From: Chalara sp. BL73
Lineage: Eukaryota; Ascomycota; Leotiomycetes; Helotiales
Length of the DNA stretch: 64,000 nucleotides
Direction: 5' to 3'
NCBI GenBank assembly: GCA_918026815.1
Contig: CAKJVC010000199.1
Span: forward strand, 1 to 64,000
Position numbers and translations under genes: made by a program. This document shows positions 1 through 64,000 of the stretch, piece by piece. The first letter of the stretch is position 1, and every line of letters starts with the position of its first letter. Below the pieces are notes generated by a model. The model had not been told where the DNA came from. It saw only the letters and a list, made by a program, of their open reading frames with translations, and searched no databases.

Positions 1-3000
1 TATACTGTAAAACTACAGTGGGACAGTCAGAGTTAGTGAGTAAACTACCACCGACGAGCCCGCGCATAACAGCAGCCTCCACCATTAAAAACAACCCCTA
101 AAATGGATCTCACTTCGGCTTCAATGCTAATTTTAATTTAAAAAATAAAAATAAAAATTCATTCTAAGAAGTGGAAGTGAACGAAAGCATTTTCGTAACC
201 CACGTTCACCGCAATGCGGAAAGTATAACGCCGTTCACGATTCATGCATGTCGGTCGGACAGGGGGAGAACAGATACAGTATTGGTCCTGGAGAAATACA
301 CGGGGAATTCAGTTACCCAAGAACTACCATATCTAGTCCTTTACCTGCATGATGGGCATTGTCAATGAAAACCCGTAATCATTCATTCACATTGCGGAAG
401 AAAAATTAAGCGGATGGAAAACTCGGTACAGTAGGCTGGTGCTCCGTAACCTCGCAGAAGGGACTAGCTACTATATATGCAAAGGCTCAATAAGAGAACA
501 GGAAGATGAGCTTCTGTTTCTGGGCATATTCTATGTCATAAGAGAGAGATAGAGAGATAGGGGTTCATGCTTCTACGCTGCAAAGTACACATAGGTGCTG
601 TAGATTAATCGACAGTTCTCGAGATGCTCAAGCTTGAACCCGATGTAATGCGATGCTATCCATCATTGAAACCCGACTCATATCAGGCCCTAATCAGGGC
701 GTGCTGCTGCTGCTCTGGGGTTCCCTTGTGCCGTCTGCAGAGAGAGACAACTATGATGCTGCTTCACCGCACTCCCGTTTCCACACGAACCGTTTGAGCC
801 TCTGCCTCAGCGATTTTCCTGATTCTTGATGTTTGACTCCGGGCCAGCGACAACGGAGGCAAGGCTGCACCCACATCTTGCCTAACAAAGAGAGGAATGA
901 ATTGTGGAAATATGGCGCCTTCTGAATATAAAACTATGGGGCCGAGAACAATACTTACTGAAAATAAAATGCATCCTCCGGCATTGCCATTGGATGAACA
1001 GATAACCCCTAGCAGATGCTGCTTTAATTGAGGAGTGGGGATACAAAGGTCGAGTGGGGTAGCATGGGTTTCAACGGTAAGCAGCCTGCTGCTGGGAGAG
1101 ACGTCCATCCATCCATCCATCCATCCATCCCATCCTATCCTATCCACCCACATCCACCATCCTATGCTCTTCTGTCCTTCTTGTTCATCATATCCACCAT
1201 CATTTATCATCTTCAATCATTGTTTTTACACGGCAGATGTATCCGTTCGACTCACCTCACTTGCATAGGATCTGGACTAACAACAATCTGCCTGTTCAAC
1301 ACAGCATAATATTAGACACCGACTGTGAACCGCTGGGGCGATACCATGACTAGACTGACTCGATCATCCACCACGGGCTGGCAGAAACCATAATTAATCG
1401 AGGGAACCACTTGAAGGAAAGCTACGTACTACTAAGTTACGCAAATGGCAATCTTGATTCGTGAAGTCCACACTCTTGGGCTAAACTGCGGTACGACATG
1501 GTCCACATATCTTATCCGACCTCTCCGATTTTCAGGGTCTGTCATCGATGCACCCCCGCCCCAACATTGGTCGGTGTCAAGATTGATGGCTCCTGTTTTT
1601 TTACCCACCATTTTGCCGTCGGCCGCAAACCAAGCAATATTTAAGGCAGTTTATGGCAAGGTTTCGTAGCAGTGGGGGAGGGGAGGGGACGGTACTGTAG
1701 TGTAAACGTGGAAATAAGCTCGCTTCCGCTGCCCAGGTACCTTGGAGCTACCCTCAAGCTGAGGTTGTGTTACCTTTGGTGCTATGCTTAATGATATAGC
1801 AAATGACTTAAAAATCCTTCTGATGGTGGCGAAGATGGCCGCCATCTTAGCAAGGAATAAGGTCAAGCAAGAAAAAAAAAATGCAGGTGGAAAATATTGA
1901 TACTGGCAGGTGCTGGTCGAGATGCAAGTCCAGCCTTTGCCCCTCCATCTCCTGGTCGGTGCTTCTCCGGGAACTGAAGGTGGTTGCTCGTCTTTCGGCG
2001 CCTAGAGTGTCAAAAGAAAAGCTCAAAACACAGCTATCCTCGGAGGTGCTACATGCTCTGTATGTCTAGGTACTCGCCATCCACAGCCATTACACCACGT
2101 AGTCCTGTGAATAATGAACTTATACTTACACAGCGTAGGATTGTTCTACCACCCCAGCCAATACTCTTCTGGGCTTACAATAGCTCTCGAGCCTGAGCAT
2201 TGTGTTCAGTAGTATGCCTCTTCAGACTCTTTAGTGGCTAAGATACCTTTTTACTAAGGTAGGGAGAGGCACTAGAGCATTTCTGCAGTGAACAGCAATG
2301 CTCGTTTTACCTGTAAACTAGGAAAAGCAAGAGACAGGTGGGATACGACGTTCTGTTGTCCGAAAGCATGTTGATACAGTTCCCAGATAACAGTCGAGGA
2401 CTTTCCAAGCTACTTTGAGTGAAACTTGATTGATCTCGTAAGACACTCATCAGTACTTGTTTCTGGTGATCTTGATGTCAGGCTGCATTAGAAGACATAG
2501 AAAATAGGCAACATCAAGTCATCCGATTTCACAGAAAGAAAAGCAATCACGGCCATCGCTGCAACCTTAGAAATTATTGGTGAATACATGTCAATATGCT
2601 CTTTCTGGTATAAGTTGGATGAAGTGGGATGCTGTCCCAAACAGCCTGAATCCACCAAGTCTGGCTCGATGAAGGTAGAATATGATTGTTGCAATATAGC
2701 TGAAGCGTGATGAGTATTGACCGCCAAAATTGCTCACATATCCTGTTAAGGATCACCAATTTTGTATGGTTTCTTTCTATCTGGCAGAAACTTGTAAATT
2801 TTAACTTCCTCAGAATTATGATACTGTAAGCCCTGAAATTTGAAAGTTACCAGTAGGATGAGAGACCAATTTGGAATCAAGACGCCGCGGGGCGACTCGT
2901 GCGTTCGGAAAAAGCCACAAGCTACATTGGAGCTAAATATCCAGCCTGTAAACTGATTTAGCTTCCGCACATTTACGCACGCCACAGATCATAGTTTTTT

Positions 3001-5794
3001 TCATGAAGAGACCGAGGTCGGAATAACTCGGAATGTGATGGGTGTGTTCTCGTGGTCAGAGCTTGGTAATATCAAATAGCATCAAATATTTGCGGTTTAC
3101 AGAAAGTCATCCTACCTAACGTCCAAACTCATGCCACACAGAATATGGATCATGCTGTTCTATGGAGCTTCACTCGACCCCTGTGCTGACACAACAGGTC
3201 GTGGGTGATGAAGTAGGTCCAGTTTGGACGATCTTCAATATCTGAGGGCATCCCACTGTAATTTAGTTCTTTCATATCCGCAAAGATTGAAATACTTTAG
3301 AAGCAACCAGACGAATAATCAACAATGAGGGCAGGCCTAGTCGTGACCAGAGCTATATAAACAGTACGATGCTTAGATTCCGGCTGTCCAGATAGACCAA
3401 AAATGTGTAGGTCTGGATGCCTAGCTTGCCGCGAAGGCGGTAAACAGCGCTGCGTACCTAATATCAATAAATTTGCGGTGAAAGGGCTGTCATTGCTGGA
3501 CGAGTCATATCGTCAAGAGTGCTCTTAGTGAAATCCGCCTCAGACCTATTTTCCCTATCAGAAAGGATCTTGTTATGGTTTATTGTCCTTTTTTGAGTGG
3601 TTTGTCCTTCAGGCGACCAATCACAGATCGCGATTTCTTGATTGCATGTGACAATGTCAAATGGCAGTAACTATTCAAGCCCCCTTATGGAACAAAATCC
3701 AGGATCATCTCTGCGTCTTTCGTTAGGGCTTTCGGAATAGAGCAGCACTGTGTGGGAAACCAAGCCGCCGACTCGGGCTAGCCGTGTATTCGGAGCTTGA
3801 GAAAATGGAAACGAAGCTCCGTGATTGTGAATTCTACGGCGGCTGGCGCATCAGTGTCCCGTATAATCAGGAGAGGAGGATGTTTCGAAGAGGCTGGGTG
3901 GTGCAGAAGGGCCTGTAATTGTTATGTGGGTGTGCGTGGGGGAACGCTGCAGAGGTGGCATTACTCCGGGGGTAAGACTGAATCCCAAGCACAGTAGTGG
4001 CCTACCCTGGGATGACCAGCGTGGACCATGGTTGGAACCTGCAACAATCTGGCGATGCACCTTCACTCAGGGATAAATTGCGAAAGTCGACAGAAAAGCA
4101 ACGCGTGGGGGTGGCCAATCATAGTCAAGGGGATTAAATTTGACAGTTTTGGAAAATGGAAAAATCGATGATTGTCGTTGTTAGTACTGGTCTTTGTGGT
4201 AGTGGAACTGACGCGTGTGCCATGAGTCGTGACACGTAGAATGGACCGGCCGTTGATTCTGATGGTCCCACTGCCGAAGGATATGCACAATTTAAGACTC
4301 TAGCGAGACCGAAAGAGGTGGTGTTTCGAGGATTGATGCGGAATGATGGGAGCGGCAGTGGGTGGTCGGCAATGTCATATAAGGAGGATATGGGCGAGCC
4401 GAAGATGAGGATTGAGGAGGGGATGGTTGAGCAGGTGTGTCTGGCCGGTACGGTAGGGTATTTCATCAATCAGGTGATCTGTAAACCAAGCAGGGACATT
4501 TGTTGTTCCACTCCTGCCTTTCGTGGATGGGGAGTCCAGCATTCGGTGAAAGCACTTAAATGTTCGAATCAGTGAGTGGACATGGCTCTGGCTTTATAGA
4601 CGAGCAGCCGAATGAACATTACCAGGGCCCGCGTGTGTTTTTTCATACGGTGAAGGCCGGAATGCTATGGCATGCTATCGCATCATCCAGGTACAATCAA
4701 ACACAATCGGGCTTTGGATGATAAACATCCCAGCTGACATAAGATGAATCCTGGCCAACAAGGAATCTCTGTCGCTCTCGATGCATTGGGCAATTCCAAG
4801 CAAGTGTATCGCAATTCAGCAGACTCGCCTTGCGCAGAAGAGGCCCAATCTCACTGCGCCATGCATCTTTCTGATGCCTTATCCATGTTTCTTTATCTTT
4901 GATACCAACTCTATTGCGGTTTTTTTGTACGTGGTCACTTCCCTATCGTGGATCACTCGGCAAGGGGCCTGCTTGGTCACACACAGATACGCAAATCCCC
5001 AGATAAATCTGCGGCATTTGAGATATGGCCGCGATAGGAAAGTCGAACCAGGAATAACGTCAAACTCGTCGACGTTTACTGGACAATCCCTATGACGAAT
5101 TGATAATCCTGGCCGTCGCTCTCCCCGCTATCTGCTTTCTCCAGACCAAGAGATTAGATCTGATATCTCTCGCGTGCTCGCCGGCCACCTATAGACCCGG
5201 AGATCCCGCCCAAGATATCTAGATAAACAATCGCTTCCTGCCGTCCTCTACATCGAAGCTCACTTCGCGATCCCTATCTACAGTTTGCTTTTACGCTACG
5301 TCCTTCGTACAATATACATGCCGCCAATAAAACATATCTGTAGATATACCAAGCAACCCAATGTTAGGCAATATATTGTCAACACACCACTGCTCTGTGT
5401 TTAAAGGCTCTAGTGGAGGAGTAGAGCTTCGTCCAGACGAAGATAACCCTAGACTCCTCTCATACTGGTGCCTATCTTTGGAGCAAATCCTGTGTTTGGA
5501 CATTTGCAGTGGCCAAGTGATCACGCTACACCATTTACAATGTCGAGACTCGGAACAGCAATTTCAAAGAAACTCTCATCCAGCAGCTCTCCTCACTTGA
5601 TATCCTTTCTTTAATCATCAACGTCAATGGCAGGAGGTCAGCAGCACTACCGTCACCGCCGAGTCTAGCCTTTGTTCTATGTATAGTTTTTCCAACTGCG
5701 CAATATTTCCTTTGTCTTGACCTCCTGAAGCAGCTCAGCAGTCAATTAGGACAATGGTCCAGAATTGCATTAGTCGCGATCGTCAATTTAAATT
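1..5794. other. Region without a supportable gene
   Basis: All open frames here are short (at most about 150 codons), have no recognisable motif and cannot be linked by plausible introns into a longer protein. A CCAT microsatellite lies at 1105-1130. I see no RNA gene and no mobile-element ends. The stretch upstream of 5795 probably includes the promoter of the membrane-protein gene that follows. Confidence 0.5.
1105..1130. repeat. (CCAT)n microsatellite
   Basis: Six consecutive CCAT units are read directly, followed by imperfect CATCCTATCC copies. It lies in a region with no gene call. Confidence 0.9.
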
Positions 5795-7671
5795 ATGTTG
5801 CTTTTTACCTTACTTTCCATCTCAGTCCTCAGCCAAGTGGCGATGACATCCAAACCACAGATCTCCTCCGCCACCTTGTTATACACGGAGCTACTACTTA
5901 TTGCACAGATTGCTGCTGGGAGAGAAGCAGAAAGATCGATAGCATTTGCTTCCGAGCGTGGTGTCGTCGATGATTTTTACAGACAGAAATCTAAGCAAGC
6001 GCCACACTTTCCAGTGAGCTCAACCACTAAGGTATTTGATAACGAATTATCAGACTCCTCGATTTTGGTTGCTCAGACATCGACCAAACCAACACAACAA
6101 ACTCAGCAGGGACCACGACAAATCTAGTCGTCATTCAGACTTCTCAGGAGGTTCTGATCGAGCCACAGGCTCCTCCATCTACCACTCTTGCCCCTTCCAC
6201 TAACGTTCAAGCTACACAAGAGCCTTCCCGCTCCATTTCTTTAGATATTTCTTCTACTCTCACAACTATGGAGACTCAGCCCGAACCAGACGAACCGTCG
6301 CCCACTGCTCTTATCACCATATCTGAGCCTGCAGAAGGGTCTTCTCTACCACCCATTTCAGCTTCCACTTTTGAGATGCAAGTAGGACAAGTATCTTCGA
6401 CAGCACAGATAACAATACCGCTCGTGAAAATAAGTGTACAAGCGCCTGTGAGCATAGGAATATCATTTGAGCCTGTCCTATCACCAACTCCGCCAATATT
6501 TGTTGCAGCTCCTTCCCCTGACGGTAGACAATATTCTACCCGTCGTCCCGCTCCAGCCATAAATACTTCACCTGTATCAGTATCCAGTATGCCTCCTCCA
6601 GCTACGTCACGAACTCTTCCATTTCCAGATCTAGTATCGCCTTTCTCTTTAATCCCGGTTGAGCCAGTATCGTCAGTACCCTCAACGACAGGCGCACTTA
6701 TTGACATTGTTATTATCGCAGCTTCAACAGAATCACTGCAGATGTCCCCAAACTCACAAACGCCACCGCTCATGGAGTCTTCCCCTCCGCTTTCCTCAAT
6801 TGCGTCCCTAACCACAACAGATGAGGTTTCGCCGTCAACTAATCCTTTGAACGTATTAGACGCAATTTCAGGTAGTCCAACCGATCCATCAGAAAGATCG
6901 ACTAGACTATTGGACAGCCCAAGCGACACGATGGATACCTCAACAGATGGCTCCAAAACATCAGTCATCTCTTCACGCAAGCCATTCCCATACAGCTGGC
7001 CGTCTGCCCTCCCGACCTTACCTATGGGCACAGATATGACAGCATGGACATCGTGGCCCGCAGCATCCACAACTCATCCGTCACCCGTCCCAATATCAGC
7101 CACTAACACCCATGACAGCAAGTCGACGACAGGAACCTGGATTGGCATTGCATTCGGAGTCTTAGGCTTGTTCCTGCTTTTTCTAGCCGTTCTCTTCTTG
7201 TACCGCAAACGCCGTACCGAGACCCAGCGCGTGGCTAGCCCCAGCTTCTTTCCGAGATACAGAGATTCAGAGTTGTTGAGAGAGCCTATGATTCCCCTGA
7301 TCACTATTGACGACCATGATAATCCTACTATGGCAATGGCTGTGGGAGGAACCGGGGCTGGTGCTGGATTAGGTATCGCAGCGACTACAATAGGAAATAA
7401 GGAAATGGCAAGGGAACGGCCAAGAAATCCGTTGTTAGATGAGTGGAAAATAGGCGTGGTGCCAAATGCAGTCTCGATCGAAAAGAAACGCTCAGTTCTA
7501 GCAGTGAAGACAAGCGATGATGTGAGCGTTGGAGAAGGCCGTATCGACGACAATGAATTGGAATATATGGACTGTCGGCTCTCGGTAGAAGGCGCAAGAG
7601 CGATGGATGCTGACGATGTGAGCCCCGTCTCACCGAATGGAGGAGATGTGAAGATTGGGAAGGCTTTATGA
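5795..7671 (+). CDS. Ser/Thr/Pro-rich single-pass membrane protein
   Basis: Probable cell-surface or wall-sensor-like protein. The upstream frame, from the ATG at 5795, begins with a hydrophobic stretch that could be a signal peptide (MLLFTLLSISVLSQVA). The downstream frame, open from 6043 to the stop at 7669-7671, is a long Ser/Thr/Pro-rich ectodomain, then one transmembrane helix encoded near 7135-7203 followed by a basic stop-transfer motif (YRKRR), then about 150 cytoplasmic residues. This order is that of mucin-like or Mid2-like fungal membrane proteins, but I see no diagnostic Cys-rich domain. The two frames differ, so an intron must lie between about 5958 and 6090. A weak candidate is 5961-6076 (GT...CAG), which fits in phase; a consensus GTGAGC donor at 6014 does not fit any acceptor in phase. 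The downstream part is secure; the 5' join is not. Confidence 0.6.
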
Positions 7672-9781
7672 AGTCTGTGATCGCGGTTTTCCGTAGATTT
7701 TATGAAAGCTAGGTTTACGGATCAATATGAGGTGCAACAAACCGAAAGCATCCCTATATATGTGATATACTCCATCTCAACCACAATAAATCATAGTCTA
7801 TTTCCAGTGGCTCTGCGAATTCGATTCATAGATAGAGCAATAATCCTGCAGTTGCAACATCTTCTGGCGGAAACTCCAATAGATGCATTTTAATATAGGC
7901 TTTGTTGCTCAGTATTGTGGCAGAAATAAGGTGTCATATATAACTTTTCATCATTCCCTCCAAGTGCTTGTTGTGAAGAACCAGCTCTTCGATTATTTAC
8001 ATTCCCTGTCCTCACCCAGCTGTTCTTAGCTCAAAATATCACCGACGAAATGCTCTAACGATCGTAGTCATCATGAATGGTTTGAATCGCTCCCGGTAGA
8101 TGTTCTTTCATCCGGCAAGCTCAGCGGGCACACACATTCACACAGAGAGATGTTATATAAAGACATCGACCTCTTGAAAAGACGGAGTGAGTGTACGTAC
8201 GTTCACGTGATTTTTATATTTTTAAGTTGGACTTGAAAATATTAAAAAAAAAATATCATTTGATTATTTTTTTTTTTGAGACGCGCAACAAAAAAACCGT
8301 GTCGGCCAATTGAACTCCCTGTTCTTTCGCTTGAGCCCCTGAATCGACGCATCTTCTTGGCGATGCTGGGAACCGAGACTCGCTCGGCTTCTTTATATGG
8401 AAAATGTTGGCACTTTTGTATGTAAATGATGTGATGTCAACTTTAGCCCGTATGGGTCTTTAAGTTTTGTTTTGTTTTGTTTTGCGACCAAGGTAATGGT
8501 GGAATATCGCGAACTAGATGTGTGTTTACCTGATGGCGAGCATGGAAACTCGGCTGGTTGATAAGTGGCGGTAGGTTGTTAGCATTGAAACTTTCATGGC
8601 TCCCGATGTTGTGGGTAGCATGAAGATGGTGAGGGATAGGAATGTGCAATTTCTGCTGGGTTATGGGTGGGTAGATTTTGAGACGGTGGGCATTTGCTGC
8701 TGGCTATGAGAAGACGGTGTATTCAGGATCATTGGGTGTAATCTTCCGTATAGCACGTTCAGACTCTAGACTCGGAAAACTCGCCAGTATTTAGCTATTA
8801 ATAAACGTAGCGTGGTTCTGTGGCTTATCTAACATCGGAAGTTCAGGTATCAGGCCTTAGGCAGCTCGCGGTGAGCCGTCCGTGGTGGTTACCAGGTATG
8901 CTCGGTACCTCAGAGTCGATCATGTCGTCTTCGAGCTATATGGTCTTGTAAATACTGAGATAGGAATTAGCCACTGGGCAAAGGCCATCAAGGCAAGAAG
9001 CGCTTGTTGATGAGAGAAAGGTGTGGTGAGAATTGCATCCACGGAGTATTTATGTTTGCCCCGAATCATGGAGTTATCAGCCGAAAAATGAATCATAGGG
9101 TAATTTGACTTAAAAACACGATGCGTCACGGAGATGAAACGAGGGCAGTTCTCTGAGAGGTTGCCTCTGCGAAGCATCACGAGAAATCGGAACTGTAAGG
9201 TACAAGACTTCTTTGCCTCGCAATTATCATAGCGCTTCTTGAATGTCACTTGTCGTAAGTAAGCAAAAACTTTTATTTCATTCACTGTTCGCTCTGCTAT
9301 CTCGTTTGCCTTATTTCAGTGCCCTGGCTATGGTAAGCATATGTTTTATGTTGGAGAGAAAATAAATAGGTATGCAGATACTCAGAGGAGCATCTTATGC
9401 CTCTGCCACGCTAAGTCAGTGAATAGTATGTCTCACTGTCATTTACGGTGCTTCACAAAAGACATTCACATAAATTAGAACCAAAGAGATTGCCCCCATG
9501 TGCTAAACCAGCTGCCAATTATAAGAATACGTCCATTCAGTTTAAGACTTGGTCTGCTGATCAGAGTTATACGCATAAATTCAGCCCACCCCAACTCTGA
9601 ATGGGCCATCATACTATGATACATTTCAAAATAGACCTAATTTAATGGGTACCCGCGCAATTTATTCCTGCAACATACAAGTAACGAAGATTGGTAACGA
9701 GCGGCGTCCTTTGAGAGACGCCAGAAGCCAGTATCTTTACAGCCTCACCTCCAAATCTCACAACTTCGATACTCAGGCACA
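7672..9781. other. Intergenic region
   Basis: No frame here has a recognisable domain. The DNA is AT-rich with A/T homopolymers near 8246-8276 and a TTTTG repeat near 8466-8484. It holds the 3' flank of the membrane-protein gene and the upstream region of the RING gene. Confidence 0.5.
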
Positions 9782-10555
9782 ATGACGGACAATAACACTT
9801 CGATTCAAAACTCAGCTATGCCTTCCACCGGAGATTCCACTACTGGAAACACACCTATCATGGAGCACAGCTCTGCTGCCGTCGTCGAACGAGCCCGTAA
9901 CAGATCTCTACTCTGTACAACACAAACAGGATCTGCAAACAGCGACGGATTAAGCAAAGAGCCTGATTCTACCAAAAATCCTATCAAATGCCCAATCTGC
10001 AAGGAGGAAGCCGAACAGCTCATCGCCATCAAACCTTGCAAGCACGAATATTGCAACGAGTGCATCCACAGCTGGCACCGCCAAACCAGCTGCCGCCCAG
10101 GAGCAGGCAGATCCTCATGTCCACTCTGCAGGAAGACCATCGAGAAGATCGGGGACGAGTCCGTCAATGATTCGCAAAACATACTTGAAGAAGGCCAATT
10201 TGCCGTTTTGCTGGATATCATCTACGATTATGACTCCGGCCCCGACCCCGACCCCGACTCCGATGGCGCTGATCACGGTGCGGATGGGGTTCTTACTAGA
10301 GAGAACTGGGTGTCGAGGGCACCTCTCGGCGAGGTCACTTTCCAGCACACCTTTGTAGTAGACCCTACGGTGGATCTCAATTCTCAATACACGCCTACGC
10401 CGCCAACGTATTCCGATTCGGAAGCTGTGGGTTATATGGAGGTAGATGCAGCTTTTTTGGGAGCTCCTCCCCATCCGAGCGGGCTGGACTTCCACGGGGG
10501 CGAGGCGGATGGCACGGTTCAGGAGGCAGGATTGCCAGCTCCGCGAGCTGATTGA
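9782..10555 (+). CDS. RING-HC finger protein, probable E3 ubiquitin ligase
   Basis: Intronless 257-residue frame starting at an ATG in good context (CACAATGACG). A complete C3HC4 RING lies at about residues 70-116: CPIC, then PCKHEYCNEC (the C-x-H-x2-C-x2-C core), then CPLC. All eight zinc ligands are present. RING-HC domains recruit E2 enzymes for ubiquitin transfer, so E3 activity is the usual inference. The N-terminus is Ser/Thr/Asn-rich and looks disordered. After the RING comes an acidic run of Asp-Pro repeats (PDPDPDSD, around residue 155), encoded by a GACCCC-type DNA repeat. The insertion between the sixth and seventh ligands is longer than in many RINGs (HRQTSCRPGAGRSS). Substrate and pathway cannot be told from sequence. 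Neighbouring genes give no functional hint. Confidence 0.8.
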   Translation: MTDNNTSIQNSAMPSTGDSTTGNTPIMEHSSAAVVERARNRSLLCTTQTGSANSDGLSKEPDSTKNPIKCPICKEEAEQLIAIKPCKHEYCNECIHSWHRQTSCRPGAGRSSCPLCRKTIEKIGDESVNDSQNILEEGQFAVLLDIIYDYDSGPDPDPDSDGADHGADGVLTRENWVSRAPLGEVTFQHTFVVDPTVDLNSQYTPTPPTYSDSEAVGYMEVDAAFLGAPPHPSGLDFHGGEADGTVQEAGLPAPRAD

Positions 10556-11448
10556 GCAGTCTAAGGATGATTTGCGGCATGTTGGGTTTGGATCGGGCCA
10601 GAGAGGAGGATGGTAAACGCGAGTGAATAGTAGACAAACAAAATACAGTGTCTGGATTTCTTTCTATGGTAGTTGTGATGATATCTCTATGACTAATCTC
10701 ACTGTCCTGTGCAAGAGGCAACTGCAACCATAGTGAAGCACCTCATACCTCTCCTTGGCGAGGATAACCGTCTGGGGAATCTGGTATGACAGAACTGCTG
10801 ATTATCATTCTCCCATCACGTCGGGGAAGTTCCTGATTCGAAGATTGGAAACTGCTCATCAGGTATATTGAAGTCATTTATTATTCAAATGTGGCTTCGC
10901 TTGGGATATGATTGGAATGTGAGGCTGGTTTATGGTGGCTTAAGAAAATAGACATCGACCGTATGATAGTGCGTCCACGCTCCTTACTCACTGCGCAGAT
11001 CTATTATCACCAGCTTATTTTAGAATGCTCCGGCTCAGCCTTCTTGTTATCGCTGTCACTCACTAACTTATTTACCAATCCGATTACTGATTTCAAGAAA
11101 GGTTTCAGGGTTGATATTACACAAGTGACGTATTGATATCACAAGGCAATAGACTTAATAGGAATCAACGATTGTATTGTTGTTGTAATAGTTAGTTGCA
11201 GAGGAATATATCATTGTGCGGCCCTTCCATAGTAAACACTTGTTTCCCAATTGGGCTATGTAACTAGCCATTTGACCAATCGGGAGCCTTTCTTCTCTTG
11301 ATTCTCTTTATAGTGAATAATCCTCCTTGAACGCTCCGGATGTTAAGATATCGGAACTCCGATGCTGTTACGAATGACCATATAAGCGGAATAAAACCAT
11401 GCCTTAAGAAGATCTCAGGTATTTGAATAACACACATTCCACGTAGCT
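10556..11448. other. Intergenic region between convergent genes
   Basis: This is the 3' space shared by the RING gene (+) and the NLR gene (-). I see no coding frame with recognisable content. Confidence 0.5.
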
Positions 11449-14400
11449 CTATTTGCTTTCGGACACTAATTCAGGGACTGTCCCCGAATCAACGCCGTTG
11501 CCCTCGAATGCATGCTCTGCGTGTGTTATTCCTTTACTCCAGTAACACTTAAAACAGAAATTGAAATCTTCGCACACTAAACATTTCCAGCGACGTCCGT
11601 AAATTGGCTAGATGATGAAGTTAGGCAGCACGCCCTCAAGCCAGATGTGATGGATGGTTAGATTAGGACTTAAATTTTGCTGGCAACCATCACAAACGTA
11701 TCCGCCAGCCATCTTACCAACTCTCCATTTACCTTTCTTTGACGGTTCCTTTGACCGCGAGATGCCGCCATTTTCAGTTTCATCTGACGTTTTGCCTCCG
11801 GCAAGTTCGTTATCACTGAGCAGAGGTAGTAGATCGGAGGCATTGTGGAAAATCGCAATATTTTCTGGCGTCCATCCATGCTTTGCTTTTTTAGAGGAAT
11901 CTGCTCCTGCTTCGACAAGAAATCTTACCACATTCCCGTTTATATCGCTTCGACATGCCCAGTGCAAAGCGGTCCATCCATCAACGTCTTCTAGGTTGCT
12001 CAATTCTAACCTGCGATCTTGCATTATCATCTCCACCATTTCAAGAGTCCCACCCATTGCTGCATGGTGCAAAACTGTCCTCCCCTGATAATCTTTCAGA
12101 CTAAGATCACCACTCCTAGCCATAAGCCACTCCATATTCTCTACAGATCCACGCCATGCAGAAATATGGACGGCAGTACGCCCCTGCTCGTCTCGAGCGT
12201 TGACGTCGGCACCTTTTTCATACAACATTGGGACTATGGCAAAATCACCAAACCAAATAGCTGCGCTCAGAGCATTGGCGAATAACCCACCACTGATGCT
12301 TGCATCAGCACCATTCTCAAGCAGAAATTCGACGAGGTCATCATAGCCGCTAACAGCGGCAGCCTGAAGGGCTGTGTTGTAAAGCCCTCCCTGTGCATTG
12401 ACATCTGCGCCATATTCCATGACTAGTTGCTTTAAAACGCCTAGCTCGCCGCACCTAGTAGCTATATGAAGTGCAGTTGGAAATGCCCCTCCCCCCGCAT
12501 TGATGTTGAGACGATCGGGAGTCTTCAATAGGGTGGTCCAAGCCGATTCCACTTTGCGACGAATTGAATAGGCGACGGCCTTAGTGACAGCCATGGTGAG
12601 GGCCGTCTCGCCCTTCTTATTGCGTAGTTCTGCGTTAGCTTCGCATCTGAGTAGGCTTTCAATCACAACATCGGCATTCTTTTGGACAGCAAGCAAGAGG
12701 GGTGTGTTCCCGTCTTTGTCTTTGAGGTTTATGCTTAAGTGCGGGCTTCTCTCCAATATGGTGTCTACAAATCTGGACTGACCTTCGAGAATGGCCATGT
12801 GTAGTGCCGTATACCCATGGTCGTCCTGATCAGTAACCACATTAATATCTCTTTCTATTAATTTTAGAGCGATTTGGATATGTCTCCCACGGACTGCATA
12901 GTGTAATGCTGTTTTCTGCGAGTTATCTCGAAGGCTCAAGCTAACATTATGAGAAAGGAGTAGCTCCAAAACCTCACTACAGCCCCGCTCCGCAGATGTC
13001 ATCAGGGTTGTCTTGCCGGATTCGGTCTGCGCGTCAATATCCACTGAGTGTGCAAGGAGCCACCTCACTGAGGCCGGCTTTCCAAATGCAAAGTGTAGCA
13101 AAGTACTGCCACCTTGACTTCTGCGGTTTAGTAAGTCTGGGGCTTCCTCCCAGAGCATCTCCATTACTGGCACATGGCCATACATTGCCGCGACATGCAT
13201 AGGTGTCCAACCATTATCATCTTCAATCAATAACTCAGCGCGCTGGTCGATGAAGAACCGGGCAATATCTTTATTTCCGCCACACACGGCGTGATACAAA
13301 GGAGTCCAGAGGAGTTTGTCCTGCAGTCGTGAACTTGCGTTATGGCGAAAAAGGACCCGCACAATCTTTACATTACCAGACCTCGCTGCATGATGAAGAG
13401 CAGAGCGACGCTCGTGATCGACACCATTTGGATCAACGCCAGCTCTTAGCAGCAATTTAACAGTGTCAGCATGATTGTCTTTGTCGCCCGGTATCTTGGC
13501 TACATGTGAGACCAAGTTGGTCTTATTGATTTGGAATGAATAGTTCGCTTTTCTGGCTAAAAGTGCTTTGACAACCTGTTCTCTGCCTGCGATTGCGGCT
13601 AGAGCAAGAGGAGTGTAGGCTTTATTAGTATTCCGGTCAAGGTCGATCGTCGCTCCATGGTTTACAAGGAGCAAAACAATGGCAAGATGTCCCTCTCTTG
13701 CCGCATAGTGTAGTGCTGTATAACTGACCGCATCCACTGTGTTCAAATCGTGTCTAGATATTCTGGGGATGCACTGCTTGCAAATAGAGAAAAATCCCCT
13801 TTCTGCGGCTAGAATGAGTACAGAGATTATATCCACAATTGCAGTCTCTGTAGGTGATTCCTTTAAAATCATCTCTGCGACTTCCTCATGTCCATTGAAA
13901 GTCGCAGCATACAAGGCGGTGTGTCCTAGAACATCTATTTCCGTACTATCTGTCAATTCCACCTTTGCCCTTTTTTGCATGAGCAATTTTACAGCAGATT
14001 GATGTCCATGGATGCTGGCTAGCTTCAATGGAGTATTACCCAGCGAATCCTGGAGATCTATGCCAGGGTCAAGCTCATCTTGGGTAAGTAGCTTGATGAC
14101 TTCCGCATGGCCATTGAGCGCAGCTAGATGCAATGCCGTGCGGCCCTCGCTATCTTGCGTTAAGATGGGTGGGTGCAACCCCAGCAATAACCCCACAATC
14201 TCGTAATGACCGTACTGAGATGCAAAACGGAGTGCTGTGTGCTTATCATCATTGAACGCACAAACATCCACTACTGAATAGTGCTCAACTGCTGGCGATT
14301 GTAACGCTTCTGATAAGCCATTTGTAGTTCTTGTATTTGGGTCAGCTTTCCAAGATAATAGCTTGAAAACGACTGACTTATGGCCGTTCTTTGATGCTAA

Positions 14401-17400
14401 TTGCAGTGGAGTACATCCCTCATAAGCATAGTTTAGATCAGCCCCAGCTATAAGGAGCTTTGAAACAATTTCGTCATACCCAAGCTCTGCTGCTTGACAC
14501 AATACTGCAGGGTCCCAGACTACGCTCCGAGTCGGGCTAACGAGTTTTGTAAGCAAAAACTCTACAATGTCTTCAAATCCCTGTCTCGAAGCATAGTCGA
14601 GAGCTAGTAACATGCTTTCTGAGAAATCAGCCAGCCCATCATCAACGAGCATCCTCACTACATCCAAATTGCCTGCCCAACTGGCAAATAAAACTGCGAG
14701 AGAGCGGATTTCAAGCGGGATAGAATTTTCAGTCTCTTTTTTGAGGTAAAGTGCGACAATATCTGTAAATCCAAGATAGGCTGCCAAGGAAAATGGGTCC
14801 ACAATGGACAGATTTGGCGGGCCATGTGCAATTCCAAGTGTAGAGCTTAGCCCAAGCCAAATTCGTACCAGATCCCGATGGTGAAGAATGTGATACATAT
14901 CCTTCACATGGTAATCTTGCTTCTCTGCCTGAATGTAATGAGTTGGCCAGAATCTCACTGCGTAATCCATCAACTCGAACACGATGCCTTGGGGTGTCTC
15001 CCAATTGTCTTCCCCAAGCGCTTTCTTCGTTGCAGCAATAATATCATTAGAACAGAGAATCTTAATCAGGATACGCATAATGTCCCAATGGGACATAATC
15101 GGAGCCTGTTGTTGTCTTCCAGCCTGGGACTGCCTCGCTTTCTCTGTGCCCAAATTCAGCTCCTCGTCTTTGGCAAGTTCCTGAAAGCACTGTCTTACTT
15201 GCTCATGACCGAAGCTAACCTCGTTGTTCTCAGCTCTGAGGGTTACACCAAAAGCTGATTCCAAGTCCGTTGGTAAGTCAAGCAAGAGTTCATTTTTGTT
15301 AACCTCGATCGACTCCTCGCCTTCGCTAAGGGCAATCGCAACAGCCAGTTCCTTTATTTTCATAGGTCTTTGTGCATTGAGAACCCAACCAAGAACCTTT
15401 CTTGCCCATTTTGGCAGCGCTTGAAAAACTTCGAAAACGAGGTCTGACACCTCATAAGGGAGCTTATGAAGCTCTAATTCGATAGAGTTACCATTTGATG
15501 GGAGCGCATGGTAGCGTTTCGTGAAAATATCAAAGTTCATTGACAATTGAAGAAAGCTTCCACACCTTTTTAGTGCATCATCCAGGTTTTGTCGAAACTC
15601 TAGGAGATGGGGTCTCTCTTCAACCAACTTCGCAATTACCGAAGTTCGGTAGGGCATGAGAGACTCTGGAGAACATACTAGGCCATTGAGATGGACTGTG
15701 GGTATCAGATTCAGAGCGGTTTTGATATCCTGTCTCTCTTTACCAATGAGAATTATCTTGAACCTGGTGAGTATATCTTTGCTGGCTATGAGAGTTGACA
15801 GATCTCTGAGAAGCTTAACACGAGACGTGTCACAGTTATGTATCTCGCTGATGACGCAATACAATGTCCTCGACCCCAGAGTTGTTATGAGCAATTGAAA
15901 CAAGGTCCATACCGCGTTTGAGTCCAACTGGAGTGTTTATTGATAGCAAGGAAAAGACAATGAACTTGTCGAAACCTTAGCGAATCCTGGATCAAGAGCT
16001 GGTAGGCCAGCGAGCTCAAAATTGATTTCCGTGTGGTTTGCCGCTTATCCTCCAAGCTAAAGGAATAATAAGTGGTATAATCTCCTTTGGGCCTCTGGTG
16101 CTGAATTGATCCAAACAAAGTGCCCGAGAGTACACTCTTGCCCGCTCCTTGATCATCATAGAGGTATGCAATTGATGAGCTGTCTGCCTTCAACCATGTT
16201 CTGATCTCTCGGTGTTTCTGAAAATGATCCAAATCTTGGTTCACTTCTACCGGGATAGAGAACGATGGTGCGAGTGTTCCCAAGACTGAAAGACATTTGG
16301 TATAAGCCTGATGCGCATCTACGTCCACAATTAGGAGTCGTGTCACATTTGTGAAGTGAAGAGAAAACAATTACCTCTTTGGAGAGACTTCAAGATCACA
16401 GTGAGTTCCGAGTCCGTCTTCGAGAGTCTGCCAAGGTCTTCATGGGTTGCTTTTCGACCGACGTTAGTTTCATAGATAGAACCAGTGGTGGCGGAGTGAT
16501 AATTAACAATCTATCCGCCCATTAGTCACTTATGCTCGTAATTGCGTATGGAGAATTGAATAATTATAGCGAGAGTTGCTTACGACATTTTCACTTTCGT
16601 CGTGGGAGTCATGCTCTTGTTGATATATGTTCACAACACTTTCCCTGGTGATTATCGACTTGAATTCCATTGAAGCTTGAGCTAAAGCCCTGGAGAAAGC
16701 TTTTACTCTGCTGGGCAATTGGTGGGCGCGAAATGTTGAGGGAGAAGTGGCAAATATGATTTTAAATACTTGATCTTCCCATGACTCAACATCTGTAGCG
16801 CGGTGAGGAGTCCCAAAAAATACCTATTCAGCAAGGTCAGACAGAGCCTTGTAATCAAAAGGATAGCGGGTAGTCTGACGGACCAACTGTTGAGTATTCT
16901 TAGCAATAGATGAGAAATTTCTTTCTCCAGAAGCAATAATAAGTGCCTAAATTTATGTGTTAGCAGTAAACTTATCAAAACTCAGGAATACCCTGCCTCT
17001 TTGATGATGGCGCCCCCGAGATCATGCGATATAAACGTAAGGGTTCGGTTCTTGGACTAGTGAATATTAGCCTAGCTCGATACCGTGGTAGTTCTTTTTC
17101 ACTTACCACATACTGCCTTTCGCTCTTCAGCGAAGTAAGCAGAGCCTCTGCAGTCTGCTTTAGACCATTTGCGGATAAAAAAGGATTCTTTTCAGTGCTG
17201 CTACACTCATAGTGGAATAGCATAACCCGTGAATTTGGCACATATGGGGGAAGCAGGTTTTCGAGCCAGGTCGACTCAGTTTGCCCGGATGTCCGTGCCC
17301 TCTATGACATATGTGGATGGCCATTCAAGCCATTCACAATAATGAAGCTGTCCGTGGAAGTGAGTTGGTCAGAATCCTAAGCCTGTTTGAATTTTGGAAG

Positions 17401-17484
17401 AACCACTTACTCGACTCCTTCCCCAAGCATAGAACCCGACTCTCCGCCTAGGAGCGACAAGCCTGTGAAGGTAGACTTTTCCAT
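11449..17484 (-). pseudogene. NLR-type gene: hydrolase-like domain, NACHT, ~28 ankyrin repeats, ZZ finger; damaged
   Basis: I rebuild eight exons: 17484-17411, 17347-17107, 17056-16997, 16946-16884, 16823-16584, 16510-16375, 16318-11674 and 11607-11449, about 1,870 residues. All splice phases fit except where damaged. The ATG at 17484 sits in a strong CACCATGG context. Order: alpha/beta-hydrolase-like domain (NGLNGHP, FISHDLGG, VFFGTPHRA); P-loop-like QGAGKSVLS; weak Walker B region (YCVISEIHNCD); about 28 ankyrin-like repeats (TALH/TPL...GH pattern); C-terminal ZZ finger (CDGC, KCLVC, FCFKC, HAEH). Fungal NLRs of this build are linked to self/non-self recognition and heterokaryon incompatibility (family knowledge, not shown here). 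Damage: in-frame TAG at 17304-17302, a one-base frameshift near 15930 and a TT instead of GT donor at 11673-11672. The 4.3-kb ankyrin frame is still open, so decay looks recent. Head-to-head neighbour of the S8 gene. A truncated product remains possible. Confidence 0.8.
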
Positions 17485-17979
17485 GGTGATCGTGAAAGTG
17501 CAGGAAAATTTGGCATCGGAGCAGAAAGACACAGTATTTGGTGCTTCGCGCCGGGAGGTTCAGCTGGTTGTGGAACAGTCACCACAGTCTGGCTGGAATA
17601 GGCCCCACCTCAGCTAATCAGCATGAGTTATCATGCAGCCGCCCTTGGATGTTATTTATCGTACAGAGTGACATTGATCTGCACCGAAAATATTGTGAGC
17701 CATACATCCTACATCCACGAGTTGTACCGAAATACATTATGTCCGTTTTGAGAGCCATTCAGGTCGCTCGGGTAAGGCAGGCAGCCATATCATGATTACC
17801 TTGTCCTCCACCGAGTAGATTACGAGTGGTTTGATATCATTGAGGTCATATTTTAACAATTGTGTCCCACTTTACGTAACCTAGATACACATCTCCCAAC
17901 CTCAATTCGCGTTCAACCTGGACCGACAACTCAAAGTTTCATAGTTACTCGACAAGCCATCGAAACAAAATTCACAGTA
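17485..17979. promoter_or_regulatory. Divergent promoter shared by the NLR and S8-protease genes
   Basis: The start codons at 17484 (minus strand) and 17980 (plus strand) face away from each other and are separated by 495 bases with no coding frame I can support. A shared bidirectional promoter is inferred from this geometry alone. I did not identify a convincing operator. Confidence 0.55.
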
Positions 17980-20900
17980 ATGGCAGGGGGCTTGTCTGCT
18001 GAAAATGCCCTCAGATCGCTGTATACCAAACCAAGCCATGAAGAACGAGATGCTTGACTAGCTAAACTAGGTTATATAGATAGAAAAGGACAACAGCAAC
18101 CAACTCCGAAGATTAAAGCAGTTATCACAGAGTTGCACATCCGAATTGCATGCCAATTCAACACGGCGGTCGAAACCTTCGAAAGCGATGCGCAGGTGTT
18201 TGATGGACTCATGCGCGAAGTGCACTACATGGAGCATTTGCTAGCTAAGGGTTACGAGAACAAAACGATACTGCATCGAGTTCTCGATTCTGCGACGTAC
18301 GAATCCCAAGAAACCACATCCCATGGGCTAGTGCTCGACAGAATCAAGCCCCTGGTGCGCTTCCTCTTGAAGATATGCCCAGATCTGCCAGCGGTTGAAG
18401 ATATAGAAAAAAAAACACCTCTATATTTGGTAGTGGCGCTACCGTGGAAAGTTTCTGTGAAAGAAGAAGAGGATTTTGAGGTGGAGAATAGACCGTACGG
18501 CAATGGTGGCACAAAGCAAGAGACAGGCCGGGAAAATGGGGATTCTGTGCCCAATATTGCGACGAGACCAGAAAATGAAGAGCAACAGGAGAATTTTTCG
18601 AGAGAAATCATGGCGAAGCAAGATTTTATCAGGTATCTCTGCGGAGACAAGAAGAATGGCTGCTTGGGATCAGCTGCAGCAATCGACTCGCTGAGGGCAA
18701 CAACAGACAGCAATGGCAAGAGCCAAACCACAAATAGCCATGCGCTGCACAAGGCTATTGAGAGTGATGTTGAAATTGACGAAGAGGTCGTTAAGGAAGT
18801 CGGAGATATCAATAACATTCCTACAGATGCTGAAGCTCAGCAATTCAAGTCATGCTTGGATTTGTGGGACGATAGCGGCATGACATGCCTGCACCTTGCC
18901 TTGACATGGCCCTTTACACCAGCCAAGTGCAGGTGGGCAAAGATGCTTGTGGGGCTGAAGCCGGACCTTCTGAAAATTGTGACAGAAAAGGACAATGAAG
19001 ATTCAGATGTTTTAACTCCACTCCAACATTTTGTTGAGGAAAGGAAGAAAATAAATACGGCTGGACTAGCGGGCCAGGTTACTGAATCTAAGGCAGAGGA
19101 ATTGAATGTAATCAGTCAGACAGCACCTATAGATGGTGTTAAAACGGAGCCTACGGTGTCTTGTCAAGTAACATTGAGTAATACTTTACCTCAGAGCAAA
19201 GATGGAGAGTCAGATTTGGAGAGTTTAGACCTTGAAAAGGAGTTGGAAGACTGGCTAAAGCTGCGCTGCTTGGTCCATTTCGACAATGCAACCGCAAGGA
19301 GCATTATGTATACTCGTGGTCAGAGTCAGTTACCTGTTTCATTTTAATATTACAGTCCGTCAATGATTAATATCGAGATAGTGCGTGAGACTTATCTCGG
19401 CTTCGAATCTGGAGACATAGTTTCTGGAGACTATTTGATGGAGATGAGAAGACATTACAAATTGGACACCATACTTCGGTGCGTTTTCGTTCCCCTTATC
19501 AGCGTGAAGTGGGACGACAGCAGCCTTACCGCACAAAAGACGGCAGAGAGCTGGAAATGCGTGGGTAAAACAGATTTATACATGATATTCGACTGGCTTA
19601 AAAGGAAGGCTAAAGTGAAGAAGGTGGTTGAGATAGTGGTTGAGGATTTCGAAGGAGAAGACAGGAAGTCTCACAGCGAACAAGCTATCGTGGAGTGTCT
19701 TCGAGATCTCAAAGTTGAAACTTGGAACTGGAAGAGGAGGGACATCTCTAGTGACTTGATCTATAACGTGGCAAGTGAACATGTCAAGGTTGTCTATCTG
19801 TATTGCAGCGGCAACAAAGCTGTACTACGAAGCTGGTCAGATAGAAACGGGCTTGCCAGACTGGTGAATGTAGGTCCCCTTCTTCGGCTTTACTTCCTGT
19901 TCGGCTGACCTCTCAAAGTTAGAGCAAGTGCATCTCGAAACAAACCAAGTAACCTCCCCTGCTTTGTTTCCTTGGGGATATTACTGAAGCTTATGAATGA
20001 CAGGGACTAGAATCATTTGAAACAATGTCTGCGGCTGTCCGAGTATTCAACACGGAGCTCAATAAGTCATTTCTCGCTGTCCATCAGAGAGAAGTCTTAG
20101 TACATTCCCAGGTTATTCAAACCGCGGATAAGGTGCTAGCCGAAGAAACCCAGATTTCAAAGGTGAAGGAAGAGGGGGAAGATGGGTATGAAGAGTAAGA
20201 ACCCAACTTTGTCGCGATTACTTACGAACGATTCACGGAATCTTTCGCTTACGATCTCACAGACAAGACTGGCTGAAGTGTATGGATAAGTTCGCCGATT
20301 TAGTCGAGGAACTGCGCTTTTCTGAAGAATCTATTCCCAACGATCAAGGCCAAATAAAGGCTGCTAAGGAATCTGTCGCTAAAAGTGTGGTAAATCACCC
20401 GCTCTCCATGTCCCAACCATACCAAGTCAAGATAGCGATCATCGACGATGGTGTCAAGTCAAGCGTCGATGGGCTTAACGACTTCATTGAACGTGGTGAG
20501 TCCTGGGTCAAACAATCCAACCCGAAGTACCGCTATTCTGCATATACCACTTCTACAACGGGCCATGGTACAGTTATGGCATACTACATTCGTCGAGTGT
20601 GTCCAAGTGCAAGACTGTACGTTGCAAAGCTCGATCCACAGATGGTTCAAGGCCGGATCACTTTCACGATCGAATCTGCTACCAAGGTGGGTGCTCTTGT
20701 CATTTGTCGTTTGTCGAATGTTCCGCTGCGCTCTATGGGCAGGGAAAGGAAGCTGCTATATTGTCTGCCGGGTCCTGAAATTGACAATTTGGGCAGGCAA
20801 TTGAATGGGCAGTAGCAGAGAGCGTCGACATCATCTCCATGAGCTGGGCCATAGAGGAGAAGAAGACCGAAGGAGCAGAGCCGCAAGAAGTTGTAGCTCT

Positions 20901-21466
20901 ACGTAAAGCAATAGGAAGAGCGAACGAAAAGAACATCCTCCTCTTCTGCGCGCACCCAGACAAAGGCCCAGGCGAGCAAAATAATACGTATCCAAAAAAA
21001 AATAGACACATCACGCGTATTTTGCATCGGTGCTGCAAATAGAGATGGCAATCCTTGGGGCCAAATCGGAGAGAATTCTTCGTCTGACTTCTACCTTCCA
21101 GGGGTGGATCTCGGGATTAAAGCAGAGACAAAAGACATCCAAAGGAAGAACCACCCACCGGAGAAATGGAAAAAGTATAGCGGTAGTTCGCTCTCATGTG
21201 CGCTGGCAGTTGGACTGGCAGCTCAGATCCTATTTTGTGCACAACTCGTCGAGCACACCAAATGGCGCTACCTTAAGACACACACAGGCATGAAGCAGGC
21301 TTTTGAGCGTATAAACATGACAAATAACAAATGGCTTCCAGTCCGAACCGTTTTTGGAGACCCAGCTCTCACTAAGGCAACAGGAGACGAAAGAAAGAGG
21401 ACGCTTCGGGTGGTAGTTGTGGACAGATTACTTGCCAACATGGACACACAAACGAAGCTGTCCTAG
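17980..21466 (+). pseudogene. Ankyrin-like / subtilisin (S8) protease gene; damaged
   Basis: Six exons fit in phase: 17980-19307, 19356-19869, 19919-19948, 20004-20194, 20263-20686 and 20797-21466, giving about 1,050 residues. The N-terminal part has weak ankyrin-like segments (KTILHRVL, KTPLYLVV, HALHKAIE, MTCLHLAL). The C-terminal part is a subtilisin fold with all three catalytic motifs: Asp in AIIDDGV, His in GHGTVMA and Ser in SGSSLSCALA. It has no signal peptide, so it would act inside the cell. Fungal S8 domains joined to ankyrin or NLR modules are known as putative death effectors; that role is inferred. Two breaks occur: an in-frame TGA at 18055-18057 (25 codons after the ATG), and a run of nine A at 20994-21002 that shifts the frame by one between the His and Ser motifs. 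A 54-nt intron (20989-21042) could formally bypass the second break, but it would remove the conserved-looking CIGAANRDG strand. Head-to-head with the NLR. Confidence 0.75.
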
Positions 21467-22190
21467 TGAGGAGCGTCTGTGAGAAAGTCTATGTCTTGCA
21501 GGGCACAGTTAATGCCCAAAACCTTTATTGAGCACATTCGTAAGGCATATCCTTAAGAGTAAGTTGCTTCAAACCATTATTGAATCCCCAAAGGTATACA
21601 GTCCTTAGGAATTTGCTTTTGATTTTAGCCAAAGGTAGCAATAGCATGCGTTACCATACAGACACGAATTTCTTGTCGCTAATAGGATAGAGCTCGCTAT
21701 AGAGTGCCCTGTAAGGAACCGCAAAGCCCCATGGTCTGGACTCCTCAGAACGCCGCTGCTTCTAAGCCTCCGCTAGTGGGATCTCGGGGTGTGCGAATAT
21801 GCCCTAAAATAGAAACAGCCTCGCCGAGGCCACTTCAATCGTTTAAATGCTTCATCGAGCTAAGGGTGCACACTGATTAATCCATTAACGGACATAGTGC
21901 CCGACTTGGAAGACCATGGCAGAAGACCAACATGCACGAAGTATTGATACAACCTGAAAGTATCCGTAGATATAGATGCAGCTGAAAGCACTCACCGAGG
22001 GTACATGCGTACGCCGCATGCAAGTTGCCGATGAAGACTACATTCAAGTGTGACCAGACTGAAAGTGCCTTGCTTCGCACCTCATCCGGCTCTTCCCCAC
22101 CTTCCTATAATACGACGGCATAAAATAATGGCAAGTCGATCCTAGTGCATATCCACAAGCATCACCCAGTGAAACAGAAAACGTCTAACT
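21467..22190. other. Intergenic region
   Basis: No supportable coding frame. It separates the S8 gene from the next gene on the same strand and probably contains the promoter of the latter. Confidence 0.5.
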
Positions 22191-23113
22191 ATGAGGGAAA
22201 CCGATACTCAATTTAAAGTGGTGCTTGAGGATGAGGTAGACGGCGACGCAGAACTCAAATTTGACATCCAGGGAGCCAACTATGCTGGGGTAGAGCAGCA
22301 AGAATCCCAAATCGATTACGGCATTGGCGACTCCCATGTAGTCTTAGCAGATATGATTCAGGTATATCACGGCACGCTGGTGGAGGGAGGATCACCAACA
22401 ACTCTCATTGTGATGAAATTCGAATTCCAGGTCTCGGGGAACTATAAACGATTCAAAAACATCGAGGCTAAAATGACCTTCTTGAAGGGAGCCAATTCAA
22501 TCACCAGCCCGGAGGTAGTTGATATTACCGCTAAAGGGCGTGGTCGATTCTTCGGTCCAAGATACCGGAAGAGACAACCCATACAGTCAGCCCCAGTGTC
22601 GAAGGAGGAGGAGGGCCTGTCAAAGCTACAGCTGCATACACATGGCAGTTCAAGAAGACTGTAGACAAAGAAAGCAGCGCTCGAATTATCGGTACCATCA
22701 GAGCACTGGGGATGGACCGCTCAAAGAAGAATACGGCTATTTGGACATTGCTCGAGAATCCAGATACCAGCAGTGGAATTCCAACACTGTTACAAACCGC
22801 CGTTTTACTGAAACGAGAGAGGACAGATGATAACCCCAAAGGAGAGAAGTTTAAGGCGAATTTGGAGATCCATGGTGAGGCGGACAAGGTTTCATCGTGG
22901 AAGGAGTGGTGGAAACAAATGGCTGCCACAGTGAGAGGGAAAGCCCAAAAGGGGGAGGGAGTGATATTCAATCCCGAGATAAACAGGGGTATCGTTGATA
23001 ATCCGGATAATCTCAAGTACGAAAGGCTGGAAAAGTTCGGAAGGATAGTTACTTTGCAGGAGTGGAAAGACGGTGACGCTCTGGAAGAGGTTGGCCACGG
23101 GGATGTAGAGTGA
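22191..23113 (+). CDS. Unrecognised protein in two reading frames (frameshift or short intron)
   Basis: I do not recognise a named domain. The first frame starts at the ATG at 22191 and reads hydrophilic, beta-strand-like sequence (DAELKFDIQGANYAG, LIVMKFEFQVSG). The second frame is already sensible from about 22563 (EETTHTVSPSVEG), continues through KNTAIWTLLENP and GIPTLLQTAVLLKR, and stops at 23111-23113. Together they give about 290-307 residues, soluble and without signal peptide or membrane segment. Joining needs either a one-base indel near 22540-22565 or a 47-nt intron at 22516-22562 (GTAGTT...CCAAG), which fits in phase but has a weak branch site and would remove the segment VVDITAKGR. 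I lean slightly to a frameshift because the two adjacent genes are also broken. It follows the S8 gene on the same strand, 0.7 kb away; a functional link is only a guess. Confidence 0.5.
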
Positions 23114-24791
23114 TAGTTCTTCATAACTTGAATGCCAAAGGTCCGGCACATCCGCTCCTCAATATACACGCGCAATCAAAAATAGAGGTCTCCCCCGAGC
23201 TGAGGATTCGATTTTATGTACTCAGGTTCTGCGTCTGCAGAGCACCAGTGGTTAACTTGGCCCCAGGTGTCCGATTTTAGACCTAACAGTCTGACGGGAT
23301 AGCTCATACCCTCCTATTCGAGCATCCCAGCTGTCCGGCGTGTCCAGAAGGCAAGGGGCAGGTTGATGCCAGTTGCAAACTAGGGTTGCCACCGTGCCGA
23401 TCTCGATATTGACGAGGACGGAAGCAAAATGGTGCTACGTTTATGCGCTCTTTTATTGAAATCAAGTACTAGGCGCTAGCACGCCCATCTGGCAACTGTC
23501 TGCCTTACCCGCCCTCTCGCTGATCAAGTCATGCAAGCCTCCCGTCTTCCCTAGCTGCTGAATCCACATCATGCACATGGGGGCGACACGGTGTTGCTAA
23601 AACCTAGTCCTTGGAGGAGACCGGCCCGATACCAACACTTAGTTGAGCACCGCAGCAAAGTCCTTCCTGAGGCGGAGGGGCCTTTGAAACGAATCACCCC
23701 TTAGTAATTTTGCATCTCTACAGTTTTTTAAATGCTTGTGTAGCACACTAACTGTCGTAAGCCTTGGTGCAGCTGTCATACTGGACTTTGTTGCGTATTT
23801 TTGCGTAAATAGTATTTCGCCTAACAGAAGTTGTGGATTACGAGTAATAAAGCGTTCGTGATTCTTAATTTGTATTGTCGTTATTAGCTTTTAACACTAT
23901 ACAAAGTCGTCGATCAACTGTTATTACGAAGCAATATTTGGGGAGACACAGAAGTTTGAGCTGCTCCGGATGGAACCGGGCTTGAAACCAGCATGCTCAA
24001 CCCAATAGGTTGAGTCCAGAGTTGGTGGGGGACTTGACAGCCAAGTCGTAGAACTCTAGGTGCTAATCGCACGATCTCATCTGCATCCTGAAATCGAAAA
24101 AGGACAAGAATATCCTCTTTGCGACGAGAAGATAGAATGGTCCCACTATTCAGAAGGCTATATCCGTGCCATGCGGTTTCCATATCTTGCAATGATGGAT
24201 TGCAGGGTAGATATGGAGGACCTTGCACTCTAGAATTAATCAACCTCTTTTGCTCCATCATATAACAACCCTTGTTCGCTTGATGATAAAACTCGTTAGC
24301 ATGACAGTCAAACAGATGCTAGGTGGTCGTTTTGCTTTTTCAAAGCTTTTTTTTTAATTCCAGAATATTGGGCTACAAGAATTGAGTTTCGGACACTAAT
24401 AATAATATCGCCCCGAATTTCTCAGCTAAAAAGGCTGGGTCCTGCACAATAGCATCCTCACCACTGCTTCGCTGTTCCAAGCTACCCGTTGCGACGGCGT
24501 TCCTCCTAGTAACTGCTCTTATGATATCTCTCCTCACAAGAGATCGTGCGTTTTCAACACGTAAATTCATCCCAACTCGGCCGGTGGAAGTCTGAGCCGA
24601 TCCATCCTGGTTGATATATCATGCTAGTCCTTCACCAAAAGCCAGTGGATCCGCGGCTGATATATACCGTCTTGGCTCGCCATAAACTTCTTCAAAACAA
24701 GATTCTCATTGATGGTGTGTCTGAAATGGTGTGCATGGAGTGAGGACGCGACGAATTAGCTTGATAGGCGGCAGACCTCCCATTAGCTTAT
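23114..24791. other. Region without an intact gene; possible coding relics
   Basis: Two minus-strand frames, 24261-23914 (115 codons) and 24570-24373 (65 codons), read as fairly ordinary protein sequence but have no recognisable domain and cannot be joined convincingly. They lie downstream of the RING relic at 24.8-25.0 kb on the same strand and might be remains of the same gene. Apart from them I see nothing. Confidence 0.35.
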
Positions 24792-25007
24792 TTAGTTTCG
24801 GCGTATGGAAAATGTTGCTCTCGGAGTAATAGCGCTGGCCTGGGCATGCCGCCATTGAATATACTTTAGATGGAACTCGTGATCGCAAGGCTGGATGACG
24901 ACTTCCGTTGTGAAGTTAGTCATGCAGATGAGGCACCAACGATGAAGTCTGGTGAAACCATGGTAAGAATTGAGAAGAGCTGAGTATGTGCAGCTGAATT
25001 CCGGCAT
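24792..25007 (-). pseudogene. Decayed RING-H2 finger fragment
   Basis: A 71-codon frame keeps the first half of a RING-H2: CLIC, then PCDHEFH, which supplies ligands three to five. The sixth ligand position is Tyr (LKYIQW), and the expected final C-P-x-C-R element reads FSIRR, so the seventh and eighth ligands are also lost. Three of eight zinc ligands are therefore missing, and zinc binding as a RING is unlikely. Two of the changes (Cys to Tyr, Pro to Ser) are of the transition type expected from repeat-induced point mutation; this is an inference. It is not closely similar by eye to the intact RING protein at 9.8 kb beyond the family pattern. Confidence 0.5.
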
Positions 25008-25458
25008 GGGTTCTTTTGGTAGATGATTGCTTCTCCGAGGTTGATGCTCAGAAATCGTGAGGCAAACGCAGCTTTAAAGATGAGGGTTGTTTTCGGGAGC
25101 TTGAAAGTGATGTATTAGAGGAAATGAATAGAATTGTGCCTCGTTACCTCTTACTTTCTATTTATAAGTTAAAGTAGCAACTTAAAGATACGTGATGCGG
25201 ATCCCCTCAAACGTGCTTCATTTCCAACCTAGTGACTTTCCCTTGGTGACCTGGCGATTTAGCACGTAGCTTACATAATCATGCCCCTTTTATCCTCGCT
25301 TAGGTACCCCTTGCAGCGATGCCCAAACCTGAGGCTGAAGATGGGTAGGAGATATACCGCTGGAGGAGGGTGTTGTATCTTCTAGATATTATGATACGGA
25401 TGAGTCTGGGTATCTATGCTGTTATTACATATTCAAACATTTCTCTAGCCCTGGCGCT
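25008..25458. other. Short intergenic region
   Basis: No coding frame with recognisable content; it is the 3' flank of the hydrolase gene and the upstream flank of the RING relic. Confidence 0.45.
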
Positions 25459-26729
25459 TCAGCTCTCAATCCACTCCCCCACTTCCTTCTCTATATCCCC
25501 GCCCTCCAACTCAAGAATCTGCACCCTTTGCTCTGCGCCCCCCGTTTCGGATCGAACGTGGTTCTTCATCTCATCCTTCGTGATGCTTCTTCGCATCACT
25601 TTGGCCATTTCTTCGGCTTGCTTTTTATAGAACTTCTCGTTACTACATAGGAATAATGTCCTTGGGATTTTGAGCCCAGAGTGCAGGGGTGGGAATTTGA
25701 GGGGTGAGCGGCGGAGGATTTCAATTTCCTCCTCCTCCTCGGAATTTTTTGGTGAATAGGAGGTGGAGCCTTCTGCACCAAGCCTGAGCTCGAGGTCAAG
25801 ACGTTCTGTGATGATCGGTTAATACTGTTTGTGGTGGCGCAATCTACGTTTTGGAGGGGTAGAGGAGCAGAATGAAATGTAGATGAGGACAGGGAGATGC
25901 ACATACCTGCTTCCGAAAGCGAAAGGCCCGCCAAATCGGCGGGAGGAGGAGAAGGCGGCTTCATTCCGGGGAAATGTCGAGGGATGGAGAAGCCTGGGGT
26001 ATGAAAGAAGAGAATAGGGGAGGCGAAAGAATCGAATGCCGCTGCTGGCTTATCAAATAAAGATGATTTCAATGCGTGTAACGTCTGCAGATCTAGCGGG
26101 TTTTTCGAAGCTAGTTGCTTCGCGACGGCGTCCCATATCTTCGCTGTTCCGTTCTCCTCGAGATCTGATAATGGTTCCGGCGGTACAGAGGTGGCGATGG
26201 ACGTCCAATCGTAAACGCCATTTTGGAGAATGACGCTGATCTCCGGCTTGAGAGCTGAGGAGAAGGATTCCGTTAACGCGAGGGACAGGGCGAGGGAGGC
26301 GCCGAGATGAGAGCCGTAGATTATCAAGGGACGGGGATGAGAATGAGGTTTGCTGGAGGACGCGGAGAGCGGTGGTTGTGAGCTGGACTGGTGGTCGAGC
26401 TGCGGGATATAGAATTCTTGGAGATAGGTATAGGCTGTGAGAGTGTCGTGGAGAGGGGTAGGGAAGGCGAAAAGTTGGTGTTTAACGCTGCTAAAGGCGG
26501 GCTCTGGACTTGGATCCGTGGGTGATGGTGGCTGCTCATGTGGAGAAGAAGGTATAGATTGTGGAGGGACATGATTCCAGCGGTAGTTGACACGTGCAAG
26601 CGGGAGGTCTCTCTCTTTATCTAGCAGGAAAGGTGGGATAGGTAGGTGTGCAGAGCGGATGTGTGAGCCGACAGGCTGTAGGTAGAAGATTAAAGGTTTT
26701 GATGGATTGCTAAGAGCTTGGCGGTTGTA
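25459..26729 (-). CDS. Alpha/beta-hydrolase-fold protein (5' exon not resolved)
   Basis: Two exons are clear: 26729-25907 and 25805-25459, joined by an intron at 25806-25906 (GTATGT...CACAG) that fits in phase. Together they give about 390 residues. Features in order: an early beta strand with a Gly turn (KPLIFYLQPVGSH), LFAFPTPLHDTL, the nucleophile-elbow region (PLIIYGSHLGASLALS), a later strand PILFFHTPG and a C-terminal strand with a short-chain helix (TLFLCSNEKFYKKQAEEMA). This order is that of an alpha/beta hydrolase of the esterase/lipase type. The elbow has Ser followed by Gly at +3 rather than the usual +2, so the nucleophile is not certain. No ATG is in frame before VYNRQALSNP; an upstream exon must exist, or a frame change near 26730, because a sensible frame in another phase runs through 26735-26880. 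Substrate unknown. Confidence 0.65.
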
Positions 26730-29409
26730 GACACTGGAAGTATGTTAAATTTGGGTAGTAACGGATATCTCCAATCGATAGCGTGGGAAAAGGAGGAAGA
26801 GGGACGGTGCTCGGATCGGGATTGATTACCGCACCCACCGTGGCGGTACTTCCGCGCAACCCGAATCCGCTAAAGTAGGCAAATAAGATGAACCAGATAT
26901 TACACTTTCGTGTGTCTGCTTAGAGATCTGGGAAGTTTCAACTGCACTTTCCAATGCCCGAAGTCCCTTCTCTTCCCAGTGCTTTATATTCCATATTCTC
27001 ATGCAATATCTCTTCTATAGACTTGAAACATGAGAGTCAAGTAGCCGTCCAAAGAATGCGAGATGTTAATGCCATGTGAATCACGTGATCAACACCATTT
27101 CCGAAACCATCCCAAGTACCAAAGCATTGAAAGATGACGAAAAGACCTACTCTACAGTAATGCTTCCCTTACTCGCACATTTTATGTCAAACGTGTCAAT
27201 GTCAGCATCTCCCTCGTACGTTTCACGACCCGAGGAAAAGAGCCTCTTCCCTCCCCTGAACCCCAATGGTAGCGAGCAGAAGAGTCGAGGTCGGTGTTTA
27301 TTTTTCCGACATACGAATCTCGGTGCGAACCCCATCATGCCAGCGCCCCAGCCCCAGGTATGCGGAGGAGGACGCATCTCCAAACGGTCGTATATCGGCT
27401 CTCGTAGTCGTATGTGTCGGGTTCTTTTTTTTTTTTTTTTTTCCTCTGGTGTCGTCAGTCTCCGTCTCTTCGTTTTCTGGTTGGGAAGGCTTTCTATGTT
27501 AGGAGGAACCAGGGCCGGGGAGGGGAGGAGGGAGCGAATAAGACTTGGGAACGAGGAATACGCGCATACCACACGGACGCCTCTACGATACCACCGCGCA
27601 ATAACCTAGGATGCCCTCCTAACCTCTCCCCCACCAGCTCCTAAGACATCCAAGACTCAAGGAGCAGAGATGGTCTGTCACCTGGAACCGGTATGCCTCG
27701 CCCCTACCACATACACTCTAGCAGCCCTTACTCGTTTGATGGCTCATTTTTTGTGACGGATGGATGGATGGATGCGTGAACTTCTGATTTGGCAAAACAC
27801 CACTCAAAAAAGAAAACGGGGATGTGAAAAAAGGGGGGCCTGGGCCGTCGGTAGGAGGAACCCGTAACCGAGGATTCTTTACGAGCGCGATGAGCGATGA
27901 GCGATGAGTTTGGGATTATTGCACCCACCCCTCGTCGTCTGTCCACAGTCAGGTTATGCCTGCTGAGATCATTAGGAAATATTGGCTGCTACCCTTATCG
28001 CATCAACCCCGAACCAAACCCCCCCCCCCCCAAAAAAACCACTAAACTCTATAATTACCGTTTTTAACCCATTCAAAGAGGGAAAGGTGTACGACGTATA
28101 CCCTTCGTACGCTATTTGTGAGGGGCTAGCAACTATTGTTACAAGCTGAGGATCATGCGGTTTCACGGTTTCTTCCTTCCCTTCCCTTCCCTCCCGTAGC
28201 CCCCCGTCGTACACGTTGTTGACGGAGGTGGTGCACAGCAGCGGAAGCGGTAGAAGGGGAAAAGAAAAGGCCCCTTCAACTAAGCGCGTTCGGCACCACT
28301 GATTGGTGCGATCGTTCTAGAAAGAATAAAAAAAAACACCACGTAAGGGGGGCATGACAGATCTGGCCAGCCCAGGGGGGGAAGGGTTTGGTAGGTACGC
28401 AGGTCGAGGTCTAGACCAACAAGCAGCTGGATAAGAGCTGAGTTCCAATTGCGAATGAAAGTCTTATGTTGTCCTGCCTTTGCACATTGTAACAAGTAGG
28501 TTTAGACGTCCAAAGCAAACAGGACTAGCCTATAAAATAATAAGGAAAAGGGAATGTTTTGCGAGACGGTGGCGCGGCCTCGCCTGCATGACCAATATTT
28601 GACTAATCATTCCAGCTTTGACCTTTCCTGCTAATGGAATTTGCTAAGATTTTTACCATGTTTTATAGGCGTGTCCTTGATTTTTCCACGGAGCTACGCA
28701 TCTTTTGTTACATGGTGTTTACAGGGTTTTTACTTGTTCTCAGGTTAAAAGCGAGCAGCATTGGATCGTGATCGCTGTAAGTAGCCTCTTGGGGTCGGAC
28801 GATCAGAGTGGCAGTGAAAGTTCCAAGCTGCTGGGCAAGATCTCCCACTCTTGGCTGTGCGTCTGAAATGCCACCTTGATTGCCTATCTATCGTCATTTT
28901 TTTTGATGGATGACCATTCTGTGATGGATATTTTATGGGCGGGCAGCCGCATAGCAACTATTGAAAAGATTCGCACGAGTATGGGGTCTGGGGAGAGACA
29001 AACAGGCAGGTCAATGGGCGAGAACCCATTTTTATTTGTTGGTATCGATCAGCATCTCTGTAAACATTCTCTCCCATCAATATACAACAAAGGCATCAAT
29101 GGCCATTCTCCGCTCTAAACACCAACACACTGCACCCTCACTGCCCAAACGCCCATCGCATCGCCCAGAGTCTGGTGGGCTTGCGGTATTTTTTTTATCA
29201 TTCATATCAAGGTTGATCCCACCCGGTAACGCCAAATAACAAATGTAACGCCGATCGTCATGATTCCTCGCTCTAAGTATTTCAAATGCGTGTCTTTCCT
29301 GCCCGCTTTATGATCGGATATGCTAGGTTGTCGCTTTGCCCAGATTATATGCCGCTATGTGTAATATATAACAGAATCAAAAAGGTATTATGTACCGTCG
29401 CGAAGGTGA
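26730..29409. other. Intergenic region, low-complexity rich
   Basis: It contains an 18-T run (27425-27442), a C13-A7 run (28019-28038), a GGAT repeat near 27760-27772 and a GCGATGA triplication (27887-27908). Frames of up to 177 codons exist but look like chance translations of low-complexity DNA. The first part may hold the missing 5' exon of the hydrolase gene. Confidence 0.45.
27887..27908. repeat. Three tandem GCGATGA units
   Basis: Three perfect 7-nt units are read directly, in non-coding DNA. Confidence 0.8.
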
Positions 29410-31284
29410 TTACGGGTATTCCCAGGAGATCTCGTAGAATGGGAGGGAGGGGCCAGTCCATTTCTCGCCGTAAGGATTTGCACGGCCCGCCGAGAAGAAT
29501 CCGTCTTGGGCACGCTGAATGACGTTGAGCCAAGATGAGGGCTCAGGGTTTTTTAACCACTATTATACGATATTAGCTTTTGGGGGCATTTCAAAACAGC
29601 AATGTGAACATACCTGGTTGTGAACGTGGTAGGTCCATGCCCCTTTGAAGAAGTTCTCCATGGTCCTGTTTGTCGGTGGATAGTGATCCTCCTCAATCTT
29701 GTACTCCGCTTTGCCCAATGCATCGCGGTCATATGTCACCGGCGTATTTGAGCGCACAGCTCTTGATTCTATCTCTGGGACGTCCCTGATCTCCCAAAAA
29801 TGGCCACGATCCGTCGATTTAGTTGGTTTCAACTGCTGTCCCTTGTAGGCTTCCCACTCGTCCTTAAGAGGGAATGCTTTCGAGCTCCCCTTAAAAACCT
29901 GCCCGTAGTCATGCACACAAGGTACGGTGCATTCTCCAAGTCTGCCCCAATTGAATTCCGACCAGATAGGATCAAATGCTGCGGTTTCCAGCATATTGAA
30001 CTCGAAATTCCTGTGATCCTTGACTGCCATGACACCAATGACCCTGGGGTGGAAATTCAGGCCCATGCGGACCCCTCCACGAAGAAGGTAAGACGAGAGT
30101 GAAGAATTTGCTGTCAAAGACATGATTGCAGTATTGTAGTCTCCAGGACTTGGATGTGCTCCCCATCTCTCGGCAAAATTATGTTCTTCCCCAATGAGCA
30201 AGGGCCGCATGTCTCTCAGCATAATTACGTCCATATCGAAGTATGCACCGCCATACTGGTGTAACACAACAAAGCGTACAGCATCCGAAACGGCGACGGG
30301 TAGGAACGTTTTCTGTTTCTCAGAAAGAACCAACCACTCTTGACCTTGTGCATCCCGAATAAGCCCATCGCCTACCGCGTACTCTCCCTTTGAGTTTGGC
30401 TTTCCCGGCGTCTTGTAGTATCCAACCCCATCTGTGTTGTCACCCTTTGGTAGAGGAATTCGAGACGGGAATTTCCAGACCATGATGGTGATGTCTCCCC
30501 GCTCGACGAATGGCAGGAATTTCTTGAACAATGGATCGGTATTCAACATTTTCTCCTTGGCTTTCGGATCTCGGTCTCCGTCCAGCCAGAGAAACAGTCG
30601 CACACATGGGATGTTCTGGGTGTGAAAATGGCTCTTGATGAACAATTCTACCCTCCATGTCGCAGGACCAGTCCAGTAGACATGATAGGGCACAATTGGG
30701 CCATTGCATTGCCCGATCGAGCCTTTTGTAGGAGCTTTCCATTCAGGATATTCTACGAGGGTGTTGTCATGGCCGTCCGAGTTCAAGTACTCCGCCAGCT
30801 TTGGAGGCTGTTCGCTCGCTCGCTCACCCCTTGAAGGTAGGTAATAATATTCCTTTTCGCCATCTGCCATGTAATTCATGCAGTCCTGCACATAGGGCAT
30901 CTTCTCAATATTCTCATATGAACCTCTGCATTGCTCCACCAACTTTGTCAGGTTGGCGACGGTATCGATGTGAGGACGTTTCCCCCAAAAGTCATCCTTT
31001 GGCACAACGAGACTTTCTGGCCGGTTGAACCAATTCGCATTAGGATTAATCTTCTCGACGTTGAGCTTGCTGGGTATTATAGGTATGGCGGACCCGATGT
31101 TGTCTGCGGAGGATCCAGGGGGGGATTTTGAGGCTGGATTTTTGATGAGTTCTGCTGGTGACTTTGGGAACGAGCCTCGTTGAAATGCCAGAACAGCCAG
31201 ATACAGGAAACTGTACAGGACTGCAGCAGCCAGCACACTCTGCACCACGCCAAAAAAGTTTCTCGCACAGCTTTTCTTGGGCAT
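29410..31284 (-). CDS. Glycosyltransferase of the DXD (GT32-like) type, type II membrane protein
   Basis: Two exons: 31284-29614 and 29541-29410, split by an intron at 29542-29613 (GTATGT...GAG) that fits in phase, giving 600 residues. Ignoring the intron would end the protein at 29563 with a short spurious tail; the spliced end (SSWLNVIQRAQDGFF...) reads as ordinary protein. A short basic N-terminus precedes one hydrophobic helix at about residues 12-35 (a signal anchor), then a Pro/Ser-rich stem. The catalytic domain has CVRLFLWLDGD, then SDAVRFVVLHQYGGAYFDMDV, whose DMD near residue 350 is the metal- and nucleotide-sugar-binding DXD motif, followed by HNFAERWG. These are the marks of Golgi-lumenal sugar transferases of the Och1 / alpha-1,6-mannosyltransferase-like superfamily. 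Donor and acceptor cannot be assigned. It is divergent from the gene at 32.9 kb. Confidence 0.8.
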
Positions 31285-32877
31285 CTTGCTGGTTGGTGGC
31301 CGTGGCTAGTTGGGACGCGAGACAACTTTCGCCGTACCCCCTACTCCAAACGTTTTGTGTTGTGTGATGTGGGTCGATTGCTGGGGGGGAAGCACTCGAA
31401 GGATGTTATGAGGAGAGGAATGCCATGAATCTAGTAAAGCAAAAGTAAAGGAGCGTGAAGAAGGAGGAAGTAGGGACAGAAAGTAGGAAATTGAGGCTTG
31501 TAAGGTTAGGATGGATTTCTCGTTGGAGATTCAGATTCGTACCCCTTTCCTAGAATACCCCGACACCCGCTCTGGTCCCCTTCTCATTCGTTCCGCTAAG
31601 GCTAAGGCTGATGATCCATGACGGGGACCAATTTAGTGGAGCGGCACAGCGAATGAGCACTGGAAGGGTATTAATATAAAAAGATGCACAGCCTCGGGAC
31701 AGCCCACAGGACAGGGCAGGGCAGGGCAAAAGAAAGCCTGTAACTTCTCGCTTCAATGTAGAGATGACCCAAAGCAGGTTTAGAAGGGGGGGCTAGGCAT
31801 TGTCTAATGGGTTACAGGCTGGCAGGAGACACAAGTAGGCCTCCGACCTATCACCGCCGTGAAGGAAAACAACTGGGGGAGGGGAATGTACCTACAGAAG
31901 CACAACCCTGAATTTTGATTCTCAACGCTACGGTAAGCCTCTGGGCCTCAGCTCTCAGCCACCTATGGGATGATGAGCAAAAACGTGTACCTTGGTAGGT
32001 AACGTGACACAAATATGCATCGTCCCCTTTCTCAGCTTTGGGTAATTTCTTAAGGAGAGAGGTATTTTTTCCGTTCGCCTCAACCTTTGACGTTTGGGCA
32101 TGGTATGGTATGGTGTGATGGGTAGATATACCTGACATGACTAAGGGATTAGTAGGAGTAGTAGTAGTAGTAGTAGTAGCGCAGTCATGTCACGTCAAGA
32201 GTCAAGCATGAAGGCGGACATGCTTGAATCACGCAAACAACCACACGGCCTGGGCAAACCAACGCTGTTTTAAATAAGCTGACTGCAAACAGAAGGGGAG
32301 ATGCTGCTGCTTTTGGACCGAACCTATCGCTGCTCTACCTTCGTACAGCAGCCATTCTTGGTTCTTGGCTCCAGGGTTGCGATAACGCGATAAGCTACTT
32401 CCCCTCACTGCTTCCGCCAACTTACTCGCTCACTTTCTTACTCACTCACCCACCCACCTATCTGGCTTTGGAGGAGCATCTGCCATCTGGCGTCCGCATC
32501 TCCATCATCACCATCATCACTTATCACCCACCCACCACCGAATGCAGCCCAGCCCAGCCCAAGCCCAGCCAATTCTTCCCCCCGCATCCGCGTGATGATG
32601 TCGAGATGTAGAGTTACACTTCCGCCTTCTGTCTTTGTACCTGCCCTGACCTTATCGGGCTAATCCCTCCCCGCCATTCTCTCTCTTTTCTTCCCTCCTC
32701 CTCCTTCTTCTTCTTCCCTTCTGTTTTTTCTAGTACAGTAGCCCTAGCTTTAGAAAATATAAATCTTATCTACCATTATATATATTCTTTCACTCGCAGC
32801 AGCGACAAGCTGTTGGCTACGGATCTCTTGGAGCTACGCTGATAGCTTCGGGAAGCTACCCCGCCCGCCGCTCTGTC
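31285..32877. promoter_or_regulatory. Divergent intergenic region between glycosyltransferase and phosphatase-like genes
   Basis: About 1.6 kb without a supportable gene. It must contain the promoters of both flanking genes. Notable content: a GTA trinucleotide run at 32157-32179 and long pyrimidine-rich tracts (32430-32740) just upstream of the plus-strand gene, as often seen in filamentous fungal promoters and leaders. Confidence 0.5.
32157..32179. repeat. (GTA)n microsatellite
   Basis: At least seven consecutive GTA units are read directly in the divergent promoter region. Confidence 0.85.
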
Positions 32878-34702
32878 ATGGCCGCCAGCTATCTGATCCG
32901 CTACGCAGCTTCACTGCTTATGCTCTCCTCGACCGTCGTTGCTCAGTCCAATGACCAGATCACTTGGGGAACCTTTATTTTCACGTATCACGGAGAGAGA
33001 CGGCCCGTTATTGCTAACAATGGCGAGAATCTTACCCCCTTAGGTGCGCAACAACTGCTATCTGCAGGAAGGGATTTCCGCAATCTCTACATCAACCCCC
33101 CAGTAAATGGATCGCAGATCACAACCACCGCGCCCATCAATGGCATGAACATCAATCCCATTGACAACTCTCAGATTTTGATTCTGAGCACTCCATGGGA
33201 TTATGTGACTGCAAGCACACAGGCATTTATGCAAGGCCTCTATCCGCCGAGGGATGCTCTCATTGTCGATGAAGAGAGCATGTTGAGCAATGCGTCGCTG
33301 GTGCAATACCCCTTAGATGGCTACCAGTACCCTCAAATTCTAGCTGTGACGCCGCTTGACTACAATTACATCTCGTAGGTCTCCAATGCCCGTATCTGCG
33401 CATCTTCAGCGCAGTCAAAACAAACGGCTTCTAACGCTTCTTCACAGACTTTCTGGCAGCAGAGACTGTTCCGCGTACTCTCAGGCGTTTCAACAAATCA
33501 TCAACTCTGACATGTACGCAGCGGAAGCGGCAAGGACACAGAATTTCTATGATCGGCTGGCCACTTCTGTCTTCGCAGATCTAGCTTCGACATCTGTGAC
33601 TTTCTACAACGCCTACCAACTTTATGACTATGCCTTGTACCAGTACAACCATAATGCGACTATATTCCGAAGTTTGAGCGCAGGAGATCTCACGCAGCTT
33701 CACAGTCTTGCCTCGCAACAACAGTTCCTGCTCAACACGCCAAATTGGTTAGGGACTATTTCCGCAATCTCAGGGGCAACTTTGGCGGCCAGGGTCGTAG
33801 ATGAACTTGCAGCCGTCATCGATACAAGGGGGCAGTATCAAAAAATGTCCCTATTGTTCGGATCTTTCCAACCTTTCCTCGCTTTCTTCGCACTGTCAAA
33901 TCTCAGCAATGGTCCTGCGGCCTCGCGCTTTAGCTATCTACCAAGGCACGGCTCCAGCATGGTTTTCGAGCTGTTCTCATCCAAATCCGATCAAAATAGT
34001 ACCTTTCCTTCAACAGAGGACCTCTGGGTACGTTTCCAGTTCAGGAATGGCTCAAGTGACACAGACCCTTTGATCGCATACCCACTGTTCGGACGACCAA
34101 ACTCCGAGACGGATATGACATGGCGAGATTTTGTGGATGGCATGGGAACATTTTCGATGACCAATTTGTCGTCATGGTGTAATGTATGCCAGGGCGTGAC
34201 TCTATACTGTCAAGCCCTTCGCAGCGCCCAAGCAAGTAGCGGGTCTACCTCTAATTCTGGCTCCGGCTCCAAGAAAGGAGGAATCTCCCCTGCGGTAGCT
34301 GGTGTTATCGGAGCTGCAGTCACAATCGCAGTTTTCATCCTCGCAGGCGCTATTCTAGCCATCCTGGGATGCAGACTCGGCAAGAGAGATAAAACAGACG
34401 GAAGCGGCATTGGGGTATTGCGACGAACCGGAAGCGGTGGTGGCTTCAAAGGTGCCGAGAAGCTCGCTAGCGACACAGACCTCCGCTTGAAAGCAGCCGC
34501 CACCGCAGGAGCTGCTCCAGTCAAGAAGGAGCGGGTCGGAAGCTGGGAGTTGAATGAGAGCCCAACAGGCGCCAAACATGCAAGTCTTGATAAAGAGCTT
34601 GAGAGCGGGAGGAGCACTGCCCATTATGGACGTCCCAGCGAGGATGGGCTTGGTGATGCCAATCCATTCAGCGATCCGGTACAGCCCCGCGAATCTGTCT
34701 AA
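32878..34702 (+). CDS. Histidine-phosphatase-like (branch 2) membrane protein with altered active site
   Basis: Two exons, 32878-33374 and 33448-34702, with a textbook intron (GTAGGT, CTAAC branch, CACAG) give 583 residues. An N-terminal signal peptide (about residues 1-22, ending VVAQ) is followed by a long extracellular region. It starts with TYHGERRPV, which aligns with the RHGxRxP catalytic motif of histidine acid phosphatases, then LTPLGAQQLL. A later segment, LPRHGSSMVFELF, matches the place of the second catalytic His. Several N-x-S/T sites and Cys pairs suit a secreted domain. A single transmembrane helix (encoded near 34285-34370) is followed by a Gly/Ser-rich cytoplasmic tail of about 115 residues. 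The first catalytic Arg is Tyr, so classical phosphatase activity is doubtful; a receptor-like or pseudo-enzyme role is possible. Divergent from the glycosyltransferase. Confidence 0.75.
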
Positions 34703-35310
34703 TTGCGTTTGATTTTTTTTTTCTTTTTTTTCAATATCTTTCTTCTTCTACTTTTCAACGAGGCTATATGGGTAGGAATTTGGAATTTGGAATTGGGTTT
34801 GGGCTTGGGCTTAGGCTTGGGATATGTGATTTTCGGAGTGGCTGGGATGATGATACCCTTTCTTGACCCTCGTTATATACCCTACGGAGGCGCATACCGG
34901 TTCCTTGGCTTGCTATAGACGATTAAAGATATTATGCATTGGAGTTCTGGGCTATGGCGGGTCTGTAAAGATATGCATGCACGCAGTGTTTCGGCCATAT
35001 GCCGGATTTCTCGTTTAGCACAATGGTCTTTAGGACCAGAGAAAGAGTCAGAAGAAGAAGTTGAGAAAGGATATGATTCATTCTATAATACAATTTATTC
35101 AGAAAGGCAAAGTGAGATATGCATTCTATCCTCCATGATGTTATCCGTGCGAGTCACTTCTTAATTCGTCCAGCTCCAACTCCGAAGACGAAGAAAGTAA
35201 AATTCCCAAAAACGCATCCGGCTAAAGAAGCATGTCATGAAATTTTTCACATCATGACTTACGTTGCGTATCCAGCCACTCCAATATATCATGCTCAATT
35301 TGTTAGCAGC
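34703..35310. other. Intergenic region between convergent genes
   Basis: It holds the 3' flanks of two genes, a T-rich tract after 34707 and a G-rich repeat (GGGCTT-like units at 34796-34821). No gene seen. Confidence 0.5.
34796..34821. repeat. Short tandem GGGCTT-like units
   Basis: Roughly four imperfect TTGGGC / TTAGGC units are read directly. The similarity to telomeric TTAGGG is superficial and short. Confidence 0.55.
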
Positions 35311-37398
35311 TTACCAGAGAATACCATCAATACCGAAGTAGTGCGCCTTCTCTGCAGCGATAGTCTCCAGCTTAATCACAGGGATTTGCTTTGATGGGAG
35401 CCATTTCTTCCAATATGAGATGACCATCTTTGTGATCTTGCGGAAGTGTTCCTCAATATGGACAGCGTAGTGATCCTCACGGCCATCGCCAATATACTAT
35501 AAGATATTAGTGAGATCGCCTTCAAAGTAAGGGAAATATAGCACATACCAGGACGAGCTCCTTTAAATTGCAGAAGAGCTTAAGGAATCTGCTAACCTTT
35601 TGTTCGTCGCCTTTGATAAAGTCTCGAATTGGGAGTGCGAGGCGCTGAAAGCGCTCCTTCTCGCATCTACGAATGTGTTGAACCATAAAAGTGTATTGAT
35701 CAGCGCACTTGGTGTTAATGAAAAGACGGTCCTTCTCGAAATTGAAATATACGTTTGGTGGAGCCCAACGAGTTTCCAAAATCTTCTCGCATAATTGGAG
35801 ACCGAGATAAGCTTTGCGAGATAGTTGACAAGTTCGTAGAAGTGGCGAGGTAAGAGTTTTGGGCTTCCACCATGTGTCGATGGAGCGATCTCTCTCATCC
35901 CTGCAGTTATAATCTTGGGGTTAGCTTACTTATCAGCAGATATTTAATTGGCGTGGCGCGGTTGTAGGAGTTATCTACTCATAAGATATAGTCAAAATTA
36001 TGGGCGTGGCTGGTAGTGTAGGGTGATTCTAAGGAGCGGATTTTTATTTTTTGGGTTGGCACTTACAGACCACTGTATTCGAATTCCACACGTATTTCAC
36101 GTCTGCTCTCATCTGCCGCAGCATACTCCCAAACAATGTGGGCAATATCGTATGGGAAAAGAGCGAACCACTGGAATTCGGCCGGAGACGCATTGATTTC
36201 CTTCTTATCGAAGCACTTAGGCATTGCTCCTTGATCAAGCGCTCCGGCACGGATCTCTCTGCGAAGTGCGATGATGCGATGACGGTTATGGGTATCGAGG
36301 TTTAGGTAGACCCAGTGCTCCCAATGAGAAGGAATTTTATCCCATGCATGATAACTCGGTTTGCTGGGCGAAGTATAATGATTTGACCTAGCACTTGTCT
36401 TCAATGGGTCCTTTACGAGGAAAGGCATCTTTGTAGGGCCTTTGGTGATTTCTCTGCGAGGAGCTTGCACTCCCATATTGTTGGCCTCATACATTACGAG
36501 TAGCCCACTGGCAGGACCGCTCTCGCGGGTCATGGCGCTTGAGGAGCTAACTTCTTGCTTCTCCCGGGGACCAGCGACAGCCGCAGCAGCAGTATAACTA
36601 GTCGGTCGAGGCAGCGCAATCTTTGTCTCATGTTGGGCAAGAGAAGTCCATTTCCTGGCCTTCACCTTTGGACCATATTGTGGACGACACTCTGGCGCTC
36701 TTAGTGTTGGTGGGAGATTAGGCTCTTGCGTAGCCGCTAGGCGCTCTTTGACATTGTTTGGAGCAACGAAAGATGTCGTTAGAGGGGTCCTAGGCGTGAT
36801 AGGTGGAGCGAGTATCTGAGACAATTAATAGCTGCTTAAGAAATTGTATGGAGTGGATATATACAGCATTGCGGGTGCATGTAGTTTGGGCGTTCTTGGT
36901 GCCATTCAACTTTTTGGTGGCAGCTGAGGAGTCGACAATATCGGATATCTCCTTGTTATTCGTTCCACTTGAAGGCTTAAGGATGTCGGTAGTCTTCTTG
37001 CCGTTATTGCCATCGGGCCAATTGCTAGAAGTTGAAACATCTGCACCTTTAGCAACCCTACTCTCCTTGGTTGCGAGATACTGCCGGACTTGCTTGCGAA
37101 CATTGAAATTATGGACAAACTTGCAGTTCTTCATTTGATAGCAAGTGGCGCCGGTGCAGTAAAAGTAGCAAAGCCAAGGCCCACTGAAGCCAGAATCCCA
37201 TAGCAGAGCCCGCTTCTCGTCCAGAGCACGGAGACGTAGCGATTCGTGGTGAATAAACCAGCATTCGCTGCCGTGAGTGCAGCAGGATTGGGCGTACCGG
37301 CGACATAAACGATTGTAGTCTAAAGCTTCTTTGGCTGGTAGTGGCTTGACTCCGATGGACTTGCTACCGCGTTGGTTATTCTTGCTTTTGAATCTCAT
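35311..37398 (-). CDS. Tandem CCCH zinc-finger protein with a 2EXR-like C-terminal region
   Basis: Four exons fit in phase: 37398-36865, 36815-36067, 35900-35549 and 35496-35311, giving 606 residues. I start at the ATG at 37398; an upstream in-frame extension has no ATG. Two CCCH fingers lie near the N-terminus: the first (LCRRYAQ...CTHGSECWFIH, about residues 32-50) is C-x7-C-x5-C-x3-H, the second (CYFYCTGATCYQMKNCKFVH) is C-x8-C-x5-C-x3-H. Such fingers usually bind RNA. A Pro/Ser/Thr-rich linker follows. From about residue 390 the pattern FQWFALFPYDIAHIVWEYA, then LLRTCQLSRKAYL and PPNVYFNFEKDRLFI resemble the fungal 2EXR domain, common in Pezizomycotina but of unknown function. The combination is uncommon in my experience. 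Subcellular role unknown. Convergent with the phosphatase-like gene. Confidence 0.75.
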
Positions 37399-38018
37399 GG
37401 CGTCTGGCGTTGTGATGGGTGGATGCACGAGAGGTTGTCGAAGTGACGGATTAGGAGACTTGTTAATTTGTAAATGGAAGTTGTGGAGGAACTGGTCTGT
37501 AAGTAGTTTGCGAAGGTAATGGGAGGTTTAGAGGAGATAAAGGAGAATTGTACTAATTATTATAACCTAACATGATAAACTTACTATTGTTCGGACATGG
37601 GAGCTATCCTTATTCAGGCATGGGCTTGGCGAGGCGGTCGAAGCTACTCGCTTCCGAATCAGGGAGTCATAATCTATGGAGGTCGCATATTGGCTGTCTA
37701 TCTACTAGTTAGCAAACGAGGACCTAGAATTTACATTATTAATAAAAAAAATAGGAATTAAATTGCAGGATTAGATTGTTACAAGTAGAGCATAGACCAC
37801 ATTTAAGGTAGACCTGAAAAAGTTCGCATAGGTGAAATTATATCGATTCAACTAGTCTCCAACTTCAATGTGAAACGAACGACCAGCAGAACAGCACAGA
37901 TAAATTAGTATCAATCGCAAATATCCCCGTTGAGCTAATAACCTAAGCCTCTCCAAGTAATGCTTGTCCATCTTGGATAAAGACCAAGGATCATCTACTG
38001 AAATTTGGATAGAGCAAA
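37399..38018. other. Intergenic region
   Basis: Upstream of the CCCH gene and 3' of the transporter gene; no supportable frame. Confidence 0.5.
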
Positions 38019-41000
38019 TTACGGCGCTGGGACATGTTTTGGATTCCACCATGGATAGAATCGCTCCCCCTTTGCTAGTGTCTTCAGAGTACAGGGAGTA
38101 CCCTCACAACCAATATATGGCTGATCGTTGCCCCACCATGGGATCGTAACCTGGAACCACGACACTGTGAAAAGCATAATGATGGCTGCGATGGCGATTC
38201 CAGCGGAGAAAGCAGCGGAAAGAACGAAATTGTACTATAAGGAATTGAATCAGTCCCTGGCGCGCCCATAGAGATAATGTGTCAAAGAAGTAGATGAGAC
38301 GAACCTTAGACCAGAATCCGAGGAAGCGGTTCTTGATATAAATCCACGACAGCCACGCAACGCCGATCGACGGCATCATATATGAGAAGCTATAAGGTGC
38401 CCAGTTGAGACCGCCATACCACAAAGCGACGGGGTGAATCTGTCGCAACCATCTGGTTCTTGGGAATTTCTTGATGATGAAGTAGAACAGAATTGGTGTA
38501 ATGATGCCGAAAGGAAAGCCGAGAAGTAGCATTCCATATTGACCTACAACGATATTAGCAAATAAACTTTATTCTTACCCAAATAAAAGAGCCGTACCTT
38601 GGTGTCCAAACACCTTAATAGGTCCGATCGTTCCCCATAAAACAGCTGCGGTGAAAAATGTGTTCGGGCCGGGGCAATAGAATCGCATAGGAGCGTCAGG
38701 TGTGCAAACATTCTCGATGTTAATCTATGTTCAGTCAGAATTATTAGAAACCATCAATTTGTGCTAGTGACGTACTTGATATTGTATGACACCACAGCAA
38801 ACGATGGTTGAGATCAAAGTTGCGATCAGCTGGGCACAAAAAGTGTGACGGGGTGGGATCTTATTTTCGGTTAGCATGGTCTTGGTAACAGTGATATCAT
38901 AGTTGTTCACCTTGAGGTAGTGTGCAATCTTCAAGTCATTTGCAAACTGAATGGCGTGCGCACAGGTAACATATCTAAAGTCGTTAACTCACAAGATCTA
39001 AGACGGTGGTGTTGATCAATTCTTACCCAAAAGATTTGAAGAAATTCATGGCAAGTGCGTTGCCCTGCACCCACATGCCACCAATGAACTCAGCCAAGAC
39101 GTTCAGAGTAACCTCAATTCCGGTCATAGCCTTGATAATACCAACAGGCACGACGAATACGAGCGCCAAAAAGACTCCATATGGCACAACGCCAAGTGTT
39201 GTGTATGTTGGCCAACCACCGACACCTGCGAAGCCAAAAGCAGCAGCAACAATCAGAATGGCAAAGTACCACCATTCAGAGACTACAACAAGTCAATACA
39301 GAAATCATACAAAGACAAAGCTCGGGTATCATCACCTTCAGGATATGCTGACATAAGGCGGTTATGGACATCCTTGTACTCGTTTTCTGCGATCGCAGCC
39401 TCTTCGGCTTCGGTGTTCTTCTTGCGACGCAATATTCTCCACAAGCTCTTGAAGCCCATGACAATCTCGTAGCGATGGAACAAAACTACGTGAGTGACTG
39501 CTGCAGCATAAACACCAAAGAATGCGCCATATACTAGTTTGAAGAGAATAATTAGCAAGGTGAAAGTTGAATTCAAAAAAAATCATATATTCCAGTAGCA
39601 ATCATATTCCAACAACCGGCTTGGAGGAAAACGAAATGCTTACCTATCGTATTTGCGGCTCCAAGATATGCGGCTGAGTAGTTCATGTATTTTTCGTGGT
39701 CATACATTCCCTTCACATCTAATGCTCGCGAGACATTATAGAGCTTTCCAAAGTGATCGTACACGCGATTGCTATTGACTGGGATGTATCCTGTGTTCCA
39801 TGAATTTGTGAAGTATATCCCAAGAATGAAGAAGCCGAATATGAACATGCCAAGTGCGGTGTTGAATGTGGCGAAGGCGGGCACCATCTAAAAGCATAGT
39901 CAGCGGTGGATGGGGAGCAGAGCTAGGGAACCTTACCAGAGGATCAACTCCTGAATATAGCAAAACGTTCCAGTCAAAAGTGGGCCACGGATTAAACAAC
40001 TGACACCCATCAGCCACGTGAAAAATTACAAACGAATGGAGCTCTTACACCAAGTCCTCTCTGGAAGCCCGTCAATACTTCTAGATTATGGTTATTTGGC
40101 GAAATCCAGGTCATCCAGCTGAAGTATGTGAGGGTTTCAAAAATAAAGTTCGGGAACCAAAAATAGACAAACATGGCCCCGAACGCGTACAAGAAGAACT
40201 TGAACCGAGAAATGGTAAACATTCTCTTGAACGGACCAGGAACAGCAAGGTTCTTGTCATTGTGCAGGGCTGAGTTCAGAGCAATGGTCACTAGAGATGC
40301 TGGCCACACGCAGAACGAAGGGTACACGAGGAACCGGCGAGTCAAACCAGCCAGACCGTACCCGATGAAATTTGTCGACAGGGCGATAAGGATTTGGTAC
40401 CCAAAGCTCCTAGCATATTGCTGGTTGAAATATTGAGGGAGCACCTGAGTCCAGATGATGTACTGAGTATAAGGCAGGCTCTTAGCCGTGTTGGCCATAA
40501 TTGCAATCAACATGTGTTCCTTCTTGTTGAATGGACCTGGGTTCAAGCTATGCTCGGTCCCAAAAAGCTTGAACCGCCAATCAGGCATCGTCTTCTCCCA
40601 TGCTTTTCCGAGTGGAAACGCCAGAAGCTGGGCAACGTTTGAGTCGATGTTAATTGGTGGCTGGCGAATCGAAAACATTTGGTTGATGAAGGCAAGAAAG
40701 ACAGAGAAGAAACCGCCTATAACCCAAGCTCGAACTGTGGAGCAAGGCGTTTCGGGGTTGTCCTTATTATCAACAACAGCACGAACTTCGGCGTAGGGGC
40801 TATTATTAGTAATAAGCGCTGCCTCAAGCTTGATCTCCCAAATGAGCTCTTCATGCTTCTCTGGGTGCTCGAAAATATCCTCATTGTCTGGGGTCTGTTA
40901 GAGGAGTATGCAAACGGCTAGGTATGACGCACCAAGGAACTCGTGAATTTTCATCAAGACTCTATGTGGGAAGTTCGCATCATGCTCATGGATTCTAGAA

Positions 41001-41541
41001 CAAGAATTAGAATACCAATCTCAAGTAATGTGGTTGTGATTGGGGCCTCGGTAAGTCTCTTTTCTCTACCGATGTACTTATCCGATAGTGTAGAACCTAT
41101 GGACGCTCTAAAGTGGGGAAAACGCTTCGAGGTTTCGGTACTTACTTGAGTACGTTCTTCATCATCTATCTTCATGTTAACGCCATAGGTCAATGCGGTT
41201 AATAGGGAGTGTCACCTTGTGAACTTGTTCAAGGCTCAGGGCTTCCGCCATAGCCTTTGCTTCTACGAGATCCTCTTCGGTGACATTGAGTTCCCTGTGT
41301 ATTGCGACACATTAATTGGCTGGTATGGTAAATAATATGGTTTGCACTTACGATTCAAGAGCTTGTTCAAACTCTGTGAGCTCTACTTGTGGTCCCTTTT
41401 GAAGAGGTATCAGCGTCAGTTACAAAGTGATGGGGTGAGAATCAATATGCAAAGGCCTACCAGTTGCTTCTCTGAAGCAAGGACATGCTTTTCATCACCA
41501 GCAAGAGATATGTCTCCATCACCACGAATGTCGGTTGCCAT
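38019..41541 (-). CDS. Oligopeptide transporter, OPT family
   Basis: Plasma-membrane proton-coupled importer of short peptides (family knowledge). I resolve 14 exons that join in phase throughout: 41541-41461, 41395-41352, 41294-41216, 41169-41078, 40994-40933, 40887-40049, 39999-39937, 39887-39644, 39533-39336, 39282-39027, 38974-38776, 38724-38598, 38543-38305 and 38234-38019. They give 912 residues, the usual size for fungal OPT proteins. The first five exons are small and code a hydrophilic cytoplasmic N-terminus. Family marks: NPGPFNKKEH (near residue 235), the signature of the family; GGMWVQGNALAMNFFKSFG; NSPYAEVRAVV before the first membrane helix; and many hydrophobic helices. The C-terminus ends WWNPKHVPAP, typical of the group. 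No lesion is seen, which makes this gene a useful control for sequence quality in the window. Confidence 0.92.
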
Positions 41542-44500
41542 TGCTTCTGCTGCAGAGGTCTTTTGACCCAACGGCGTGCAGAGAGGTTCGATGGATGTGC
41601 GATGCCTCAGCTCCCTGGGGGGATGGCCTCTTTTAAAGTGATTTGCCTTGTGCGACCAGTACCAGCATACGGGAAGATGCCAATGCCTGAATGTTGTATT
41701 TCAAGGATCCCGATGTGCATGTGTAAATCATCTCCATATCGACGGTAACTTTGAGCATGACCAGGATATTGTTGAGCGTCCTAGGTTTGGCTAAACAAAA
41801 CCTTAAACGAATCATGATAATCTCCTAATGACCCAAAGTCTTGGGAGTTTTTGCGGAGAGGGCACACCTTCTGGAAATGCTTGAGAGACCTGCTTCATTG
41901 AGATACCAAGATCTTGTGTGTATCACGATCTTTGGTGCCAAGATAGATAACAGCCACTCTTCCAAGAGTTTTCATGTGTTGCTAAGGCTGATCGTCGAAT
42001 TCTCGCGCGATGCATCGGACTCTGTACAACCAAAAACATCAGCCATGGATATATTGACGATTGCCGCCACACTGTCGTATTACAGGGCCTGGACGTTCGC
42101 CGAGACGTAGACAATAGATGATAGGGCAATAGTCCTCGTGCTGAGGATAAACATTTCATCACAACATTAGTAGATCATACGCAATCAAGAGTTCATCCAT
42201 GATCCGGTGTATTCATGACTATCCTGTGGGGCAGATCCCCTCTACTCTGAGTTATGGACGATTGTTTCGTAAGTTGCTGTAAACAATGGAGCGCGTCCCA
42301 AGTAGACATTGATCGTGGGTGATTCGGGCCTCGAGTGATTGAAATTGAGGGCCTTGGCAAGATCAATAACACACGCATCGTGGTGGATAATCGAGAAGCC
42401 GTCAAAGGCGTTCTCCGCAATGCTTGGATCTGGGCAATGCTTGGCCTAAGTGATAATGGACTCAAAGCACATGCCGAGCCAATCATTGGAGCCCAGCTTT
42501 GAATGTCCCAAGAATTTCATATACTTGCGCAAAGGTTGGCAAGCAAGCCACTAATTTTGAAGGAGTTAAAAGCAGCAATAATAGGTGAGAAAGGTTGTGC
42601 TATTGTCGGGTAAGACGACTTACAAAGGGGGTGCCAAGTTGCCGATAACATAGCCTATACACAAACAGTAGGTCTGAATATTGCCTAGGTTAGACGTCCT
42701 TGTTTCTATTCGCTTGTTGCGACCTATATAGGAACCACCGCCACGCACGCCAGCAAGCAAGCAACATGGTTGAGTATTCCGTCGTGGCGTTTCCACACTG
42801 CAGAGATCAATTCTCGTCGTCGCGGGAAAGGATGGCGGGACATGTAGTGCCAAGATTAGCCCGCCGTCATGTGAATCCACTTTTTCTGCCATTTGTTAAA
42901 CGTTGAAAGCTTGAAAGTCTCCTCTTTCCGCCATCAAACTATCGTTCTGTTTCCGGCATCGTAGAAGAAGATATCGGCCCTTGGACCGAACCACCGTATC
43001 TGCAAACGTAATTGAGTTGCCCGCGCTCAGGTGATCCTGTTGAATTATGGAGGGGCGGGTGTTGCCAAGTTCTTGGGTCCTTCGAGAAAAACCTCAGCTT
43101 GATGCGGGCGAGGACTGCCCAGTCCGATTGCTCCTGCTTGAAATGGACAATGGGGTTGAGGGGGATTCTTGATAAGATGATTTTCTGTGCCTTCTCGAAG
43201 CGCACCCAAGATGGAGACTACTGTAAGTAGAGACGCATCCGTGAAAGTCAATTTGGGCCGCCGCCTGTGTAGGTGGATCTAGTGTTGTGTTGCTTAACCT
43301 TCGCCGAAGAGGGAAAATGCGGCCGCACGAGTTATCCTTGGCAACATCGCACTGGTCTCGGCAAAGGCTTCACTATCACACTCTCCCTGGCCTTGACCTT
43401 CTTCTTATTGTCCTGCTTGTTCCGCCACCTTCGTGATAATATAAACTAAATTGAGATTGTTCAATTTAGTACCAGACAACGTCGTGATGAACCGTCCAAA
43501 GATTCAAAAAAAAACCCCCAAAAACGAGCGGCGTCTGCTCTAGGAAAGTGCTTGCTATCTTGGCCGCCAGAATCTAGGTCTCATGGGGCTTTCCCAACAT
43601 CTAGAGGGGAAATAAAATAGTTTCACAATAGGGAAGTCTTGTCAGACTGCTGCTTACAAGATTCCGTGATGCGCGAAAGAAAGTCGAAATCATGGCAACA
43701 GAGCGGAGAGATGCACTGGATAAGACGGAAAGATTGTTCCCAGAATCGAAGTAAGGCACAAGCCAACCATCTGATCGAAGAAGCGTATTGCTACCGCGTG
43801 CCTGGGTTCAGCGATTGCCACTGTTATGTCTGACCATTTACAAGTCCGATCTCCCTGCTAGCCACCAGGAGCCATCACAGCCTTCGCCTAGATGATCTGT
43901 GAACTCAACAGAACGTCTGCGCCTTGAATGACGAGCCTCTATCCACACAATTAAGCTTTCTTCTTATGTGTTAGAACCTTGGTTCATTCAATGAGGGGTT
44001 TACCAGCACTTCAGATAACCCTGAAGTCTTTGCCTCGCCCAAGCATCCTCCATTACATGACACAACAATGAGATTCCAGACAACGAAATGGTAATTTCAT
44101 AATTACTATCACCCCATTGGCACTCTCTGCCGGCTCTCTCTTTCCATAGGCTTCCAAAATGAGCTTCCGTGTCAATTTCTGGTCAATCACTGGATTGATA
44201 TGGCAACACAAAACAAACAATACTCAACGGTAAATTGCTAACACGCTCCAACAGTGAACGATCCCGCGGTGTTCAGAGTAAGAATATCTGAGGAATTAAC
44301 GCCAAACTTGGCATGGGAAAAGATTCAGATATGTGTCTTGTTGTTCTGAGAGCTGTACATTGACAATCTCTCTATAATTTTACCAAGGAATGCAATGGAA
44401 GGAATCTTTGACGCAGTGGACCTACATAAGATTTTCACCTGCAACAGGTGCATTGTATGCAAAACCTCCTGGGCCTGGATATCTCCTCCCGCAGCTGTTG

Positions 44501-47500
44501 ATCCCTCCATCAACGCGTTCATCAGAAGCCCGTCCCCGAGCTTTCCGGTATCCCATGAGAGGGAGAACGCATATCTGATTGTGCGATTCTGTTAGAATAT
44601 ATCTGCGGAAGGTTTTCTAGCAGCGAGTCGTGCTGCCCGAGAAATTCACCAAAATATTTGATGTTCGATCATAAAGGGCACAATTATCGTCATCGTCATT
44701 CGAGACGATATTCCTTTGAAAATGTCGCACCTAATAAGTACCAATACTCCAAGCTTAAACAGCGTTCGATAGTCGCCAAAACGGTCCATGTGCCGCATAT
44801 TCGAACCAGATATTCCGACCATAATGATACACATCCTCCTTTTTGAAGCCTAGACATCTTGGATAGCGTGCAATTCTCTACTGGGACCCGTTCATGCCCA
44901 TGAAGACACAGTAGCCACGAAAGTCTCAATCGGAGCCTGGTTGTTCCTCGCTGCTGAAACTACCCAGTGCATCTGCACTCCCAGGTTCTCCCTCCACATA
45001 CCAGCAGCATATGCTTTAGTTGGATCCCTGTCTGGATTCTAGAGTATGCATTGCCGTTCTAGCCGGCCTTCGGAGATATCCACGAAATCACCATTTCTAC
45101 GTCCAACTCCCTTGCAGAAGTAGGACACATACTCACTCACCCAGAACTCCTCGGATAACGGCCGTATACCCGGATATAGACCTCTGGTTATGGAAAATCT
45201 ACTCTCTTCTCGATTCTTGACACAGCCTGTCATATGCTGGCAAGTTATAACAAGAAGCTGTCGTCCAGCACCACCACAGAAGTTGCGACCCAGCGAAGAG
45301 CAAGGCTCATGGCAGGGGCAGCAGATCCTGCATAATGTGGCCTCTTTGCGCAAGTTCAGAGAAAGACGTTGGTATGGCTATACGGTGAGGGACGCATTTA
45401 GACAATACCTGTTAAAAAATCGGATGCGGTGAAGAAGCCCTAGCATTTCCAAAAGCGACAACATTCGCAGAAATTCCCCTCTCTGTCGTCAGTCGCACCG
45501 GCCGCTAGGTTGAGAAGCGTTCTGTTGTAAAAGGCACCTATGTGGAAGGCTCAATCTCCCCAGTCTTCAGGCTTATCTTGAACGATGAACTAAAATCTCC
45601 ACAAAAACGGTAGATTTGAAGACATCATATAGCTTTGATGACGCCGCAAAACTTTTCGTAAGCTTGTAGATACGGACTACCAGTTGTAATTTTGAGAGGT
45701 TGTGTTTTATCGAGGGTATGAATGCGAGTCTGTTTGACCTAAATTGCACCATCTGAATGGATGAAGCCCTGATTGTCAATGAAGACCACCTGTATTGTGG
45801 ATTCAGCTCTGCGTAGTTTATTGACATTGCAGGTTGCATAAACGCGCAGTGATGGAGACTTACTCTGACTTCTCTGTACCCTCTAGTTCCTAGGGGTGGG
45901 CGTTGCAAAGTGTTTAGGTCTATCCTTCAGCTGAATTGAAAGACAAAGCTGTACCTCATTTCTATTTACAAATATACGCTTTATAGGCATGCGAATGGAG
46001 CCTCGCATTGAAGATATGTATGCTTTTAGCCAGGCTCGTGTTAGCCAGCCTGTTTTCTGCTGACGGTTGAGTATTGTGGCAGGTAGCCCTATTATAGCGG
46101 ATCGTAAGCGATTCATGCAAGCCAATGTGAAGGAGAATGAAAGAAAGAACATGACTTGTAAGAAAGATTTGTGAACAGAGTTAAATTATCCACTTCCCAG
46201 CACAGACTAATATATGTGCAGAGTTGGATAGACCACCCGCTGACCCCAGACTTCTGAACTGGAAGCTCAAAGACGATACTGAACTTTCACTGTTCAATTA
46301 TCACTACACAATAAACAGCAGATTCAACACTCACAATATCTTCGTGAATCACTCGCTAGCTGCTGGAAACATATCAGGAGACGTCGCCTGTCGAAACGTA
46401 ACAGCAAGGACCATATACACCCGTTCATACTCGATGGGAAGGCAGGCATAAGCTGTCACCCCACTGACATCGCCTTGCTCATGTGGAACCAGGAAAGTCA
46501 TGTTGGGTTCTGTGATGCTTCCTCTTCAAGCTCTTTCGAAAATAGATAACCACACAGAAAATATATCTTGTTAAACACGCGCAGCCCACCGACGGTGTGA
46601 GATAATGAGAGCAGACACTGCAACCACACCTCGCAGAATTATTTCCGGTATCTCCGTTTCTTAAATCACGGCAACATCGAGGAAGTTCCCACGTTGCATA
46701 ATTTTTGGCCGAATCGTCGAGGAAATGCGCGCAGTAGTAGCGTATCCGAGAGACATATCTTCCTTAAGGACTGAAGTTGTTCGAGTCGATGGAGCTGAGC
46801 CCAGATGATCAGGTCAGGATACTGGAATCCGCCTCGTTCCATAAGATATATAACTTATTTCTTTCCACAAGATTAAGACAAACGAAATCTTTCATAGCGT
46901 GAGCAGCGTCATAATTTTTTTTCCCCTCGCCAGTCGCTGCTGCCTATCTGGCAAGGACTTAGTCATCATCTTCAGAACCCATGCTGGGCAAGCTTGCAGG
47001 CTCCAAACTCTGGCACCTCAGAATAGGCAGCAGCAATTTCAAAATATCACCCCGCTTTCGGGGATGTACGAAGTATTAAGTGTCTTGGGGATCCTGAGGC
47101 ATCTGGCAGTCTTAATTACTATTGCTTACTCTCGTCTGTCGTGGCTCAGATGTCACAGGTCACAGGTCACAGGTCAAATAATCGCCAGTTCCAAACATTT
47201 TTGTGATCCGTCATGTTCAGCAAACCTGTAGGCGAGATTGAGGGAAATGAAAAGGAATAACCGGGATAGGTGAGGGCAGTGAATGGCTTTGGAAGAGGAT
47301 GAAGGGTGTTATGTCAGAGACTGGAGGCTCTCTGTATTCCGGGTACTTTGAGCGTTGTCTCTTCATATATCCCGCTCGTACTGATATTTCAACAAAAGGT
47401 GTAGGCCTCCGAGCTCCGGTAGAGACAACTACTTCAAACTTCAAGTATGATACTGGGTGCTTAGTCATATACCCTCCTATGCTGTTCTAAGAAATTTTCA

Positions 47501-50500
47501 CGAGACAGACATGTTTCTTGATAAATTTTAATGGCCAACTATCAACCTCTGCACTCATCACTGCTCTTGCCAACATTCTAGATAGCTTACGATGGCGACT
47601 ACGTTCGAACGTTAATCTTTCTTCGATGATCGTCATGCTGCCAAATACCGTCCTTGGCCCAGCATGATCACGTATTTACCGTTCCATTCGGTGCTCCTAA
47701 CTTGCAGGAATGTGATATGTCCCGCCGATCTAAAAATCCATATCGGGTTGGCGCAATATCCTTCCCTGATACATAATATCTTGCACGCTTTGTCCCAGAC
47801 GGAAACTTTTGCATTCGAAAATCCTGTTTTGCGGCTCGGTTCGATACCTCGGACGACATCCGCATCAGCAAATATAGGCAGAAAATTACGGGCGAAAACT
47901 CAAAATGAAGCTGCTCGGCTCGAGAAACAGAATATCCAGGAGACGTTCCATCGGTCCTGCTTGGCCAGATTAGCGTCCCTGCGGGCAACTTTGGAAGTTC
48001 CCAAACGCAACCTCAAAAAACTCCACTCTTCTGTGACATCGCTATGAGACGCTCCAAAATAATAATAATAACATCCACAAGAGAAATGATGTAAAAAGAA
48101 ACCGTGTGCAGTTTAAGGCATTGAAACCTGACACACGGACCGCCCCCAAGCTCCAGGATCTTGGTACGAAAACCTGCCCGATGCTGGCGTACGGCGCGTG
48201 CCGCTAGTTAGACCCTTCCCCATCATCGCATTTTCGACTCCACCAATCCAACAAATTGCCTGCCCTCCTTATGCGCACGTCCTTATTGTTGAACGAAAAA
48301 AAAGATGGCCGTAATATGGGAGACGTCGAAGGCCCAGGCCGTCCATCCACACCTTGCCTTGTTGAGGAGTTCTCCATCTTCCCATTACGAGCCTTAACAC
48401 GGCCATTATCCCCATCCACAAGGAAAACAATTTCGGATACTCCCCTGCCGTCCGTGGTCTGCCTTGATATTTAGACGGCGAAGCTCGCTTGATCCCGAAA
48501 GGCGTCCCGATATATTTTTCCGCATGGGATTTTTCGGGCCACAAGGCGCATACGGAATGTCCCAATCTGACAGCTTGCATGGTTGCATCCCGTAGAATAG
48601 ATGAATCGTACCGTTATCAGATGATCACGAACCTACCGACGGCGCTATCCGCGCTTAAAAACCAGTGCTTCTATCTTTCATCCAAAGAGAACACAAGTCA
48701 AGCCACACAAAAGTTGAGCTATTCTCTTATGCTGGGAAGAGGCATGGTAAAGTGAAGGAGTGGTCAAGTTACAGTAAAAGCTCAGTGGTGCATGCTGTTA
48801 AATGGTGCTAAAAGACACAGATAAGGAATGGGCGTAGGTTGTACCAAAATCTCACCCACAGATTCTTGCACAGGCTGAAATGGGGGTGGGTGCTCAAGCG
48901 CCGAGTAGGCGGCCGTCGTAACATCCATCCTGGTATCATCGTCAGCATAAAACCATTAAGCTGAGTGAGCCTTAACCGAATCTTTCCCTCCTTCCCGTCC
49001 CCTGCCGTTGAGAATTAATTTAGAAGGGAGCGGGTAGGGCACCAGATCTGTTCTCGTCTCCAAGAACCTTCTTCCTTCGCCCTTTGGGATGCATCGGCGA
49101 TTTTCGTCGCCGATTGCTGACAACATGAAATGAGATTCACGAGCTTGAAGGTCGGATGTTGTGGAACAATGCGTGCATCTTGAATATTGCGGGGTTTGTG
49201 CGACCCGTCATCTAGTGAGCTGGCCTAATCGAGATATTATCTGAGGATGATGAGCTGGTTATAGCCTGATCACACGACTGTAACCGTAAAGCAAGGGGCA
49301 ACTGCGATTGTGGTACATATATCTCCCCACATATGTCAGCATGACTACTTTTTTGGTACATACAAACAAGATGATCAGTCGATATGCAGCCTCTGCTTTT
49401 TTCAGGCTTTTAGGTCGTGATCCTTCGAAGGCGAGAGCCATGAAACGACATCCAGTGCGCAGCTTCCACGTATGGTTCGAGGATGTAGCGGTAAAGTAGT
49501 AACATCCAACATATATACCAGTATACAAAGCTTTCGCCTTTGGGTATGGCTCACTACCAGCCTAACTAACTGGAAAGCGTGACCTGAAGGGCCATGACCT
49601 AACCCGCACCTCTCCGTCTCTCCGCGCTTCATAGCTCAAAAGGCGTCCAATGCGTATGTGCTTGTATGACATAGCGCAGCAACACAACTCCTGGCGATTG
49701 ACTTTCATATACTTTGCCATGCCATCACAAGAGTCTGTTGAGAAGTATGAGGTGCATAATCGCAACCCTTATCTAGCCGGGCAGAAGTATGAAAGACAGG
49801 GAGTATGAGGAAGCGAGGGATGGCGATTTCGACTGGTCGGCCCGCTGCAGGACGTTTTGTCGCCTTCCCTTCCCTGCACTCACATCATGGGCTGGTTCCT
49901 GCACCGTCAAGTTCTAGCGGGAAACCCAATCATTATGGAGATATTTACCCGTTGGGGGTGCTGCAGCGGCCGAGCGGGCCCGAGCTGACCAGCTCGCAGA
50001 AAACCAGATTGACAGTGCCAGGGATTTGGGCAAGGATGGCAGCATAGGAGTGTCCAGCTGAACGGCTACTGGATCAGTTATTTCAAGCTAACAATCGAGC
50101 TGGACGTGCATTTTATTGGCACTTGGCGCATCAAAATTAAGTACTCTGCAGTAGCCTGTCCTGCATGCCAAGATTATCAGACAATGAGCCGGCCCGGCGT
50201 GCATAAACTTGGGCCTCTTCGTTCCGCACCGCTCTTTGCGGGCGGGAATGCATCACTAGTGCAGCACCAGAGCGGCTACACGCATGAGATTAAGGTCACA
50301 AGACGTCTGAATCCGGTTAGGTGGTCCAGCGGTGTGCATGAAGCGAAATGCCAAACGGCCACTTCTTCGCCAGCCATTGACTTCGTATTGGTGAGAGGGT
50401 GCGTACGATGGTGGCAGAAGACAATGCAAGATGCGTTGGCATTGTTTGTCGTCTTGCTCGGACCATCATGTTGGAGGGACCTCTTCTGTGGTTCGTTGAA

Positions 50501-53400
50501 ACGGGAATCAAGATATATGGGATATTTCCATCATCAAACTCAAAATCTCTCGATCCTCGAAAGGCTTTCCGAAGCTCCGACACTTTGCTCAATACATGCC
50601 CGAGTACGCATAAGCTGCAAATCGATATGTTAAGGATGCAGGATTCACTAGTATATTCCCTCCTTCAGGTATGGAATCTGACTGTATGTAGATTAGTGGC
50701 AAAGCATTGCTTTGGCGCCTAGCTTGAAAGGCAGTCAAGAGGCACGGCTTATCACTGTAAATACTTATGCAGAATGCGACTCGAGCAGAAGGCACTTCAT
50801 GCTCGCAGATAGTTCTCGCTGCAAAAGCACGTGTTTAGGTTACCTGACGTGATATGTCGCCGTCTGATTTGGGGTTTTCCGTAATTAAAAATATCATGAA
50901 GTTAAGCAGGACGGAGAATTATCCGAAGAATGACAGAATGGCCCCAGAAGGCTGAAAAATAGATACAGTATTACGGGACGTGAAACGGTTTCAGCTCAGG
51001 CATCATGAAAAACATTCTTCATCGCTAATAGCGGCTAATTTTAGGAGTAAATCTGACAGAAGCATTTGCAAACATCCCAAGAACCAGGATAAGAACCATC
51101 CATCTCGGGTCGTGCCATTCTTCGGGCCGCAATATGACACCTAAATATTTGGTAACGTTAGCCCTAAATGTGTTTGCTTCTGGGGTGAAACAGCCGAACG
51201 CCTGTGTCTCCAATTCTTGTGAAGTCTAGAGATCCCAAAAATCTCTTTCTTGTAGACTCTCGATGATGTCACAGATAATGGCTCCGTTGCAAATGAGACT
51301 ACCCCTAGTGCAAATGTATCTAAACACAAAATGTCCATATGAGTATGTGCATTTTGGCCTTCGTCACATCGTGTGTATAATATGCAGCTAATTTGTGGCC
51401 GCTGCATAAAAGGGTAAATAGCCTCTGCGCTCTCCGCGCAAAAATCGTTCCGCGTACCCCAGACCTGTGATTGTGTTTGTTTCTGGTTAGTCAAGAGATT
51501 CTCACTAGAGACTAAACCAACGACAACTGGGCATGCTTGCATATCGTTTTGAGTTCAAAATGCTCGGAAGCAGCTGGGGGCTTTCCACGAGATAGAAGAC
51601 CATATTGAAGTCGATCTTCTGGCGTGAAGCATGAGCGGCCAACGGGTCCTAGCATACCATTGCATTTCAATTGTGGAGAAAGAACAAGATATGCTGCGGT
51701 CCAGTCTACATATTCGAACAAAAGGGATATGCATGTCTTGCTAGGCAAATAACTTCTCCATTTGTCGCGATATGTAATCATACAGGCTCCATTCCGCTTC
51801 GTGCCGTCCCCTCCTTCAAATTCTTTGTTTCGTTCAGAGTGGATACAGACATACGTAGTTGCCATCGTCGTGGGACTTCTCTCAGCCATCTACCCCTTTG
51901 TCGAACGGGACCTCCGGCATCTATCTAGCAAGCTACTTTGACGGCGTGTTCGTGGGCATCGAGTTGTTTTTCAGCATATACTTGCCACACGGCTTCCCCC
52001 TAGTCTCATGGGTGTGTCGCAAACGGAAGCATGAGCGGATAGTGCCTAGACCCTGTGACTCGGGAACTGAGAAAAGCGCCGCACAAGAGTGCTATTGGCT
52101 TGCTAAGCTTACATTTCAGGGATCCCCAGACTGGAATATCACCAGGGGCCAACTGGCTGGGTCGCGCCAATCGACGCCGGCACGCCAAAAAAGGGTCCGA
52201 ATTCCCCATTGCATCGTCTGCGCCGGCACGGTCCCCACCCACACCATAGCACAAGGGAAGTGCCCTCAGGTAGCAAGGAGGAAGTAGAATAATCAGGTCT
52301 ATCATTATCTCGTTATAGGGGTAGAAAGCTAGCACAGCCTGCTGTGCGTTGCATCTCTTCCTTCTGACATCTCTTTTAACCACTCTTCGCCTAAAAAAAC
52401 AAGACCCGGTGCTCATTCATCAGCGGCTTCACTTCACTTAGAGATCTTGAGCCTGGAGATTTTCGTGACGGGGGTTATCAATCCCGCAGTCCTGTCATCG
52501 CTTTGCGTATTTCGTTCTCAGCCATCGTCCTACCTTGCGAAAAAGCAAGCATCAGCAGCAGTGGCCATAGGCGGCTTGGTCCGTAGCGTAAGCTTTGGCT
52601 TCTGGAGCATCATATTCGTTTGGGTGCCGAAAGTGCCACAGCATTAAAACCACAGCTCTTGAAGAAAAGACTTGCATCCGCCTTCTGCCTCCTTCGCGCA
52701 GGGCTGCATCCAAGGTACTTATATCCACCAGTGTGCTGCTCCAGGGTTGTGAAAAGACCATCGTAACATCGCCTGGCCAGCTTCTGATCAATAAGCCGAA
52801 TACGGCCGGGTTCAAATCCAACAACAAACGTGTCTAATCGACTCTTGACCATCTTAACCGGTCCAACATCTAAGCCATCGTCCATTTTTGTGCCCTGTGC
52901 ATCTGAGCGCATTGCATCCGCCTGCATCGCATCGCCATCGCATCACATTACCGCTCCTTCTTGTACACCGCAGCTAGCAGACCACCTCTCGCGACGGCAA
53001 AGGTACACGCGCACAGTTTGAAAGAAAGTTGCGACCGACCTACTTTCTGTAGGATCCAGCTACCAGTCGGGAAAGTTGCTCGTAAACAGCAGACCCTTGT
53101 CGTTGCTACCTGGCCCGACCTATCCCATAGCGAGGCTGACGCCGAGAGGTTCGAAGGGGGGTTAAATTCGAAGGCTGAATCATAAGAGTTCGTTCCTGAT
53201 TGAACTGGAATTTGGGGAGGAAGACGAACAAGCCAGATCCAGGAATAGGTAAGGTAGTGGCGCCTGAAAGAAAACACGCTTCAGGCGTTCAGGCAATAGT
53301 GACAGGGATCACATAGGGCATCGCGCGCGTGCACCGAAGGGCACGGATGCGGCCTTGTGATATACCACCTACATACCACCTACCAGCTACTACCGACTGT
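41542..53400. other. Long region without a supportable gene
   Basis: About 12 kb. Frames reach 175 codons (50106-50633) but none shows a recognisable motif, and I could not join them by consensus introns. A hydrophobic plus-strand stretch at about 51853-51900 (YVVAIVVGLLSAIYPFVE) could be a relic of a membrane protein. A CACAGGT triplication lies at 47155-47175. No transposase, reverse transcriptase or terminal repeats were noticed. Non-coding RNA, lineage-specific small genes or decayed repeats are all possible. Confidence 0.4.
47155..47175. repeat. Three tandem CACAGGT units
   Basis: Three 7-nt units are read directly within non-coding DNA. Confidence 0.7.
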
Positions 53401-55579
53401 ACCCTTTCGCTACCTCCGTCCTCTTTGTGCGGTACCCGTCCTGTATTATTTCTAGAAGGGACAAGGCCTGGCGACATCTCTTCCCTCTTCCCTGAACTTG
53501 AACCTTAACCCGAGTTTCGGACCCCTCCACGTCCAACCGATTCGCACCCACTCTTTTTTTGCCCTCCCACCACCCGACACCATCCACCACCAACTGGATA
53601 ACTTATTATACTACTTACACCCATTACCCACCCACACCTTTTCCCTTCTTTCTTTTCTCTCGGTTTGGATCGCATTTCGATCAAGCGCCGTCCCTTCTTT
53701 GCTCGGCCCCATCAACTCCCAGCTCTGGTCTTACATCCTCGGTCATCCTCCTTCTCAGCTCGACCCCATCCCTAGATTTCTGATTGACACCCTCCGCAAG
53801 TCTATACATACATACCTGCGACCATTTCCATCCAGCGACTGTTCTGCTGCGGCTCGTCGCGTTTCCTCGTCTCAACCAGCAGATTCCCCAATCACAGAAG
53901 CGCACTGCACCGCTGCAGCACATCACCCGCACCCGCGTGCGTGGGTCGCAGAAAATCGACCCCCCCAAGCATCTAACTTCGATCTAAGATCAGGCTCGCT
54001 ACATTCGGGCCTCTGCTGCCAATCTGCATCTCATATCCTTAGCCGCAATCTAGGTAATAAAGGCACCGGTGGGCGACTTTAAAAGATATTCGGTTTAATT
54101 CAGGAGGACGATCTTGGTAGAGTTTTGCGCGGCCATTCGAGTTTTGGTTTTTGATATTTCACAAGATAAACTTCACAAATCTTCTATTATCAGGAAAATC
54201 CATAGAGGGAAGACAATTGCCCCCAGGAAACTGTTGCAGCATTGAAGCCTATCCCGACTCGGAGCCGGTTTTAAGGTTTTCAACCCCACACGTTGCAAAC
54301 AGGACGGTTAGGAGGAAACTGCTACCTCTTCAGCTTGAACGAGTTTTGGTATATTTCCCCCAATTTCTTTAGATCCTCTGGGGGGAAAAATATTGAGTTC
54401 TGAGAATCTTGACACGAGTGCGTATGCCCCGCCAGATGCTAGGAATCGGAAGTTCCCCCGAGATCCAGTCACCGCCAGTGTGTGCGGAGACTGGGATAGT
54501 GGCTCAAAAAGGGTTCCAATGGATTACGGACACCCGAGTAGTCTTAGGCGCTGACTCCTGGCTTGCCTGCTCGAGACTTGGCTGACTTGAGTTGTAACAG
54601 ACACTTGCGACCAGAATCGCACCATAGATACTATCATAGTATCTGAAACCTTAGGCTTAGCTAGGTGCTATCCCAACAAGCGATTGCTCTGCTGAGGAAC
54701 TTGGGATTATTACTTCGCATTCTCTCTACAGTGGTACCTTACATTATTAGCAGGTGCAGGGCCAGTATTCCACGGCCTACGGGAGGGAGGCACGATACGC
54801 TCCTTAGTAGGTTCAGCAGAAGCATAAGAAAGAGCTAGGATCCAGCGGGCTTCACGCTATTTTTCAGTTCTACCCACATCCCTAGCAGGAAGCACCACTG
54901 AACGGCTTTACTCGCTGTTCATATTTGTTTGCTCTAAGATCACCAGGCTTACTCCCTGAGGGTCTAGCAGCACCTGGCCCGTCCGTTTCCGTAATCCGCT
55001 CAAACCATAAGGTAGAAGGACCTGAACTTCCCCCGCTACTCGGCGCTCTGCCCCTCTCCTTTCTTCTCTTGAAATAATTTCTCTGGACCACATTGTATCA
55101 CTGTGAACATTGTGTTCGAAAGTCGACTTGTTCGCGAACACATTATTTCAGCCTGCGCATTAGACCCCCATCAGCTGGTTTATTTCACTCATTAGGGCCG
55201 TCAGTAGTCGTTGTTTCGCTATTCGTTCGAGGGCCGTTATTGCATTTTTTTTGCGTCGACCGTCTCTCGTCGGTGACTTTCAAGCTGAGGTGGTAGCATA
55301 CGTCAAATCCCACTCTACATTTACACGATAACTCGACACAGTTCTACGACAATATTTCCAGCAACTCCGAATACGGGAGCGGGAACAGCCTCTAACTTTT
55401 CTCCGCAACCGAAACCATCATTCTAGGTGCCATACAAGTTGGCATTTCCATCAGGTGAGCTCGGCTTGAGGAATGCAGATCAGCATGCATGATCCTCCCT
55501 TGTTTTTTACTGACGGAAATGGCTAGGTACATTCCTTTAAATTGCAACAACAGCCATCGTGGCGATCTTTACATCGAGG
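53401..55579 (+). promoter_or_regulatory. Pyrimidine-rich upstream region and probable leader of the Zn2Cys6 gene
   Basis: Strongly C/T-rich DNA at 53480-53700 resembles fungal promoter or transcription-start tracts. It carries a 194-codon frame (53498-54082) that is Pro/Ser/His-rich low-complexity and probably not coding. Just before the coding region, 55455-55526 has all marks of a 72-nt intron (GTGAGC, CTGAC branch, CTAG), which would lie in the 5' untranslated leader. A long, spliced leader is inferred, not shown. Confidence 0.4.
55455..55526 (+). other. Probable 5' UTR intron
   Basis: Consensus donor GTGAGC, a branch-like ACTGAC and acceptor GGCTAG, 72 nt, ending 53 nt before the ATG at 55580. 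Confidence 0.5.
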
Positions 55580-56851
55580 ATGTCGTATCAAGACCATAAC
55601 GGTGGTTATCCACCGCCGCGCGACCAGAGTGAGTCTCAATATCCTCCGCCTCCAGGCGAGGAAGATGATCGCGCGAGAGCGTATCATCAACGAGCTCCTT
55701 CATCGGGCGGCACCAATATCACTCTTCCTTCTATCTCCTCCCAATATGATCCGCAATATGCCCAGCCTCCTCCAAATGGCTATCCCTCTGATCCTCGAAC
55801 CTATGGGCAACCCGATCCCTATAGACAACCACCTCCGCCCGGTCCTTATCAAGACAGCCGTCAATATCAGCCGGATTATGGAAGAGGAGCCCCACAGCAA
55901 CATATGACTTTCAATCAATCAGCTCCTCGGCAGAGAACTGCGATTGCGTGCAGATATTGTAGGAGACGAAAGGTGCGTAATTAGCAATCCCACTACATGC
56001 ATTACAAGCGTGCATTCGATAGAGCACAGTTCAATCGAACTCTCACTGACAGAACGAAAGATTCGATGCTCTGGCTTCGAGCAAAACCCAGAGGGGCGCT
56101 GCGTGAATTGTCAAAGGTTTCAGCAAGAATGCATCTTCACACCAGTTTCATCGCAGGCACAAGCTTTTGTTCCAGCACATGCTCTATACCCTAATATGCG
56201 CCCTGGGGCGCCTCCAGGTCCAGGGAGAACGCAGGGTTATCCACACGGAACGCAACTCTATGGGGCTCATGGGCAGCCACTAGGAACAATACCTTATCAG
56301 AATAGTGGTTCAGCTCCTCATAGTGGCTCGCCATATAGTGACTATGCTCAACCATCACCCACTAGCTCTTACAGCTCTTATACAGAAGATCGTGATCGCT
56401 CTCAACCACCTCAAGACAGTTCTAGAAAGCGTCCGCAGCAAGAGCCACATCCGTCAATCCTTCCACCTCCTGTGCCAGGTCAGCAAGGCTATCCACAGAC
56501 AGACTCCAACAGCCGTCGACCAGCAGCCCAAGATGATTTGCGTTTGCCACCTGTGACCCCAACCAGTGGGCCTCAACATGAGTCCAAATATTCGCCTGGC
56601 TCCTCTACTTCCTCGCATTCAGCCCTGCAACCCCCACAGACGCAAGGCAACATTTCGTCGCGGACACCTCCTCCACGAGGAAGTCCAAGCGAAGGCGGCA
56701 GATCAGACCCTATGTCCTTGGGCAATATAATGGGTGGAGCCGATATTGACAGTGGTATGAAGAACCGCTTGAATCGAAAGGGTAAAGACGACTGTTTAAT
56801 TGTACCCCCTGTCAAGCGTATAAAACTCCTTTTATGACAGAAAGCAAATGA
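55580..56851 (+). CDS. Zn2Cys6 fungal-type transcription factor, Pro/Gln/Ser-rich
   Basis: Exon 1 55580-55972 and exon 2 from 56061 are joined in phase by an intron at 55973-56060 (GTGCGT, CTGAC branch). The intron splits the zinc cluster, a common position. The cluster begins at about residue 124: ACRYCRRRK, then IRCSG, then GRCVNCQRFQQEC. All six Cys ligands are present (C-x2-C-x6-C ... C-x2-C-x6-C). It is flanked by disordered Pro/Gln/Ser/Tyr-rich arms. I see no middle homology (fungal_trans) domain, so the factor is short. The 3' end is uncertain: exon 2 reads to a stop at 56835-56837, but a 59-nt intron at 56782-56840 (GTAAAG...GACAG) would give a 374-residue protein ending NRLNRKESK with its stop at 56849-56851, which I prefer. 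Targets unknown. Confidence 0.8.
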
Positions 56852-58653
56852 GCTAGGCGGATGCCTCGTCGGACGGTGGCATGTTCCGGTCAGCAATTAC
56901 TTATTCTCGGAAATTGAATGCGTCTGTGAATGGCGCGTAATCATGCTTCTGAACAAAGTGGTTTCTCGACCCGAACGTGGTACGGTTTTCTTTCAGTCCT
57001 TGTCCAAATAGCCCATTCAGAACCACCAATTTCCTTATGAGATATCTCGAGTTTCTAACACTAAAAGAAAATCTGCTAACCTCGACTTGTGAACAGGTTA
57101 AACTTTTCATTGAAAATGTGCGCATGGACAACAAACTTGCGAGCTATTCCAACAGCGATATCTTTTCAAAATAAAAAACAACAATCCCGAGCTTCGAAGC
57201 ATTGACCAGCTGGCTGGCTTCTTGCCTTCTACCTTCATTATTTTCATTATTATCTTCCAACGGCGTGCGCACAAAACTGGGGCATTATCTTTTTACTAAT
57301 AGCCTAGGAGGGTGACGGGTGAGGTACGGGGAGTAAAAAGAAACTTAGAGGAAACCGCCGCAAGGCACGCAATGTTTGGTGTTTGGGGGGGGTTTTCTAT
57401 TTGCTTTATTCTTGCTGTCTTTTGTTTTGCGTTTTACTGAGTTTGCGTGTTATGGTGCAGGTAGGAAAGGCTGGCTAGCTGTATCAAGGTATTGAGGGGT
57501 TATTGTACTTGGTATGCTTGGCTGGTTGAGGTGTGTCTATAGCTGGAATACAAGCATATACGTGTTTTCGTGGAGGTCAGAACTTTGCAGGATATCAAGC
57601 TGCGTTATGTACACCGTGATTTTACGCTTCGGTTGATGCGTATTGTGTGCAAGGCTTTGTTACAGTGGCCAATGCGACGGGCTACACTCTCCTGGCTCCT
57701 ACTCAGCGACTGATGAGACAATGGCTCCGATTAATTCGTTTAAGATAGATCTTGGATACCAGCACTTTAGGGCTAGTTATACCATCGTCCTCGTTTCCAA
57801 AGCTTCCTCGTTCCCCAAACTGTTCCAACACCAAAAAATTCAAGATTGCCACAGTGAGGCCTTTAGATACTTCATCCTGTGTGTGTTCATCACGGCAAAT
57901 CTTAATCCCAGCCAGGCTTTTCTCTCCAAACTCGCCATACCTTCTTCCACTCTTGTAGTGTTGGTATCCGAAATACCCCAGCCTCCTTTCATTAGTTAAA
58001 TTGTGCGTGCTCAGCCTATCCGCACTAACTTGATCGACCGTATCCGCAGAGAGCCAGCTCTTGCGGCCTGTTGAACGCTGCAGATACCGAAAGAGCGGCC
58101 TAGAGATACGATATTACAAATTAAATAAATCTAAGGCACAAAAGAACTTTAGGTGTTCTCTATCGAAAAAAATTGGGTCCTGCTTCAGATGAAGACAGGT
58201 TCCAATGTGGCATTCCCAAAGGAGGGCTTTTGTTCAGCTGTTTTATTCAAATTGCTTAAATCACTACGAGGTATTCCCCGGCAATCGGCTTCATGGAATA
58301 TAAAGATCTTGGAAAAAATCTCGCCAGATCTTCGTAAATGACTGTGATCATATCTTTATAGGTGAAAAACTAGCCCCGCACCCGCATCTATCTCACCCAT
58401 GTCCGTCTTTTATCGATAAACCCCTCCAAGCCCCATTAACCCCTCTGCTTATGTAACAGTATCTTGCATAAGACCGCTTAGCTCCGTATCTCCATTCTTC
58501 CTCCCGAACATGAATACTAAACCGTGATGTCACGCCGTTAAGATTAAAAAAACATCTCCCAATAACGAAGTAGTATAGCGCCCAAATATACTTGTTATGA
58601 AGAGGGTAAAACACTGAAAAAGGGGACTTGAAGGTGAAGGAAAGGGCAGAGAA
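56852..58653. other. Intergenic region
   Basis: Probable 3' UTR of the zinc-cluster gene, then AT-rich DNA. Frames reach 132 codons with no recognisable content, and one of these (58393-58791, minus) overlaps the first exon of the F-box gene antisense. Confidence 0.45.
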
Positions 58654-60613
58654 ATGGACGTGGATATGCTCACAACGCTGCCGAATGAGGTGCTCCATCA
58701 CATCTTCAAAGATGTGGACATCGTGGACATTGCGAGGTATGTGACACTTTGCTTTTGGGTATACTCTAAATTGGAATAAGAGTGTAGCCAAGTGATTCTG
58801 GATCTTGCATTACAGGAACATGCTGTAGGAGTTGTGATGTACAAGTACAGTTTGCATTAAGCCTCCCTTCCTTCATGCTGCTCCTCTTCCTTCGAAATAG
58901 TAACTCTCACTTATGCATTTATAGGCTAACCCAAACATGTCGAAAACTTCACGCGTTCACAATACACAATGTAGCCCTTTTCAGAGATATGTTCCTCCAG
59001 AGACTTGTAGGTGTCCATTTTCCCGTCAATGAGCAATTACTAATCATAGAACAGGATGGCTCAATCTTTGACACTCGAAACTGGGAAGAAGAACTTCATT
59101 TACTCGTGAAAATGGAAAGGATTCTAGCTTACAAGACCCATGTAGAGAAGGTCTCCTGCCTTCCACAGCTTACCGAAATGGTTGATCATTTCCTTAAAAT
59201 CGCTGCTATAGACAATCCATCTAAGACACGCATACATCTCGCGGAGATATTTGCCTCCGCAGAAGATAAAATTGCGTTCTTGCTTCAATCTGAGATCTAC
59301 CGACGGTTGCGGGCCGATACTGAGCATAGGCGCGATCCAGAACATACGCCCCATCCAAGGTCTTTAAGGTCGGAATCTGGCGAAAAGTTTAGGCAGCGTC
59401 AGGCTTCTGCAAAACTGCATGTCCTTTATGGTGGCCCATCAGCTGACCCAGAGTATACGTGGAGCTCTCAGGATAAAGCATATGAGTATGCTTGCTCAGT
59501 CGTATATGATCTGAGGAATTATACTTTGGGTCCATTCTTGCCAAATGGGAAGGCGACGGCGGATTGGGAGAAGATTGAGGCTATTTTGAGTGAGTGAGAC
59601 TTTCGAGCTTTTTCGGACCAGTACTAAAGCTTCTATTCCTTTGTTCTGGGTCCTGCCTAAGCTGTTTTGCTTGTAGCATAACTAACACCCCGTTTTACAG
59701 TTGTGATCAACTATAATATTAGAGCATATCTGGACGATGACCATCGCCCTTATATAGAGAAGCTGTGGAGAACGGCTTTTGAGGGCGTAACACCCGGTAG
59801 TTTCAAATCTATCCCTCAAGGTCTGTCAGAGCCTCAGAAACCCCAACCATTGGACCACGCAGATCCCTATAATATCACCGGCACATATATCAGAGTACGT
59901 TCGCACCATCCCTACATGAATCTCTCTAAGAAACTAACACGGCGTCAGATAATCTGCTTCTTAGGTAAACCATTTCCTACCCTCCTCACAATTCTTCACC
60001 AAACTAACACCTCAGATTTCCACGAACTCCACCACTATAACTTCACCTCCCAATCCTCTCAAACTGTCTCCAACAATGAACCCCGCCCTCCTCTTGCCAC
60101 TCAAGAAGCGATCCGCATCCTACGCATGGAGCTCAAAGTAACAGCAATCAAGTATCCTGGCGATGAAGGCTATCGCGGCGCCGGTTCCGCACCCGCGGTC
60201 TATTTTGAGGGCGTGAGCGGCAGCGCGAGCAGACATGATATGGAAGGTGGGCACTCAAGGACAAGGGGCTGTGTCAGGATGAACGAGGAGGGTGAGCTCA
60301 GATGGACGACATTTAGTGTTTACTGGGGGGAAGAGAGATGGAAGAGTGAGGGGATTCAGGTCGGGGGCGTGAATAGTGGAAGGGGTGTTTTCGGAAGTTG
60401 GTTTGATAAGTAAGTTCTCTACCTCAATCTCCTAATGCCTGACGTAGCTGTTATTGAATGTGGGAGTTCAAGGAACTAATAATAAGTAGACATCACAGCC
60501 GTGAAGGCCCAGCGGGGCCATCAGTATTCTGGAAGATTAGCGACGAGATCAATCCGAAGAGCAAGGCCCTATTTCCAGGCGATGGGAGCGATGACAGCGA
60601 GGACGATGACTAG
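58654..60613 (+). CDS. F-box protein
   Basis: Six exons fit in phase: 58654-58736, 58925-59589, 59701-59894, 59949-59964, 60016-60409 and 60490-60613, giving 491 residues. Exon four is only 16 nt. The F-box is at the N-terminus, about residues 6-45: TTLPNEVLHHIFKDVDIVDI, split by intron 1, then LTQTCRKLH. F-boxes bind Skp1 in SCF ubiquitin ligases and the rest of the protein picks the substrate. The C-terminal half contains GTYIRIICFLDFHELHHYNF, formed only after removal of the two small introns, and GPAGPSVFWK near the end, followed by an acidic tail (DDSEDDD). The 54-nt intron is a multiple of three and leaves the frame open, so unspliced reading would wrongly insert 18 residues. Substrate unknown. 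No damage seen. Confidence 0.8.
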
Positions 60614-63117
60614 TATGCTCTTCCAATCCATTCCCTCTCTAAGTCAAGAACCATTCTCACATAGCGACAGTATTCCTATTCTCTTTGCCTAAGGCAATCT
60701 GCAACATAACTAAGTGGACAAGATCAGTAATTAAGCTTATTAAATGCGATTTTAAATTATGAACTGGCTCCAGTTTTGAATATCTTTTTTTGCTTCACGT
60801 GTTGTACAGAAGTTGAGGACTTTGAGCTGTGACGCTCCTTCATAAACATTGTACCCACTATCAAATAAGCCTATCTAACTATCCCGATGTCCAGTATATT
60901 CTTTTATGCATTGGTGGACGAGGCGGGGTTCAGGGCAGAATAGATACGGGAAAGGCAAGCCCAGAGATGGGACATATCGTTCATTTGAGATATCGAACAG
61001 TTAATAATTTGAGGCTGATGTACAGTACATTGAAAGTGAAAAGAAAATTTTTACATCACCCTGCTCTTAAAATGCTGTGACCAGCAGCATAATATGATTT
61101 GGGGTTGGGGGGAGGGGCGGGGAGAAGACCAAGTTCAATGAGCAAGCTGTATTGGGAAGGAGGCGCTGACTTACTCTGACCTCTGTTGTGCTTTCACCAA
61201 TCTGCTTTGGGCGCTTGCTTGGGCGTGTCTTCACACACCTAATTGTGGTGTGTCATGCGCGTCATTTGTCTGAACTCAACTAACCAATTTCGGGTCAGAG
61301 AGATCTGCTGCTGTATTTTTCCTACTTAGGGTTCATTGTATCTGCGGCCTCCATGGAGGATTAAAACTGGATTAAATATTCAAAACCTATCACCATTTAT
61401 AGCTGCACTTAAGAACGCCCAAAGAGACTTATAATTAGAATAATTTCAATATATCTAGGGCATGTATCTCGGACCAAGCTGTCTAAATGTTTGAAACATC
61501 GCAACAGGAAGGACGAGCAAATGGGCAAGAAGGCCAAATTTATAAGGAATATTGCTAATATTATGTGATTAGATAGGTCGAATGATGTCTTGGTTAAATA
61601 GTCTACTAACAATGTTGATATCCTAAAATAAAGGTAGTATATATGCCGGATACTGGGAGAGGAACCTGTAGTGAGCATATTCAGTACAGAGTTACAGCAT
61701 ACGGCCACAACTTCATCACTACCATGTCATATTATTGCTGGAGTATGAATTCCGTGCTTGACTTCATAATTTTCTGACAACGTTGCAAACAAGGAGTGTG
61801 ATTGAAGCAAGAATGATAGTTAGGCTCAAGTGGGCTTGGTAGCGGAACGTGCCGTCCCGAGTAGATTCTAAAAAGCTAGCCAGACGCGAAGATTCTATAT
61901 TCTCTCTGCAGGGTAGTCGTTCTCCCCCTGTTTGGCATTTGTTATACATTTAAGAGGTTGGAAGCGTAGCGATAATGGGGTATGTCTAATTTCTGCCAGT
62001 TTCTTTTTTTAGTTTTTTTTGGAATTGGCAAACAGCGCCTCCAGGATATTCGAACAATCGCTAAACCGTACCCTCAGTCTTCTAATTTCATAAATTGAGC
62101 ACAAGGAATTAGAAAATAGGAATTGAGTGTAGCTTGCGGGTGGCTCAAGGTTTAATGGACTGGACTTACTTGAAATTGGAACCCGCTATAAGGACGTCCC
62201 AGTTTAGACACTCGAAGTAAAATATAGTACTCACGATAACTAAGGCATCAGGAATATTCGAAGTTGTGGAGCTACAAATTTTGCCACTTGTACCTAACTC
62301 ATCTAGTTATAAAATGCTTTGGATAACTTGCAATGAGAATGAGTGCATTTTGCAACACTCATCCGCTGGTTATATTGAGTGGACGTTGAACCCACTCCCG
62401 CGCCTCATGATCAAGCTATATTACTGACGGTCATGTAAGCTCATCAATGCGGACATACGAAAGCGGCTTGAATACATGGGTAGATCTATACAGAGCCAAA
62501 AAAAAACAGTCTTTTACATATGAATATAACTCTCGATAGTTTCGACCCTGAAATATTTAGATGAGCAATACAGGAGAATATCCTTGAGTCATAACGATAT
62601 AAGAACTCGTTGTACAGATGCTCTACGCGATGTCATCCTTGGATAATTCTTGGCGTGTCTGACATCACCAACTTAAAGGGCACCTTTGCACTTTGCAAAG
62701 AACCAAGGATCGACATTTCGGCAAGCGAAATGCGACATGCCGCGTGGAAGTTTGACCTTCCCACATGCTATTGAGGTTACTCATGCCAATCGCATACCGG
62801 CCATTTCTCTCCTTGTGATAAACATGCTGAATTTACCCAAGTATTAGAAACCAAAGTCTTACTTTCTTTGTAGTGTTTTATAAGTAGAGACGTTATGAAG
62901 CAGGAACTTCCAAGCCAGAATTCGCGATCCTGCCTCTGTTACAGGCTCAAGTGAACAAAGTGACTGTGAGATTTCTATAAAGTCTGCTGCAAAGTCTGCT
63001 ATAAAGTCTGCTTTGCTTCTGCAACATTTCGAGCAATCTCAATTTCCAAGGATATACTCAACAAGCAAGAAATTCACAAACACTCAAATTATTCGATTTC
63101 AATAAGCAGAAATAGAC
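60614..63117. other. AT-rich intergenic region
   Basis: No supportable coding frame over 2.5 kb. The last part is the upstream region of the HSP9/12-like gene and carries a threefold repeat at 62976-63013. Confidence 0.5.
62976..63013. repeat. Three AAAGTCTGCT units upstream of the HSP9/12-like gene
   Basis: AAAGTCTGCT occurs three times at 12-13 nt spacing, about 105-140 nt before the ATG at 63118. That position fits a cis-regulatory cluster or part of the 5' leader. Confidence 0.6.
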
Positions 63118-63528
63118 ATGCCTGACGATTTGTAAGCTTCCGCGGTTCTGAACTTTTCATTTCCAACTAAGAGAACACAGGCGCGAAGGATTAGGCGATC
63201 AGGTTGGCGAGAAAGTCACTCCTCAGTCTCAAAAGTCCTACAATCAGGTTGCTAGCGAGAAAACCTTCGACATCGCTGATAAACTGGCTTCTACTACCCA
63301 GCCTTGTAAGCTCCATTCATTCACTTGATATGACGTCGTATGTGTTGACCTGTCTCAGCGGATTCCAAGTTAACGACCCAGATGTTTGGTGACAGCACTC
63401 GCACCAGTGCCGACGATGCTCAAGGGACATATCTTGACTCAGCAAAGGAAATAACAAGTGGTGTTGGACAGACCGTACAAGACGCGCTCGATGCCGCTAA
63501 GGATTCCACCAAGGACAAGAGGCTTTAG
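63118..63528 (+). CDS. HSP9/HSP12-family small stress protein
   Basis: Three exons, 63118-63131, 63181-63305 and 63359-63528, with short consensus introns (49 and 53 nt) give 102 residues. The individual reading frames are too short to stand out without splicing. The N-terminus (MPDDLREGLGDQVGEKVTPQ, continuing SQKSYNQ) matches the start of the HSP9/HSP12/WH11 family, followed by a hydrophilic, Lys/Asp/Ser/Gln-rich helical region without Cys or Trp. Yeast Hsp12 is a membrane-associated, stress-induced, otherwise disordered protein; a similar stabilising role is inferred. The first intron directly after the fifth codon is a common layout in filamentous fungi. A threefold upstream repeat may be regulatory. 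Confidence 0.85.
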
Positions 63529-64000
63529 AGAACAAGTTCGGAGGAGCACATTGTGGTGTATCTCAGAGGGTGCTTGAATACTCTTGCATGGCGGGGCCAG
63601 CCCAATATACAGTCGTATTTAATCCGAGTATGCGTTTACAATCTCTCCCTAGGAAACTCATCTCTGCTGGAACGGGTGAATGTGATGCATATGGGCTATT
63701 TTGATCCTTGGTTGGCAGCACCAATTCGATAGCAAATTGAAAATTCACGGCTCCTACGATATACTGCCAGTTCACTTAGCGGATCAGCTCGTGGATGCTG
63801 TGACCCGTACCATAGACTTACGAAGACAGACTTTTTGAATGCGATTCCAAATGTGTTCGCTCTATGGTGTTTTTGTGGGTCCAGATTAGCGCCAAAATTT
63901 CAGGTTGCTCTGCCAGAATTTTGCTGTCAACAATCAGCCCCACCATACTCCTGTTACAAAATCCATATCAGGACAACCTCACCGTCCCTCACCGCACACT
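63529..64000. other. 3' flank at the window end
   Basis: No supportable gene; frames in this stretch are short and featureless. Confidence 0.5.

Follow-up and report, generated by a model that had tools for sequence, protein, structure and literature searches.

According to excerpts of three papers (PMC10197012, PMC12881547, PMC10989679), about 80 percent of the gasdermin genes of fungi cluster with protease genes, which are mostly of the S8 type. The proteases often carry ANK, TPR or WD40 repeats, and some are part of NLRs. The same excerpts describe HET-Q1, a gasdermin activated by HET-Q2 through removal of its C-terminus. The plan of HET-Q1/HET-Q2 and of the Q2-like (Q2L) clusters is thus an S8 protease gene adjoining that of a pore former of about 280 amino acids, with NLR forms known. 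NLR and pore-forming executioner genes also lie side by side in the NWD2/HET-S clusters, as described in part of a review; HET-S employs amyloid templating and a HeLo domain. In plant paired NLRs, both head-to-head genes encode NLRs.

The pore formers of the bacterial leukocidin/alpha-hemolysin superfamily include the proteolytically activated pro-forms of Vibrio cytolysin. The single published fungal leukocidin-like protein found, P450139 of Coprinopsis cinerea, is a nematotoxic basidiomycete protein whose remote leukocidin similarity extends over 75 residues by HHpred; the excerpts of its description describe no link to a protease or an NLR (PMC6434838). It is also the nearest case in the open-licence literature of PubMed Central, where no executioner of leukocidin or hemolysin type with linkage to NLR or S8 genes was found for fungi.

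The locus considered here lies in a window of 64,000 nucleotides (the whole stretch of DNA that was analysed) from Chalara sp. BL73, on a contig labelled C176; the genome comprises 58.66 Mb in 199 contigs, and its genes are spliced. The locus consists of an NLR gene, an S8 protease gene and the gene of a third protein, which is called here hemolysin-fold protein (HFP) after the predicted fold of its relatives (Table 1). Like the Q2L clusters, it has an S8 gene beside that of a small pore-former candidate, with repeats that are seen in paralogues and relatives of the protease and not in the window copy. It differs from HET-Q1/HET-Q2 in that the putative executioner is predicted to have a leukocidin/hemolysin fold instead of a gasdermin fold, and in that a third, separate gene encodes the NLR. 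It differs from NWD2/HET-S by the presence of a protease in the cluster, and from plant paired NLRs since the partner of the NLR is an S8 protease. Our preferred reading, which we hold to be somewhat probable, sees in the locus one copy of a fungal module of regulated cell death with three genes, made of an NLR/ankyrin sensor system, an S8 activator and a pore former of hemolysin fold.

Table 1. Features of the locus in the window, S8/HFP loci elsewhere in the genome (ORF extents) and neighbouring HFP/S8 locus tags in other species
Feature	Position or locus tags (HFP/S8)	Strand	Basis or remark
NLR gene	11449-17484	-	presumably hydrolase-like N-terminus, NACHT (NPHP3_N), ankyrin repeats, presumably ZZ-like Cys-rich tail; Pfam and translations
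Cys-rich tail, presumably ZZ-like	11449-11602	-	read by eye
Long open exon with ankyrin repeats	11608-15936	-	Pfam: 21 Ank stretches, Ank_2 E 5.8e-143
NACHT/NPHP3_N exon	15885-16370	-	P-loop-like DDQGAGKS; Pfam E 3.6e-13
Gap between first ATGs of NLR and S8	17485-17979		495 bases; candidate shared promoter
S8 (subtilisin-type) protease gene	17980-21466	+	Pfam and translations
In-frame TGA	18055-18057	+	codon 26 counted from the ATG at 17980
S8 gene, N-terminal region	18058-19347	+	
S8 gene, middle domain	19348-19869	+	common to C10a, C10b, C10c, C54, C112, C88
S8 gene, likely introns	~19870-20003, 20195-20262, 20687-20796	+	by eye
S8 domain, first part (Asp motif IIDDG, His motif GHGT)	20263-20686	+	
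S8 domain, second part (Ser motif SGSSLS)	20797-21466	+	
HFP gene	22191-23113 (approx.)	+	just 3' of S8; leukocidin/hemolysin fold by relatives' models
Locus C10a	S8 13397-16823, HFP 17055-18131		
Locus C10b	HFP 96682-97689, S8 98239-102104		
Locus C10c	S8 218691-222342, HFP 223012-223914		
Locus C112	S8 60513-63373, HFP 63552-64388		
Locus C88	S8 305952 to ~309775, HFP 310479-311831		
Pseudogymnoascus	VE03_01563/01564		
Xylaria flabelliformis	FHL15_005612/005611		
Neonectria punicea	QQX98_010312/010311		
Fusarium ambrosium	CDV31_002053/002054		
Botrytis elliptica	EAE99_008574/008575		
Diaporthe eres	SLS63_013161/013160		
Orbilia javanica	TWF718_003069/003068		

The minus-strand gene was described in a first-pass annotation as a NACHT/ankyrin gene, and the Pfam matches bear this out. 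It is a fungal NLR (STAND NTPase), with a nucleotide-binding NPHP3_N/NACHT domain and C-terminal repeats. The NACHT exon is also matched, at E 3.5e-7, by a NACHT profile for which eight further NLRs of the same genome were used. By eye, the exons at 16400-17484 show motifs (FISHDLGG and FFGTPHR) that look alpha/beta-hydrolase-like; the single exon of this part that was searched has no Pfam match, and the NLR paralogue at C10c matches DUF676 below the cut-off (E 0.0093). The Cys-rich tail, read by eye, is presumably ZZ-like. Apart from short introns, placed by eye, the reading frame appears open.

The plus-strand gene, described earlier as ankyrin-like/subtilisin, reads as an S8 peptidase from its translation, in which the domain and the Asp, His and Ser motifs are recognizable. 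Pfam finds Peptidase_S8 in two pieces (E 2e-4 and 7e-3), neither of which reaches the curated cut-off, and the domain translated through as a single stretch gives E 3e-6, above the cut-off. The subtilisin part of the description thus holds, but the N-terminus of the window copy has no Pfam match, ankyrin included. Ankyrin matches are found in the paralogues at C10a and C10b (above a cut-off), at C10c (weakly) and in many relatives. The N-terminal region of 429 amino acids has no other match in its own genome and one match among 180 collected proteins, the middle domain is present in 118 of the 120 S8 relatives listed, and no NACHT was found in the ORFs of the gene with Pfam or the NACHT profile. 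The earlier spacing of 495 bases between start codons is right for the first ATGs, but it is insecure as the distance between the true starts, because of the in-frame TGA that follows the ATG at 17980. Either this TGA is removed by a putative intron, or translation starts downstream (the next in-frame Met is at 18211). In this assembly the frame also shifts near a run of nine A (about 20994-21002), ahead of the Ser motif, where no fitting intron was found.

The HFP gene occupies two overlapping frames which meet at about 22533-22545, with a frame change near 22540. In most alignments reaching that far, the first piece stops at residues 106-119 of the relatives; the second piece, in its longest alignments, starts at residues 101-110. 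The two frames correspond to successive stretches of full-length relatives, and hence form a single gene of about 300 codons; most relatives have about 280-295 amino acids, and intact ones exist in other species. Since the S8 and HFP frames of the window are interrupted in the assembly, decay or a sequencing error may have affected this copy, which possibly does not work. Apparent single in-frame stops also occur in the paralogues (HFP of C10b, S8 and NLR of C10c). Elsewhere in the window, a phosphatase-like gene seems interrupted too (by eye; an intron is possible), which suggests that sequence error may account for part of the broken frames.

HFP is encoded at seven loci of the genome: three copies on C10, and one each on C112, C9, C88 and in the window, the C88 protein being recognized in an alignment of profiles (hhalign probability 96.4, E 1.2e-9, 204 columns). 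The S8 type with the common middle and S8 domains is also found at seven loci (three on C10, and C112, C54, C88 and the window). At six loci the two genes lie within a few kilobases of each other; assuming uniform placement, the chance of six pairs out of seven within 6 kb is about 6e-17. The exceptions are C54, where the S8 gene has no HFP and a retroelement (reverse transcriptase, integrase) adjoins, and C9, where HFP has no S8.

Five of the six S8/HFP loci have an NLR within 10 kb. Those of the window, C10a, C10b and C10c have NPHP3_N and ankyrins (Pfam), that of C88 has NACHT and WD40, and C112 has a HET-domain gene in place of an NLR. The rough chance of an NLR at five of six loci is between 2e-6 and 2.5e-4, varying with the assumed number of NLRs, an estimate which is optimistic because NLRs cluster. 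The genome has at least 152 NPHP3_N matches (308 candidates). In all ORFs of at least 50 amino acids, the NACHT profile detects the NLRs of the window, C10c and C88 but not those of C10a and C10b; it also detects C84. The profile alone therefore gives NLRs at three of the six S8/HFP loci versus one of four other S8 loci; profile and Pfam together give five of six versus one of four (C84). The control is small: the four loci (C54, C77, C84 and C34) are taken from 21 other S8 places, and the Pfam scans of their larger ORFs (at least 110 amino acids) covered 10 of 29 at C77, 5 of 22 at C54 and 5 of 37 at C34. A control that counted listed NLR matches near the other S8 places (one of the 21 has such a match within 10 kb) was dropped, because these lists also miss the NLRs at the six loci.

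The linkage extends to other species. A search with an HFP family profile of five rows returned 49 proteins, 14 of which have a seemingly serial locus tag, and a search with the S8 of C10c as the query gave 230 matches, 120 of which were listed. Among these listed S8 matches, one carries the neighbouring tag for 7 of the 14 serially tagged HFPs, the serial numbering of tags being an assumption. The seven species span what we take to be Leotiomycetes, Sordariomycetes and Orbiliomycetes. For the other seven HFPs (DL770_001281, MAJ_08552, NOR_07964, H0G86_002475, PFICI_10122, SBRCBS47491_007091 and TWF730_006806), none of the 120 listed of the 230 S8 matches has the next tag. In Mollisia scopiformis, Metarhizium rileyi, Viridothelium virens, Hypomontagnella submonticulosa and Trichoderma simmonsii, S8 and HFP matches lie on contigs of equal size, which suggests that they share them; these cases are left uncounted because the contigs are long.

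The search with the NLR gave 11 matches, among them FHL15_005613, an NPHP3_N-ankyrin-SPRY protein. In Xylaria flabelliformis the S8 (FHL15_005611), HFP (FHL15_005612) and NLR (FHL15_005613) therefore carry three consecutive tags, with HFP in the center. In Monosporascus sp. 5C6A, the NLR match DL771_008871 is two numbers off the S8 DL771_008869, on contigs of equal size. An NLR match stands at the next tag for one of the seven HFP/S8 pairs and for none of the other six, in a search that reaches only relatives sharing exact words; missed NLRs are thus expected, and their absence is weak evidence either way.

These data modify the view of the locus as an NLR/S8 pair, in which the protease was the effector-like member. 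The homologues of the two genes are not scattered: they are near neighbours at five of the six HFP-bearing loci and in X. flabelliformis. The pair does recur, but it is incomplete as a unit. The first-pass annotation overlooked HFP, which is the better-conserved partner of S8, and a two-gene unit of NLR and effector is rejected on this ground. The divergent layout of NLR and S8, with its candidate shared promoter, exists in the window, but only there; S8 is central in the window alone, whereas HFP lies between S8 and NLR at C10a, C10b, C10c, C88 and in X. flabelliformis. The likely effector is HFP, and S8 is better taken as its activator.

What HFP may be is indicated by its predicted structure. 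AlphaFold models of two intact relatives that share 31 percent identity, both derived from one family alignment, have as significant matches listed only pore formers of the leukocidin/alpha-hemolysin type; no gasdermin is among the matches listed for either. Both show a long, conserved amphipathic hairpin which resembles a pore stem. The query-normalised TM-scores of the superfamily matches are low (0.24-0.35) and the whole-length rmsd is large, the cores align at 3.0-3.5 Å across 145-167 residues, and the hairpin tip and the tail have low confidence. HFP is thus predicted to have a hemolysin fold with a long stem hairpin, features which, in the models, it has in common with the bacterial superfamily.

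HFP differs from the bacterial superfamily in that it is fungal, is encoded beside a protease and an NLR, and has no detectable sequence similarity to it and no obvious signal peptide by hydropathy. Indeed, HFP and its relatives have no meaningful match in sequence searches of Pfam, NCBIfam and the PDB: no leukocidin family is matched at E<=1 by 33 members in Pfam or 41 in NCBIfam, nor at E<=10 by the HFP profile in the PDB. In a crude hydropathy scan, a strongly hydrophobic N-terminus is absent in 40 of 41 relatives.

The cluster repeats the plan of the gasdermin-protease clusters with a different predicted executioner, and the roles of sensor and activator for NLR and S8, of pore former for HFP and of cell death as the outcome are proposed for this reason. 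The NLR (hydrolase-like, NACHT and ankyrin parts) and the intracellular S8, whose protease type usually carries ankyrins, would act as sensor and activator. Once released, the protease would cut the HFP of about 290 amino acids, presumably cytosolic, probably close to its C-terminal tail. The freed HFP would oligomerise, its long amphipathic hairpin would insert as a beta-barrel pore, and the cell would die. Control would lie with the NLR, and the occasion could be allorecognition or defence.

The true unit may instead consist of just the S8 and HFP genes, with the NLR as a mere frequent bystander in a genome rich in NLRs, a reading that we find rather unlikely but worth taking seriously. NLRs are common here (at least 152 NPHP3_N matches, as mentioned above), C112 has an S8/HFP pair without an NLR, and the link of S8 to HFP is the better conserved one, with seven tag-adjacent pairs abroad of which one has an NLR match at the next tag. 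That last count loses weight with a search expected to miss relatives, and the bystander role fits poorly both with the three consecutive tags of X. flabelliformis and with the excess of NLRs within 10 kb of S8/HFP loci over other S8 loci. A resemblance to P450139, which is induced by nematodes as well as toxic to them according to part of PMC6434838, would fit a defensive toxin against predators such as nematodes or amoebae, merely matured by S8. This is quite unlikely, since HFP is linked to a repeat-bearing, NLR-linked protease type which resembles the controllers of self-killing, and since nearly all of its relatives lack a strongly hydrophobic N-terminus, as expected for cytosolic executioners. 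Moreover, P450139 has no homologues in nr or MycoCosm according to its authors, in the excerpts of the same paper, so that a kinship to the HFP family is conjectural.

A divergent gasdermin in an ordinary cluster of the HET-Q1/HET-Q2 type, with a misleading fold search, would have the same size class (278 amino acids for HET-Q1), a partner of the same type (S8, in many cases with ankyrins) and the same logic of regulation, as far as the excerpts of PMC10989679 and PMC10197012 go. We regard this as very unlikely: the listed fold matches of two models with less than a third of their residues in common lend a gasdermin identity of HFP no support, and the S8 loci of C84 and C77, with a separate small partner family, are a likelier place for a gasdermin. 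Finally, the broken frames of S8 (TGA and frame change) and HFP in the window, along with the apparent stops at C10b and C10c, would suit chance neighbours or a functionless relic in this strain. Such an explanation is hardly credible, since the linkage recurs within the genome and across species, where intact relatives exist, and since the seemingly broken phosphatase-like gene allows for sequence error; decay of the window copy would in any case be no argument against the system elsewhere.

It is quite possible, if somewhat short of probable, that ascomycetes own a second pyroptosis-like pathway, independent of gasdermin, in which a cytosolic executioner of the leukocidin/alpha-hemolysin fold obeys an NLR and an S8 protease of the ankyrin type. 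A fold known as a bacterial weapon would then be a native immune effector of eukaryotes, and hemolysin-type folds would enter eukaryotic immunity. If a second, structurally different pore former works with the same kind of protease and with NLRs, the logic of sensor and protease would prove modular, and the large numbers of S8 and NLR genes in fungi would be easier to explain. A protein family without a Pfam name would also gain a testable function. The novelty lies, provisionally, in the predicted fold of the executioner, which is unreported in such a role in the literature searched.

HFP is not the only small protein encoded beside an S8 protease in this genome. The S8/NACHT locus of C84 has a protein of 287 amino acids, which is unrelated to HFP (hhalign probability 0.3 percent) and is related to the small protein adjoining the S8 of C77 (26 percent identity, pair E 7e-15). 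The S8 proteases of this fungus may therefore control at least two kinds of executioners.

The trio of genes encoding the NLR, the S8 protease and the hemolysin-fold protein (its fold is predicted from models of relatives) is present on contig C10 of the Chalara sp. BL73 genome as three diverged copies, which span about 216 kb of this single contig. A HET-domain gene is found close to one of these copies (C10b, L027). On C112, a HET-domain gene (PF06985, E 4.7e-17) adjoins the S8 and hemolysin-fold genes, in place of the NLR.

Two loci have one partner only. The hemolysin-fold gene on C9, which lacks the S8 gene, is flanked on both sides by DUF7580 genes, possibly another type of controller. 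The lone S8 gene on C54 adjoins a retroelement that encodes reverse transcriptase, RNase H and integrase; this element is perhaps connected with the loss of the partner.

Loci of the Chalara sp. BL73 genome and other genes of the window
Feature	Position	Stretch
Three trio copies	C10:13397-229270	
HET-domain, S8 and hemolysin-fold genes	C112:60513-68640	L030/L031
Hemolysin-fold gene without S8	C9:1854336-1859608	L034/L035
Lone S8 gene with retroelement	C54:68213-73458	L033
S8 locus with other small partner	C84:438540-446124	L038/L039
S8 locus with other small partner	C77:280506-282541	L036/L037
RING-finger gene	window 9698-10555	
Histidine-acid-phosphatase-like gene	window 32734-34702	

The S8 genes of C84 and C77 have partners of a different family, small proteins of 287 and 302 amino acids which are 26 percent identical; these could be the gasdermins of this genome. 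No relationship was found between the C84 partner, the one compared, and the hemolysin-fold protein. A NACHT gene is also present at the C84 locus, and a DUF7580 gene and a HET-domain gene at that of C77.

Several relatives of the NLR carry a SPRY domain (P0171, P0172, P0174, P0177 and P0178), with HeLo besides in P0177; neither was seen in the one exon of the window NLR that was scanned. Some of the hemolysin-fold relatives are extended at the C-terminus by long stretches of low complexity, as judged by eye (P0043, L041:3980-5317 and L021:1231-2229).

Elsewhere in the window, the gene which we take to resemble a histidine acid phosphatase has an in-frame stop near 33376, and another frame carries on by about 33490; the interruption is an unrecognised intron, a sequence error or decay. 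The RING-finger gene (zf-C3HC4, E 1.8e-8) adjoins the 3' end of the NLR.
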